Source of the DNA: Pseudomonadota bacterium
GTDB lineage: Bacteria > Pseudomonadota > Gammaproteobacteria > Xanthomonadales > Xanthomonadaceae
NCBI GenBank assembly: GCA_021821195.1
Contig: JAKACT010000007.1
Coordinates: forward strand, 75,442 to 139,441
Length of the DNA: 64,000 nt
Reading direction: 5' to 3'
Part shown: positions 1 to 64,000 of the stretch, piece by piece
Numbering within the stretch: the stretch's first letter is position 1
How the letters are laid out: every line of letters begins with the position of its first letter
Program-made: the position numbers and the translations under genes
The notes under the pieces: model-generated
Database searches by the model: none
What the model saw: the letters and a program-made list of their open reading frames with translations, nothing else
What the model was told of the DNA's origin: nothing

Positions 1-30
1 GCGTTTCCCGTGCCATGCGGGAAACAGGTC

Positions 31-633
31 ATGTTCACAGGACTCATCGAGGGCGTTGGTTCGCTGGCGGCGCGCGAAGCCCGCGGCGGCGACGCCCGCC
101 TGGTCATCGATACCGGCACCCTGCCGTTCGACGGCGTGCAGCTGGGCGAGAGCATCGCGGTCAACGGCTGCTGCCTGACCGTGGTCGGATTCGACGCGAC
201 AAGCTTCGCCGTCGATGCCTCCAACGAGACGCTGGCGCTGACCACGCTGGGCCGGCTGGCCATCGGCGCGCCGGTGAACCTGGAGCGCGCCATGCTGCCC
301 AGCGACCGCCTCGGCGGCCATCTGGTCAGCGGCCACGTGGACGGGCTGGCCAGCGCCGAGCGCCGCTGGGACGACGCGCGTGCGGTGCGCTGGCGGTTTT
401 CGGCGCCGCGGCCGCTGCTGCGCTACATCGCCTACAAGGGTTCGGTCTGCGTGGACGGCGTCAGCCTGACCGTGAACGCCGCCGACGACACCGGTTTCGA
501 GGTCGCGCTGATCCCGCACACGGTGGAACACACCGCCTTCCGCGCGCTGCAGGTTGGCGACGCGGTCAACATCGAAGTGGACCTGCTGGCGCGCTATGCC
601 GAGCGCCTGCAGGCAACGAAGGATTGGACATGA
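31..633 (+). CDS. ribE: Riboflavin synthase, alpha chain
   Basis: MFTGLIEGVG start and internal duplicated lumazine-binding domain pattern; ATG at 31 preferred over upstream ATG at 10. Confidence 0.93.
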   Translation: MFTGLIEGVGSLAAREARGGDARLVIDTGTLPFDGVQLGESIAVNGCCLTVVGFDATSFAVDASNETLALTTLGRLAIGAPVNLERAMLPSDRLGGHLVSGHVDGLASAERRWDDARAVRWRFSAPRPLLRYIAYKGSVCVDGVSLTVNAADDTGFEVALIPHTVEHTAFRALQVGDAVNIEVDLLARYAERLQATKDWT

Positions 634-1736
634 GCTTTGCAACGATTCCCGAGCTGCTGGAAGAACTGCGCGCCGGGCGCATGGTGGTGGTGGTCGACGA
701 CGAGGACCGCGAGAACGAAGGCGACCTGATCATGGCCGCCGAGCTGGTCAAGCCGTCCGACATCAATTTCATGGTGACCCATGCGCGCGGGCTGGTCTGC
801 CTGTCGCTGACCCGCGAGCGCTGCGCGCAGCTGGGCCTGAACCCGATGGTGCGCGACAACACCTCGCAGCACCACACCAATTTCACCGTCAGCATCGAGG
901 CGGCCGAAGGCGTCACCACCGGCATCAGCGCCTACGACCGCGCGCATACCGTGCGCACCGCCGTGCGTCCCGATGCCAAGCCGTCCGACCTCAGCCAACC
1001 GGGCCACATCTTCCCGCTGACCGCCCAGCCCGGCGGCGTGCTCAACCGCGCCGGCCACACCGAGGCGGCGGCCGACCTGGCCCTGCTGGCGGGCTTCGAG
1101 CCGGCCGGCGTGCTGGTGGAGATCCTCAACCCCGACGGCAGCATGGCGCGCCGCCCGCAGCTGGAGGGGTTCGCCCGCGAGCACGGGCTGAAGATCGGCT
1201 CGATCGAGGACCTGATCCGCTACCGGCTGGACACCGAACACACCGTCGAGCGCATCGACAGCCGTGAAATCGAGACCGACCACGGCCGCTTCCAGCTGCA
1301 TACCTGGCGCGACCGCCTCACCCGCGGCCTGCACTACGCGCTGGTGCGCGGCGAGGTGGCCGGCGACGAGCCGGTGCTGGTGCGGGTGCAGCAGCAGAAC
1401 CCGTTGGCCGATGCGCTGCACTGGCGGCGCGCCGATTTCGGTCCGCTGGTGGGCGACGTGCTGGCGATGATCGCCGCCGACGGCCGCGGCGTGCTGGTGC
1501 TGCTGGGCGATGCCCCCGACGCCGAGGCCACCCTGGCGCGCATCCGCGAGCAGCCGGCGCCGCCCGCCAGCAAGGCCGGCGCGCTGGCGCAGTGGCGGCG
1601 CAACGGCGCCGGCTCGCAGATCCTGGCCGCGCTGGGCGTGCGCCACCTGCGCGTGCTCGGCACGCCCCGCCGGCAGGTCGGGCTGGCCGGGTTCGGGCTG
1701 GAGGTGGTGGAATACGTGGTGCTGCCGGCGCGGTAA
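630..1736 (+). CDS. ribB: 3,4-dihydroxy-2-butanone-4-phosphate synthase with degenerate GTP cyclohydrolase II-like C-terminal domain
   Basis: RibB motifs (VVVDDEDRENEGDLIMAAE, RAGHTEAAADLA); ATGA overlap with ribE; C-terminal domain lacks the GCH II Cys cluster. Confidence 0.92.
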   Translation: MSFATIPELLEELRAGRMVVVVDDEDRENEGDLIMAAELVKPSDINFMVTHARGLVCLSLTRERCAQLGLNPMVRDNTSQHHTNFTVSIEAAEGVTTGISAYDRAHTVRTAVRPDAKPSDLSQPGHIFPLTAQPGGVLNRAGHTEAAADLALLAGFEPAGVLVEILNPDGSMARRPQLEGFAREHGLKIGSIEDLIRYRLDTEHTVERIDSREIETDHGRFQLHTWRDRLTRGLHYALVRGEVAGDEPVLVRVQQQNPLADALHWRRADFGPLVGDVLAMIAADGRGVLVLLGDAPDAEATLARIREQPAPPASKAGALAQWRRNGAGSQILAALGVRHLRVLGTPRRQVGLAGFGLEVVEYVVLPAR

Positions 1737-1766
1737 ACTGCCCAGCCCACGCACCCGCCCAAGCCC

Positions 1767-2243
1767 ATGCCGCATCACGAAGGCGACCTGCGCGTCCATC
1801 CCGACGCGCGTTTCGCGATCCTTGCCAGCCGCTGGAACCCGCGCATCGTCGATGCGCTGGTGGAATCGGCGCGCGCGACCTTGCTCGCCAACGGCGTGGC
1901 CGAGGCCGCCATCGACGTGGTGCGCGTGCCCGGCGCGTGGGAGCTGCCGGTGATCGCGCGCCAGCTGGCGCAGGCCGGTGGCCACGCCGCCATCGTCGCG
2001 CTGGGCTGCGTGATCCGCGGCGACACCCGCCATTACGAGCAGGTGGCCGACGGTACTTCCGATGGCCTGATGCGGGTGGCGCTGGATACCGGCGTGCCGG
2101 TGATGAACGGCGTGCTGGCGGTGGAGAAATTCGAGGATGCGCTGGCGCGTGCCGGCGGCAGCCATGGCAACAAGGGCGAAGAAGCGGCGCTGGTGGCGAT
2201 CGAGATGGCCGACCTGCGCCGCAAGCTGCAGGAGCAAGCATGA
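1767..2243 (+). CDS. ribH: 6,7-dimethyl-8-ribityllumazine synthase
   Basis: [49 protein letters not shown] motifs. Confidence 0.95.
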
Positions 2244-2695
2244 ACAAGCATCATCGTCGTCCGGACGGCATCGATCCCGTGGCCCGTTCGCGCTCGCGCC
2301 GGCGCGCACTGCAGGCGATCTACGCCTGGCAGATCAACCATGCCGACGAGCGCGCGCTGATCGCACAGTTCGCCCACGAGCAGGCCCACGAGATCGCCGA
2401 CCTCGAGTACTTCGAGGACCTGGTGCGCGGCGTGCTCCGCCACACCGCCGAGCTGGACGCGGCGCTGGCCGGCCACCTGGACCGCGGCATCGAGGAAGTG
2501 GACCAGATCGAGCGCGCCGCGCTGCGGATCGCCGCCTACGAGCTGACCCATCGCCCGGACGTGCCGTACCGCGTGGTCATCAACGAAGCCATCGACTCCA
2601 CCAAGCGCTTCGGCTCGGAGCACGGCCACACCTACGTCAACGGCGTGCTGGACAAGGCCGCGGCGGTGCTGCGCAGCGTGGAAGCGAAGAAGTAA
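2240..2695 (+). CDS. nusB: Transcription antitermination factor NusB
   Basis: [16 protein letters not shown]...[32 protein letters not shown] overlap with ribH. Confidence 0.94.
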
Positions 2696-2739
2696 TCGCC
2701 CTGTCGTCCTGCGCCCGCGCGGATGACAACGCCGTACCG

Positions 2740-3711
2740 ATGCCACCGGTCCACGAATTCGACCTGATCGCCCGCATCCGCCAGCGCGCCGCCGCCCGCG
2801 GCGACGTGGCGCTGGGCATCGGCGACGACTGCGCGTTGCTGCTGCCGCCGCCCGGCATGCAGCTGGCGGTGACCATGGACGCGCTCAACGCGGGCGTGCA
2901 TTTCCCGCCCGATACCGCGCCCGCCGATATCGGCTGGAAGGCGCTGGCGGTGAACCTGTCCGATCTTGCCGCGATGGGCGCGCAGCCGGCCTGGGGCACG
3001 CTGTCGCTGTCGCTGCCGGAAGCTGACGCCGCGTTCGTCGATGGTTTCTTCGACGGTTTCTTCGCGCTGGCCGCGCAGCACGGCTTCGCCCTCGTCGGCG
3101 GCGACACCACCCGCGGCCCGCTGTCGATCGCGCTCACCGCGCACGGCCTGGTCGAGCCCGGCCGGGCGCTGCGCCGGGACGGCGCGCGGGTGGGCGATGA
3201 CATCTGGGTCAGCGGCACGCTGGGCGATGCCGCCGGCGCGCTGCGGCAGTGGCAGGAAGGAAAAGGGGGTCAGAGTGGCTTTTTGTTTGCAAAAAGCCAC
3301 TCTGACCCCCTTTTCGAGCGGCTGGACCGGCCCACCCCGCGGGTGGCGCTGGGCCGCGCGCTGCGCGGCATCGCCAGCAGCTGCATCGACGTCAGCGACG
3401 GCCTGCTGGCCGACCTTGCCCACATCTGCCGCGCCAGCGGCGTCGGCGCGGAGGTCGATGTCGATGCGCTGCCGGCGAGCGCCGCGCTGCGCGCTGCATT
3501 CGATATCGAAACACGGCGCAACCTGCAGGCCGCCGGCGGCGACGATTACGAACTGTGCTTCACCGCAGCACCGGCGCAGCGCGAGGCGTTGCGACAGCTG
3601 TCGGCCACGTTGGCGCTGCCGCTCACCTGCATCGGCAGCGTCACTGCGGGTACGGGGGTGCGCTGCGATGGCGTGGCGGCCGGTGCCGGCGGCTACCAGC
3701 ACTTCGCCTGA
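2740..3711 (+). CDS. thiL: Thiamine-monophosphate kinase (contains in-frame inverted-repeat insertion)
   Basis: EFDLIARI, GIGDDCALL, GGDTTRGPLSI, CIDVSDGLLADL, GGDDYELCFT motifs. Confidence 0.92.
   Translation: MPPVHEFDLIARIRQRAAARGDVALGIGDDCALLLPPPGMQLAVTMDALNAGVHFPPDTAPADIGWKALAVNLSDLAAMGAQPAWGTLSLSLPEADAAFVDGFFDGFFALAAQHGFALVGGDTTRGPLSIALTAHGLVEPGRALRRDGARVGDDIWVSGTLGDAAGALRQWQEGKGGQSGFLFAKSHSDPLFERLDRPTPRVALGRALRGIASSCIDVSDGLLADLAHICRASGVGAEVDVDALPASAALRAAFDIETRRNLQAAGGDDYELCFTAAPAQREALRQLSATLALPLTCIGSVTAGTGVRCDGVAAGAGGYQHFA
3261..3314. repeat. Perfect 24-bp inverted repeat with 6-nt loop, inside thiL, 54 nt = 18 codons
   Basis: aaaagggggtcagagtggcttttt / gtttgc / aaaaagccactctgaccccctttt. 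Confidence 0.95.
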
Positions 3712-3712
3712 T

Positions 3713-5086
3713 TCACTCGGGCAACAGCTTGCCCGGATTGAGGATGCCGTCCGGGTCGAGCGCCAGCTTCACCGCGCGCATCGTTTCCAGCGTGGCGGTA
3801 TCGAAGGCGTCGGCCATGAACCCGCGTTTCGACAGGCCGATGCCGTGTTCGCCGGACAGCGCGCCGCCCAGCCCCAGCGCGAGTTCGAAGATGCGCGGCA
3901 GCGCCGCCTGCGCGCGGACTGATTCGTCGGCATCGTCGGGGTGGAAGAGGATGTTGACGTGCAGGTTGCCGTTGCCGGCGTGGCCGAAGGTGACGATGGG
4001 CAGGCCGAATTCGTCCGCCAGCGCTTCGACCCCTGCCACCAGCTCGGGGATGCGCGAAACCGGCACCACCACGTCTTCATTGATCTTGCCCGGGGCAATC
4101 GTGCGCAGCGCCGGCGACAGCGCGCGCCGCGCCGCCCAGAGTTTGTCGCGGGCGATGCCATCCTGCGCCACGTCCATGTCGAGCAGGCCGTCGCCCTCGG
4201 CGGCTGCGCCGAGCGCGGCGAGGATGTCGGGCAGGGCGTCATGGCTGCCATCGGCTTCGACCAGCAGCATCGCGCCGGCGTCCGGCACGTCGCTGCCGTT
4301 GCGGCGCAGCAGTTCGAGGCTGCGCCGATCCATGAATTCCAGCATCGCCGGCACCACCGGCTGCGCCATCAGCCGCGACACTGCGGCGGCGGCGCTGGCG
4401 GCGTCGCGATAGAACGCGCGCAGGCCGGCCTGCGCCTGCGGGCGCGGCGCGAGCTTCAGGGTCGCCTCCACGATCAGCGCCAGCGTGCCCTCGCTGCCGA
4501 CCAGCAGCCGGGTGAGGTCGAAGCCGGAGGAACACTTGGTGTAGGTGCCGCCGACGCGGATCAGCTCGCCGGCGCCGGTGACGGCCACCAGTCCCAGCAC
4601 GTTGTCGCGGGTGGCGCCGTATTTCACCGCGCGCGGGCCGCCGGCATTGGTGGCCAGGTTGCCGCCGACGGTGCAGCTCTCGAAGCTGGACGGATCCGGC
4701 GGCCAGAACAGGCCGTGGGGCTGCAGGGCGGCCTGCAGCTCGCCATTGCGCAGGCCGGGTTCGACCACCGCGCAGCGGTCGGCGGCGCGGACCTCGAGGA
4801 TGCGGTGCATGCGCGCGAACGACACCACGATGCCGCCCTGCGTGGGCACCGCTGCGCCGGTGGTGGCGGTGCCGGCGCCGCGGGCGACGATGGGGACGCG
4901 ATGGGCGCGACAGGCGCGTACCAGCGCCACAACTTCCTCGCGCGTGTGCGGCAGTGCCACCGCGTCGGGCAGGGCGTGGCGGCGCGAATCGTCGCCGCCG
5001 TTGGCCGTGCGCGTGGTTTCGTCCGTGCGCCAGCCCTCGCCCAGCAGTGCGGACAGTTCGGCAACAAGGGCGGCGGGCAGGGTCAT
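3713..5086 (-). CDS. FAD-binding oxidase (GlcD / D-lactate dehydrogenase type)
   Basis: PIVARGAGTATTGAAVPTQGG FAD-binding PCMH-type motif; FGHAGNGNLHVNI; GEHGIGLSKRGF. Confidence 0.88.
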   Translation of the reverse strand: MTLPAALVAELSALLGEGWRTDETTRTANGGDDSRRHALPDAVALPHTREEVVALVRACRAHRVPIVARGAGTATTGAAVPTQGGIVVSFARMHRILEVRAADRCAVVEPGLRNGELQAALQPHGLFWPPDPSSFESCTVGGNLATNAGGPRAVKYGATRDNVLGLVAVTGAGELIRVGGTYTKCSSGFDLTRLLVGSEGTLALIVEATLKLAPRPQAQAGLRAFYRDAASAAAAVSRLMAQPVVPAMLEFMDRRSLELLRRNGSDVPDAGAMLLVEADGSHDALPDILAALGAAAEGDGLLDMDVAQDGIARDKLWAARRALSPALRTIAPGKINEDVVVPVSRIPELVAGVEALADEFGLPIVTFGHAGNGNLHVNILFHPDDADESVRAQAALPRIFELALGLGGALSGEHGIGLSKRGFMADAFDTATLETMRAVKLALDPDGILNPGKLLPE

Positions 5087-5091
5087 GCGGA

Positions 5092-5475
5092 TCAGCAGTC
5101 GTCGGCGCGGAAGGCGTCGCGCAGCCAGTCGAAGGCCGGCGCGGCCGGGTCGCCGCTGGCGGCGACCACATCGAAGCGGCAGGGGGCGTCGGCATGGCGC
5201 GGATGCCGCAGCAGCCAGACCTGCGCCGCGCGCACCAGTTTGCGGCGCTTGCCGGCATCCACCGAGGCCGCGCCGCCGCCGAACGCGGCGCTGCCGCGAT
5301 AGCGCACTTCCACGAACACCACGGCAGCGCCGTCGGCCATCACCAGGTCCAGTTCGCCACCGCGTGCGCTGGCGTTGCGCGCCAGCAGGCGCAGGCCGTT
5401 TGCTTCAAGGAACGCCAGCGCCGCGGTTTCCACCGCGTCGCCGCGGGCGCGTCGATCCGGCTCAGTGCGCGCCAT
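5092..5475 (-). CDS. YraN/UPF0102 family endonuclease-like protein
   Basis: [51 protein letters not shown] motif. Confidence 0.88.
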
Positions 5476-6811
5476 CGGCCAGCGGCACCGGCTGGCCGCC
5501 GACGAAGCGCGTCCAGCCGGGGCGGCGCAGCACGTTGCCGAAACCGTCCAGGCGCAGCCGCCCGGTGGCGCCGACGATGCCGCTGTTGGTCAGCGCCAGG
5601 TGCTCCAGGTAACCGGTCAGCCGCCACGCATCCAGGCCGAAGGCGAACAGCCGCGCCGCTGGGCCCTTGGCGGTATCCACCCGCGCGGCGGCACTGGCCT
5701 GCGAGGGCAGGCCGTCCACGCGCTGCACCAGCCACGGCTCGGTGGGGAAGACAATGCCGTCCAGCGCCGCGTCCTCGGCCGCCTTGCCGGTGCCGGAGAC
5801 GATCTGCGAAGCGGCCACCCGCGGCAGCCCGGCCATGCCGGCCAGCGCCAGCTGCGGCGCCACGATGCGCGCCTGCGGGCCCTTCAGCACCAGCAGCACC
5901 GCGTCGGGTGCCTCGCTTTGGGCCAGCTGGCGCAGCGCGCCGTCCATCTGCTCGCTGACGCCGAGGCGGGCGACGACGCGCACGCCGCGGCTTTCCAGCT
6001 GCTTGCGCGCGGCATCGGCGGTGCGCCGCTGGGTGTCGTCGCTGCCGGCGACCAGCAGCACGTGCTTGCTGCCGCGTTCCTCGATCAGGTACTGCGCCAG
6101 GCTGATGCCTTCGTCTTCCGGCGACAGCGAGAACGCGGCGCTGCCCGGTGCCGGCGCGCGGTCGCCGCGATTGAGTGCCAGCAGCGGCAGCGCCGGTTCG
6201 CCGGCGAACACCGCGTCGACCTCGTCGCGGCCCAGCGGGCCGACCACGAAATCATTGCCCTCGGCCGCAGCGCGCGCCAGCGCCGCCTTCGCGCCGCCGG
6301 CGGTGTCGTAGAACCGCAGCTGCGGGCGGCGGCGGGACTCGCCGTAGTAGCCGGCCAGATAGCCGTCGCGCACAGCGGCGGCGGCCGCGGCCTGGTTGCC
6401 GGACAGCGGCAGCAGCACGCCGACCTGCAGTGGCGGCCGATAGCCGTCGGCGGCCGCGGGCGGGCGGGTGGCGGCGCCGAAGCTGGCCTCGCCGCGGTCG
6501 AAGCCGCGCGGCGGCGGCAGGCCGCGCCGCAGCAGGGTGCGGCCGGCGAAGTTGTAGAGCGGGTCGCCGGCGGGCAGGCGCGCGGCGTCGCGCGCCAAGG
6601 TGGCGTCGTCGAGGCTGGCCAGCAGCCGTTCGATGGCCTCGGCGTTGGCGCGCCGCGCCTGGCCGGCCAGCGCGGCGTGCCCGGCCGCCAGTGCCTGTGC
6701 CTCGAGCGTGGCGGCGGCATACGGCGGCGGGGGCGGCGCCTTGGGCGTCACGTTCGCGCAGCCAGCCAGTGCCAGCAGCAGGGCAAGGAGGAAAAGTCGC
6801 ATCTGGGCCAC
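5462..6811 (-). CDS. LppC/LpoA-family lipoprotein (penicillin-binding protein activator)
   Basis: Lipobox LALAGC; periplasmic-binding-like fold region [27 protein letters not shown]; next to yraN and rsmI as in many Gammaproteobacteria. Confidence 0.82.
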
Positions 6812-6873
6812 GGGCGTGGGCGCTCGTTCGGGAACCGGCTAGGATTCTACCCGCGCACACGTTGAAGACAGGC

Positions 6874-7698
6874 ATGCAGGACTCCGGAACGCTTTTTGTC
6901 GTCGCCACGCCCATCGGCAATCTCGGCGACCTGTCGCCGCGCGCGCAGCAGACCCTGCGCGAGGTGGCCGCGATCTGTGCGGAAGACACCCGCCGCAGCG
7001 GCCAGCTGCTCGCGCATTTCGGGATCGCCACGCCGCTGGTGGCGCTGCACGAACACAACGAGGAGGCGATCGCGCAGAGGATTGTCGCGCGCCTGCAGGC
7101 AGGCGAGTCGCTGGCGCTGGTCAGCGATGCCGGTACCCCGCTGGTCTCCGATCCCGGGTTCCGGCTGGTGCGCGCCGCGCGTGCGGCCGGGGTGAAGGTC
7201 AGCCCGGTGCCGGGCCCGTCGGCGCTGGTCGCGGCGCTGAGCGTGGCCGGCCTGCCCAGCGACCGCTTCGCCTTCGAAGGCTTCCTGCCCGCGAAGGCCT
7301 CGGCCCGGCGCGAACGCCTGCGGGCGCTGGCCGCGGAGCCGCGCACGCTGATCTTCTACGAATCCTCGCACCGCATCGCGGAAGCCCTGGTCGACATGGT
7401 GCAGGCGTTCGGCGATGGGCGTCCCGCGGTGCTGGCGCGCGAGCTGACCAAGCTGTTCGAGACCGTGCTGGACGGCAACCTCGCGCAGCTGCAGGCGCGG
7501 GTCGAAGCCGATGGCGACCAGCGCAAGGGCGAATTCGTGGTGCTGGTGCAGGGCGCGGGTGAGGATGCCGACGCCAAGGTGCACGAAGGCCGGCGCCTGT
7601 ACGCCAAGCTCAAGGAGCACCTGCCGCCCTCGACCGCCGCGAAGCTGGCGGCGGAACTGTCCGGCGCGCCGCGCAAGGCGTTGTACGGATCGGACTAG
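6874..7698 (+). CDS. rsmI: 16S rRNA (cytidine1402-2'-O)-methyltransferase
   Basis: GTLFVVATPIGNLGDLSPRAQ, AEDTRRSGQLL, LVSDAGTPLVSDPGFRLV motifs. Confidence 0.94.
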   Translation: MQDSGTLFVVATPIGNLGDLSPRAQQTLREVAAICAEDTRRSGQLLAHFGIATPLVALHEHNEEAIAQRIVARLQAGESLALVSDAGTPLVSDPGFRLVRAARAAGVKVSPVPGPSALVAALSVAGLPSDRFAFEGFLPAKASARRERLRALAAEPRTLIFYESSHRIAEALVDMVQAFGDGRPAVLARELTKLFETVLDGNLAQLQARVEADGDQRKGEFVVLVQGAGEDADAKVHEGRRLYAKLKEHLPPSTAAKLAAELSGAPRKALYGSD

Positions 7699-7729
7699 GC
7701 GGTTTCGCCGGATCGCCACGGATGGAACA

Positions 7730-7764
7730 GCCCCCTTTGGTAAAGGGGGCGCGCCGACAGGCGC
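7730..7764. repeat. Intergenic double hairpin, REP-like
   Basis: gccccctttggtaaagggggc (9-bp stem) followed by gcgccgacaggcgc. Confidence 0.6.
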
Positions 7765-7792
7765 GGGGATTCGGAGGTTGAAGGCCCGGGGC

Positions 7793-7850
7793 CCAAACGT
7801 TTGCGCAGCAAACTTTGGGAGCTTCAATTGCGCCGCGCGCAATTGAAGCT
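7793..7850 (-). terminator. Tandem hairpins downstream of rnpB
   Basis: 7820-7850 perfect 14-bp stem agcttcaattgcgc/cgc/gcgcaattgaagct; 7793-7818 near-perfect stem ccaaacgtttgc/gcaaactttgg. Confidence 0.55.
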
Positions 7851-8219
7851 GGCGGAGCCGGCCGATAAGCCGGGTCCTGTTCGACGCTTGCGCGCCGCGG
7901 CAGTCATTCCTCTAGGCGCAGCGTCGCCGCTACGCTCAAGCAACCTACCCGGAGACTCGGCGGGCCGCCTCATCGTCTCCCTATTTGGTCTTGCTCCCGG
8001 TGGGGTTTGCCGTGCCGGTCTGTTGCCAGACTCGCGGTGCGCTCTTACCGCACCATTTCACCCTTGCCGTCCTGCCGAAGCAGTCTTGGGCGGTATCTTT
8101 CTGTTGCACTTTCCGTCGGCTCTCGCCGCCCAGGCGTTACCTGGCACCGTGCCCTGTGGAGCCCGGACTTTCCTCGGCACCGTTTCCGATGACGCGACTG
8201 CCTGGCCGACTCCGCCAGC
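7851..8219 (-). ncRNA. rnpB: RNase P RNA, bacterial class A
   Basis: Minus strand contains GAGGAAAGTCCGGGCTCCACAGGG, GGTAACGCCTGG, and 3' ACCCGGCTTATCGGCCGGCTCC. Confidence 0.93.
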
Positions 8220-8223
8220 GGCC

Positions 8224-8252
8224 ATTGTACGGCGGCGGCCGGGCGATGTCGT
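8224..8252 (-). promoter_or_regulatory. Candidate sigma70 promoter of rnpB
   Basis: Minus strand ACGACA, 17-nt spacer, TACAAT placed about 6 nt before the rnpB 5' end. Confidence 0.5.
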
Positions 8253-8258
8253 CCAGGA

Positions 8259-9017
8259 TCAGGACTCGAGCGTGGTTTCGCCCGCGAACACCCCCGCAGG
8301 CCCAAAGCGGCGCTCGATGATCGTGGCGCCGCCGTCATATCCCACCAGCACCAGCGTGCTGGCGCGGGTGCCGTAGTCCTGTTCGCGGATGAAGGCAGCG
8401 GACAGGCGTCGTTCCAGCGCCAATCCCACCCCGGTATCCGGTAGCAAGTCGTCGTCGGCGACCCGCTCGTCCGCCAGCGCCATCCACAGCGGTTCCGGAT
8501 CGGTGTCGCCGGCATCGGCCCATTGCGCCAGCACGCTGCGCAGGCGCGTGGTTTTCGGCCAAGGCGCGTCGAGGGCGCCATTGGACAAGCCGTAAGTGCC
8601 GGGCGCTAGCTGGCGTTCGCGTTCGCCATCCGGGCGATGGCCGACGTAGGCACAGGCATCGGCGTCCGCCACCAGCAGGTTGAACGGCGCGTAGCGCCCG
8701 GCCTCGCTGGCAAGTGCGGCCGCGTAGGCCGGGGCTGGGTCGGTGCCGGCGAGGAAGCGCAGCGGCAGGGCGCCGCGGGACGGCCCGGCGAACGGCGGCG
8801 CCAGCCCGTTGCGCACATTGGTCACCACCGCCATCCGGCCGTCCGGCCCCAGTCCCATCCAGGTGCCGCCGGAACGCAGGTCGCGGCCGGCCAGCACCGG
8901 CACATCCGGCCAGCGCGCCAGCGGCGCAGTGGGGCGGGCGTGCTGTTCATCGCGATTGCCGGCCACCACCAGCCGCCAGCGGGGATGCACGTTCCAAGCG
9001 AGGGCAACCAGGCACAT
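8259..9017 (-). CDS. NRDE (TANGO2-like) family protein
   Basis: MCLVALAWNVHPRWRLVVAGNRDE start typical of the family. Confidence 0.88.
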   Translation of the reverse strand: MCLVALAWNVHPRWRLVVAGNRDEQHARPTAPLARWPDVPVLAGRDLRSGGTWMGLGPDGRMAVVTNVRNGLAPPFAGPSRGALPLRFLAGTDPAPAYAAALASEAGRYAPFNLLVADADACAYVGHRPDGERERQLAPGTYGLSNGALDAPWPKTTRLRSVLAQWADAGDTDPEPLWMALADERVADDDLLPDTGVGLALERRLSAAFIREQDYGTRASTLVLVGYDGGATIIERRFGPAGVFAGETTLES

Positions 9018-9148
9018 GGACGTCATTCTGCGCTGCCGCACGGCCATTCATTTTTTGCGGCGCAACATGCTTGGGCCGATACTTCGCCCGTTCAGCGAAA
9101 GCGTGCCGACAATCCCACAATCTCAAAAAATGAGACGAAACATGAGCT

Positions 9149-9157
9149 TGTGGATAA
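9149..9157 (-). promoter_or_regulatory. Perfect consensus DnaA box
   Basis: TGTGGATAA on plus strand = TTATCCACA on minus strand. Confidence 0.5.
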
Positions 9158-9227
9158 AGTTTGAGTAACTTGTTGAAGTCTGCTGCAAGTCATTGACCGG
9201 CCGGGGGAAATTTCCGCCGTCGGGTTG

Positions 9228-9255
9228 TTGACATAGGTCAATTGCCTGCTAATGT
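9228..9255 (+). promoter_or_regulatory. Sigma70-type promoter of mraZ/dcw
   Basis: TTGACA (9228-9233), 16-nt spacer, TAATGT (9250-9255). Confidence 0.65.
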
Positions 9256-9287
9256 GGGGGCTCGTGGGAAAACCGGGAAAATTGTGG
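9254..9287 (+). promoter_or_regulatory. Candidate MraZ-binding repeats
   Basis: GTGGG at 9254 and 9264 (10-nt period), CGGG at 9274, GTGG at 9284. Confidence 0.5.
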
Positions 9288-9333
9288 TTTTCTTGGTTGA
9301 AACTCCGCAGCAGACGGGGGCGACAAGGGCAGC

Positions 9334-9780
9334 ATGTTCCAGGGCGAGACCGCCATCACCATCGACGACAAGGGCCGGCTGGCGATTCCGACCGCCTACC
9401 GGGAACTTGTCGCGCGCGGCTGCGGAAATCGCTTGGTGCTGGTCTACAACGTCTATGACGCCGGCTGCCTGTGGCTGTTGCAGCACGCGCAGTGGGAAAC
9501 GCTGCGCGACCAGCTCAATGCCCGCGGCATGAAGTCGGCGCAGGTGCGCACCTTGCGGCGCAAGTTGGTGGCCGCGGCGGTGGTGGTCGAGCCGGACGGC
9601 AATGGCCGCATTTCGCTTCCCGCCAGCATGCGCGCCAACGCCGGCATCGACCGCAAGGCCGTGCTGCTGGGCGTTGGCGACCGCTTCGAGCTGTGGGGCG
9701 AGCAGGAATACCAGGTGCACATGCGGCAGACCCTCGGGGATGCCGATCTCGATGACGAACTCCAGGACTTGCCGTTGTGA
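9334..9780 (+). CDS. mraZ: Transcriptional regulator MraZ
   Basis: [24 protein letters not shown]. Confidence 0.95.
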
Positions 9781-10739
9781 GCATGCAGGGCGCGGAAATC
9801 GCGTCCGCCCACCTTCCGGTGCTGTTTGCCGAGGTCATGGACGGTTTGGCGGTGAAGGCGGACGGCACTTACCTGGACGGGACGTTCGGGCGTGGCGGGC
9901 ATGCCCGTGGGGTGCTGCAGCGGCTTGGCGAAAAGGGGCGTTTGCTGGCGATGGACAAGGATCCGGACGCGATCGCGGTGGCCATGCGGATGGCCGACGC
10001 CGACGCGCGCCTGTCCTGGCATCGCGGCAGCTTCGCCAGCTTGGCCGACTGGCCGGCGACCGCAGCGGGTCTGGATGGCGTGCTGCTTGACCTTGGCGTG
10101 TCGTCGCCGCAGCTGGACGTGGCCGAGCGCGGCTTCTCGTTCGGCAAGGACGGCCCGCTGGACATGCGCATGGACCCCGAGTCCGGCGAAAGCGCCGCCG
10201 AGTGGCTGGCCCGCGCTTCGGAAAAGGAAATCACCGACGTGCTGTGGACCTACGGCGAGGAGCGCCAGAGCCGGCGCATCGCCCGCGCGATCGTGGCAGC
10301 GCGGGCGCAGGCACCGCTGGTGCGCACCGCGCAGCTGGCCGAGCTGATCGCGCAGGCCTGTCCGCGCGGCGCCAGCAAGACCCATCCGGCCACCCGCAGC
10401 TTCCAGGCCATCCGCATCCACGTCAACCGCGAGTTGGCCGACCTCGAGGCCGGCCTCGACGCCGCGCTGGCGCGGCTCAAGGTGGGCGGGCGGCTGGCGG
10501 TGATCAGCTTCCACTCGCTGGAAGACCGCATCGTCAAGCAGTTCATGGCGAAACATGCCAAGGCGCCGCCGGCCAACCGGCGGATGCCGGTGGAAGTGGC
10601 GTTCACGCCGACCCTTCGACTGGTGGGCGGCGCGCAGAAGGCCTCCGAGGCCGAACTGGCCGCCAACCCGCGCGCGCGCAGCGCGGTGCTGCGGGTGGCC
10701 GAGAAGCTACCGGTCGAAGCCTGGGCGGTGGCGGCATGA
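9777..10739 (+). CDS. rsmH: 16S rRNA (cytosine1402-N4)-methyltransferase
   Basis: [37 protein letters not shown] start overlapping the mraZ stop (ATG at 9783 is an alternative). Confidence 0.95.
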
Positions 10740-11002
10740 GCCGGCACCTGCTGCTGACCGTGCTGGTGGCCGCCAATATCGCGACCGCGCTGCTGATCGT
10801 GCGCGACCGCCACGAGCATCGGCAGGCGTTCGTCGAGCTGAGCCGGCTGGAAAAGGCGCGCGACGCGCTCAACATCGAATTCGGCCGGCTGCAGCTGGAA
10901 CAGGCGACTTGGGCGGAGAGCAACCGCGTCGACCAGGTCGCGCGCACCCGCCTGGGGATGGAGTTCCCGCGCACCGAAGACGTGGTGGTGCTGCGGCGAT
11001 GA
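10736..11002 (+). CDS. ftsL: Cell division protein FtsL
   Basis: Short single-TM protein between rsmH and ftsI; ends [17 protein letters not shown]. Confidence 0.9.
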
Positions 11003-12870
11003 CCCACTTCGGCAAACGCCTGCGCTGGTTTGGAAGCGAAGCGCGCCGCGAGCGCGCTGCTGGCGTGCACCCGCGCGCGCGCGGTGCGCAGTTCGACCTG
11101 CGGCGCCGGCTGGCGCTGGTCTGCGGCTTCCTCGGCCTAGGGTCGGTGGCGCTGCTGGCGCGCGCGCTGGACCTGCAGGTGGTCGATCATGCCTTCTACC
11201 AGCAGCAGGGTGACGCGCGTTTCCTGCGCGAGATCCCGATCGCCACTTCGCGCGGCATGATCACCGACCGCAACGGCGAGCCGCTGGCGATCTCCTCGCC
11301 GGTCGAGTCGATCTGGGGCAATCCGCGCGAGCTGCTGAAGGCGCCCGAGCGCCTGCCGGCGCTGGCGCGCGCGCTAGGCATGCCGCAGGACGAACTGGCC
11401 AGCCGGCTGAGCGCCCGCGCCGACAAGGAGTTCGTCTACCTCAAGCGCCGCATCAACCCGGACGAAGCCGCCAGCATCCTCGCGCTGGACATCCCCGGCG
11501 TGGCCAGCCAGCGCGAATACCGCCGCTTCTACCCGCAGGGCGAGGCGCTGGCGCACGTGCTGGGCTTCACCAATATCGATGATCGCGGCCAGGAAGGCCT
11601 AGAGCTGGCCTTCGACGACTGGCTGCGCGGCACCGCCGGCGCCAAGCGCGTGATCCGCGACAACAAGGGCCGCATCGTCGAGAACGTGGACCTGGTGCGC
11701 GCAGCGCAGCCCGGGCACGACCTGGCGCTCAGCATCGACCGCCGCATCCAGTACCTGACCCATCGCGAACTGCGCAACGCGATTGCCGAAACCGGCGCCA
11801 GCAGCGGCTCGGCGGTGGTGCTGGACGTGGCCACCGGCGAAGTGCTGGCGATGGCCAACCTGCCGACCTTCAACCCCAATGCGGTGGGCACCAGCCCGCG
11901 CGACGCGCACCGCAATCGCGCCGTCACCGACCTCTTGGAGCCCGGCTCGACGATGAAGCCGCTGACCGTGGCGGCGGGGCTGGAAGCCGGCGTGATCACG
12001 CCGGCGACGCTGTTCAACACCAACCCGGGCTGGATCCCCAACGGTCGCTACCGCACCACCGACACCCACAACTACGGCGTGCTGGACACCACCGGCATCA
12101 TCCGCAAGAGCTCCAACGTCGGTGCTTCGCTGGTGGCGCGGCGGTTGGGCGATGCGCAGTTCTATGCCTTCATGCGCCGCTTCGGCTACGGCCAGCGCAC
12201 CGGCAGCGGCTTCCCGGGCGAAGCGGCCGGGCTGTTCCCGTCACCGGGCAGCCCCGGCTGGAGCGGCACCAGCAAGCAGACCATGAGCTACGGCTACGGC
12301 CTCAGCGCCACCCCGCTGCAGATCGCCACCGCCTACGCGGCGCTGGGCAACGGCGGGCTGCTGCACCAGCCCAGCTTCGTCAAGGGCCAGCACAACCCGC
12401 CCAAGCGGGTACTGGACGCGCGCATCGCCAAGCAGGTGCTGCACATGATGCAGACCGTCACCGAGCCGGGCGGCACCGCCACCCAGGCGGCGATCCTCGG
12501 CTACCACGTGGCCGGCAAGACCGGCACTTCGCGCAAGGCCAGCGCCGGCGGCTATTCGCGCCGCTACATCGGCTACTTCGCCGGGCTGGTGCCGGTGGAA
12601 CACCCGCGCTTCGCGATGGTGGTGGCGGTGAACGATCCCGACCCGACCCGCAAGGGCTATTACGGCGGCGTGGTCGCCGGTCCGGTGTTCCGCAACACGA
12701 TGGAGGGCGCGCTGCGCCTGATGGACGTCTCGCCCGACAACCTCGATGCCTGGCTGGCCGTGCAGGCCGCCGCCGAAGCCAAGCGCATGAAGGCCGAAGG
12801 CCGCGCGCTGCCTGTGCCGCCCACCGCCGCCGCGGCGTCCGCCGCCACCAATGCGAGGGCGCTGCAATGA
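10999..12870 (+). CDS. ftsI: Peptidoglycan D,D-transpeptidase FtsI (PBP3)
   Basis: Transpeptidase motifs STMK, SSN, KTGT; ATGA-type overlap with ftsL. Confidence 0.95.
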
Positions 12871-14351
12871 CCCGCGCCATGCTGCTGGGCGAACTGCTGC
12901 CGGAACTGGAAGGGCTGTCCGCCGACCTCGCCATCACCGGGCTGGTGCAGGACAGCCGCGAGGTGAAGCCGGGCGATGCGTTCGTGGCGATCGCCGGGTT
13001 CGGCGCGCACGGCCTGAACTTCGTCGACGTGGCCCGCGAGGCCGGCGCCGCCGCGGTGCTGTTTGAGCCGCCGGCACCGGACGAGCTGCCTGCGCCGGCC
13101 GATGCGATCCCGGTGGTCGGGTTGCGTGCGCGCATGGGCAAGATGGCCGACACGTTCCACGGCCATCCCAGCGCGGCGATGGCCACGGTGGGCGTGACCG
13201 GCACCAACGGCAAGACTTCCACCGTGCAGCTGCTGGCGCAGGCGTGGACGCTGCGTGGGCAGAAGGCCGGCACCGTCGGCACGCTGGGCAGCGGCGTGTA
13301 CCCGAAGATCGTGCCGACCGGCTTCACCACCCCGCTGGTGCTGCGCATGCACGCGCTGCTGGCCGAGCTACGCGACGAGGGCGCCTCGGCGGTGGCGATG
13401 GAGGTGTCCTCGCACGCGCTCGACCAGGGCCGCGTGGATGGCGTGCACTTCGACGTGGCGGTGTTCACCAACCTCACCCGCGACCACCTCGACTACCACG
13501 GCGACATGGCCCGCTACGGCGCGGCCAAGGCGCGGCTGTTCGACTGGCCGGGCCTGCGCGCGGCCGCGGTCAACCTGGACGATGCATTCGGCCGCGAGCT
13601 GTTCGCAGCCGTCGGCGGCAAGGTGCGCGCGCTGGGCTTCTCCTCGCGCGGCGCCGCCGGCGCCAGCGTGCGCGCGGAAGAGCTGGTGCTGGACGGCAGC
13701 GGCATCCGTTTCATGCTGCACGCCGGCGGCCAGGCGCATCCGGTGCGTTCGCCGCTGCTGGGCCGCTTCAACGTGGACAACCTGTTGGGCGTGGCGACCA
13801 CCCTGTTCGCGATGGGCATGGCGCCGGCGCTGATCGCCGACACCCTGTCGCAGCTGCTGCCGGTCGATGGCCGCATGAACCGGCTGGGGGGCGAAGCCGG
13901 CGCGCCGCTGGTGGTGGTGGACTACGCCCACACGCCCGACGCGCTGGAGCAGGCGCTGGCGTCCCTGCGCGCGCACACCGCCGGCACGCTGACCTGCGTG
14001 TTCGGCTGCGGCGGCGAGCGCGATACCGGCAAGCGCCCGCAGATGGCCGCCATCGCCGAGCGCCTGGCCGACCGCGTCATCGTCACCGACGACAACCCGC
14101 GCAACGAGGATGGCGATGCCATCGTCGCCGACATCGTCGCGGGGCTTAAGGAGCCGGCGCGGGTGGTGGTGCAGCGCGACCGTGCCACCGCCATCGCGCA
14201 GGCGATTGGCGGGGCCGGTGCCGACGACGTGGTGCTGGTCGCCGGCAAGGGCCACGAGCCTTACCAGGACATCGCTGGGGTGAAGCATCCGTTCGAGGAC
14301 GCGGCGGTGGCGCGCGATTGCCTGCGCCGTCGCGAAGGCGGTGGCGCATGA
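12867..14351 (+). CDS. murE: UDP-N-acetylmuramoyl-L-alanyl-D-glutamate--2,6-diaminopimelate ligase
   Basis: [24 protein letters not shown] meso-DAP recognition motif. Confidence 0.95.
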
Positions 14352-15730
14352 CGCCGCGCCTGCTGTCCTGGATCGCCCAGGCCACCGGTGGCCGGCTGGT
14401 CGGCGCCGACCGCACGGTCGACGCCATCGCCACCGACACCCGCGCACTGCCCGGCGGCGATGCACTGTTCGTCGCGCTGAAGGGCGAAAACTTCGACGGC
14501 CACGCCCACGTGCAGGCGGCTGCCGATGGCGGCTGCGTGGCGGCGCTGGTGGCGCGCCCGCTGGAGGTCGCGCTGCCGCAGATCGTCGTCGCCGATACCG
14601 AGCGTGCGCTGGCCAGTCTGGCCGCGGCGGTGCAGCGCGAGCGCACGACGAAGGTGCTGGCGGTGACCGGCAGCAACGGCAAGACCACGGTCAAGACCCT
14701 GCTGCATTCGATCCTGCGCCAGCTGGGCAGCGCCTATGCCAATCCCGGCAACCGCAACAACGAGATCGGCCTGCCGCTGGCGGTGCTGGATGCGCCGGAC
14801 GATGCGCGCTTTGCGGTTTACGAGATGGGTGCAGGCAAGCCCGGCGACATCGCCTACCTGACCGCCATCGCGCGGCCGGACGTGGCGCTGGTCAACAACA
14901 TCGCGTCGGCCCACCTGGAGCGGATGGGCAGCCTGCTCGGCGTCGCCCAGACCAAGGGCGCCATCTACCAGGCGCTGCCGGCAGGCGGCGTGGCGGTGGT
15001 GAATGCCGATGATGCATTCGCGCTGTATTTCAGCGAGCGGCTGCGCGGCGTACGGATGATCCGTTTCGGCATCGAGGCCGAAGCGGATATCAGCGCGCGC
15101 GACATCCGCGGCGGCCTGCAGGGCTCGCGCTTCACCCTGGTGGCGCCGGAAGGCGAGGTCGAGGTCGCGCTTCCGCTGCCGGGGCGCCACAACATCCGCA
15201 ACGCGCTGGCCGCGGCGGCGATGGCGCTGGCGGTGGGCGCAAGCTTGGCCCAGGTCCGCGCCGGGCTGGAAGCGGTGGAGGGCGTGGCCGGCCGGCTGGC
15301 TACCCATCGCCTGCGCCACGGCGCGACGCTAGTGGACGACAGTTACAACGCCAATCCGGGTTCGCTGGCGGCGGCCATCGACACGCTGGCGGAGGGCGGT
15401 GGCGAGGCCTGGTTGGTGCTGGGCGATATGCGCGAGCTGGGCGCCGACGAAATCGCGCTGCATGCCGAGGCCGGAACCCGTGCCAGGGCCGCCGGCATCG
15501 CCCGCCTGTTCGCGCTGGGCGAACTCAGCGCGCATGCCGCAAGGGCATTCGGCGAGGGCGGCAGCGTGCATGCCTCGCACGCTGCGCTGGCGGATGCGCT
15601 GTGGGCGCAGCTGGGTGCCGGCACCACCGTGCTGGTGAAGGGCTCGCGCGGCAGCGCGATGGACAGGATCGTGGCCGCGCTGCTGCAGCGGGATGCCGGA
15701 CCCGACGGGGAGACCACCGATGCTGCTTGA
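14348..15730 (+). CDS. murF: UDP-N-acetylmuramoyl-tripeptide--D-alanyl-D-alanine ligase
   Basis: [26 protein letters not shown]. Confidence 0.95.
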
Positions 15731-16805
15731 ACTCACCCGCTGGCTGGAACAGTTGCAGGGCCACTTCAACCTGTTCAACTACCTGACCTTCCGCGCCATC
15801 CTCGGCGCGCTGACCGCGCTGTCGCTGTCGCTGTGGTGGGGGCCGCGGATGATCCGCTACCTGGCCACGCTCAAGGGCGGCCAGCCGATCCGCAAGGACG
15901 GCCCGCAGTCGCATTTCTCCAAGGCCGGCACGCCGACCATGGGCGGCGCGCTGATCCTGTCGACAGTGGCCGCATCGGTGCTGCTGTGGGGCGACCTGCG
16001 CAACAAGTACGTGTGGGTGGTGCTGGTGGTGATGGTCGGCTTCGGCGCCATCGGCTGGGCCGACGACTGGATCAAGATCGTCAAGCGCGATCCCAACGGC
16101 ATGCGCTCGCGCACCAAGTACGCGCTGCAGTCGCTGCTGGGCCTTGCCGCCGGCATCTACCTGTTCGCCTTCGCCGACGTGCCGGCGGCCACCACCTTCT
16201 ACGTGCCGTTCTTCAAGTCGATCGCGCTGCCGCTGGCCGGTGTCGGCTTCGTCGGCATCGCCTACTTCTGGATCGTCGGGTTCTCCAACGCAGTCAACCT
16301 GACCGACGGCCTCGATGGCCTCGCCATCATGCCCACCGTGCTGGTGGCCTGCGCGCTGGGCGTGTTCGCCTATGCCTCCGGCAACGCCACCTTCGCCGCG
16401 TACCTGCAGATCCCACGGGTGCCGGGTGCGGGCGAGCTGATCATCATCTGCGCGGCCATCGCCGGCGCCGGGCTGGGCTTCCTGTGGTTCAACACCTATC
16501 CGGCGATGGTGTTCATGGGCGACATCGGTGCGCTGGCGCTGGGCGCGGTGCTCGGCACCATCGCGGTGATCGTGCGCCAGGAACTGGTGCTGGTGCTGAT
16601 GGGCGGCATCTTCGTCATCGAGACGCTGTCGGTGATGATCCAGGTCGCCAGTTTCAAGCTCACCGGCAAGCGCGTGTTCCGGATGGCGCCGATCCACCAC
16701 CACTTCGAACTGAAGGGCTGGCCGGAGCCGCGGGTGATCGTGCGCTTCTGGATCATCAGCGTGGTGCTGGTGCTGGTCGGGCTTGCCACGTTGAAGGTGC
16801 GCTGA
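15720..16805 (+). CDS. mraY: Phospho-N-acetylmuramoyl-pentapeptide-transferase
   Basis: [35 protein letters not shown] motifs. Confidence 0.96.
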
Positions 16806-18148
16806 TGGCCGCGATCGATTTTGGCAACCTGCGCCAGGCCACCCGCCGCGACGAGCTCGACGGGCGCATGGACCCGTGGCTGCTGGGCGCGATGGTCGCG
16901 CTGGCCTGCCTGGGCGTGGTGATGGTCGGCTCCGCCGCGATCGCCGGTGGCGGCCAGAACGCCGGGCCCTGGCACTTCCTCGGCCGCCACGTCGTGTTCC
17001 TGGCGGGTGGATTGGTGCTCGCCACGGTGGTGATGCAGCTGGAACTGAAGCTGGTCGAAAAGTACAGCCACTACCTGTTGCTTGCGTCCTTCATGATCCT
17101 GCTGCTGGTGTTCGTGCCGGGGATCGGCAAGACCGTGAACGGCGCCCGCCGCTGGATCAACCTGGGCCCCGCCAGCTTCCAGGCCGTGGAGCTGGTGAAG
17201 GTGTTCTACATCGTCTGGCTGGCCAGCTACCTGAAGCGGTTCAATGAAGACGTCGCGGTGGCTTGGAATGCGATGCTCAAGCCCGCGGGAATCGTGGTGT
17301 TGCTGGTGGGGTTGCTGTTGCTGCAGCCGGACTTCGGCTCCTCGGTGCTGCTGTTCGGCATCACCGCCTGCATGCTGTTGCTGGGCGGGGCGCCGATCAA
17401 GCGCCTGATCCTGCCGGTGTTGGTGCTGGTGCCTGGGCTGGTGGCGCTGGTGGTGTTCGAACCCTACCGCATGCGCCGCATCACCTCGTTCGTGGACCCG
17501 TGGCAAGACCAGCTCGGCGCTGGCTACCAGCTCAGCAACGCGCTGATGGCGATCGGCCGCGGCGAGTGGTTTGGCGTGGGCCTGGGGGGCTCGGTGCAGA
17601 AGCTTTCCTACCTGCCGGAGGCGCACACCGACTTCATCTTCTCGGTGATCGCCGAGGAACTGGGTTTCGCCGGCGTGTCCATGGTGGTGGGCCTGTTCGT
17701 GCTGCTGGCCGGCCGCGCATTCTGGCTAGGCCTGAAGTGCGTCGAGATGAAGCGCCACTTCTCGGGCTACATCGCGTTCGGCATCGCGCTGTGGATGGCG
17801 CTGCAGAGTTTCGTGTCGGTGGGCGTGAACCTTGGCGTGCTGCCGACCAAGGGGCTGACCCTGCCGCTGGTGTCGTACGGCGGCTCCAGCGTGCTGATGA
17901 CCTGTGGCGCGCTGGGCCTGCTGCTGCGGGTGTCGAAGGAATACGATCGCGCCGCCCGCCAGGTCGCCAAGCGGCGCGCGGTGGGTGCCGGGGTGGCGAT
18001 CGGCGCGCCGCCGGTGGCCGCGCAGCCGCCACTGCCGGCCGATGCCGGCAACCGCGGCACCAGCCGCCTGCGCCAGCGGATCGAACCCGGCCTGGGCCGT
18101 CCGTCCACTGAATCGGCCGCGCTGGCCGCGCTGCGGAGGGCCCGTTGA
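16805..18148 (+). CDS. ftsW: Probable peptidoglycan glycosyltransferase FtsW
   Basis: SEDS motifs: [52 protein letters not shown] overlap with mraY. Confidence 0.95.
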
Positions 18149-19230
18149 GCGCGCGCATGCCCCTCGTCATGGTGATGGCCGGCGGCACCGGCGGCCACAT
18201 CTTCCCCGGCCTTGCGGTGGCGCAGGCGCTGCGCGAGCGCGGCGCGGACGTGTGCTGGCTGGGCGCGTACGGCGGCATGGAAACCCGGTTGGTGCCGCCG
18301 CAGGGCATCGCCATCGACACCATCGCGGTCAAGGGCGTGCGCGGCAAGGGCATCGCCACCCTGCTGGCGGCGCCGCTGCGGATCCTGTCGGCGGTGCGCG
18401 CGGCGGCCGCGGTGATGCGCGCGCGCCGGCCGGACGCGGCGATCAGCTTCGGCGGCTTCGCCGCGGGGCCGGGTGGGATCGCCGCCAGGCTGGCCGGCAT
18501 CCCGCTGCTGGTGCACGAGCAGAATCGTGCCGCCGGCATGACCAACAAGACGCTGGCCAAGGTGGCGCGGCAGGTGCTGGTGGGTTTCCCGCAGACCTTC
18601 GCGAAGGAAATCCATGTCGGCAACCCGGTGCGCGTGCAGATCGCACGGGTGCCGCCGCCCGGCCAGCGCGACTTCGCGCATGCAGGGCCGCTGCGCCTGA
18701 TGGTGCTGGGCGGCAGCCAGGGCGCGCGTGCGCTGAATGAAGCGGTGCCGCGCGCGGTGGCCGCGCTGGGCCAGCCGGTGGAGATCATCCACCAGGCCGG
18801 CGAGAAGATGCTCGAGGCCGCACGCAAGGCCTATGCCGATGCGAACGTCGAAGCGCGCGTGGAGCCCTTCATCGCCGACATGGCGGCCGCGTACGCCTGG
18901 GCCGACCTGGTGGTCTGCCGCGCCGGTGCGCTGACCCTGGCCGAGCTGTGCGCGGTCGGCGTCGGCAGCGTGCTGGTGCCGTTCCCGCAGGCGGTGGACG
19001 ACCACCAGACCCGCAATGCCGAATACCTGGTGGAGCGCGGCGCCGCCGTGCTGCTGCCGCAGACCGAACAACTGGCCGCGCGCCTGCAGCAGGCGCTGGC
19101 CGATCTTTCCGCCGATCCCGGCAAGCGCCTGGCGATGGCGCAGGCCGCGCGCGGCCTGGCCCGTCCCGACGCCGCGCAGCGCGTGGCCGAGGCGGTGCTG
19201 GCCGCGATTTCCAACGAGGTTTCCCAATGA
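18145..19230 (+). CDS. murG: UDP-GlcNAc:lipid I GlcNAc transferase MurG
   Basis: [36 protein letters not shown] start at 18145 or ATG at 18157. Confidence 0.95.
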
Positions 19231-20684
19231 GCCCGCACAGCCTGCACCTGCGGCAGATCAACGACCCGGCCAAGGCCCTGCCGCGCGTGCATTTCGTCGG
19301 CATCGGCGGGGTCGGCATGAGCGGCATCGCCGAGGTGATGCGCACGCTGGGCTACCAGGTCAGCGGTTCCGACAACGCCGACAACGCGGTGACCAAGCGG
19401 CTGGCGTCGCTGGGCATCGTCATCCACCGCGGCCACGCTTCCGCCAACGTGCTGGAGGCCGACTGCGTGGTGGTGTCCAGCGCGATCAAGCCGGACAACC
19501 CCGAGCTGCTGGAGGCGCGCGCGCAGCGCATCCCGGTGGTGCCGCGCGCGGAGATGCTGGCCGAACTGATGCGCTTCAAGCGTGGGGTGGCGGTGGCCGG
19601 CACCCACGGCAAGACCACCACCACCTCGCTGACCGCCAGCGTGCTGGCCGAAGGCGGGCTGGACCCGACCTTCGTGATCGGCGGCAAGCTGCTGGCCGCC
19701 GGCGCCAATGCCGGCCTCGGCGGCGGCGACTGGCTGGTGGCCGAGGCCGACGAGAGCGACGGCAGCTTCCTGCGCCTGAACCCGGTGGTGGCGGTCATCA
19801 CCAATATCGACGCCGACCACCTGGAGAACTACGGCGGCGATTTCGAGCGGGTCAAGCAGGCGTTCTCCGAATTCCTGCACCGGCTGCCGTTCTACGGGCT
19901 GGCGGTGCTGTGCATCGATGACGAGGAAGTGGCGCAGCTGGCGCGCAGGACGCCGCGCCACGTGGTCACCTACGGCTTCGCGCCGGAGGCCGACGTGCGC
20001 GCCGCCGACGTGCGCCAGCACGGCGCGCGCATGCAGTTCACCCTGTGCCTGCCCGACGGCAGCCGCACCGCCTGCACGCTGGCCCTGCCGGGCCGCCACA
20101 ACGTGCAGAACGCGCTCGCCGCCGCCGCCATCGGCTGGCAGCTGGGCGTGCCGAACGCGGCCATCGCCAAGGCGCTGGAAGGCTTCCAGGGCATCGGCCG
20201 GCGCTTCAACCAGCTGGCCACGCTCAAGTTGGAAAGCGGCGGCGAAGTGGCGCTGGTGGACGACTACGGCCACCACCCGAAGGAGCTTGCCGCGGTGTTC
20301 GCCGCGGCCCGCGGTGGCTGGCCGGACAAGCGGCTGGTGGTGGCCTTCCAGCCGCACCGCTACACCCGTACCCGCGACCTGTTCGACGAGTTCGCGGCAG
20401 TGCTGTCCAGTGTCGACGCGCTGCTGTTGACAGAGGTGTATCCGGCCGGCGAGGCGCCGATCGCCGGCGCCGATGCCAGTGCGCTGGCGCGTTCGATCCG
20501 TACCCGCGGTCGGGTCGAGCCGGTGGTCGTCGGCGGTGCCGCCGAACTGGCCGGCGTGCTGCCGGGCGTGCTGCGCGACGGCGACCTGCTGCTGCTGATG
20601 GGCGCGGGCGATATCGGTGCCGCCGCCCAGCAGATCGCCCGCGATGGCCTGCAGCCGCAACCCGCGCAGGGAGAACCCGCATGA
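19227..20684 (+). CDS. murC: UDP-N-acetylmuramate--L-alanine ligase
   Basis: [28 protein letters not shown]. Confidence 0.96.
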
Positions 20685-21625
20685 GCGCCCCTGCATTCGC
20701 CCCGCTGCGCAGCACCGACCCGGCCGCGTTCGGCCGCGTCGCCGTGCTGATGGGCGGCAGCAGCAGCGAGCGCGAAGTCTCGCTGGATTCGGGCCGCAAC
20801 GTGCTGGAAGCGCTGCAGTCGCGCGGCGTCGACGCCCATGCGGTGGACGGCATCCCGGCGCTGGTCGATGCGCTGGTGCACGGCAGGTTCGACCGCGTGT
20901 TCAACATCCTGCACGGCGGCGACGGCGAGAACGGCGTGCTGCAGGGCCTGCTGCAGGGCTTCGAGGTTCCCTGCACGGGCTCCGGCGTGCTGGGCAGCGC
21001 GCTGACCATGGACAAGATCCGCACCAAGCAGGTGTGGATCAGCGCCGGCCTGCCGACGCCGAAGTTCGTCCGCCTGGCGCCCGGCGCCGACCTGCGCGCG
21101 GCCGCGCTGGAGCTGGGGCTGCCGGTGTTCGTGAAGCCCTCCAGCGAAGGCAGCAGCGTGGGCGTGGCGCGGGTGCTGGCCGAAGCCGACATCGACGCGG
21201 CCATCGAGGTTGCGCGCGGCTACGGCGGCGAGATGCTGATGGAACAGATGGTGGTGGGCGACGAGCTGACCGTCGGCGTGCTGGGCGAGGTCGCGCTGCC
21301 GTCGATCCGGATCGTGCCCAAGGGCGAGTGGTACGACTACAACGCCAAGTACATCGCCGAGGACACCCAGTACCTGTGCCCGGGCCTGGAGGGCGGCGAC
21401 GAGGCTGCGATCCGCGCGCTGGCACTGGATGCGTTCCGCGCCGCCGGCTGCAGCGGCTGGGGCCGCATCGACGTGATGCGCGACCGCGCCAGCGGCCGGT
21501 TGCTGCTGCTGGAAGTGAACACCGCGCCGGGCATGACCAGCCACTCGCTGGTGCCGAAGGCGGCGCGCGAGCTGGGCGTGTCGTTCGAGGAACTGTGCTG
21601 GCGCATCCTGGAGCAGACGCTTTGA
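20681..21625 (+). CDS. ddlB: D-alanine--D-alanine ligase
   Basis: [37 protein letters not shown]. Confidence 0.95.
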
Positions 21626-22353
21626 AGCCTGTCCTGCGCTCGCTGGCCTGGCTGCTCGCGCTGGCGCTGCTGGCGCTGCCGGTGGTGGCCGTGGTCGAGG
21701 GCTGGATGGGCGGCGAGCACTGGCCGCTGCGCACACTGCGCGTGCAGGGCGAACTGGCGCGCGTCGATCGCGCACGGCTGCAGGCGGCGGTGCTGCCGCA
21801 CGCGCAGCGCGGTTTCTTCGCGGTGGACCTGGGGGCGATCCAGCGCACCGTGGACGGCCTGCCGTGGGTGGAGCGCGCGCAGGTGCGCAAGCACTGGCCC
21901 GACGTGCTGGAGGTGCGGATCGTCGAGCACCGCCCGTTTGCGCGCTGGGGCGAGCAGCAACTGCTGTCCGAACACGGCCGGCTGTTCCCGGTTGGCAAGC
22001 TGCAAACGCCGGCCGGGCTGCCGCTGCTGGACGGGCCGGAAGGCCGGGTGCCGGAGGTAGTGGCGCTGTACAACCAGGCCCGCGAGCAGCTGGCCGACGC
22101 CGGCGGCGTGCTGGGCGTGGCGCTGGACCGTCGCGGCAGCTGGTCGATCAGCCTGCGCGACGGCACCCGCGTGGTGCTGGGCCGCAACGACCCCGGCGCG
22201 CGGCTGGCGCGGTTCGCGCCGATGCTGCCGCAGCTGGCCGCGCAGAACCCGCATCGCCGGCTGGTGCGCGCCGACCTTCGCTACACCAATGGCTTCGCCC
22301 TGACCTGGGCGAAGGCTGATCCCACCCCCACGAACCACGGCAGCAACACATGA
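21622..22353 (+). CDS. ftsQ: Cell division protein FtsQ
   Basis: Single TM plus POTRA/FtsQ region; [33 protein letters not shown] start overlapping ddlB stop. Confidence 0.92.
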
Positions 22354-23585
22354 ACCGCAAAGGCGACAAGTCCCTGATCGTCGGCCTCGATATCGGCACC
22401 TCCAAGGTCACCGCGCTGGTCGGCGAATACGCCCCGGGCGAACCCATCGAGGTGATCGGCATCGGCTCGCACGAATCGCGCGGGCTGCGCCGCGGCGTGG
22501 TGGTCGACATCGATTCCACCGTGCAGTCGATCCAGCGTGCGGTGGAGGAAGCCGAGCTGATGGCTGGCTGCGAGGTCAGCAGCGTGTACGCCTCGATTTC
22601 CGGCAACCACGTGCAGTGCAAGAACTCGCCCGGCATCGTGCCGATCCGCGACGGCGAGGTCACCTATGGCGACCTCGACCGCGTGCTGGAAGCCGCCAAG
22701 GCGGTGGCGATCCCGGCCGACCAGCGCATCCTCCACGCGATCCCGCGCGAGTACGTGCTGGACGATTCGCAGGAAGGCATCCGCAACCCGGTCGGGATGA
22801 CCGGCGTGCGCCTGGAGGTGCACGCGCACCTGGTCACCTGCGCGCAGTCGGCGGCTCAGAACATCAGCAAGTGCGTGCAGCGCTGCGGCCTGCAGGTGGA
22901 CGAGCTGGTGCTGTCCTCGCTGGCGTCCAGCACCGCGGTGCTGACCCCGGACGAGCGCGAGCTGGGGGTGGTGCTGGTCGACATGGGCGCCGGCACCACC
23001 GACATCGCGGTGTTCATGCAGGGCGCGATCTGCCACACCGCCAACCTGCCGGTGGCGGGCGACAAGGTGACCGAGGACATCGCGCACATGCTGCGCACGC
23101 CCACGCCGCACGCCGAGGACATCAAGGTGAAGTACGCCTGCGCGCTGGCGCAGCTGGCGCGCGCCGAGGAAAGCATCCAGGTCGAGAGCGTGGGCGACCG
23201 CCCGCCGCGCCGGCTGCCGCGGCACGCGCTGGCGCAGGCGGTGCAGGCGCGCTACGAGGAAATCTTCGAGATGGTGCAGGCGGAACTGCGCCGCTCGGGC
23301 TTCGAGCAGCGGGTGCGCGCCGGCATGGTGTTGACCGGCGGTGCCTCGAAGATGGAAGGCGTGGTCGAGCTGGCCGAGGAAATGCTGCAGATGCCGGTGC
23401 GGATCGGCATCCCGCAGCACGTCACCGGGCTCGGCGAAGTGGTGGGCAACCCGGTGCATGCCACCGGCGTGGGCCTGCTGCTGATGGGCGCGCAGATGGA
23501 ACACCCGAAGCGGCCGACGCTGCCCAGCGGCAAGGTCGGCGGGATGCTCGGCAAGGCGGTGAAGTGGTTCCGCGGCGCGTTCTGA
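22350..23585 (+). CDS. ftsA: Cell division protein FtsA
   Basis: SLIVGLDIGTSKVTALVGE; VLVDMGAGTTDIAVF. Confidence 0.96.
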   Translation: MNRKGDKSLIVGLDIGTSKVTALVGEYAPGEPIEVIGIGSHESRGLRRGVVVDIDSTVQSIQRAVEEAELMAGCEVSSVYASISGNHVQCKNSPGIVPIRDGEVTYGDLDRVLEAAKAVAIPADQRILHAIPREYVLDDSQEGIRNPVGMTGVRLEVHAHLVTCAQSAAQNISKCVQRCGLQVDELVLSSLASSTAVLTPDERELGVVLVDMGAGTTDIAVFMQGAICHTANLPVAGDKVTEDIAHMLRTPTPHAEDIKVKYACALAQLARAEESIQVESVGDRPPRRLPRHALAQAVQARYEEIFEMVQAELRRSGFEQRVRAGMVLTGGASKMEGVVELAEEMLQMPVRIGIPQHVTGLGEVVGNPVHATGVGLLLMGAQMEHPKRPTLPSGKVGGMLGKAVKWFRGAF

Positions 23586-23736
23586 GCGGCGGCAGCGGGC
23601 GGTAGCGGCAACAAGCGGGCAGGGCAGGGAAAGACAGGCAAGGCGGCAAGCGCAGGACACAACCCAATAACAAGCCGGCGAAGGCGAAGCGGGACTCCCG
23701 CCTCCCCGATCCCGGCCACAACGACAGGACACGGAC

Positions 23737-24987
23737 ATGGCACATTTCGAACTGATCCAGCACGTCGCACCCAACGCGGTCATCAAGGTCTTCGGCGTCG
23801 GCGGCGGCGGCGGCAACGCGGTCGCGCACATGGTCAACAGCAGCGTCGAGGGCGTGGAGTTCATCACCGCCAACACCGACTCGCAGGCGATCAAGAACTG
23901 CGGCGCATCGCAGCAGCTGACCCTCGGCGGCAACGTCACCAAGGGCCTCGGCGCCGGCGCCAACCCGGAAGTCGGCCGGCAGGCCGCACTGGAAGACCGC
24001 GAAACCATCATCGAGGCGCTGCAGGGCGCCGACATGGTGTTCATCACCGCCGGCATGGGCGGCGGCACCGGCACCGGCGCCGCGCCGGTGGTGGCGCAGC
24101 TGGCCAAGGAGATGGGCATCCTGACCGTGGCCGTGGTCACCAAGCCGTTCCCGTTCGAAGGCCGCCGGCGCATGCAGGTGGCGGCCAAGGGCATCGAGGA
24201 GCTGAGCCAGCACTGCGACTCGCTGATCACCATCCCGAACGAAAAGCTGATCACCGTGCTGGGCCGCAACGCCACCATGATCCAGGCGTTCCGCGCCGCC
24301 AATGACGTGCTGCTGGGCGCGGTGCAGGGCATCGCCGACCTGATCGTGCGCCCCGGCCTGATCAACGTCGACTTCGCAGACGTGCGCACCGTCATGTCCG
24401 AGATGGGCCTGGCGATGATGGGCAGCGGCAGCGCCCGCGGCGACGACCGCGCGCAGGCAGCGGCCGAGGCGGCGATCCAGAACCCGCTGCTGGACGACGT
24501 CAACCTGTCCGGCGCCAACGGCATCCTGGTCAACATCACCGCCGGCCCGGACTTCACCATGGCCGAGTTCGACGAGGTCGGCCGCACGGTGGAGCAGTTC
24601 GCCGCCGAGGACGCCACCGTGGTCATCGGTACCGTGCTCGACCCGGACATGCAGGACGAGGTGCGCGTCACCGTGGTCGCCACCGGCCTCAGCCGCGCCA
24701 CCGTGGGCCTGCGCCAGCCGGTCGGCGAGCCCCGCAACAACCGCTTCGAGGCGCCGACGGAAGCCCCGCGCCGCCCGCAGGTGCAGCTGATCAACACCCA
24801 GGTCAAGCGCGATGGCACCACCGGGCTGCCGATCGACGCGATCTCCGATAGCTTCACCCCGGCCGCCCCGGTCGGTTTCGCCGGCAGCCTGCGCCGTAAC
24901 GCCGCCGAAGCCGCCCCGGTCGCCGCCGAGCTGCCGAAGGACGACTACCTCGACATCCCGGCGTTCCTGCGCCGCCAGGCGGACTGA
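23737..24987 (+). CDS. ftsZ: Cell division protein FtsZ
   Basis: [11 protein letters not shown], tubulin signature [12 protein letters not shown]-terminal [14 protein letters not shown]. Confidence 0.97.
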
Positions 24988-25258
24988 GGTTCCAGCAGCT
25001 TCCTTCCGCGTGGGCGGAAGGAAGGCGGGAAGGGGGCGCAACCGCGCCGCTTCCCAACCTTTCCCCCGTCCGTCCGTGGCGGAGGGAGGGCGTGTCGCTC
25101 CTGTCGAAATTGCGTGCCGGGTCGTCCACCCGGCGCGTTTCCCAGTCGGTCGGCGCTGCCGGCCGGCTGCTTTCGTCCCGCCGCCCTGGCCTGTGCCGGG
25201 AGATCGGGCCAGCGATTTTTACGGCTGGATTCAGCAAATCGCGTGATAATCTGAACCG

Positions 25259-26173
25259 ATGCTCCGCCAACGCACCCTCAAGAACGTGATCCGCGCCACC
25301 GGCGTGGGTTTGCATGGCGGGGAGAAGGTCTTCCTGACCCTGCGGCCGGCGCCGGCCGATACCGGCATCGTGTTCCGCCGCATCGACCTCGAGCCGGTGG
25401 TGGAAATGCCCGCCGCCGCGACGCTGGTCACCGAAACCACCCTATGCACCGGGTTGAGCCGCGATGGCGCCAAGGTGCTGACGGTCGAGCACCTGATGTC
25501 GGCGCTGGCGGGCCTGGGCATCGACAACGTCTATGTCGAGCTGAGCGCGGCCGAAGTGCCGATCATGGACGGTTCTGCCGGTCCATTCGTATTCCTGCTG
25601 GAATCCGCCGGCATCGTCGAGCAGCACGCGGCCAAGCGGCTGATCCGCATCCTCAAGCCGGTGGAAGTCCGCGAGGGCGACAAGATCGCCCGTTTCGAGC
25701 CGCATGACGGCTTCCGGCTGGGCTTCACGGTCAAGTTCGACCATCCGGCGATCCCGGATGCGCTGTCGCGGGTGGAGGTGGACTTCTCCACCAGCGCCTA
25801 CATCAAGGAAGTCAGCCGCGCCCGCACTTTCGGCTTCATGCGCGACCTCGAGTACATGCGCGACCGCAACCTCGGCCTCGGCGGCTCGATGGACAACGCC
25901 ATCGTGCTCGACGACTTCCGCGTGCTGAACGAGGACGGCCTGCGCTACGCCGACGAATTCGTCCGCCACAAGATCCTCGACGCGGTCGGCGACCTGTACC
26001 TAGCCGGCCACGCCATCCTCGGCGCCTACGAGGGCTACAAGTCCGGGCATGCGCTGAACAACAAGCTGGTGCGCGCGCTGCTGGCGGATGCGCAGGCGTG
26101 GGAAGAAGTCAGCTTCGTCGATGCCGGGCAGGCGCCCCAGCTGGGCTACGGCATCGCGCTGCCGGCGGCCTGA
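25259..26173 (+). CDS. lpxC: UDP-3-O-acyl-N-acetylglucosamine deacetylase
   Basis: [39 protein letters not shown]. Confidence 0.96.
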
Positions 26174-26253
26174 TCCCGGCGCAAAGCGTGACCAACGTCA
26201 CGAAATCGTCGCGCTCCCCATCGATTTCTTAACAAAATCAACGGCCAGCGCGG

Positions 26254-26769
26254 CTAGGATGCGCCCTCGGCCGGTTCGGCGGGGGGCCTTGGCGCCCGCC
26301 TCGCACTGGCCTTGCGGTCGCCCCCAGCGTGCTCTTCCGACGCCTCCGGCCGCAGCATGGCCAAGGCCGTCTCCAGTCCAGCACGGGCGGCGGCCGACAT
26401 CGGAGCATGGCGCGCTTCGGCCGGCGGTAGCGGCCGCAGCGGTGCGGTGGTCGTCCTGACACCCACGTCGTTTACTTCGAGCCCGATGGAGCGGGCGGCG
26501 TCGACCAGAGCGGGCGCGGCAAGCCGCAACTTGGCATGCCACACCGGCGAGTCGACGACGAACACCAGCTTGTCCCCGCGGACGTTGGCCAGGCGCGCAT
26601 GCGCTCCCAACCCCTGGGGCAAGTGGGTACGCAGCAACCGATCCATCGCGTCGAGCCACTGGGCCCGGCGCAGGGTGCCACCGGCGGAACCGGCGAGCAG
26701 TGCGTCTAGCGCCGCGCGCGGGCTGGCGGTGGCACGGCCCCCTTCGGGGTTGGATCGAGAACCAGGCAT
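26254..26769 (-). CDS. DUF721/DciA-like protein
   Basis: DUF721-type core HARLANVRGDKLVFVVDSPVWHAKLRLAAPALV; location upstream of secA region. Confidence 0.75.
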   Translation of the reverse strand: MPGSRSNPEGGRATASPRAALDALLAGSAGGTLRRAQWLDAMDRLLRTHLPQGLGAHARLANVRGDKLVFVVDSPVWHAKLRLAAPALVDAARSIGLEVNDVGVRTTTAPLRPLPPAEARHAPMSAAARAGLETALAMLRPEASEEHAGGDRKASARRAPRPPAEPAEGAS

Positions 26770-26773
26770 ACGG

Positions 26774-27715
26774 ATGATCGAACTCAGCAACCTACACGAT
26801 ACCCGCCAGCGCGCCATCGCGCAGGCCCAGCAGCTGCGCCGGTGGGCGCGCCGCAGGCCGTGGGCGGCGTTGGCACTGCTGCTGGGCGCGGGCATGCTGT
26901 GCGGCGCGGCCGCGCGCAGCGCGATCGGCATGGCGCAGGTGGAGGCGCTGCAGGCCGCGGATGCGGAGCGCCAGGCCGAGCTGGACAAGGTGCGCCGCGA
27001 TGCGCAGCGCGATGTCAACGCGCTGGCCGCGCGCCTGGCCGAACTGCAGGCGCAGGCCAATCGGCTGAACGCGCTGGGCAGCCGGCTGACCCGCGCCGGC
27101 CAGCTGCAGGACGGCGAATTCGATTTCGAGAAGCCGGTCGGGCAGGGCGGTGGCGGGATCACCCGCGACATGCCGCCGGCCGAGCTGCGCGCGCGGCTGG
27201 CGGCGCTGGAGGGCGACTATCGCCTGGCCGGCACCCAGCTGTCGGTGCTGGAAACCCTGCTGTTCAACCGCGAGTTGGACCGCAATACGGTGCCCTCGCG
27301 CGAACCGATCGCCGGCAGCTTCGTCACCTCCGGCTTTGGTGGCCGCGCCGACCCGTTCGGCGGCGGCAGCCAGTTCCACAAGGGCATCGATTTCCAGGCC
27401 AGCATTGGCGACCCGGTGCTGGCGGTGGCGGACGGCGTGGTCAGCTATGCCGGCGACCGTAGCGGCTACGGCAGCACGGTCGAAATCGACCACGGCAACG
27501 GCTACGTCACCCGCTATGCGCACAATTCGCGCCTGACCCGCCAGGTCGGCGACCTGGTGCGCGCGGGGCAGGAGATCGCCAAGGCCGGCTCCAGCGGCCG
27601 TTCCACCGGCGCGCACGTGCACTTCGAGCTGTGGCAGGACGGCGTGGTGGTCAATCCCCGCAAGTTCCTCGGCCACAACAACGCGCTGGCCCGCCACGGG
27701 CCCAGCCGCGGCTGA
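26774..27715 (+). CDS. M23-family metallopeptidase with N-terminal TM and coiled coil
   Basis: TSGFGGRADPFGGGSQFHKGIDFQASIGDPV and HVHFELWQDG LytM motifs. Confidence 0.9.
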   Translation: MIELSNLHDTRQRAIAQAQQLRRWARRRPWAALALLLGAGMLCGAAARSAIGMAQVEALQAADAERQAELDKVRRDAQRDVNALAARLAELQAQANRLNALGSRLTRAGQLQDGEFDFEKPVGQGGGGITRDMPPAELRARLAALEGDYRLAGTQLSVLETLLFNRELDRNTVPSREPIAGSFVTSGFGGRADPFGGGSQFHKGIDFQASIGDPVLAVADGVVSYAGDRSGYGSTVEIDHGNGYVTRYAHNSRLTRQVGDLVRAGQEIAKAGSSGRSTGAHVHFELWQDGVVVNPRKFLGHNNALARHGPSRG

Positions 27716-27858
27716 CATCGGGCGAGGGGCTTGCGCACGTCGCAGGCCGCCTCCAGCTAAACTAATCGATTCCCGAACGGGCCTGCGTGCCCGGTTTCGG
27801 GTATTTCGTTGCTTTCCCGATGCCGCGCCACCGGCGCGCATCCCGCCAGGGACACCCC

Positions 27859-30576
27859 ATGTTCAACAGTTTGCTCACCAGCGTTTTCGGCAGCCGCAAC
27901 GAGCGCCTGCTCAAGCAGTACGGCGCCAACGTCAGGAAGATCAATGCGCTGGAGCCGCAGATGCAGGCGCTCCCGGACGAGGCGCTGAAGGCCAAGACCG
28001 AGGAGTTCAAGGCACGCATCGCCAAGGGCGAGTCGCTGGACAAGCTGCTGCCGGAAGCGTTCGCGGTCTGCCGCGAAGCCTCGGTGCGCGTGTTCGGCAT
28101 GCGTCATTTCGACGTCCAGCTGATCGGCGGCATGGTCCTGCACGGCGGCAAGATCGCGGAAATGCGCACCGGCGAGGGCAAGACCCTGACCGCGACCGCC
28201 GCGGTCTACCTCAATGCGCTCGAGGGCAAGGGCGTGCACGTGGTCACCGTCAACGACTACCTGGCCCGCCGTGACGCCGCCCAGATGGGCAAGCTCTACA
28301 ACTGGCTGGGCCTCACCGTGGGCGTGGTCTACCCGGGCATGCCGCATGCCGACAAGGGCGCGGCCTACGGCTGCGACATCACCTACGGCACCAACAACGA
28401 ATTCGGCTTCGACTACCTGCGCGACAACATGGCGCTGGCCAAGGAAGACCGCTTCCAGCGCACCCTCAACTTCGCCATCGTCGACGAGGTGGACTCGATC
28501 CTGATCGACGAGGCGCGTACCCCGCTGATCATCTCCGGCCCGGCCGACGAATCGCCGGAGCTCTACCTGCGGGTGAACGCGGTGGTGCCGTCGCTGCAGC
28601 GGCAGGAAACCGAAGAGGGCGAGGGCGACTACTGGGTCGACGAGAAGCAGAAGCAGGTGCACATGTCCGAAGCCGGGCAGGAGCATGCCGAGCAGCTGCT
28701 GCGCCAGGCCGGCATCCTCGAGGCCGACGAGAGCCTGTACGCCGCGCAGAACATCCACGTGGTCCACCACCTCAACGCGGCGATGCGCGCCCACGCCATC
28801 TACCAGCGCGACGTGGATTACATCGTCCGCGACGGCGAGGTCATCATCGTCGATGAATTCACCGGCCGCACCCTGCCGGGCCGGCGCTGGTCCGACGGCC
28901 TGCATCAGGCGGTGGAGGCGAAGGAAGGCGTGCCGGTGCAGCGCGAGAACCAGACGCTGGCGTCGGTGACGTTCCAGAACCTGTTCCGCATGTACAAGAA
29001 GCTGTCCGGCATGACCGGTACCGCGGACACCGAAGCATTCGAGTTCCAGAACATCTACGGGCTGGAAGTGGTGGTGATCCCGACCCACCGGCCGATGATC
29101 CGCAAGGACCACCCGGACCTCGTCTTCCTCAACCGCGCCGGCAAGTACCGCGCGGTGGCCAACGAGATCAAGGAATGCGTGGCCAAGGGCCAGCCGGTGC
29201 TGGTCGGCACCACCTCGATCGAGGTGTCGGAGCTGCTCAGCGAGAACCTGCGCGAGGCCGGCATCCCGCACGAAGTGCTCAACGCCAAGCAGCACGAGCG
29301 CGAGGCGCACATCGTCGCCAACGCCGGCGCGCCGGGCGCGGTGACCATCGCCACCAACATGGCCGGCCGCGGCACCGACATCGTGCTGGGCGGCTCGCTG
29401 GACGCCGAACTGGCCGCCTTGGGCGAGGATGCCCCGCAGTCCGAAAAGGACCGCCTCAAGGCCGCATGGCAGGAGCGCCACGACGCGGTCAAGGCGGCCG
29501 GCGGCCTGCACATCATCGGCACCGAGCGCCATGAATCCCGCCGCATCGACAACCAGCTGCGTGGCCGCTCCGGCCGCCAGGGCGACCCGGGCTCGTCGCG
29601 CTTCTACCTGTCGCTGGAAGACAACCTGATGCGCATCTTCGCCGCCGACTGGGTGCAGAAGGTGATGGCGCGGATGGGCCTGAAGGAAGACGACATCATC
29701 GAGTCGGCGCTGGTGACCAAGCAGATCGCCAACGCGCAACGCAAGGTCGAGGCGCACAACTTCGACATCCGCAAGAACCTGCTGGACTTCGACGACGTCA
29801 ACAACGACCAGCGCAAGGTCATCTACGGCCAGCGCAACGAGCTGCTGGAAGCCGAGAGCGTCAAGGAGAACATCGACGGCATCCGCTACGACGTGGTCGC
29901 CGAGCTGGTGCAGCGCCACGTGCCGGCCGACTCGATCGACGAGCAGTGGGACCTGCCGGGCCTGGAGGCCGCGCTGGCCAGCGAGTTCGGCTTGCAGCTG
30001 GACCTGGTGGGCCTGCACAAGGCCGAAGCGGAGCTGGACGCTTCGCAGATCCTCGGCCATGTGCAGGACGCGGTGGATACGCTGTTCGCCGGCAAGGAAG
30101 AGCAGGTTGGCGCCGAGACCATGCGCATGCTGGAGAAGCACGTGATGCTGAACGTGCTGGACCAGAACTGGAAGGAGCACCTCGCGCGCATGGACTACCT
30201 GCGCCAGGGCATCCACCTGCGCGGCTATGCGCAGAAGCAGCCCAAGCAGGAATACAAGAAGGAAGCCTTCGAGCTGTTCTCGGAACTGCTGGAGAAGGTC
30301 AAGCACGAAGTGGTCTCGCTGCTCGCCCGCGTGCGCATCCGCAGCGAGGAGGAGGTGGCCGCTGCCGAGGCGCAGGAGCGCGCCCGCGCCGAGGCCGTGG
30401 CCCGGCAGATGCAGTTCCAGCATCCGGGCGCCGGCGGCATGGGCGCGGACGAGGAGGCGGCGCAGGTGCAGGCCGCGCGCGCCCAGCAGGCTGCGTTTGC
30501 CGACATCGGCCGCAACGATCCCTGCCCCTGCGGCAGCGGCAAGAAGTTCAAGCACTGCCATGGGCAGCTTGCGTAG
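27859..30576 (+). CDS. secA: Preprotein translocase subunit SecA
   Basis: [29 protein letters not shown]-terminal zinc motif [14 protein letters not shown]. Confidence 0.98.
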
Positions 30577-30597
30577 CAGGCGGCCCTGTTCGTTTCG

Positions 30598-31029
30598 ATG
30601 AAGCAGGTCCACGTCGTCGCCGGCGTGCTGCGCGATGCGCGTGGGCGGATCCTGCTGGCGCGCCGCACCGAAGGCCGCGACCTGGCCGGTCTGTGGGAGT
30701 TCCCCGGTGGCAAGGTCGAGCCGGGTGAACTACCCGAAGATGCGCTGGTGCGCGAACTCCATGAGGAACTGGGCATCGAGGCCACGGTGGGTGCACCAGT
30801 GGCCTGCGTGCCGCTGGAGACGCCCGGCAAGCACCTGCTGCTGGATGTGCGCGAGGTTGCCTTCAGCGGCCATCCGCGTGGCCTGGAAGGGCAGGCGCTG
30901 GCCTGGGTGCCGCTGCGCAAGTTGGGCGACTACCCAATGCCGCCAGCGGATGTACCGGTGGTGGCGGAGTTGCTGCGTCGGGCTCCGTCGCGACCGGCGG
31001 CGGGCACCGACAACGCTGCCCGGGAATAA
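30598..31029 (+). CDS. Nudix hydrolase, MutT-like
   Basis: Nudix box GKVEPGELPEDALVRELHEELGIE. Confidence 0.88.
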   Translation: MKQVHVVAGVLRDARGRILLARRTEGRDLAGLWEFPGGKVEPGELPEDALVRELHEELGIEATVGAPVACVPLETPGKHLLLDVREVAFSGHPRGLEGQALAWVPLRKLGDYPMPPADVPVVAELLRRAPSRPAAGTDNAARE

Positions 31030-31045
31030 CGCTCCGCTAGGGCCG

Positions 31046-31663
31046 CTACGGTCGCGCTGCGGCAAGACCTCGGTACAGCCGGTCGAGTGCAGCCACCTGG
31101 CCGTCCAGCGCCTCCAGCGGCCCGTCGTTGACGATCACGTCGTCGGCAATCGCCAGCCGCTGCTGGCGGGTGGCCTGCGCTTCGATCATCGCCCTTGCCA
31201 GCGCCTCGTCGATGCCGTCGCGTCGCAGCAGGCGTGCGAGCTGCACGGCCTTGGGCACGTCGACCACCAGCACGCGGGTCAGCCAAGGATAGGCAGCGCG
31301 ACCGCCGCCTTCGGCCAGCAGCGGGATCGAGGCCACTGCGTAGGGGCCCGACGCAGCGCGACAGGTATCGGCTAGGGTTGCGCGCACCCGCGGATGGACG
31401 ATGGCTTCCAGCTGCTGGCGCGCCTCGGGGTCGGCGAACACCCGCCGCCGCATGGCGGCGCGATCCAGCAGGCCGTCCGGCCCCAGCACCTCGCTGCCGA
31501 ACGCCGCCACCACCTCGGCTAGCCCTTCGCTGCCGGCGGCCAGTGCATCACGCGCGGCGGCGTCGGCGTCGGCCACCACCACGCCCAGTGCCCGGAAGCA
31601 GGCTTCGACCGTGCTCTTGCCGGAGGCCACACCTCCAGTCAGGCCGATGACGTAATCGCTCAT
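31046..31663 (-). CDS. coaE: Dephospho-CoA kinase
   Basis: VIGLTGGVASGKSTVEACFRALGVVVADAD. Confidence 0.95.
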   Translation of the reverse strand: MSDYVIGLTGGVASGKSTVEACFRALGVVVADADAAARDALAAGSEGLAEVVAAFGSEVLGPDGLLDRAAMRRRVFADPEARQQLEAIVHPRVRATLADTCRAASGPYAVASIPLLAEGGGRAAYPWLTRVLVVDVPKAVQLARLLRRDGIDEALARAMIEAQATRQQRLAIADDVIVNDGPLEALDGQVAALDRLYRGLAAARP

Positions 31664-31735
31664 GGGCGCATTATGTGGCTAGCGTGGCCAGGGCGGCGGA
31701 GGGCGATACGCACCCCGGCAGCGGTGTCCAGCGGT

Positions 31736-32599
31736 TTACGCCAGCCCAGCAAGGCGCATGTACGCGTCCACCATCTGTTGCCCCCACATGAAGCTGATCC
31801 AGCCGGCTACCGCCAGGTACGGGCCGAACGGGATCGGCGTGGCCTTGTCGCGGCCTTTCGCGGCGAGCCAGATCGAGCCGACCACCGCGCCCACCAGCGA
31901 GGACAGCAGGATGGTCGGCAGGATGCCGGATAGGCCCACCCACGCGCCCAGTGCGGCCAGCAGCTTGAAGTCGCCGTGGCCCATGCCTTCCTTGCCGGTC
32001 AGCTGCTTGAACACCCAATACACCGACCACAGGCTGAGGTAGCCGGCCATCGCGCCAAGCAGTGCGGGCTTGGCCGACATGTAAAGGTTGTCGCTGGCGG
32101 CAACCAAGCCCAACCACATCAGTGGCAGGGTCAGTTGGTCCGGCAGCAAGCGGGTGCGGAAATCGATGCCCGACAGCGCGATCAGGTAACTGGTCAGCAG
32201 CACCGCCCCGAAGCCTTTCCAGCCGAAGCCGAAGCGCCAGGCGCAGGCCAGGAACAACAGTGCCGTGACCAGTTCCACCAAGGGGTACTGGATTGAAATG
32301 GGCGCCTTGCAACCGCGGCACTTGCCGCCCTGCAGCACCCAGCTCAGCACCGGGATGTTCTCGTACCAAGACAGCGGTTTCTTGCACTTCGGGCAGTGCG
32401 AGCCTTCCACCACGATGCCCGGTGGCGGCGGATCGTAAAGATCCGGCTCCTCCAGGATCTCGCGGGCGTCGCGCTTCCACTGCCATTCCAGCCGCGGCGG
32501 CAGGCGCAGGATCACCACGTTGAGGAAACTGCCGACCAGCAGGCCCAGGCCGGCCGCGGCGGGATAGCCGAGGCCGGGGTGTGCGTCGAGGAATGCCAT
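31736..32599 (-). CDS. pilD: Type IV prepilin peptidase
   Basis: CPKCKKPLSWYENIPVLSW, CRGC, MGHGDFKLLAALGAW motifs. Confidence 0.95.
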   Translation of the reverse strand: MAFLDAHPGLGYPAAAGLGLLVGSFLNVVILRLPPRLEWQWKRDAREILEEPDLYDPPPPGIVVEGSHCPKCKKPLSWYENIPVLSWVLQGGKCRGCKAPISIQYPLVELVTALLFLACAWRFGFGWKGFGAVLLTSYLIALSGIDFRTRLLPDQLTLPLMWLGLVAASDNLYMSAKPALLGAMAGYLSLWSVYWVFKQLTGKEGMGHGDFKLLAALGAWVGLSGILPTILLSSLVGAVVGSIWLAAKGRDKATPIPFGPYLAVAGWISFMWGQQMVDAYMRLAGLA

Positions 32600-32617
32600 C
32601 TGGAAGCTGCGTCCTGC

Positions 32618-33886
32618 TTACATCACCGTCATGGCGATCTTGAAGATCGGCAGGTACATGGCCACCACGATCGAGCCAACCAGGCCGCCGATGATCACCA
32701 TCACCATCGGCTCGATCAGGCTGCTCAGCGCGTCGACGGTATTGCTGACTTCTTCCTCGTAGAACTCGGCCACCTTCAGCAGCATGGTGTCCAGCGCGCC
32801 GGCCTCTTCGCCGATCGCGGTCATCTGCACCACCATGTGCGGGAACAGGTTGACCTGCTTCATCGCCACGTTGACCGGATAGCCCACCGCCACGTCGTCC
32901 TTGATCTGCAGCGTCGCCTTCTGGTAGACCATGCTGCCGGTGGCGCCGGCGACGTTTTCCAGCGCCTCCACCAGCGGCACGCCGGCGCGGAAGGTCAGTG
33001 CAAGGGTGCGGGCGAAGCGGGCGATCGCGGATTCATGCAGCACCTTGCCGATCACCGGGATCTTCAGCATCAGCCGGTCGACGGTGTGCTGGAGCTTCGA
33101 GGAGCGCTTGTAGGTGTAGATGAAGAAGCCCAAGGCTGCGGCGAGGACGATGCCGACGGCCCAGAACCACTTCACCACGAAGTCGGAAATGCTGAACACC
33201 AGGTTGGTGAACGCAGGCAGGTCGGCACCAAAGCTGGAGAAGGTTTCCCGGAAAATCGGCACCACGTAGATCATCAGCACGGCGCTGATCAGGATCGCCA
33301 CCGCGATCACCATTGCCGGGTAGAACAGCGCCTTCTTGATCTTGCCCTTGATGGTCTCGATGTTTTCCTTGTAGGTGGCAATGGTCTCCAGCACCGTTTC
33401 CAGCACGCCGGAGGATTCGCCTGCGCGCACCAGGTTGCGGTACAGCTCGTCGAACTGCACCGGGAACTGGCTCATCGCCTCGTAGATGGAGGCGCCGCCC
33501 TCGATGTCGGTGCGCAGGCTACCGACCATCTTCTTCATGGCCGGGTTCTTGTTGCCGCCGCCAATGATCTCCAGCGCCTGCACGATGGGCACGCCGGATT
33601 TCATCATGGTGGCGATCTGGCGGCTGAATATCGCGATGTCGCGCGCCGAGATTTTCTTCGCCCCGCCGCCAAACAGCGGCTTCGGCTTGGCCTTGACCAC
33701 CGTCGGGGTAATGCCTTGCCGGCGCAGGTCCGCGCGCAGCAGGTTGGCGTTGCGCGCCATCTGCTCGCCCTTCATCACCTTGCCGCGCTTGTCGCGTCCT
33801 TCCCAGACGAACTCATCCAGCGCGGTCAAGCGGTGGGACTCGGCCTTTTGCCGGGTCTTGCCGATGGCAGCCTTGTTTGCGGACAT
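32618..33886 (-). CDS. pilC: Type IV pilus inner-membrane platform protein PilC
   Basis: GspF/PilC pattern; AIGEEAGALDTMLLKVAEFYEEEV. Confidence 0.95.
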   Translation of the reverse strand: MSANKAAIGKTRQKAESHRLTALDEFVWEGRDKRGKVMKGEQMARNANLLRADLRRQGITPTVVKAKPKPLFGGGAKKISARDIAIFSRQIATMMKSGVPIVQALEIIGGGNKNPAMKKMVGSLRTDIEGGASIYEAMSQFPVQFDELYRNLVRAGESSGVLETVLETIATYKENIETIKGKIKKALFYPAMVIAVAILISAVLMIYVVPIFRETFSSFGADLPAFTNLVFSISDFVVKWFWAVGIVLAAALGFFIYTYKRSSKLQHTVDRLMLKIPVIGKVLHESAIARFARTLALTFRAGVPLVEALENVAGATGSMVYQKATLQIKDDVAVGYPVNVAMKQVNLFPHMVVQMTAIGEEAGALDTMLLKVAEFYEEEVSNTVDALSSLIEPMVMVIIGGLVGSIVVAMYLPIFKIAMTVM

Positions 33887-33897
33887 GGCGTTCCCCT

Positions 33898-35622
33898 TCA
33901 GTCCTTGGTGACGCGGTTGATCTCGATGAGGCTGGTGATCCCCTGTTTCACCTTGTCTAGCGCGGAGCGCCGCAGGTCGCGGACGCCGCTGCGCAGGGAC
34001 GCCTCGGTCAGCTGCTGGACATTACCACCAGCCAGCACGATCTGCTGGATTTCCTCGGTCATCGGCATCACCTGGTAGATGCCGGCGCGGCCCTTGTAGC
34101 CGCCGGTGCACTCGTCGCAGCCCACCGCCTCGTACACGGTGATGCCGGCGTGGACCTCGTCGGCGGTGAAGCCTTCGGCCAGCAGCGCGTGCTCGGGCAG
34201 GTGCACCGCGCGCTTGCAGTCGTGCAGGCGGCGCACCAGCCGCTGGGCGATGACCAGGTTCACCGAACTGGTGATGTTGTACGGCGCGATGCCCATGTTC
34301 ATCAGGCGGGCGATGGTCTGCGGGGCGTCGTTGGTGTGCAGGGTGGACAGCACCATGTGGCCGGTCTGCGCGGCCTTGATCGCGATCTCCGCGGTTTCCA
34401 GGTCGCGGATTTCGCCGACCATGATCACGTCCGGGTCCTGTCGCAGGAAGCTGCGCAGGGCGGCGGCGAAGGTCATGCCGCGCTTGGCATTCTGCTGCAC
34501 CTGGTTGACGCCGGGCAGGCGGATTTCCACCGGGTCTTCCACCGTGCTGATGTTGCGGGTTTCGTCGTTGAGGATGCCCAGCGCGGTATACAGGCTCACG
34601 GTCTTGCCGGAGCCGGTGGGGCCGGTGACCAACACCATGCCGTAGGGCTTGTGGATGTTGTCCAGGAACAGCTTCTGCTGGTCCGGCTCGTAACCCAGCT
34701 TCTCGATGCCCATCTTGGCGGCGCTGCCGTCCAGGATGCGCAGCACGATCTTTTCGCCGAACAGGGTGGGCAGGGTGCTGACGCGGAAATCGATCTGCTT
34801 GGTCTTGCTGAGGCTGAGCTTGATGCGGCCATCCTGTGGAACGCGCTTCTCCGCGATATCCAGCTGCGACATCACCTTCAGGCGCGCGGCGATGCGCGCA
34901 TGCAGCTTCACCGGCACCTTCTTGAAGGTCTTCAGGATGCCGTCGATGCGGAAGCGCACCCGGTAGTCCGTCTCGTACGGTTCGAAGTGGATGTCCGAGG
35001 CGCCGCGGCGGATTGCATCCACCAGCGCCTTGTTGACGAACTTCACGACCGGGGTGTCCTCGCCCTTGGCGTCCACGCCGGTGTCATTGCCCAGGTCGTC
35101 GTCGCCGCCGCTGACTTCCAGGCCGTCCAGGCCATCGGAATCGGCCAGGTCGTCGGCCATCGCGTCGGCCGCCTCCAGCCATTGGTCCAGGCAGCGCTTG
35201 ATCCGGTCGGCGTCCACCAGGATCGGTTCCACCGTCAAGTTGGTCTGGAACTTGATGTCATCCAGCGCGCGGTTGTTGGTGGGGTCGGAAGTGCCCACGA
35301 ACAGCCGGTTGCCGCGTTTGAACAGCGGCAGGACCTGGTGCTTGCGCAGCAGTTCTTCCTTGACCAGGGCGATCGCGGACTGGACCGGATCGATGGCCAG
35401 TGCGTCCACCAGCGGCATGCCGAACTCGATGGAATTAGCGGCTGCCAGCGCCCCCGGCGAGACCAAGCGACGGTCGGCCAGGTAGGACGCCATCGGCATT
35501 TTCTCGGCGGTGGCGCCGTCCATCGCCTTGCGCGCGACGGCTTCCTCCAGGGCGCCGTCCAGCACCAGGCGCCGGGCGATGCCGGTGATTCCCATCAGGT
35601 TGGCGGTGGGGGCGGTGCTCAT
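33898..35622 (-). CDS. pilB: Type IV pilus assembly ATPase PilB
   Basis: Walker A GPTGSGKT; SFLRQDPDVIMVGEIRDLETAEIA; tetracysteine region CDECTGGYKGRAGIYQV. Confidence 0.95.
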   Translation of the reverse strand: MSTAPTANLMGITGIARRLVLDGALEEAVARKAMDGATAEKMPMASYLADRRLVSPGALAAANSIEFGMPLVDALAIDPVQSAIALVKEELLRKHQVLPLFKRGNRLFVGTSDPTNNRALDDIKFQTNLTVEPILVDADRIKRCLDQWLEAADAMADDLADSDGLDGLEVSGGDDDLGNDTGVDAKGEDTPVVKFVNKALVDAIRRGASDIHFEPYETDYRVRFRIDGILKTFKKVPVKLHARIAARLKVMSQLDIAEKRVPQDGRIKLSLSKTKQIDFRVSTLPTLFGEKIVLRILDGSAAKMGIEKLGYEPDQQKLFLDNIHKPYGMVLVTGPTGSGKTVSLYTALGILNDETRNISTVEDPVEIRLPGVNQVQQNAKRGMTFAAALRSFLRQDPDVIMVGEIRDLETAEIAIKAAQTGHMVLSTLHTNDAPQTIARLMNMGIAPYNITSSVNLVIAQRLVRRLHDCKRAVHLPEHALLAEGFTADEVHAGITVYEAVGCDECTGGYKGRAGIYQVMPMTEEIQQIVLAGGNVQQLTEASLRSGVRDLRRSALDKVKQGITSLIEINRVTKD

Positions 35623-35728
35623 CGGTCGGGGGATCTCCACGGGAACGGTGCGACTTTAGCGTATACGCAAAACAAGGCCCAACGCGGCACCCAGCCGGCG
35701 TCTTGCGCAGCCGCAAATGCGCGGGGTA

Positions 35729-36907
35729 TCAGCTCGTGTCCGCGCTGCTCACCGCCGCCTGCAGGTTGCGCCAGCCGATCACGCGCACGCCGCTGCGCTC
35801 ATAGGCGTCTTCGCCGCCGTACACCAGCCACGGCGGCAGGGCTTCCGCACCGGCAAAACGCGCGGCCTTCTGCCCGGCGCGGATGTAGTCAGGCGTCACA
35901 GTGGCGCCGGACTTGATTTCCACCGGCTGCAGTCGGCCACTGGTTTCGAACAGCAGGTCTGCTTCCAGCCCATTGTTGTCGCGCCAGAAATACAGATCCG
36001 GTGGCAGGCCCTGATTCAGGCGGGCCTTGATGAATTCCCCCACCACCAGCGTTTCAAACAGCGCGCCGCGGAGCGGGTGCAGGCCCAGCGTGGCCGCATC
36101 GCGGATACCCAGCAGCCAGCATGCAAGGCCGGTATCGACGAAATGCAGCTTGGGCGATTTCACCAGCCGCTTGCCGAAGTTGCGGTGGTAGGGTGGCAGC
36201 AGGAACACGATGCCACTGGCTTCCAGCACCGACAGCCAAGCGCGCGCGGTGTGGTTGGAGATGCCAGTCTCGCCCGCCAGCGCGCTGATGTTGAGCAGCT
36301 GCCCGGTGCGCGCGGCGCACAGGCGCAGGAAACGCTGGAACGCGGAGAGATCCTGCACGTTGAGCACCTGCCGCACGTCGCGCTCCACATAGGTCGCGAC
36401 ATACGAGGCAAACCAGTCCGCAGGACGCAACGGCTGCGCATGCAGCGCGGGATACATGCCCAGCAGGAGCAGCGCATCCAGGGGGCGCTGGGCCGTCTGC
36501 GCAGCCGGCAATTCCGCCAGCGACAGCGGCAGCAGCCGGGTCATGCCCACCCGACCAGCCAGCGATTGGGTGACGCCGGACAACAGCCCGAACTGCTGGG
36601 AGCCGGTCAGCACGAACCGCCCCGGCACCCGATCCGCGTCCACCATGCCCTGCAGATACGAGAACAGATCCGGCCAGCGTTGCGCCTCATCGAACACCGC
36701 CCCGTGCGCGAAGCGCGCCAGGAAGCCGCGCGGGTCCTCGCTGGCGAAAGCACGCTCCTGCGGGTCTTCCAGGCTGACGTACGGCTTGTCGGCAAACAGC
36801 CGCCGCGCCAGCGTGGTCTTGCCTGACTGGCGCGGCCCGGTCATGGCCACCACCGGGAAGCCTTGGGCCAGGCGCTGCAGGGTTGGGGTCAGGGCACGGG
36901 GGAGCAT
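35729..36907 (-). CDS. AAA-family ATPase with DUF4143-type C-terminus
   Basis: Walker A TGPRQSGKTTLARRLF; FDEAQRWPDLFSYLQGMVD; RFVLTGSQQFGLL. Confidence 0.82.
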   Translation of the reverse strand: MLPRALTPTLQRLAQGFPVVAMTGPRQSGKTTLARRLFADKPYVSLEDPQERAFASEDPRGFLARFAHGAVFDEAQRWPDLFSYLQGMVDADRVPGRFVLTGSQQFGLLSGVTQSLAGRVGMTRLLPLSLAELPAAQTAQRPLDALLLLGMYPALHAQPLRPADWFASYVATYVERDVRQVLNVQDLSAFQRFLRLCAARTGQLLNISALAGETGISNHTARAWLSVLEASGIVFLLPPYHRNFGKRLVKSPKLHFVDTGLACWLLGIRDAATLGLHPLRGALFETLVVGEFIKARLNQGLPPDLYFWRDNNGLEADLLFETSGRLQPVEIKSGATVTPDYIRAGQKAARFAGAEALPPWLVYGGEDAYERSGVRVIGWRNLQAAVSSADTS

Positions 36908-36963
36908 ACTGAGATCATACAATACAAAGAACAAATCTCCGAAATGTATGAGTTTGTCGACAA

Positions 36964-37100
36964 CGGGGTCAGGTTCAGTTTCATCAGGCGGCCGAAACCG
37001 TACTGGCCGATGGGGCCTGATATTCGCGAACGGGGGGACATATCCGTTGTTGGTATCGGACTTCTGCCGCTTGGCGGCTCAGGAAGTGAACCTGATCCCG
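36964..37100. repeat. Degenerate 19-bp terminal inverted repeats flanking about 100 bp
   Basis: Left cggggtcaggttcagtttc; right ggaagtgaacctgatcccg; 16/19 complementary. Confidence 0.5.
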
Positions 37101-37120
37101 CTCCTGACCCGTTCCAAATA

Positions 37121-37138
37121 TGTCTTGCTTCAAGGACA
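37121..37138. promoter_or_regulatory. Candidate HipB operator O1
   Basis: TGTCT-N8-GGACA. Confidence 0.55.
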
Positions 37139-37160
37139 CATTTTGATGTATCAGGTAAAT

Positions 37161-37178
37161 TGTCTCGATTAAAGGACG
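37161..37178. promoter_or_regulatory. Candidate HipB operator O2
   Basis: TGTCT-N8-GGACG, exactly 40 nt from O1 and 9 nt before the hipB start codon. Confidence 0.55.
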
Positions 37179-37187
37179 GACTCGGTC

Positions 37188-37454
37188 ATGCATTTTCCGA
37201 TTCGCACGCTGCTGGATCTGGGAGAGGCCGTGCGCGGTGCGCGATGCGAACAGGGCTTGAAGGCAACCCTGGTCGCGGCGCAGTCCGGACGCAGCCGGGA
37301 TCTGCTGCATCGACTGGAAACGGGGCGGGATGTCACCACCGGCGCGTTGCTCGATGTGCTGCGCAGCATGGGGTACACCCTGCGCCTGGAGCCGTTGGGT
37401 TTGCCCACGCTGGAAGAAGTCCGCCAACGCTTCGCCGAAGACGATGACGACTGA
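37188..37454 (+). CDS. HipB-like HTH antitoxin
   Basis: LGEAVRGARCEQGLKATLVAAQSGRSRDLLHRLETGRDVTTGALLDVLRSMGYTL. Confidence 0.78.
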   Translation: MHFPIRTLLDLGEAVRGARCEQGLKATLVAAQSGRSRDLLHRLETGRDVTTGALLDVLRSMGYTLRLEPLGLPTLEEVRQRFAEDDDD

Positions 37455-38673
37455 CAGGGACATGGACGAGCGCATCAAGCTGCTGCAAGTGAATGTGGCA
37501 GGCCGTCTCTCTGGGCAGTTGCTGCAGCAGTCCGGCTTCGAATACCGCTATCTGCAGGCGGATCCGGCCCAGCCTGTGGTGGGGTTGCTGATGCCACCCG
37601 CGCGGCTTACCTGGCGCGACGGCGCGCTGTTCCCGGTGATGGATCAGAATCTCCCGGAAGGCGATCTGTTCAACCGCCTGCGCCAGCAATTCCCCAAGCA
37701 GGCGATGACTGCCATGCGCCTGATTGCGCAAATCGGCGACAACGGCATCGGCCGGCTGGGCTACCGCGTGCCCGGCGGCGCGGCACCGGCGGCGGGTGTG
37801 CCGATCGCCCGGCAAACCCTGCTGCGCATGCCGTTCACGGTGCAGGTGTTCGACGAACTGGTGGGTGCCTACCTTGCCACCGGTATTGGCGTGGCCGGCA
37901 TGCAGCCCAAGATCATGGTGCCCGACCGCGCCACCATCCCCATCCCCAATCTGATCGTGAAAACCGCCGGCGCAGGCTATCCCGGCCTGACCGCCAACGA
38001 ATATCTGTGCATGACGGCGGCCGCGCGTGCCGGCATCGACGCGGCCAAGGTGGAACTGAGCGACGACGGGCAACTCCTGCTGGTGGAGCGCTTCGATCTC
38101 GACGCCGATGGCCAGCGCCTCGGCTTCGAAGACGTGGCGTCGCTGATGGGGTTGCGCGTGCGCGATACGTTGTCCGAACGCAAATACCACGGCAGCTACG
38201 AGCGCATCGCCGAGCTGCTGGGCATGATCACCGGCAATCGTCGCGACCTGCAGCGCTTCTACGAACAACTGGCGTTTTCAATCATGGTGGGCAATGGCGA
38301 TGCCCATCTGAAAAACTTCGGCGTGCTCTATCGTGGCGTGGCCGACGACATCCGCCTTGCCCCCATGTTCGACGTCGTCACTACGCGCATCTACCGCTAC
38401 CAGCGCTCCCCCGGCGGCCCCGAACTGGAAGACCACAGCATGGCCCTGCGGCTGTGGTCGGGGAAAGCACGCCGTTCCAAGGCCTATCCCCTGCCGGAAG
38501 AACTGCGCCGTTTCGGCCGCGACGTCTGCGGCGTGCGCGATCCGCAGGCACCGTTGGACAGGATTGCCGCAGCCATGGCCGATACCCTGCACGCCGCCGA
38601 TCCACGCATTCCCGCCGGCCTGCTGGCGCGGCTGCGTCCGGTGTGGGAGAACGGAATCCGGTATGGGCAGTGA
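37444..38673 (+). CDS. HipA-family serine/threonine kinase toxin
   Basis: LLLVERFD, FSIMVGNGDAHLKNFGVLY, LAPMFDVV HipA motifs; overlaps hipB. Confidence 0.88.
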   Translation: MTTDRDMDERIKLLQVNVAGRLSGQLLQQSGFEYRYLQADPAQPVVGLLMPPARLTWRDGALFPVMDQNLPEGDLFNRLRQQFPKQAMTAMRLIAQIGDNGIGRLGYRVPGGAAPAAGVPIARQTLLRMPFTVQVFDELVGAYLATGIGVAGMQPKIMVPDRATIPIPNLIVKTAGAGYPGLTANEYLCMTAAARAGIDAAKVELSDDGQLLLVERFDLDADGQRLGFEDVASLMGLRVRDTLSERKYHGSYERIAELLGMITGNRRDLQRFYEQLAFSIMVGNGDAHLKNFGVLYRGVADDIRLAPMFDVVTTRIYRYQRSPGGPELEDHSMALRLWSGKARRSKAYPLPEELRRFGRDVCGVRDPQAPLDRIAAAMADTLHAADPRIPAGLLARLRPVWENGIRYGQ

Positions 38674-38732
38674 GAACCGCAGTCCGCCGCAGCCCGGCCC
38701 GATCCCGCAATCGTTCGCGCTAATCTAGCGTC

Positions 38733-39596
38733 ATGGGGAACCCGACGCTCAGCATCATCCTGCCAGCCAAAAACGAGTCCGAAGGCCTGCGCGGCACCTT
38801 GCCGGCGCTGCGGGTGGCTTATCCGGACGCGGAGATCATCGTCGTCGACGACGGCTCCACCGACGACACCGAGCGCGTCGCCCGCGAGGCAGGCGCCAGC
38901 GTGTTGTCCTCGCCCTATTCCATGGGCAACGGCGCCGCCATCAAGCGCGGTGCGCGTGCAGCAAGGGGCGAAATCCTGGTGTTCATGGATGCGGACGGCC
39001 AGCACGGCGCGGGCCACGTCCGCGCGCTGCTGGACAAGCTGGGTGAAGGCTACGACATGGTGGTGGGCGCCCGCGACCGCAGCGGCCAGGCCAACCTGCA
39101 CCGCGGCCTCGCAAATGGCTTCTACAACCGCCTGGCCAGCTGGATGACCGGCCACCGCATCGCGGACCTGACCTCCGGCTTCCGCGCCGTGCGCGCCGAC
39201 AAGTTCAGGGAGTTCCTGCACCTGCTGCCCAACGGCTTCAGCTACCCCACCACCAGCACCATGGCGTTCTTCCGCAGCGCCTACCCGGTGGCCTACGTGC
39301 CCATCCCGGTGGCCAGGCGGGTGGGCAACGGCAGCCACATCCGCCCGTTCAAGGACGGCGTGCGCTTCCTGCTGATCATCTTCAAGATCGCCAGCCTGTA
39401 CTCGCCGTTGAAGCTGTTCGCGCCGACGGCGGTAGTGTTCTTTCTTGCCGGCGCAGGGTGGTACGGATATACCTTCGCCACCCGGCACCAATTCACCAAT
39501 ATGAGCATGCTGTTGTTCAGCGCTGCAGTTATTATTTTCTTGATTGGACTGATTTCCGAGCAAATTACGAGTCTTTTGTATCGCACGGTGGAATGA
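38733..39596 (+). CDS. GT2 glycosyltransferase, DPM/GtrB-like, with C-terminal TM helices
   Basis: LSIILPAKNESEGL, IIVVDDGSTDDT, FMDADGQH, DLTSGFRAVRADKF; two hydrophobic C-terminal segments. Confidence 0.88.
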   Translation: MGNPTLSIILPAKNESEGLRGTLPALRVAYPDAEIIVVDDGSTDDTERVAREAGASVLSSPYSMGNGAAIKRGARAARGEILVFMDADGQHGAGHVRALLDKLGEGYDMVVGARDRSGQANLHRGLANGFYNRLASWMTGHRIADLTSGFRAVRADKFREFLHLLPNGFSYPTTSTMAFFRSAYPVAYVPIPVARRVGNGSHIRPFKDGVRFLLIIFKIASLYSPLKLFAPTAVVFFLAGAGWYGYTFATRHQFTNMSMLLFSAAVIIFLIGLISEQITSLLYRTVE

Positions 39597-39648
39597 GCAG
39601 TGAGCTTGATAACCACACCAGAATTTTGGATCGTTTGGTGAAGCGATA

Positions 39649-40809
39649 GTGCAGATTCAGTTGATTAGCCAATTTGGTAAGCCTGTGCGTGGCGTGAGCC
39701 CTTATTCCGATGGGCTATTGGCGGGGCTTCGGCGGCTCGGGAATGTCAACATCGAAGTGGTTGATTATAAATCCGCTTACCCTGGAGTACTGCATCCGGC
39801 ACAATACGAGCGTGTGGATGGGCGTGGCGAATTGAGTTGGTACAGCCCTGGCAGTTGGAAGGCAGTTGCCGGGAGATCTTCCGGAATTATGCACATCCAG
39901 CATTGGGCGCCGCCATTGGCTGTTTATTTATGGCCGCTGGTTCGCCTTGCTAAAAAGAACGGGCGCCGTGTTGTCGTAACTGTGCATAACCCCATTGCGC
40001 ATGAGAAAGTCGGGGTGTTTAGATTCTTTGAGCGTCGCCTGCTCTGTGCGGCGGATATGCTACTGGTGCACGGCGCGGTGGGGTGCAGGATTTTACAGGA
40101 GCGGATGGGCAGCACCGGGTCGTTGGTGCGCCGAATTGAACATGGGATGGCAGTCGCTGAACAGCCCGTGTCCCCGACACCTGATGATTATGCCAGTCTA
40201 GGGCTGGATCCTGCTTATCGCTATGTCTTGTTGTTTGGAAACCTGAGGGGCTATAAGGGCGTTGATGTTCTGTTGGATGCATGGAAGCGTGCGCAACCTC
40301 ACTTGGACAACGTCAGGCTAGTGATAGCGGGAAGGCTCTGGGATGGCGGTGGGCGATGGATCGGATGGGCCAGTGCTAGCCTGTTAGGTGTTGCCGGAGA
40401 TGCCCGCAGGATTCAGAGGATGTTGACATTTGAAGGATCAATGCGTGGCATCGTTTTGCGCGAAGGGTTCCAGAGCGATGCCGAAATCGATGCGTTGATC
40501 AGGGTCTGCGAATTTGCAGTTTTCCCATATGTGCGCTTCTCTGGGCAGTCTGGCGCAGCGTGCCGAGCGGCAGCTTTGGGAAGACCCGTATTGGTAAGTC
40601 GCGTGGGGGGGTTGCCCGACCTGGCCATTGACGAGAGCTGGGTCGTCGGGCCCGGTGATAGCTTGGCGCTGGCTGATCGGCTTTTGGAGAAGCTTGCAAA
40701 ATCCAGCTGGGACGGAGAGATAAATTTCGTGCAGCTGAATAAGGTACGCGGTTATGACTGGGACGCCGTTGCGCGCGATCACGTGGCGGCGTATCGGGAG
40801 CTTGCATGA
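39649..40809 (+). CDS. GT4-family glycosyltransferase
   Basis: QIQLISQFGKPVRGVSPYSDGLLAGL; YVLLFGNLRGYKGVDVLLDAWKRA; GTG start. Confidence 0.82.
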   Translation: MQIQLISQFGKPVRGVSPYSDGLLAGLRRLGNVNIEVVDYKSAYPGVLHPAQYERVDGRGELSWYSPGSWKAVAGRSSGIMHIQHWAPPLAVYLWPLVRLAKKNGRRVVVTVHNPIAHEKVGVFRFFERRLLCAADMLLVHGAVGCRILQERMGSTGSLVRRIEHGMAVAEQPVSPTPDDYASLGLDPAYRYVLLFGNLRGYKGVDVLLDAWKRAQPHLDNVRLVIAGRLWDGGGRWIGWASASLLGVAGDARRIQRMLTFEGSMRGIVLREGFQSDAEIDALIRVCEFAVFPYVRFSGQSGAACRAAALGRPVLVSRVGGLPDLAIDESWVVGPGDSLALADRLLEKLAKSSWDGEINFVQLNKVRGYDWDAVARDHVAAYRELA

Positions 40810-41837
40810 GGGCGCAGAACGACGAATTGCAGCCTGTCGTCAGCGTCTGCATCGCGAATTACAACGGTGAAAAGCTGTTGGATGAGTGCATCGAGTCTGT
40901 TCTATCCCAGGATTTCGGTGGAGACGTCGAAATTCTCGTGCACGATGACGCATCAACTGACGCATCTCTGCGCGTTTTGGAGGAGCGATACGCCGGCATC
41001 GTCGTTATCCCCAGCACCGTCAACGTTGGTTATTGTGTTTCCAATAATCGTCTCGCCGCCCGCGCCCGGGGGCAGTATCTTCTTTTGCTTAATAACGACG
41101 CGACCCTGAGGCAGGGGGCGCTGCGTGCGCTAGTTACCGACGCGGCGCTGCGCAGGGCTCCGTTTGCGCTCACCTTGGCACAGTATGACCGAAGGTCCGG
41201 CGCATTGGTCGATCTGGGAGTCAGGTTGGATCTGTTGCATACGCCGGTGGCTAATCATGAGGTGAATTGCCGGCGACTCGCCTATGTTCAGGGGGCATGT
41301 CTTTTCATTCGCCGTGATGACTGGTTCAGGCTGGGCGGCTTCCCTGAATGGATGCAGTCGAATGCGGAGGATGCGTACTTATGCGCTCTGGTGCGCCTGC
41401 ACGGAGGGGCGATAGGAGTGGTAGGGGGGAGTGGCTATGATCACCTCCAGGGTGCGAGTTTTGGCGGCAATCGGCTTGATAATCATGGCCTGAGTACGAC
41501 GTATCGTCGCCGATATCTGAGTGAGCGTAATCGTGCAAGCATGGTCTTCGTCTGCACGCCAGGGGCCACCTCTTGGTTTTTTTACGCAATGCAAGTGGTG
41601 GTGCTCCTTGTAGAGGGTGCGCTACTCAGTATGCTCAAACTCGATTGGAAGTTGTGGCGTACGATTTACTGGGCCGCGGCGAGGGATTCGCTGGGAATGC
41701 TGGGGAGGCTGCGCGCTGCTCGGCGACGGGCGCAGTCGGGGCGGAAAATAGGTCTTTGGTCATATCTGCGGATTTTAGACCCGATTCCCCATAAGCTGGT
41801 GATGTTCATCAAGTATGGCTTACCGCAGCTGAAGTAG
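40806..41837 (+). CDS. GT2-family glycosyltransferase
   Basis: VVSVCIANYNGEKLLDECIESVLSQ; LLLLNNDATLRQGAL; QGACLFIRRDDWFRLGGF. Confidence 0.85.
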   Translation: MRAQNDELQPVVSVCIANYNGEKLLDECIESVLSQDFGGDVEILVHDDASTDASLRVLEERYAGIVVIPSTVNVGYCVSNNRLAARARGQYLLLLNNDATLRQGALRALVTDAALRRAPFALTLAQYDRRSGALVDLGVRLDLLHTPVANHEVNCRRLAYVQGACLFIRRDDWFRLGGFPEWMQSNAEDAYLCALVRLHGGAIGVVGGSGYDHLQGASFGGNRLDNHGLSTTYRRRYLSERNRASMVFVCTPGATSWFFYAMQVVVLLVEGALLSMLKLDWKLWRTIYWAAARDSLGMLGRLRAARRRAQSGRKIGLWSYLRILDPIPHKLVMFIKYGLPQLK

Positions 41838-41908
41838 GCTCACTGACTGGTGGGCATCGCGCCGGTGCTGGCGCTCGTTTTGATCGGCGAATGGATATGA
41901 CGGACATT

Positions 41909-43681
41909 TCAGGAATCAAGACCTGGAGGGGTGGGTAGGTGCAGGATCTGGTTGCAGCTTCTGAGCGAAGCATCTCTATGGGCTATGACGATGATCGTTT
42001 TCTTCCCGCTCAAATTCTGGATGGCTGCGTTGACCGCTTCCTCAGTGGCGTTATCGAGTGCGCTGGTGGCTTCGTCCATCAGAAGTACCGCCGGATCGCG
42101 GTAAAGGGCGCGGGCGATGCCGATGCGCTGACGCTGGCCGCCGGATAGCCGGATGCCGCGGTCGCCGACTAAGGTGCGATACCCCTGCGGCAGATCGGAA
42201 ACGATGAAGTCGTGAATTTGAGCGGCGCGCGCGGCGCGCTCGACGGCCTCCATGTCGATGTAGTCTGCCGCCATGCCAAAGGCAATGTTTTCGGCAACGC
42301 TGGTATCTGCCAGATAGATGCTCTGCGGCACATAGCCAATGGTGCGCTGCCAATTTGCAAGATTGCCAGCATTAATTGGTGTGTCATCAACCAGCAAGCT
42401 GCCGTGTTGGGGGGCAAGTAGACCCAGCAACACGTCCATCAAGGTGCTTTTGCCAGCACCGCTGGCGCCGGCAATTCCAACGCTGGTATAAGCCGGGATG
42501 CGCATATTCAAGCCGGCCAGCACTGGATGGTCTGGACGGCTCGGGTAGGCATAGTGCACGTCCCGCAGGCGAATTTCTCGCATTGGCAGTAGCGAGCCTG
42601 CGACTCGCGACAATGGCTCGTCTTGAAGGTTTATGTCGCGATAAAGAGTATCTAGGATAGCGGCGCTAAATTTTAGTTTGGCGAGGCTGCGATACATGAT
42701 CTGCGCCGAGGGAAGCATGCGGTAGGCGGCGAACCCGTACAGGCCTAAGGCAGGAAGCACATGCGCAATGTCACTGTTTTGCCCCAGCAATAGCAAAGCG
42801 ATCACGATCAGCAGGCTATAGCCGGTTGCCTCCACCAGATATAGGGGGGATTGTGCAAGAGTATCGCTATTTGCCGTATGTCTGGCAAATTCGCGCGATG
42901 CACCACTGAAACGGGTTAGCCACGCCATGGCGCTGTGCGTGATCTTGATGTCTTTGATTCCGCCCAGTGCTTCGTTGCAGGTTTGGTAGCGCTGGCCATT
43001 TGCAATTTGGCCATCGCGGCCGGTATTGAAGAGTAGTTTTCGTGCCAGTAAGTATATGCCTCCATATAATAATCCTAGTGCCAGCACGATTCCTAGCGCA
43101 ATTACCGGGTCATAGGCGAATACCAGTGCGGTCATTGCCGTTGCAACCGCGCCCTGTGCTACCAGTTGCGAAAGCGGGTAAATGGCGTTGTCGGTAAGTT
43201 GATCGACTTCAGAAATTACGTTGCGAGCAAGAAGGGAGGGGTTGGATTCAAGAAAAAATGCATAGGGTTGGTGGAGGTAGCGCTCCAGTAGGCGGCTGCT
43301 GATCGAGTGCCTGAGAAACTGCACGAAACGATTGAGTAAATGTAGCGTGATGGTCTTGAACGCCGATGAAAGCACGACTAGCAAGATAGATGAAACGCCG
43401 AGCGCCATTAGGAAGCCGTGTGCATCCTGCGCACCGGAAAGCTTCCATGCGTATGAAAGGAATGGTTGCTCGTGAATGACCTCGGGCCTACCTAGGACCG
43501 ACAGAAACGGCATGATCGACAGAACGCCGGCAGTTTCAGCCAGGGCCATCAGGATCACCAGTGACAGCATCACCAGCGATCTGCGCTGCTCGGCGGGAGT
43601 CAGCAGTGTCCTCAGTTTGCCAAAGCTGCCGGAAGGCAGCTGTTTCAGGTTGGAACCCGTTTGCTCCACATTGCGCCCCAA
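41909..43681 (-). CDS. ABC transporter, fused TMD-NBD, PglK/MsbA-like lipid-linked glycan flippase candidate
   Basis: Walker A GASGAGKSTLMD; signature LSGGQRQRIGIARALY; PglK-like AAYRMLPSAQIMYRSLAKLKFSAAILD; TTG start. Confidence 0.8.
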   Translation of the reverse strand: MGRNVEQTGSNLKQLPSGSFGKLRTLLTPAEQRRSLVMLSLVILMALAETAGVLSIMPFLSVLGRPEVIHEQPFLSYAWKLSGAQDAHGFLMALGVSSILLVVLSSAFKTITLHLLNRFVQFLRHSISSRLLERYLHQPYAFFLESNPSLLARNVISEVDQLTDNAIYPLSQLVAQGAVATAMTALVFAYDPVIALGIVLALGLLYGGIYLLARKLLFNTGRDGQIANGQRYQTCNEALGGIKDIKITHSAMAWLTRFSGASREFARHTANSDTLAQSPLYLVEATGYSLLIVIALLLLGQNSDIAHVLPALGLYGFAAYRMLPSAQIMYRSLAKLKFSAAILDTLYRDINLQDEPLSRVAGSLLPMREIRLRDVHYAYPSRPDHPVLAGLNMRIPAYTSVGIAGASGAGKSTLMDVLLGLLAPQHGSLLVDDTPINAGNLANWQRTIGYVPQSIYLADTSVAENIAFGMAADYIDMEAVERAARAAQIHDFIVSDLPQGYRTLVGDRGIRLSGGQRQRIGIARALYRDPAVLLMDEATSALDNATEEAVNAAIQNLSGKKTIIVIAHRDASLRSCNQILHLPTPPGLDS

Positions 43682-43784
43682 ACTGCACGAACTCGGTGGA
43701 TGGTAAGCGACGCGCCGAAAGAATTGGGTCGCGTCGGCATGACTTTGCCCTCAGGAGAGTCAGGCCGGGAGTGGGGCAGGGGGT

Positions 43785-45722
43785 TCAGGGGGATACATCC
43801 GGATCTTTGGCGGTGTTTGCCCGCAGCCGGGAAGCGCCCAGCTGTTCGATCTTCCCGGCCAGATCTGGTCTGCCCTTGGCTCGCAGCACCCCCGCTACAT
43901 GCAGCGGAAGCAGGTTGCCCTGCGGGGACAGGGCAATGGCCTTCAGGAAGTAAGGCATTGCAAGATCAGGGCTGCCCAGATCGTTCATGATGAAGTTGCC
44001 GATGAAGACTAGCTCCCCCGTAGCCAGAGGGCTTGTCTGAGCTTGGGTTTCGAAGACTTCAAGTAGTTCATGACGATCCAGCTTGACGCCTTTACGTGCG
44101 TTGTACACAAGCAGCATCGGAGCGCGACGGTTGTCCCAACTCCTATCGGCGATCTTCATTCGCTGCCGGAACTTCGCCCAGTCTTGCGCGGCAATGTCGC
44201 CGCGCAGTGTTTTGAGGACGATTCGCAGGGCTGGGCTGTTGAGCGAGCCAGGAACCAGCCTGCTGCCGTTGTCGCAAGCGCTAATGGCGGCGTCCAGACG
44301 GGTGTTGCGCGGGGTTGGGCCGCCGCCCAGCGCATAGTGTTCCGCACACAGTTGGATCCATGCGCGGGCCGAGTGCGGTGCGGCGGCGGTGCTGGCCTGC
44401 GCGAACAGCAGGTTGCTGCTCCAGCTGTGTGCGCGAACAACGGTGGCGCTGCACAGTGCCAGCAGCAGGGCGCTGCACGCAATGCCCTGCTGCATCGGAG
44501 CAAGCCGCAAGCGCTGGCCGGCCTCTGCCAGCACGCTGCCAATGGCCAGTACGGCGCCAATCAGTGCGAAGTGGTTGCGGTGCTCATAGGCCAGTTCCAG
44601 TCCAACCACGTTGCTGGTGATGAAATGGGCGGCGAAGAACAGGAAGATGCCCAGTGCCAGCAGCGGACGCTTTTTGCGCTGCAAGACGGCCAGCAATAGC
44701 AGGACGGAGAGCAGTGCGATCGATGCCAGCGTGGTCCAGGGATGCAGCAGGCCGCGCGACGGTCCAAGCCAGTCGTAGTGGAAGGGCATGTGCGACGGTA
44801 GCGGCAGCAGGATCTGCCATAGATACATCGCCAATACCCGCCCTTGGGTCAGCAGGCGCTCGGGAGTGGAAAAATTGCGCCCGCTATAGGCATCCCAATT
44901 CCAGAAGTGCGGCACTGCCACGAACAGGTAAAGCGCCGCTCCCGCCAAGGCGGCCAGCAGGTAGCCGCGCCGCAGGCGGCGTGCCAATCCTGCATCGGCT
45001 GCGGCGAACTGAAGCACCGTGAGTTCCAGCGCCAGCGCGTAAACGGGCAGCATGACGCTGTCCTCCTTGCACATCAAAGCCAATCCCCAAAGCAGCGCCG
45101 CGCCCAGCAGGCCGGTGCGGCCGCTGCGCCCTGCGACCTGTGCGCGGCGTGCTTGCAGGTAAGCCAGCAGCGCCAGTACAAGGAATAGCGTGCCCATTGC
45201 CTGTAGCCGCTGCACTGCATACAGCACTGAAGACACCAGTAGCGGATGTGCCGCCCATGCCAACGTCAGGGCGGAAGCTGCCCAGTCCGCGTGTTCAATC
45301 CGGGTGCCGGCTGCCAGGAGGATGTTTCTGAACAGCCACGCCAGTGAAAGCGTGGTCAACGCGTGGATCAGGATATTGGTGGTCTTGAACGTAGCGGGAT
45401 CCGCGCCGCCACCTCGCCAATAGTCCAACGCAAAGGTCAGATTCGGAAGGTTCCGCAGGTCGCCGGAAGGTTGCGGGGTGGCGAGTAACCGGATGAGCGC
45501 TTGACTATTGAGTTCCTTCAACGCGATTGCTGGGTTGTTGACGATGTTGGGGAAGTCGTCGAACAGGAATTCGCCCGGCAGGCCCGGCAGGTAGAGCAGG
45601 GAAGCCACCAGCGCGATCAGCAGGCTGGCCAGCAGAAAGCGGGGTGCGGCTGCGGGCGGTTGGGTAGGCATGCGTGAAAACCAGTGTGAGGGCCGGAAGG
45701 GAGCAATTGGGCTGAAGCTCAC
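43785..45722 (-). CDS. GT-C-like multispanning membrane glycosyltransferase candidate with C-terminal soluble domain (paralog 1)
   Basis: Many TMs; DD in first loop (FLFDDFPNIVNNPAI); FKTTNILIHALTTL; GLELAYEHRNHF; GTGA overlap with upstream paralog. Confidence 0.7.
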   Translation of the reverse strand: MSFSPIAPFRPSHWFSRMPTQPPAAAPRFLLASLLIALVASLLYLPGLPGEFLFDDFPNIVNNPAIALKELNSQALIRLLATPQPSGDLRNLPNLTFALDYWRGGGADPATFKTTNILIHALTTLSLAWLFRNILLAAGTRIEHADWAASALTLAWAAHPLLVSSVLYAVQRLQAMGTLFLVLALLAYLQARRAQVAGRSGRTGLLGAALLWGLALMCKEDSVMLPVYALALELTVLQFAAADAGLARRLRRGYLLAALAGAALYLFVAVPHFWNWDAYSGRNFSTPERLLTQGRVLAMYLWQILLPLPSHMPFHYDWLGPSRGLLHPWTTLASIALLSVLLLLAVLQRKKRPLLALGIFLFFAAHFITSNVVGLELAYEHRNHFALIGAVLAIGSVLAEAGQRLRLAPMQQGIACSALLLALCSATVVRAHSWSSNLLFAQASTAAAPHSARAWIQLCAEHYALGGGPTPRNTRLDAAISACDNGSRLVPGSLNSPALRIVLKTLRGDIAAQDWAKFRQRMKIADRSWDNRRAPMLLVYNARKGVKLDRHELLEVFETQAQTSPLATGELVFIGNFIMNDLGSPDLAMPYFLKAIALSPQGNLLPLHVAGVLRAKGRPDLAGKIEQLGASRLRANTAKDPDVSP

Positions 45723-47575
45723 TGCCCCGAGCCTTGTCCACTGATTTGCTCTTTCGCGGCCAGTGTCTGCAGGCGGGAAGCAAGCTCGGCCTTGCCCTCC
45801 CTGTTCAGATCGCTTATCAGGCCGCTGGTGAAGGACGGATCTTTCGCCTTAAGAATTGCCTGCGCGAAGTAGGGATAGGCTCGATTTGGCTGTCTGGCAT
45901 GGCCAAGGACAAAATAACCAAGAGATGCATCCATGATCGCAGAGTAGGAATAGCGGGTGTTGGCAATAGCGATAGCTTCAAGGAGATAATTTTCGTCAAG
46001 TGCTACGCCGCTCTGGAAGTTTTGAATAAGGATCCAGATGGACATGCCATTTTCAGATCGCTCTGGGAGTTTATCTAGGCGGTTCAGGTAGATTCGCCAG
46101 TCTGTATCAGTGATATTTCCACGTAAGGTTTTGTAGGTAATGAGATTGGTGTGGCTGGAGACTGATTTCATGTCCAGCTTTGCTGCGCGAGTGCATGATG
46201 CAATGGCTTTATCCAGATTTGGATTGTCCGCTCTGGCTCCGCCGCCGGATTTGTACCATTCGACACATAAGGAGTTCCACGCCCGCACCGAGGTGGGCGC
46301 AATCCTCGTCTCGTACTCCAAAAAGCCAATCGGCGAGCCCCAGGCCCGTGCACGGAGCGCGGTGGCACTTCCAAGGGTAAGAAGGACTCCCGCGGTGGCA
46401 AGCGCGAGGTGGTGGGGGCGCAACTTCAGGCGCGAAGCGGCCATGATCAGCAGATCGCCCGCAGCCAGCACCGCCCCGATCAGCGGGAAGTGGTTGCGGT
46501 GCTCGAACGCCAATTCCAAGCCAATCACATTGCTGGCAACGGCGTGCCCGGCAAAGAACAGCAGCAGGCCCAGTGCGAACAGTGGGCGGCGGTGACGAAG
46601 GCGCCAGGCCAGCGCCAGAAGGCCGAGCATCAGCAGCAGCGCAGGCAAGGTCGTCCATGGCTGCAGCAAGCCGCGGGAGGGCTGCAGGTTGTCGTAGTAG
46701 AAGGGCAGGCGCGATGGCAGCGGCCACAGGATCTGCCCCAGATACATCGCCAGTACCCGGCACTGCGTCAGCAGGCGCTCCGGTGTGGAGAAGTCCCGGC
46801 CGGGATAGGCCGCCCAAGACCAGTGGCGCGGAAGCACGTAAAGCAGGAAAACGGCCAGCCCCAGCGCGCCGGAGATCCAGTAGAGCGTGCGGATGGTTCG
46901 TGCAAGACCCGGTCGCGCTGCCCGGAAACGCAACACGGTCCATTCCAATGCCAACGTGTAGGCGGGCAGCAGGATGGAGTCCTCCTTGCTTGCCAGCGCC
47001 AGCGCCCAGCAAAGGCCGGCCAGGACGCCGAACTGCCGGCTGCGCTGCCCGGCGATCTGCGCCTGGCGCATCTTCAGGTAGGCCATCAGCGCCAGCACCA
47101 GGAACAGCGTGCCCAGCGTCTGCATGCGCTGCACGATGTAGAGCACCGAAGACACCTGCAAGGGGTGGATCGCCCATGCTGTTGCGAGTGCGATTGCGGC
47201 GTAACCGGCACGCTTGTCCGGCCAGCCTGCCAGCGTCAACAGCAAGCGCAGGAAGCCGGCCAATGCCAGCGTCGTCACGGCATGGATGACGATATTGGTG
47301 GCCTTGAAGGCGGCGGCATCCAGCCCCGCGCGCCAGTGATCCAGCGCGAACGAGAGCATCGGCAGCGCGCGGGAGCCGCCGCCCGAGGTGAATCCATAGG
47401 CAGCGCCCATTAACCGTTGCGCGTCCAACGTCGCGACCTGCACCGCCGGGTTCTCGGTGATGGTGGGTTGGTCATCCAGCAGGAAGCCGCCACCAAGCCC
47501 GGGAAGGAACAGCACGGCGGAAAGCAGTGCGCAGAGGGCGGCGATCAGGAGATAGCGATGCGGGTGCGATGGCAT
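45719..47575 (-). CDS. GT-C-like multispanning membrane glycosyltransferase candidate with C-terminal soluble domain (paralog 2)
   Basis: FLLDDQPTITENPAV; FKATNIVIHAVTTL; FSTPERLLTQCRVLAMYL; GLELAFEHRNHF; aligns along its length with paralog 1. Confidence 0.7.
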   Translation of the reverse strand: MPSHPHRYLLIAALCALLSAVLFLPGLGGGFLLDDQPTITENPAVQVATLDAQRLMGAAYGFTSGGGSRALPMLSFALDHWRAGLDAAAFKATNIVIHAVTTLALAGFLRLLLTLAGWPDKRAGYAAIALATAWAIHPLQVSSVLYIVQRMQTLGTLFLVLALMAYLKMRQAQIAGQRSRQFGVLAGLCWALALASKEDSILLPAYTLALEWTVLRFRAARPGLARTIRTLYWISGALGLAVFLLYVLPRHWSWAAYPGRDFSTPERLLTQCRVLAMYLGQILWPLPSRLPFYYDNLQPSRGLLQPWTTLPALLLMLGLLALAWRLRHRRPLFALGLLLFFAGHAVASNVIGLELAFEHRNHFPLIGAVLAAGDLLIMAASRLKLRPHHLALATAGVLLTLGSATALRARAWGSPIGFLEYETRIAPTSVRAWNSLCVEWYKSGGGARADNPNLDKAIASCTRAAKLDMKSVSSHTNLITYKTLRGNITDTDWRIYLNRLDKLPERSENGMSIWILIQNFQSGVALDENYLLEAIAIANTRYSYSAIMDASLGYFVLGHARQPNRAYPYFAQAILKAKDPSFTSGLISDLNREGKAELASRLQTLAAKEQISGQGSGQ

Positions 47576-47801
47576 GCTGAAGGTCGCGCTGAAGGATTCC
47601 GCGCATTGTAGGGGCGTTGGCGGCGCGCCCTTCCGCAACGGTGGCGGTTGCGATTCGCGTGCGGTTGGGGTGAGCCCATCGGCCGGAGCCCTTTGCGATG
47701 ATGCGGCGCAGGCCGTGCGGAAGCCGCAACTCCAGTCGCCGTGCTTCCGGGTTAGCCGGATGCAAGCTCACGCTTGCGTCAGAGCGGGTGACGCCAAAGG
47801 T

Positions 47802-48149
47802 TCAATTGAACCGGCAGCTGGCCTGTCCTGTGCTGCTGGTGCTGTCCATGGCGCAGGTGATGGTCTTGCTGCCAGGGGACTGCGGCGTGGCGGTCACGTC
47901 CACGCCGATCGCCGTGCCGCCCGTCAGGGTGGCGCACGCGCCCCGGGTTGGGGATGCGGGCGTCAGGTTCTGGTAGAGCTGCACCAGTGCATCGTTCGCG
48001 TAGGCTTTCGCCTCGGCCATGCAGGAGGTCTCCGCGGCACGGATGCGGTAGTTGTTGTAGGCGGGCAGGGCGATGGCCGCCAGGATGGCGATGATGGCCA
48101 CCACGATCATCAGTTCGATCAGGGTGAAACCGGGGGCGGTTTTTTGCAT
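47802..48149 (-). CDS. pilA: Type IV major pilin, copy 2
   Basis: [41 protein letters not shown]-terminal Cys pair. Confidence 0.93.
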
Positions 48150-48185
48150 GACCTTGCCTGATTGGGAGTGACTGACCTGATCCAA

Positions 48186-48201
48186 AGCAATTTCCGCGCC
48201 A
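48186..48201 (-). promoter_or_regulatory. Sigma54 promoter of pilin copy 2
   Basis: Minus strand TGGCGCGGAAATTGCT; GG-N10-GC spacing. Confidence 0.7.
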
Positions 48202-48248
48202 TCCTTGGTTGGATGACTTTGTTCAAGCGATGGCCGGAGGCGGCACCC

Positions 48249-48280
48249 AGAAAAAACAAACCCCGCCGGAGCGGGGTTTG
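48249..48280 (-). terminator. Intrinsic terminator of pilin copy 1
   Basis: Minus strand caaaccccgc tccg gcggggtttg followed by ttttttct. Confidence 0.85.
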
Positions 48281-48302
48281 CGGGAGCCGCATGGCGTGGC
48301 GA

Positions 48303-48650
48303 TTACTGCCAGGTGCAGGTCGCGGTCTGCTCCGAGCACTTCGGATCCTTGACGCCCGGGTCTTTGGAAGTGAAGTTCGCAAGGTAATCTACGGTGACCT
48401 TTTCGGCGTTGCCAACAGTCGGGGTGGTTGCGCCCGTGCAGGCGCCTGGCGTATGCACAGGGATGGTAGAGCCACTCTTCGCTGCAGCAACCCAAGAGTT
48501 CATAAAGGCCTTCGCCTCGCCCATACAGGCGCTTTCGGCCGAACGGATGCGGTAGTTGTTGTAAGCCGGCAGCGCAATCGCGGCCAGGATGGCGATGATC
48601 GCGACCACGATCATCAGTTCGATCAGGGTGAAGCCTTGCTGCTTGTTCAT
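48303..48650 (-). CDS. pilA: Type IV major pilin, copy 1
   Basis: [40 protein letters not shown]-terminal Cys pair. Confidence 0.94.
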
Positions 48651-48746
48651 GGTGTATCCCCTAGGGTTGGTTGGGTGGTTCACGTGCCGTGGTGCCCGCC
48701 GGTTACCGGTCCCGACTACGGGCGGTGACACGTGCGGAAGTTATAA

Positions 48747-48762
48747 CGCAGGATTCATGCCA
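48747..48762 (-). promoter_or_regulatory. Sigma54 promoter of pilin copy 1
   Basis: Minus strand TGGCATGAATCCTGCG; GG-N10-GC spacing. Confidence 0.6.
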
Positions 48763-49246
48763 GAAGCGGACAACACGGCCTGGGTGGCAGTTTCGTGATG
48801 GCTGTCACGCGTGTGGGTCCGCGCACCCGCAAGAGTGTATGACGAATTGCGTCCATAAGTGACGTAATGCGTCGCGATGTGCATTGAGCCATTCGGAGGT
48901 CACGCTTTGGGCGGCCTGATGGCGGGCGTGCTGACTGGGCCGGCCTTCGGGCGGCGCGCGGCTTACTTGAAAGGACTGGATGCGCTACCCGCGGGCGCAG
49001 CAGGCAAGGCGCGGCGACGGGGTCAATCGGCGGGGCGCGGATGTTCCTGTAGTAGTGCGCGTCGTGGTGCGCGCAGGAGGATACGGAATCCCTTGTGGCA
49101 CTAACGAGTGCCATGCTTGCTGTTGCCGGGATATTGGCAGTTGTTCAGGTTAGGCAGCGGGGTCCGCGCCAGCAGGCGGAGTGGGACGGATTTGCCCTGC
49201 CTTGTCGCACTTGGACGCGGCGTGGCAACCGGTTATGGTGCGGCCG

Positions 49247-50698
<1,452 letters not shown>

Positions 50699-50790
50699 GG
50701 CGGCAGGGGGGGTGTCCCGAAAGAGCGATTCCTTCCTGCGCGGAAATGACGGGAGGTGTGCGCGGCACCAAGTGGCATTGACCTGAGCTG

Positions 50791-51090
50791 TCAGGCAACA
50801 GCAACGGTGATCTTCAGGCCCAGTGCGTGCGCGACCTTGCTTACGGTAGCGAAGCTTGGATTGCCTGTGCCGGAAAGTGCCTTGTACAGCCCCATGCGGG
50901 TCAGGCCCGTTTGTGCAGCCAGTTGCGTGATGTTCCTTGCGCGCGCAACGTCGCCCAGCGCCGCGAGAAGGAGAGCAGGATCGTCCTCTTCCGCGCAGGC
51001 AGACAGGTAGGCGGCAATGTCTTCTTCGGTCTCAAGGTAGTCGGCAGTATCAAACCGGGTGAAGGTTTCTTTGGTTTTGGCCATGATCAT
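50791..51090 (-). CDS. HTH antitoxin, HigA-like (addiction module)
   Basis: DVARARNITQLAAQTGLTRMGLYKALSGTGNPSFATVSKVAHALGLKI; ATGA overlap with toxin. Confidence 0.85.
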   Translation of the reverse strand: MIMAKTKETFTRFDTADYLETEEDIAAYLSACAEEDDPALLLAALGDVARARNITQLAAQTGLTRMGLYKALSGTGNPSFATVSKVAHALGLKITVAVA

Positions 51091-51383
51091 TCCTCCCAGC
51101 AGGCTGCGATCTTTGTGGCAAGCCGGATGTCCTTGCTCTGGGTGGATTTGTCTCCGCCACAAAGCAGAAGGATCAACGTCTTGCCTTTGAACGTGTAGTA
51201 CACCTGGTAGCCGGGGCCATAGTCGATCTTCAGTTCGTTGATCCCGCCTGCAAGTGAGCGGGATTGGCCCGGATTGCCTAGCGACAGGCGTCTGATGCGG
51301 ACCTCGATTCTGGCCTTGGCGTCACGATCACGAAGTCTCCGCAGCCATGCATCAAAAGTGCTGCTCTTCAGGATCTCGTGCAT
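51087..51383 (-). CDS. RelE/HigB-type toxin (addiction module killer)
   Basis: FDAWLRRLRDRDAKARIEVRIRRLSLGN...GPGYQVYYTFKGKTLILLLCGGDKSTQSKDI. Confidence 0.87.
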   Translation of the reverse strand: MHEILKSSTFDAWLRRLRDRDAKARIEVRIRRLSLGNPGQSRSLAGGINELKIDYGPGYQVYYTFKGKTLILLLCGGDKSTQSKDIRLATKIAACWEE

Positions 51384-51508
51384 GGCGCGACTGTAGACCC
51401 TGCGTTGCAAAAAAGACAACTGTGGTTTACAGCATCTCTGCCGCCTGGCGCAGCCATGCAGCGGCGCGGTTTGATCCAAGGCACGTGGGGGCGGGTGGCG
51501 GACCCCGC

Positions 51509-53122
51509 TCAGGCCGTATCGATCGCCCGCGCGCCGGCCAGGCGGATGCGGAAGCAGGCGCCGCCGGCGGGGATGGCGACGTAGCTGAGGTCGGCCTGGT
51601 TGGCCAGGCACATCTCGCGGGCGATGTAGAGGCCCAGTCCGGTGCCGTGGCTGGAGGTGGTGAAGAACGGGTGGAACAGCTGGCCGGCGACGGTTTCGGG
51701 AATGCCGGGGCCGTGGTCGACCACGTCTAGCAGGGGCGCGTCCTTGGCGTCGCGGTGCACGTGCAGCGACACGCGCGCGGGTTCGCCGGGCATGCGGCCG
51801 TAGACCAGGGCGTTGTGCACCAGCACGGTGACTATCTGCTGCAGCTGCCGGCGATCGACCAGGCAGGGCACCGGCCGGCCGTCGGTGCGGGCGTCCAGGG
51901 TGTCGCGGTCGAGCGGGTGGCTGTTGCAGTAGTCGACGACGAAATGGCGGGCGAATTCGCCCAGGTCCACGTGCTCGGGCTGGGCGCGCTCGCGCCGGGC
52001 CAGCCCCAGCACGTTCTCGACGATGCCGTTCATGCGCCGGGTCTGCTGGTAGATGATCTCCAGCAGGCGGCGGTCGGCCTCGGGGATGTCGCGCGACTCC
52101 TCCAGCAGCTGGGTGGCGTAGCTGATCGCCGCCAGCGGGTTGCGGATCTCGTGGGCCAGGCTGGCGGAAAAGCGGCCCAGCGTGGCCAAGGTCAGGGTTT
52201 CCGCGCGCCGCGAGGCCAGCTCGGCGTCGTCCAGGAACACCAGCACCTGGTCGCCCTCGGCCAGCAGGCGGGCGAAGCGCGGCAGCACCTCCGGCAGGTC
52301 GGCGGCCAGCTGCATCGGGATGGGATCGTTGTGGCCGTCGCGCTCCCAGCGCCGCAGCCTTGCCTCCAGCGCGGGCGCGGCGGTCGCCAGCAGGCGCCGG
52401 CCGTGGCCGGCATCGCCCAGCTGCAGCATGGCGGCCTCGTTGGCGAGGCGGATCTCGTCGTTGCCGTCCACCAGCAGCACGCCGGTGCGCATGCGGCGGA
52501 TGATCAGTTCGTTGACCTCGGCCAGGTTGGCGACCTGGCTGCCGCGCTGCTCGGCCAGCGCCTGGCTGGCGCGCAGCTGCCGCCCCAGCAGGCTGGTGAG
52601 GGTGGCCAGCGCCAGGTAGCTGGTGGCGTACATCACCGCTTCCACCGCCGGGCGGCCGTCGTCCTCGCTGGCCACGATGCTCCAGGCGTATTGCAGCAGC
52701 AGCGCCAGGCTGGCGGCGCCGGCCACCGCCAGGCCGCGGCGCAGCGGCAGCAGCAGGGCGGCGGCACCGACGTTGAACAGCAGCATCATGGCGATGCTGG
52801 AGGCCAGCGCCGGCAGCGCATGCATGGCCAGCGCGGTGACCAGGACGTCGCCGGCCACGCCGGTGGCCACCTGCGACTCCACCGCCCCGCGCCGGCCGGT
52901 GGCGAACAGCACCATCGCGCCCAGCAGGTAGGCCAGCGCCACCGCCGCAGCCAGCTGCGGATGGCGCGGCTGCGCCAGCAGGTCGCCGACCGGGCCGAAT
53001 ACCGTCAGGCACAGCAGCGCGGCCTCGAACACCCGGTAAAGCGTGAAGAAATAGAGTTCCCGCCGGATTTCGGCGTGGTGGACCGAACGGGCGTCGGTGG
53101 TCGCGGCGTCGGGCGGGGCCAT
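51509..53122 (-). CDS. pilS: Sensor histidine kinase PilS
   Basis: N-terminal TM bundle; H-box FSASLAHEIRNPLAAISYA; VVDHGPGIP; GTGLGLYIAREM. Confidence 0.92.
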   Translation of the reverse strand: MAPPDAATTDARSVHHAEIRRELYFFTLYRVFEAALLCLTVFGPVGDLLAQPRHPQLAAAVALAYLLGAMVLFATGRRGAVESQVATGVAGDVLVTALAMHALPALASSIAMMLLFNVGAAALLLPLRRGLAVAGAASLALLLQYAWSIVASEDDGRPAVEAVMYATSYLALATLTSLLGRQLRASQALAEQRGSQVANLAEVNELIIRRMRTGVLLVDGNDEIRLANEAAMLQLGDAGHGRRLLATAAPALEARLRRWERDGHNDPIPMQLAADLPEVLPRFARLLAEGDQVLVFLDDAELASRRAETLTLATLGRFSASLAHEIRNPLAAISYATQLLEESRDIPEADRRLLEIIYQQTRRMNGIVENVLGLARRERAQPEHVDLGEFARHFVVDYCNSHPLDRDTLDARTDGRPVPCLVDRRQLQQIVTVLVHNALVYGRMPGEPARVSLHVHRDAKDAPLLDVVDHGPGIPETVAGQLFHPFFTTSSHGTGLGLYIAREMCLANQADLSYVAIPAGGACFRIRLAGARAIDTA

Positions 53123-53267
53123 GGGGCCCGAGTATGCGGGATGCGACGGGGATCGAAGCATGCGGCGCCGCAACACGTTAAAATGGCCGGCCGCCCGCGC
53201 CGGACCGGTTCCACCGGACACGCGGAGCGTTCCAGCCGTTATCGGCAAATTCCTCCCCGGGTGATCC

Positions 53268-54437
<1,170 letters not shown>

Positions 54438-54447
54438 TCCCACATCC

Positions 54448-54525
54448 GTAGGAGCGCACCGCAGGGGCGCGACCGGTTTTGCCGGATCACGCCAAGAGCA
54501 TCGCGCCCCTGCGGTGCGCTCCTAC
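54448..54525. repeat. Perfect 25-bp inverted repeat, 28-nt loop, between sucC and sucD (REP/BIME-like)
   Basis: gtaggagcgcaccgcaggggcgcga ... tcgcgcccctgcggtgcgctcctac. Confidence 0.93.
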
Positions 54526-54546
54526 GACAGCAAAGGATTCAATCCC

Positions 54547-55422
54547 ATGTCCGTTCTCATCAACAAGAACACCAAGGTGATCGTGCAGGGCTTCACCGGC
54601 CAGCAGGGCACCTTCCACGCCACCCAGATGGTGGAATACGGCACCCAGGTCGTTGGCGGCGTGACGCCCGGCAAGGGCGGCACCACCCACATCGAGCTGC
54701 CGGTGTTCAACACCGTGGCCGAAGCCGTGGCCTCCACCGGCGCCAATGCCTCCGTGATCTACGTGCCGCCGCCGTTCGCGGCCGACGCGATCCTGGAAGC
54801 CGCGGCCGCCGGCATCAAGGTCATCGTCTGCATCACCGAGGGCATCCCGGTGCTGGACATGCTGCGCGTGAAGAACGTGCTGAAGCAGCACCCGGACGTG
54901 GTGCTGGTCGGCCCGAACTGCCCCGGCATCATCACCCCGGGCGAGTGCAAGATCGGCATCATGCCGGGCCACATCCACCAGAAGGGCAAGATCGGCATCG
55001 TCAGCCGCTCCGGCACGCTGACCTACGAAGCCGTGAAGCAGACCACCGCCGCCGGCCTCGGCCAGTCCACCGTGATCGGCATCGGCGGCGACCCGATCAA
55101 CGGCCTGAACTTCGTCGACTGCCTGAAGCTGTTCAACGAAGACCCGCAGACCGAAGGCATCATCATGGTCGGCGAGATCGGCGGTGCGGCGGAGGAAGCC
55201 GGCGCCGAGTACATCAAGAACCACGTCAAGAAGCCGGTGGTCGGCTTTATCGCCGGCGCGTCCGCGCCGAAGGGCAAGCGCATGGGCCACGCCGGTGCGA
55301 TCGCTTCCGGCGGTTCGGGCACGGCCGAAGGCAAGTTCGCGGCGATGGAAGCCGCCGGCGTCACCACGGTGAAGTCGCCGGGCGACCTGGGCGCGGCCAT
55401 CGCGGCACGCCTGGCCAAGTAA
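54547..55422 (+). CDS. sucD: Succinyl-CoA synthetase alpha subunit
   Basis: [44 protein letters not shown]. Confidence 0.96.
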
Positions 55423-55443
55423 GCCAGCGCTTCATCCGCACGA

Positions 55444-55469
55444 CGCAAAGGCCGCCTCCGGGCGGCCTT
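55444..55469 (+). terminator. Terminator after sucD
   Basis: 11-bp stem caaaggccgcc/tccg/ggcggcctttg. Confidence 0.75.
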
Positions 55470-55512
55470 TGTCGTTTCTGGTGCCGGCCCACTGCCGTCG
55501 CGGTGTGCAAAA

Positions 55513-55542
55513 GAAAACGGCGGCCCAAAGGCCGCCGTTTTC
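55513..55542 (-). terminator. Terminator of hppA
   Basis: 13-bp stem gaaaacggcggcc/caaa/ggccgccgttttc; T-rich run on the minus strand side. Confidence 0.75.
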
Positions 55543-55560
55543 GTGTCGCGTGACGCCGGC

Positions 55561-57765
<2,205 letters not shown>

Positions 57766-58000
57766 GAAACCCCTCCCCGGAGTGTTCGAATGGAAGAATC
57801 AGGTTGTCGTGCCCACCCATGGGCGGGCGACATCCGACTATCGCACACCCGAACCGGCGGGCGTGAGCTGCCGCCGGGTTTCGCGGGGATACGGCCGCCT
57901 GCATGCGCGAACGATGGACGCACGCGGGCATGCGTCGCGGCGTGATTCAGCCAGCCCATGCCAGTCTGGCCATCCGATCCGTGTTGCCGAGGCTGTTTCG

Positions 58001-58504
58001 ATGTTGCGACTGCACACGTTCTGCGCCGGCCTGCTTGCCGCTTCCGTGGCGATTGCAGGCGATGGTGCCCCGGAAATCCAGCGCGCCCCCGCCGCGCCAC
58101 AGGCCGTTGGCGTGGCGCACACCCTGCGCACCATCCCCGAGGCCTGCGCGCGGCTGGAAGGGCGTTTCACCGGCGATGCCGCCGCCCCCTACGCGCTGGC
58201 TACAGTCCGCAGCGCCGCGCGCTGCCAGCCGCGCGCGGCGCTGCGGCAACAGGCGCCCAAGGTGGATGCAGCAGGGTGGGTATTGAATGACTTGATCCGC
58301 GTACCCAGCGCGGCCTGCCCGTCGCAACAGGCCGTGGTGCGGGTGTGGCGCAAGCCGGCAGGCAGCGCTGCGCCGAAGATGGATGCGCAGGGCAAGGCCC
58401 GCGTCTATCTCAAGGACGGATTGGATGCGGCGGCGGCGGGCCAGCTGGGGGCGATCCCGCAGTACGCGGTGGCGATGGCGGTGGAAGGCAAGGACTGCCG
58501 CTGA
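58001..58504 (+). CDS. Hypothetical secreted protein
   Basis: MLRLHTFCAGLLAASVAIAGDG signal peptide; open frame to 58504; family not recognised. Confidence 0.6.
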   Translation: MLRLHTFCAGLLAASVAIAGDGAPEIQRAPAAPQAVGVAHTLRTIPEACARLEGRFTGDAAAPYALATVRSAARCQPRAALRQQAPKVDAAGWVLNDLIRVPSAACPSQQAVVRVWRKPAGSAAPKMDAQGKARVYLKDGLDAAAAGQLGAIPQYAVAMAVEGKDCR

Positions 58505-58511
58505 GTGCCGC

Positions 58512-58736
58512 TTAGTCCGGCACCACCACCCGCTTGAGCTTGCTGCCGGCGCCGGTCTTGATGGTGATGGACGATTTCGTGCAGCCGAAGGTGCGCGCCA
58601 CCAGCTCGACCAGCTCCGCGTTGGCCTTGCCATCGACCGGCGGCGATTTCAGCTGCGCAAGCCAAGTACCGTCGTCCTGCTGGGTGAGCGCGGAGACGCG
58701 GCTGTTGGGCTTGGCCTTGACCAGGAGGATGGGCAT
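58512..58736 (-). CDS. DUF167/YggU family protein
   Basis: VKAKPNSRV...LKSPPVDGKANAELVELVARTFG. Confidence 0.88.
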   Translation of the reverse strand: MPILLVKAKPNSRVSALTQQDDGTWLAQLKSPPVDGKANAELVELVARTFGCTKSSITIKTGAGSKLKRVVVPD

Positions 58737-58776
58737 GCGGGGAGGATTGCACGTGCCCCGTGGGCTGGAAAGTAGA

Positions 58777-58796
58777 GAGCCCCCTTGCGGGGGCTC
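58777..58796 (-). terminator. Hairpin downstream of the DUF2846-like gene
   Basis: 8-bp stem gagccccc/ttgc/gggggctc. Confidence 0.5.
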
Positions 58797-58817
58797 CGGT
58801 GGCGCAGGCCGTTGCGA

Positions 58818-59300
58818 TCAGTCGCCGAGCGGCTTGGAAGGCTTCAGCTTCGACGCCGCCGCATCGAAAGCGGCACGGTCGGACGGGCTCAGGTTCGGGC
58901 GCCCGGTCATCATGCCCATCGTGATCGAACCCTGCACGAAATAGGTCTCACCGGCCTCGACTTCCATGGTCAGGACGTCCTTGGCTTCCGAGTGCACGGT
59001 GTACTGGTGGGTGCCCGGTTCGACCGCGGCGACGAAGTAGTTGCCGCTGCGGAGCTTGCCGAGTTCCGTCTCGCCTTCGCGGACGATGAAGCCGACGGCC
59101 GCGCCGGCGAACTTCGAGGGGCGGAAGAACACGATCTGGCCCTTGCCTTCCGGCACGGCTCCAATCATCGAAGCGGTGGCGCTGTTGGCTGCCGGGCTGG
59201 CCGCGCTGGTGGCGTCCTGCGCGGTGGCGTCCTGTGCCTGTGCGGTGGCGCAGGCCAGGCCGAGGAAGGCGGTCAGGCAGATTCTGCTTGCAAGGTTCAC
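58818..59300 (-). CDS. DUF2846-like secreted protein
   Basis: Signal peptide; GQIVFFRPSKFAGAAVGFIVREGETELGKLRSGNYFVAAVEPGTHQYTV; GTG start overlapping upstream stop. Confidence 0.7.
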   Translation of the reverse strand: MNLASRICLTAFLGLACATAQAQDATAQDATSAASPAANSATASMIGAVPEGKGQIVFFRPSKFAGAAVGFIVREGETELGKLRSGNYFVAAVEPGTHQYTVHSEAKDVLTMEVEAGETYFVQGSITMGMMTGRPNLSPSDRAAFDAAASKLKPSKPLGD

Positions 59301-59920
59301 TGTGGTGTTTCCTGGTTGGGTGGTGTGTTGGGTGGAACAGGATTCGTGGGTTCGCGCATTCGTGGCGGTATTTCCAGCTTGGCGGCCCCGATGCTGCCGG
59401 CCGGTACGACCATCTGGCCGCCGCGGATGAAGATGCCTAGCAGGGCGCCAGCGGGCGCCGCGGAGGCCAGGGCGATGGTGGCGCCGATGGCAGTCGCGCT
59501 GCGATCCTTGCCGGTGCCGGTCAGGCGCAGCGCGCGCAGTCGGAGTGGGCCCTGCGGCGTATCCAGGTAGCGCGCCGCAAGGATGAGTTCGCCGGGCTTG
59601 CCGCCGGTGCGCGCGCGGTCGGCATGCACCACTTCTCCCCGCCCCGGCGTGCCGGACGCGAGCACGGTGCCGTCGGGAAGCACGACCGCTTGTGCCAGCC
59701 GCAGGGCGAACGTGTCGCCGCGATGCTGTTGCGAGGAGTCGAGCTGCTCGGTGATTTCGATCGCCACGGGGATGACGGCAGGCGCCGGTTCCATGTTGCC
59801 TGCGTCGCCCGTCGCGGCCAATCCGGACGGGGGCAGGGCCTGTGCCCATGCCGTGGTCGCGCTAACGCACGCGGCCAGCAGGCACGCCGCCACCCGATTC
59901 CCGTGCAATCGAATCCCCAT
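59297..59920 (-). CDS. Hypothetical secreted protein, TrbI-like/glycine-rich-loop fold possible
   Basis: Signal peptide MGIRLHGNRVAACLLAACVSATTAWAQ; open frame; translational overlap with downstream gene. Confidence 0.55.
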   Translation of the reverse strand: MGIRLHGNRVAACLLAACVSATTAWAQALPPSGLAATGDAGNMEPAPAVIPVAIEITEQLDSSQQHRGDTFALRLAQAVVLPDGTVLASGTPGRGEVVHADRARTGGKPGELILAARYLDTPQGPLRLRALRLTGTGKDRSATAIGATIALASAAPAGALLGIFIRGGQMVVPAGSIGAAKLEIPPRMREPTNPVPPNTPPNQETPQ

Positions 59921-60037
59921 CCTTGCGATCACCCGCCTCCCCAATCCCCGCGGCGAGTCTAAGGGATCGACCCCGGGCTTCGCCATGTGGAGATGCGCCG
60001 GCACGGAGCCAGCAGCCGTCCGTTGGCATGGAAAGAA

Positions 60038-60062
60038 GAACGCCCGGGAAGACCGGGCGTTC
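60038..60062 (-). terminator. Terminator of CsgG-like gene
   Basis: 10-bp stem gaacgcccgg/gaaga/ccgggcgttc with T-rich tail on minus strand. Confidence 0.7.
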
Positions 60063-60087
60063 GTAGGGTGCGTGTCGAGGGCCGCGG

Positions 60088-60894
60088 TCAGTCGCCGACC
60101 TTGAGCGTGCCGCCCTTGCCCAGGCCGCCCTTGACCTGCTGCGGCTTGTAGTCGCGCATGGCCCGCACCAGGTTGTTGTAGGCCTCGCCGAAGGCGGCGG
60201 CGATGGTCTTGCCTTCCGCGGTGTTGCTGTAGCCGCCCAGCGCGCCGAAGCCGCTGCTGCCAAAACCGCCGCCGCCGAGGCCGAAGCTGGTCTTCTTGGC
60301 CGCGCCCATCGCCACCCCGATCTGTACGCCGGAACGGTTGTCGATCATGGTCAGCATGGTTTCGGCCTTGCCGAACTTCAGCCCGCCGGCCAGCGCGCCG
60401 ACCGCGCCCAGCGCGCCGCCGAAGTGGCCCAGTGCGCCGCCGATGCCGCCTGCATTCTTCTGCGAGAAGTTGATGCTGGGGCTGACGGTGTAGTCGGCGG
60501 CGACCATCTGGCCCTTGCCGAAGTTGCTGCCGGCGCGCATTTCACCGCTGTCCTGCAGCGCGCGCTCCTGCATCATGTTCTGCATCGCACGGCCGCGTTC
60601 CACCACCACGAAGCAGTTGGACTGCTGGATCAGCATGCGGATCACCGGCACCGTCGACGGCAGGCGCATGTCGGTGGTGAGGTAGCGGTACCAGTCGCCT
60701 TCCTGCTCCTCGACCACCGCGATCGTGCCCATCGGCTCGTCGCAGGTTTCGAGGTTGGCGCCGGTGTTCTGTGCGTTGGCACCGCCGGCGGAACCCTGCG
60801 GGTCGTTCTTCTTCTTGCTGAACTGCGCCTGCGCAGGCGCGCTGGCCACGGCCACGGTCAAGGCCAGCGCGGCGGCGGTGAATGCGATCTTCAT
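60088..60894 (-). CDS. CsgG-like secreted protein
   Basis: Signal peptide; RMLIQQSNCFVVVERGRAMQNMMQERALQDSGEMR...GQMVAADYTVSPSI resembles the CsgG/HfaB core. Confidence 0.7.
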   Translation of the reverse strand: MKIAFTAAALALTVAVASAPAQAQFSKKKNDPQGSAGGANAQNTGANLETCDEPMGTIAVVEEQEGDWYRYLTTDMRLPSTVPVIRMLIQQSNCFVVVERGRAMQNMMQERALQDSGEMRAGSNFGKGQMVAADYTVSPSINFSQKNAGGIGGALGHFGGALGAVGALAGGLKFGKAETMLTMIDNRSGVQIGVAMGAAKKTSFGLGGGGFGSSGFGALGGYSNTAEGKTIAAAFGEAYNNLVRAMRDYKPQQVKGGLGKGGTLKVGD

Positions 60895-60960
60895 GGTGTC
60901 CCCGTTCAATGTGATGAGCGTCGCGAAATGCGCGCGGTGGTGAGTTTAAACCGGAGGCGT

Positions 60961-62217
60961 TCAGCCGCTCCAGCCTGGAAGCCGGCGACGTACCTGCCGC
61001 AGCTTGGGTACTACGTAATCCGGCAGCCCATCCCGGCCAAACGGTGGATAGGCCTCGCCCGCGACCAGCGGGGTCAGGTAGCGGCGCGCCGCCGCAGTGA
61101 TGCCATGGCCGTCCGCGCGGATGAAGCCCTTGGGCATGGTCTTCTCGTGGTTGGCGATGCGCGCCAGCGGGGCGATGTCGATATGCCAGCGGTAGGGCGC
61201 GTCGCTGTCGCGCACGATCACCGGCATCACCGCGTTCTGCCCGGCGAGGGCGCATTCCACCGCCGCCCGCCCGACCGCCAGCGCCTGCTCGAGGTCGGTG
61301 GCGCTGGCGAGGTGTCGGGCCGACCGCTGCAGGTAGTCGGGCAGCGCCCAGTGCACCTTGTAGCCCAGCGCGTCCTTGACCCGCCCGGCCAGGTGCGAGG
61401 CCACCCCCCCCAGCTGGGTATGGCCGAAGCTGTCCTTGCCGCCGCCGGCATCGGCGACGAACGTCCCGTCGGCGGTGCGGATGCCTTCGCTGGCCACCAC
61501 CACGCAGTAGCCGACCCGCTTGACCACGGCATCCACCCTGGCCAGGAAATCGGCCTCGTCGAACACCCGCTCCGGGAACAGGATCAGGTGCGGCGCCTCG
61601 TCCTTGCCTTCGCCTGCCAGGCCCGCCGCCGCTGCCAGCCAACCGGCGTGGCGGCCCATCGCCTCGTAGACGAACACCTTGGTGGAGGTTTCCGCCATCG
61701 CCGCCACGTCCAGCCCGCATTCGCGCACCGACACCGCGGTGTACTTGGCCGCCGAGCCGAAGCCCGGGCAGCAGTCGGTCACGGCCAGGTCGTTGTCCAC
61801 CGTCTTCGGCACGCCCACGCAGGTCAGCGGATAGCCGAACTCAGCGGCCAGCTGCGACACCTTCAGGGCGGTATCGGCGGAATCGTTGCCGCCGTTGTAG
61901 AGGAACCAGCGCACGTCGTGGGCGCGGAAGACTTCCAGCAGGCGCTCGTACTTGGCGCGGTCGTCGGCCAGCGACTTGAGCTTGAGCCGGCAGCTGCCGA
62001 ACGTGCCGCCGGGGGTATGCGCCAGGCCCTTGATCTCGGCGGCGGTCAGGGTGGAGGTATCCAAGAGTTCTTCGCGCAACGCCCCGAGGATGCCGTTGCG
62101 GGCGGCCAAGACCGGCACCTTGCGGGCGCGGGCGGCCTGCAGCACGGCGGAGGCGGTGGCGTTGATGACGGCGGTGACGCCGCCGCTCTGGGCATACAGC
62201 AGGGTGCCGGCAGGCAT
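60961..62217 (-). CDS. pfp: Pyrophosphate-dependent 6-phosphofructokinase
   Basis: LYAQSGGVTAVINATA; YNGGNDSADTA; GVPKTVDNDLAVTDCCPGFGSAAKY; EAMGRHAGWLAAA. Confidence 0.88.
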   Translation of the reverse strand: MPAGTLLYAQSGGVTAVINATASAVLQAARARKVPVLAARNGILGALREELLDTSTLTAAEIKGLAHTPGGTFGSCRLKLKSLADDRAKYERLLEVFRAHDVRWFLYNGGNDSADTALKVSQLAAEFGYPLTCVGVPKTVDNDLAVTDCCPGFGSAAKYTAVSVRECGLDVAAMAETSTKVFVYEAMGRHAGWLAAAAGLAGEGKDEAPHLILFPERVFDEADFLARVDAVVKRVGYCVVVASEGIRTADGTFVADAGGGKDSFGHTQLGGVASHLAGRVKDALGYKVHWALPDYLQRSARHLASATDLEQALAVGRAAVECALAGQNAVMPVIVRDSDAPYRWHIDIAPLARIANHEKTMPKGFIRADGHGITAAARRYLTPLVAGEAYPPFGRDGLPDYVVPKLRQVRRRLPGWSG

Positions 62218-62332
62218 GGGAAATCCTTTGCAGTGGGTCTGGAACGACGGCCGGATGCGTTAAGCTGGCCGGGTAGCGGGGGTTCGGGTGCAGTCTAACG
62301 CCGCCCCGCCTGTCCATTACTGGAGTAATTCG

Positions 62333-62911
62333 ATGCGATTGGTTCTGTTGGGCGCGCCGGGTTCCGGCAAGGGCACCCAGGCGACGCGACTCAAGGAACA
62401 TCTGCAGGTTCCGCACATTTCCACCGGCGACCTGCTGCGCGCAGAGGTGGCCGCCGGCACCCCGCTGGGGCTGCAGGCCAAGGAAGTGATGGCGCGCGGT
62501 GACCTGGTCAGCGACGAGATCCTGCTGGGCATGCTGCGCTCGCGCTTCTCGCAGGCAGACACCCGCGCCGGCTTCATCCTCGACGGCTACCCGCGCAACC
62601 TCGCGCAGGCCGCCGCGCTGGACGAGCTGCTGGCCAGCCTGGGCCAGAAGTTCGACGCCGCGGTGCAACTGGCGGTGGACAACGAGCAGATCATCGAGCG
62701 CCTGGCCGGCCGCGCCAAGGCCGAGGGCCGCGCCGACGACACCCCCGAATCGGTGCGCCACCGCCTGAACGTGTACGACGAGAAGACCGCGCCGGTGATC
62801 GACTATTACCGCCAGCACGGCCAGCTGACCGTGGTGGATGGCGTCGGTTCGCTGGACGATGTCTTCGCCCGCATCATCGAGGCGATCCAGCCCGGGCACG
62901 ACGTCGGCTGA
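62333..62911 (+). CDS. adk: Adenylate kinase (short, lid-less form)
   Basis: MRLVLLGAPGSGKGTQATRL; FILDGYPRNLAQA. Confidence 0.95.
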   Translation: MRLVLLGAPGSGKGTQATRLKEHLQVPHISTGDLLRAEVAAGTPLGLQAKEVMARGDLVSDEILLGMLRSRFSQADTRAGFILDGYPRNLAQAAALDELLASLGQKFDAAVQLAVDNEQIIERLAGRAKAEGRADDTPESVRHRLNVYDEKTAPVIDYYRQHGQLTVVDGVGSLDDVFARIIEAIQPGHDVG

Positions 62912-62948
62912 AGCCTCCTGACGCAGCACGACACGTGCGAAAGCGGGG

Positions 62949-63017
62949 CGGCGGGCGCGTCGGCCCCGCAACCAAGCGAGTATCGGGGAGCGACTTGCGG
63001 GGCCGACGCGCCCGCCG
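62949..63017. repeat. Perfect 23-bp inverted repeat, 23-nt loop, between adk and mpl
   Basis: cggcgggcgcgtcggccccgcaa ... ttgcggggccgacgcgcccgccg. Confidence 0.9.
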
Positions 63018-63043
63018 TTCCGCTCCCTCCCGGAGCCCATGAC

Positions 63044-64000
63044 GTGAAACTCCATATCCTCGGCATCGCCGGTACCTTCATGGGTGGCGTGGCCGCGCTG
63101 GCGCGCGAACTCGGCCATGCCGTCGAAGGCAGCGACGCCAACATCTACCCGCCGATGTCCACCCAGCTGGAGCAGCTGGGCATCGCGCTGCAGCAGGGCT
63201 ATGCCGCCGGCAACATCGGCGCGGACTGCGATGAAATCATCGTCGGCAACGCGCTGTCGCGCGGCAACCCGGCGGTGGAGCACGTGCTCGATGCCGGGTT
63301 GAAGTACACCTCCGGCGCGCAGTGGCTGAGCGAGCGCGTGCTGCCCGGCCGCGACACCCTGGCGGTGGCCGGCACCCACGGCAAGACCACCACGACGACC
63401 ATCCTTGCCTACCTGCTGCAGGCCGCGGGCCGCGAACCGGGCTTCCTGATCGGCGGCGTGGCCGAGGACTTCGGCGTGTCGGCGCGGGTGGGCACGGGCC
63501 GCGAATTCGTGGTCGAGGCGGACGAATACGACACCGCCTTCTTCGACAAGCGCAGCAAGTTCGTCCACTACCGCCCGCTGGTCGCCATCCTCAACAACCT
63601 GGAATACGACCACGCCGACATCTTCCCGGACGTGGCCGCGATCCAGCGCCAGTTCCACCATCTGGTGCGCACCGTGCCCGGTCGCGGCCGGTTGATCGTC
63701 AACGGCCACGACGCGCACCTGCGTGAAGTGCTGGCGATGGGCTGCTGGACGCCGGTGGAGCGGTTCGGCTTCGATCCCGCATTCGAATGGAGCGCGCGCA
63801 AGCTCGCCGACGACGGCAGCGTGTTCGCGGTGTCCCATCGTGGTGAAGAACTGGGCGTGGTCGACTGGCCGCTGCTGGGCGACCACAACGTGCTGAACGG
63901 GTTGGCTGCGCTGGCGGCCTGCGCGGCGGTGGGCGTGGACGTCGCCGCGGTCATCCCGGCGCTGGCCGGCTTCCGCAGCGTGAAGCGGCGGCTGGAGGTA
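63044..64000 (+). CDS. mpl: UDP-N-acetylmuramate:L-alanyl-gamma-D-glutamyl-meso-diaminopimelate ligase (partial, runs off the window)
   Basis: VKLHILGIAGTFMGGVAALARELGHAVEGSDANIYPPMSTQLE read from GTG at 63044; [12 protein letters not shown]; not in the ORF track because it has no in-window stop. Confidence 0.92.
   Translation, partial: MKLHILGIAGTFMGGVAALARELGHAVEGSDANIYPPMSTQLEQLGIALQQGYAAGNIGADCDEIIVGNALSRGNPAVEHVLDAGLKYTSGAQWLSERVLPGRDTLAVAGTHGKTTTTTILAYLLQAAGREPGFLIGGVAEDFGVSARVGTGREFVVEADEYDTAFFDKRSKFVHYRPLVAILNNLEYDHADIFPDVAAIQRQFHHLVRTVPGRGRLIVNGHDAHLREVLAMGCWTPVERFGFDPAFEWSARKLADDGSVFAVSHRGEELGVVDWPLLGDHNVLNGLAALAACAAVGVDVAAVIPALAGFRSVKRRLEV

Follow-up and report, generated by a model that had tools for sequence, protein, structure and literature searches.

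Between pilB and a tandem pair of pilin genes, the Thermomonas DNA analyzed here (a window of 64,000 nucleotides) holds an island that we consider, with good confidence from sequence comparisons, to be an exchangeable cassette for the O-glycosylation of type IV pilins. The cassette is best read as distinct from the TfpO, TfpM, PglS and PglL systems. We observed directly that its parts are present, occur together and are linked to pilin genes, that its GT-C-like proteins co-vary with the adjacent pilins, and that its flippase and GT-C genes are replaced by unrelated alternatives. Comparative tests give the pilin-glycosylation interpretation much more support than it had in an earlier note on this DNA. 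Moving together with the pilin gene in many related bacteria, the system is likely a widespread kit for sugar-coating type IV pili.

Gene content of the pilB–pilA interval

The interval contains a DPM/AglJ-like GT2, a GT4, a further GT2, a PglK-like ABC protein and two GT-C-like membrane proteins. The earlier note had named these genes between pilB and the two pilA genes, and each was found in its place. Its gene list held, but its range for the island left out a DUF4143 ATPase and a HipA-like gene that also lie in the interval. The features are as follows.

33898–35622, minus strand: pilB extension ATPase (PF00437, E = 2e-145; MshEN, E = 1e-20); one edge of the exchangeable interval
35729–36907: DUF4143 ATPase, inside the pilB–pilA interval
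37462–38673: HipA-like gene, inside the pilB–pilA interval
38733–39596, plus strand: putative DPM/AglJ-like polyprenyl-phosphate sugar synthase (PF00535, E = 3e-30); conserved core gene beside pilB and proposed primer
39649–40809, plus strand: GT4 glycosyltransferase (PF13692, E = 6e-15); cassette-specific
40806–41837, plus strand: GT2 glycosyltransferase, GT2b (PF00535, E = 1e-20); cassette-specific
41909–43669, minus strand: PglK/MsbA-type ABC half-transporter; proposed lipid-linked oligosaccharide flippase
43785–45671, minus strand: GTCb, second GT-C-like protein, 48% identical to GTCa
45719–47575, minus strand: GTCa, GT-C-like membrane protein of 618 aa with a C-terminal TPR-like domain; proposed pilin glycosyltransferase/oligosaccharyltransferase
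47802–48149, minus strand: pilA2, type IV prepilin of 115 aa (N_methyl PF07963, E = 2e-8); proximal to the GT-C genes
48256–48281, minus strand: intrinsic-terminator-like hairpin 3′ of pilA1, with an 11-bp stem and a T-rich tail (a pattern match; the region holds 13 of these, where shuffled sequence predicts 11.4)
48303–48650, minus strand: pilA1, type IV prepilin of 115 aa (N_methyl PF07963, E = 9e-12); first of the tandem pair

Both pilins carry a class III prepilin leader and an N-methylation motif (PF07963; [25 protein letters not shown]), and the conserved Ser/Thr columns of the pilins single out no glycosite. About 90 bp upstream of pilA1 lies a sigma-54-like GG-N10-GC element that is not statistically significant; the neighbouring pilR carries Sigma54_activat (PF00158). 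The GC content is 56–63% at 39–47 kb and approximately 69% across most of the window. The HipA and DUF4143 genes were rejected as parts of the machinery, HipA being present in one other locus only and DUF4143 in one (35%).

Linkage to pilin genes and exchange of parts

Genes for the GT-C-like protein and the DPM-like synthase were both present in 132 of 298 genomes of the family; 16 genomes had GT-C only, 148 had neither, and two, which are 82–83% complete, had DPM only. All 119 pairs on the same contig lay within 16.5 kb. Orthologues of the DPM gene, 69–91% identical to it, were found in 134 of the 298 genomes. Roughly half of the Xanthomonadaceae-type genomes sampled, and a third of a class-wide sample, contain the GT-C family; the gene order is pilA-GTC-pilA-DPM-ABC in Acinetobacter and pilA-pilA-GTC-DPM-MOP in Pseudomonas.

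A separate scan of genome contigs placed a prepilin gene within 2.4 kb of 77 of 78 GT-C loci, the 78th being truncated by a contig end beside pilB/pilD/pilC; in the class-wide sample, a prepilin lay within 1.5 kb at 20 of 28 GT-C loci. A PglK-like gene was detected in eight of the 298 family genomes, in all eight at a GT-C/DPM locus. The earlier note had raised the prospect that these genes regularly occur away from pilins, and neither the GT-C nor the ABC genes behaved in this way. It is very unlikely that the GT and ABC genes make O-antigen or exopolysaccharide and lie near the pilins by chance or through a shared insertion preference. The cassettes do hold families typical of O-antigen loci (RmlA-like proteins, dehydratases, DegT, methyltransferases and GT4), and the low GC content suggests horizontal transfer; against this, the GT-C and ABC genes are near-exclusively pilin-linked, GT-C co-varies with pilin, this genome's two PF04932 genes (O-antigen ligase/polymerase) lie on other contigs (C6 and C4), and a PglC/WbaP or WecA starter was not found at these loci. 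A chance O-antigen or exopolysaccharide locus was rejected on the prepilin linkage of GT-C and the restriction of the ABC gene to this locus.

Distances among GT-C proteins correlated with those among the adjacent pilins (r = 0.73, with pilA2 standing for the pilin of the window), also when pilB was taken into account (partial r = 0.727, p ≤ 0.0005; this p-value and the one below are optimistic, given the shared ancestry of the genomes and loci). Distances among pilB proteins gave r = 0.23 with GT-C and r = 0.12 with pilin. The co-variation may stem from linked genes being transferred together instead of from a fit between enzyme and substrate. In other families, some GT-C and DPM pairs had no prepilin motif in reach (loci L180, L182, L186 and L188), which marks GT-C plus DPM as the constant unit and indicates that pilin need not be the sole substrate. 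The earlier proposal of a pathway acting on the adjacent pilins is supported, also by the co-variation independent of pilB, and is qualified by these pairs.

Comparison of the pilB–pilA interval across the family, as the earlier note had suggested, revealed that genomes without the system have either a near-empty gap of 0.4–1 kb or an unrelated GT-C pair. The alternative occupant is a GT-C-like family without profile homology, accompanied by GtrA/GtrB-like genes. Unrelated alternatives take the place of GT-C here, and the flippase is replaced in the same manner. With duplicate loci removed on a protein basis, 85 GT-C loci comprised 43 with LPG_synthase_TM, 22 with MOP, 4 with ABC and 16 with no recognized flippase, the three types being mutually unrelated. 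Two or more types within 3.5 kb were seen at none of the 85 loci, against 13.1 expected (p = 0.0002). Surface variation against phages or other receptors would be expected to leave such a pattern, a cassette that travels with pilin and has unrelated substitutes at one site.

The GT-C-like proteins and a proposed pathway

GTCa and GTCb matched no Pfam or NCBIfam family: against Pfam, both gave zero matches at E ≤ 0.001 and GTCa gave zero even at E ≤ 10, and a phmmer search of the PDB with GTCa returned no match. The AlphaFold (AF2) model of GTCa is confident (pLDDT 90.4), with residues 430–615 forming paired helices, and the C-terminal third of a 21-sequence GT-C profile matches consensus TPR proteins. 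Across 21 diverse GT-C sequences, D34 and D35 are invariant in the first loop after TM1. Foldseek matched the GTCa model to STT3, ArnT, AglB and TPR proteins, none significantly (best E 0.06, TM ~0.36–0.38); the best solved GT-C structures reached a probability of 0.96–1.0, yet with E ≥ 0.06. The label "GT-C-like", originally a guess from hydrophobicity, now draws on the model, the invariant DD and the sub-significant matches to STT3, ArnT and AglB. GTCb falls in a different clade of the GT-C family from GTCa, and a recent tandem duplication was ruled out on this placement and their identity of 48%.

These proteins might instead be pilus accessory factors, modulators of assembly or retraction like TfpY, rather than enzymes, which we regard as highly improbable. 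Genes adjacent to pilA are not always enzymes, as illustrated by TfpY, a pilA-adjacent accessory gene that promotes assembly (PMC11841053), and the TPR-like domain suggests protein binding. However, the linkage of GT-C to a polyprenyl-phosphate sugar synthase persists at loci that lack a nearby pilin, and the invariant DD and the multi-helix architecture resembling GT-C also argue against this role. Linkage to the DPM-type synthase indirectly supports a putative transferase activity that would draw on polyprenyl-phosphate sugars.

The best NCBIfam match of the DPM-like protein is AglJ (E = 7e-34; 117.5 bits, below the curated cut-off of 325), as it is, over the full length, for the DPM-like enzymes from Thermomonas, Pseudomonas and Acinetobacter (117–139 bits); its PDB matches are DPMS, ArnC and GtrB. 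A PglC/WbaP-type starter was absent from the 158 loci searched, and no WecA-type starter was found in them (one of the three queries being a true WecA-like protein), which leaves the DPM enzyme as the likely primer of the glycan. The ABC protein aligns with Campylobacter jejuni PglK (PDB 5c73) over its full length (residues 25–578, E = 6e-77) and matches NCBIfam PglK at E = 2e-91 and 307 bits, under the equivalog cut-off of 1000; its nearest other match in its own genome is at 33%. Among 127 cassette proteins, 27 were GT4 and 10 GT2. Homologues of GT2b (45–48%) occur at seven other GT-C loci, and the GT4 of the window has no close homologue among the other GT-C loci.

From these parts we infer a step order, a lipid carrier, an O-linkage and a transfer to pilin that would be en bloc rather than stepwise. 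The DPM/AglJ-like enzyme would place the first sugar on undecaprenyl phosphate, GT4 and GT2 would extend it at the cytoplasmic face, and the PglK-like ABC protein would flip the lipid-linked glycan. Before the pilus is assembled, the glycan, or one sugar after another, would be passed to Ser/Thr of PilA1/PilA2 by the two GT-C enzymes, whose periplasmic TPR-like domains may grip the prepilin. A stepwise scheme in the style of TfpW or eukaryotic O-mannosylation, in which a DPM-made polyprenyl-phosphate hexose is flipped, each GT-C attaches a single sugar, either directly to the pilin or onto the sugar before it, and the ABC protein and cytosolic glycosyltransferases serve a separate second step, is a somewhat unlikely alternative. 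It accords with the constancy of the GT-C and DPM pair even at loci without a recognized flippase, with the two old adjacent GT-C paralogues, which suit two sequential sugars or two sites, and with the typical use of polyprenyl-monophosphate sugars by GT-C enzymes. It fits poorly with the abundance of cytosolic GT4 and GT2 enzymes, which need a lipid acceptor, and with the single flippase per cassette, which may be of an oligosaccharide class (PglK-like or Wzx-like). Taken further, en bloc transfer could represent a bacterial O-glycosylation on the archaeal AglJ plan: a DPM-like primer in place of a phosphoglycosyltransferase, an undecaprenyl-monophosphate oligosaccharide, one of three interchangeable flippase classes and a new GT-C/TPR oligosaccharyltransferase family acting on a co-evolving pilin, across Gammaproteobacteria and reaching Betaproteobacteria. 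We offer this extension tentatively.

Comparison with known systems

To our knowledge, few pilin-specific transferases have been described, namely TfpO, TfpM, PglS and TfpW. If our reading is correct, an unnamed transferase family would be added to the tools for protein glycosylation, and possibly a monophosphate-primed glycan route as well. No description of this gene set was found in the open-access literature, which is weak evidence of novelty given that subscription papers were outside the scope.

In the TMTC/PMT O-mannosyltransferases (GT105/GT39), a GT-C-like membrane domain at the N-terminus precedes TPR, and the donor comes from a DPM-type synthase. The GT-C proteins here resemble them in a putative GT-C-like N-terminal part, a C-terminal TPR and a linked DPM-type synthase, but TMTC_DUF1736 (PF08409) had no match among the window proteins; a PF08409 search of 56 genomes was silent in the controls as well and has no bearing on absence elsewhere. 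Campylobacter Pgl N-glycosylation (PglK/PglB) likewise unites a full-length PglK-like ABC protein, glycosyltransferases and a membrane transferase at one locus, whereas the island lacks a PglC-type starter and its transferase has no STT3/PglB family match. Priming on a monophosphate carrier would share the logic of the Haloferax AglJ dolichol-phosphate pathway, AglJ being the best family match; however, the scores are far under the cut-off (117–139 versus 325 bits) and the island has no AglB-type transferase.

TfpO/PilO, TfpM, PglS and PglL all have an O-antigen-ligase domain (PMC12645811), whereas GTCa and GTCb lack PF04932 or any other Pfam match. TfpO, TfpM and PglS resemble the proposed system in that they are pilin-linked and move lipid-linked glycans onto pilin in the periplasm. 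TfpW is a GT-C-type protein encoded beside pilA that glycosylates the neighbouring pilin, and pilin and transferase are exchanged jointly (PMC12369383). The likeness to this pilin D-arabinofuranosyltransferase of Pseudomonas aeruginosa group IV/P. paraeruginosa is the GT-C-like gene adjoining the major pilin in the window. TfpW sits with TfpX and receives its D-Araf donor from a distant seven-gene cluster, whereas the Thermomonas island, compared by gene content, itself holds the AglJ/DPM-like synthase, the cytosolic glycosyltransferases and the flippase.

Layout of the island and the GT-C-like proteins

The pil region of the window is ordered coaE-pilD-pilC-pilB, island, pilA2-pilA1, pilR, pilS and sucC. 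The earlier note had proposed from sequence alone a set of genes for pilin glycosylation, and every one of them was recovered at its position:

33898-35622, pilB
38733-39596, DPM/AglJ-like GT2 (DPM)
39649-40809, GT4
40806-41837, GT2
41909-43669, PglK-like transporter (ABC)
43785-45671, GT-C-like membrane protein GTCb
45719-47575, GT-C-like membrane protein GTCa
47802-48149, prepilin pilA2, proximal to the GT-C genes
48303-48650, prepilin pilA1

Across 39-47 kb, the GC content drops to 56-63%, against about 69% over most of the window. On the pilB side of the putative glycosylation genes, a DUF4143 AAA ATPase gene and a HipA-like gene are inserted (35729-38673); a 90% identical copy of the latter adjoins DPM at another locus (L216). 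The two pilins (47802-48650) are of two types, which recur side by side and in the same order in several genera. A hairpin 3' of pilA1 would fit the attenuation known for pilin accessory genes, Xanthomonas campestris pv. vesicatoria being among the cases (PMC11841053); hairpins like it are no more frequent in the region than in shuffled sequence. pilR is inverted relative to pilS, as in a close relative (G151; loci L044 and L218), and the gap between them (50791-51383) holds a two-gene toxin-antitoxin-like pair, with a PF21716 antidote and a Gp49-like match just under cut-off.

GTCa and GTCb share 48% identity, and neither matched any Pfam or NCBIfam family. An AlphaFold model of GTCa, computed from a 21-sequence alignment (pLDDT 90.4, pTM 0.86), showed a membrane domain built of multiple helices, whose first loop carries an invariant D34-D35, and after it an alpha-helical repeat domain recognised as TPR by profile. 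Foldseek returned nothing below E=0.001 for this model; the top non-TPR matches, all non-significant, were the GT-C enzymes yeast and human STT3, ArnT and AglB (probability 0.94-1.0, TM 0.27-0.38). GTCa and GTCb are likely GT-C enzymes. In a FastTree phylogeny with local support only, they fell in different old clades, and the tree mixed bacterial families, Alcaligenaceae and Moraxellaceae among them.

Distribution and linkage to pilin genes

Within the same GTDB family, GT-C homologues were found in 148 of 298 genomes (36 of 54 genera) and a DPM orthologue, always single-copy, in 134. Both were present in 132 genomes and neither in 148; the two genomes with DPM but no GT-C were 82-83% complete. 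All 119 same-contig pairs lay within 16.5 kb of each other (median 7.2 kb).

A GT-C profile was then run against 84,980 species genomes, and the best 80 matches gave 78 loci of closest relatives, near home (Stenotrophomonas, Lysobacter, Luteimonas, Xanthomonas, Rhodanobacter and Dyella among them) and farther away (Gilvimarinus, Marinobacter, Alcanivorax, Acinetobacter, Pseudomonas, Roseateles and Gallionella). In 77 of these 78 loci, a prepilin motif lay no more than 2.4 kb from GT-C; in the remaining one, the contig ends beside pilB/pilD/pilC. A class-wide sample contained GT-C in 93 of 274 genomes, with a prepilin within 1.5 kb in 20 of 28 further loci checked. No prepilin was seen near four GT-C+DPM pairs from other families (L180, L182, L186 and L188). 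As some pairs have no prepilin nearby, the constant unit is GT-C+DPM. The putative pilin-glycosylation gene set is widespread. Another protein recurring beside pilin genes (L038, L042, L054, L056, L059, L061, L064 and L220) is a membrane protein of ~1000 aa that carries a spermine/spermidine synthase domain, assigned to PF01564 in L042.

The pilB neighbourhood was read in 15 genomes without the GT-C/DPM system. pilA lay only 0.4-1 kb from pilB in six loci (L224, L226, L228, L229, L230 and L232). Four others (L220, L222, L223 and L225), Thermomonas genomes among them, carried in the pilB-pilA interval a second GT-C-like family of 607-641 aa with the motif GI[ND]HDxxLYLGxAL, often in tandem and accompanied by GtrA-/GtrB-like genes. 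Profile comparison detected no similarity between the second family and the first, and none of the 7 of 298 genomes carrying the second had the first type. Its model resembled ArnT, EmbB and ALG9, non-significantly.

Replacement of putative flippases and co-variation with pilin

By the earlier note, its reading would fall if the same GT/ABC genes regularly lay away from pilins, in an O-antigen or exopolysaccharide locus; ABC does not follow that pattern. Setting ABC positions against those from the GT-C and DPM searches of the 298 genomes placed all eight close relatives of ABC at a GT-C/DPM locus, within about 7 kb of a GT-C or DPM gene (8 of the genomes, in 8 genera; 56-66% identity except for the window's own copy). 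The next best ABC in the window's own genome is 33% identical. Profiles grown from seeds within GT-C/DPM loci distinguished three flippase classes: PglK-like ABC, MOP/Wzx-like (PF01943) and LPG_synthase_TM (PF03706), the last of which are hypothesised to flip polyprenyl sugars. After de-duplication by DPM protein, 85 loci comprised 43 with the LPG type, 22 with MOP, 4 with ABC and 16 with none. No locus held two classes within 3.5 kb, where shuffling predicts 13.1 such loci (p=0.0002); with 6-kb flanks, two did.

Pairwise distances of DPM correlated with those of pilB (r=0.84), whereas the GT-C-pilB correlation was weak (0.29) and that of pilin with pilB was 0.12. Between GT-C and its neighbouring pilin, distances correlated at r=0.73, and controlling for pilB left a partial r of 0.727 (p<=0.0005); in tandem arrays the correlation was 0.78 for the proximal versus 0.70 for the distal pilin (95% interval of the difference 0.01-0.14). 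Because GT-C tracks pilin and DPM tracks pilB, pilin and GT-C look like one exchangeable unit, and DPM like a gene that remains with pilB. Linkage alone could also explain the GT-C/pilin co-variation.

Proposed pathway and known systems

Among the 127 proteins encoded in the intervals of 40 loci were 27 matches to GT4, 10 to GT2, 18 to methyltransferases and 8 to NDP-sugar dehydratases/epimerases, besides DegT aminotransferases and others. None of the 158 loci searched held a homologue of the PglC/WbaP-type or WecA-type enzyme that this genome encodes, which leaves the DPM-like enzyme as the sole candidate primer to recur. AglJ is the top NCBIfam family for this enzyme in Thermomonas, Pseudomonas and Acinetobacter alike, with scores under the AglJ cut-off.

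In the best-supported scheme, the DPM-like enzyme would prime a lipid carrier, GT4 and GT2 would extend the glycan, ABC would flip the lipid-linked product, and the GT-C enzymes would transfer it to pilin. The parts, their linkage, co-occurrence, replacement and co-variation, as observed here, support the assemble-flip-transfer reading of the earlier note; the carrier, the step order, O-linkage and en bloc transfer are inferred. The main rival, stepwise transfer of single sugars to the pilin, is less likely.

The gene set is apparently undescribed in the searchable open literature. The transferases named in review literature, TfpO/PilO, TfpM, PglS and PglL, all have an O-antigen-ligase domain (PMC12645811), whereas GTCa and GTCb have none according to Pfam. 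The nearest functional relative is TfpW, a pilin enzyme whose pilin cassette is exchanged horizontally (PMC12369383) and whose GT-C class is also indicated by the title of a reference within that paper; the likeness drawn here is one of proposed function and pilin cassette.
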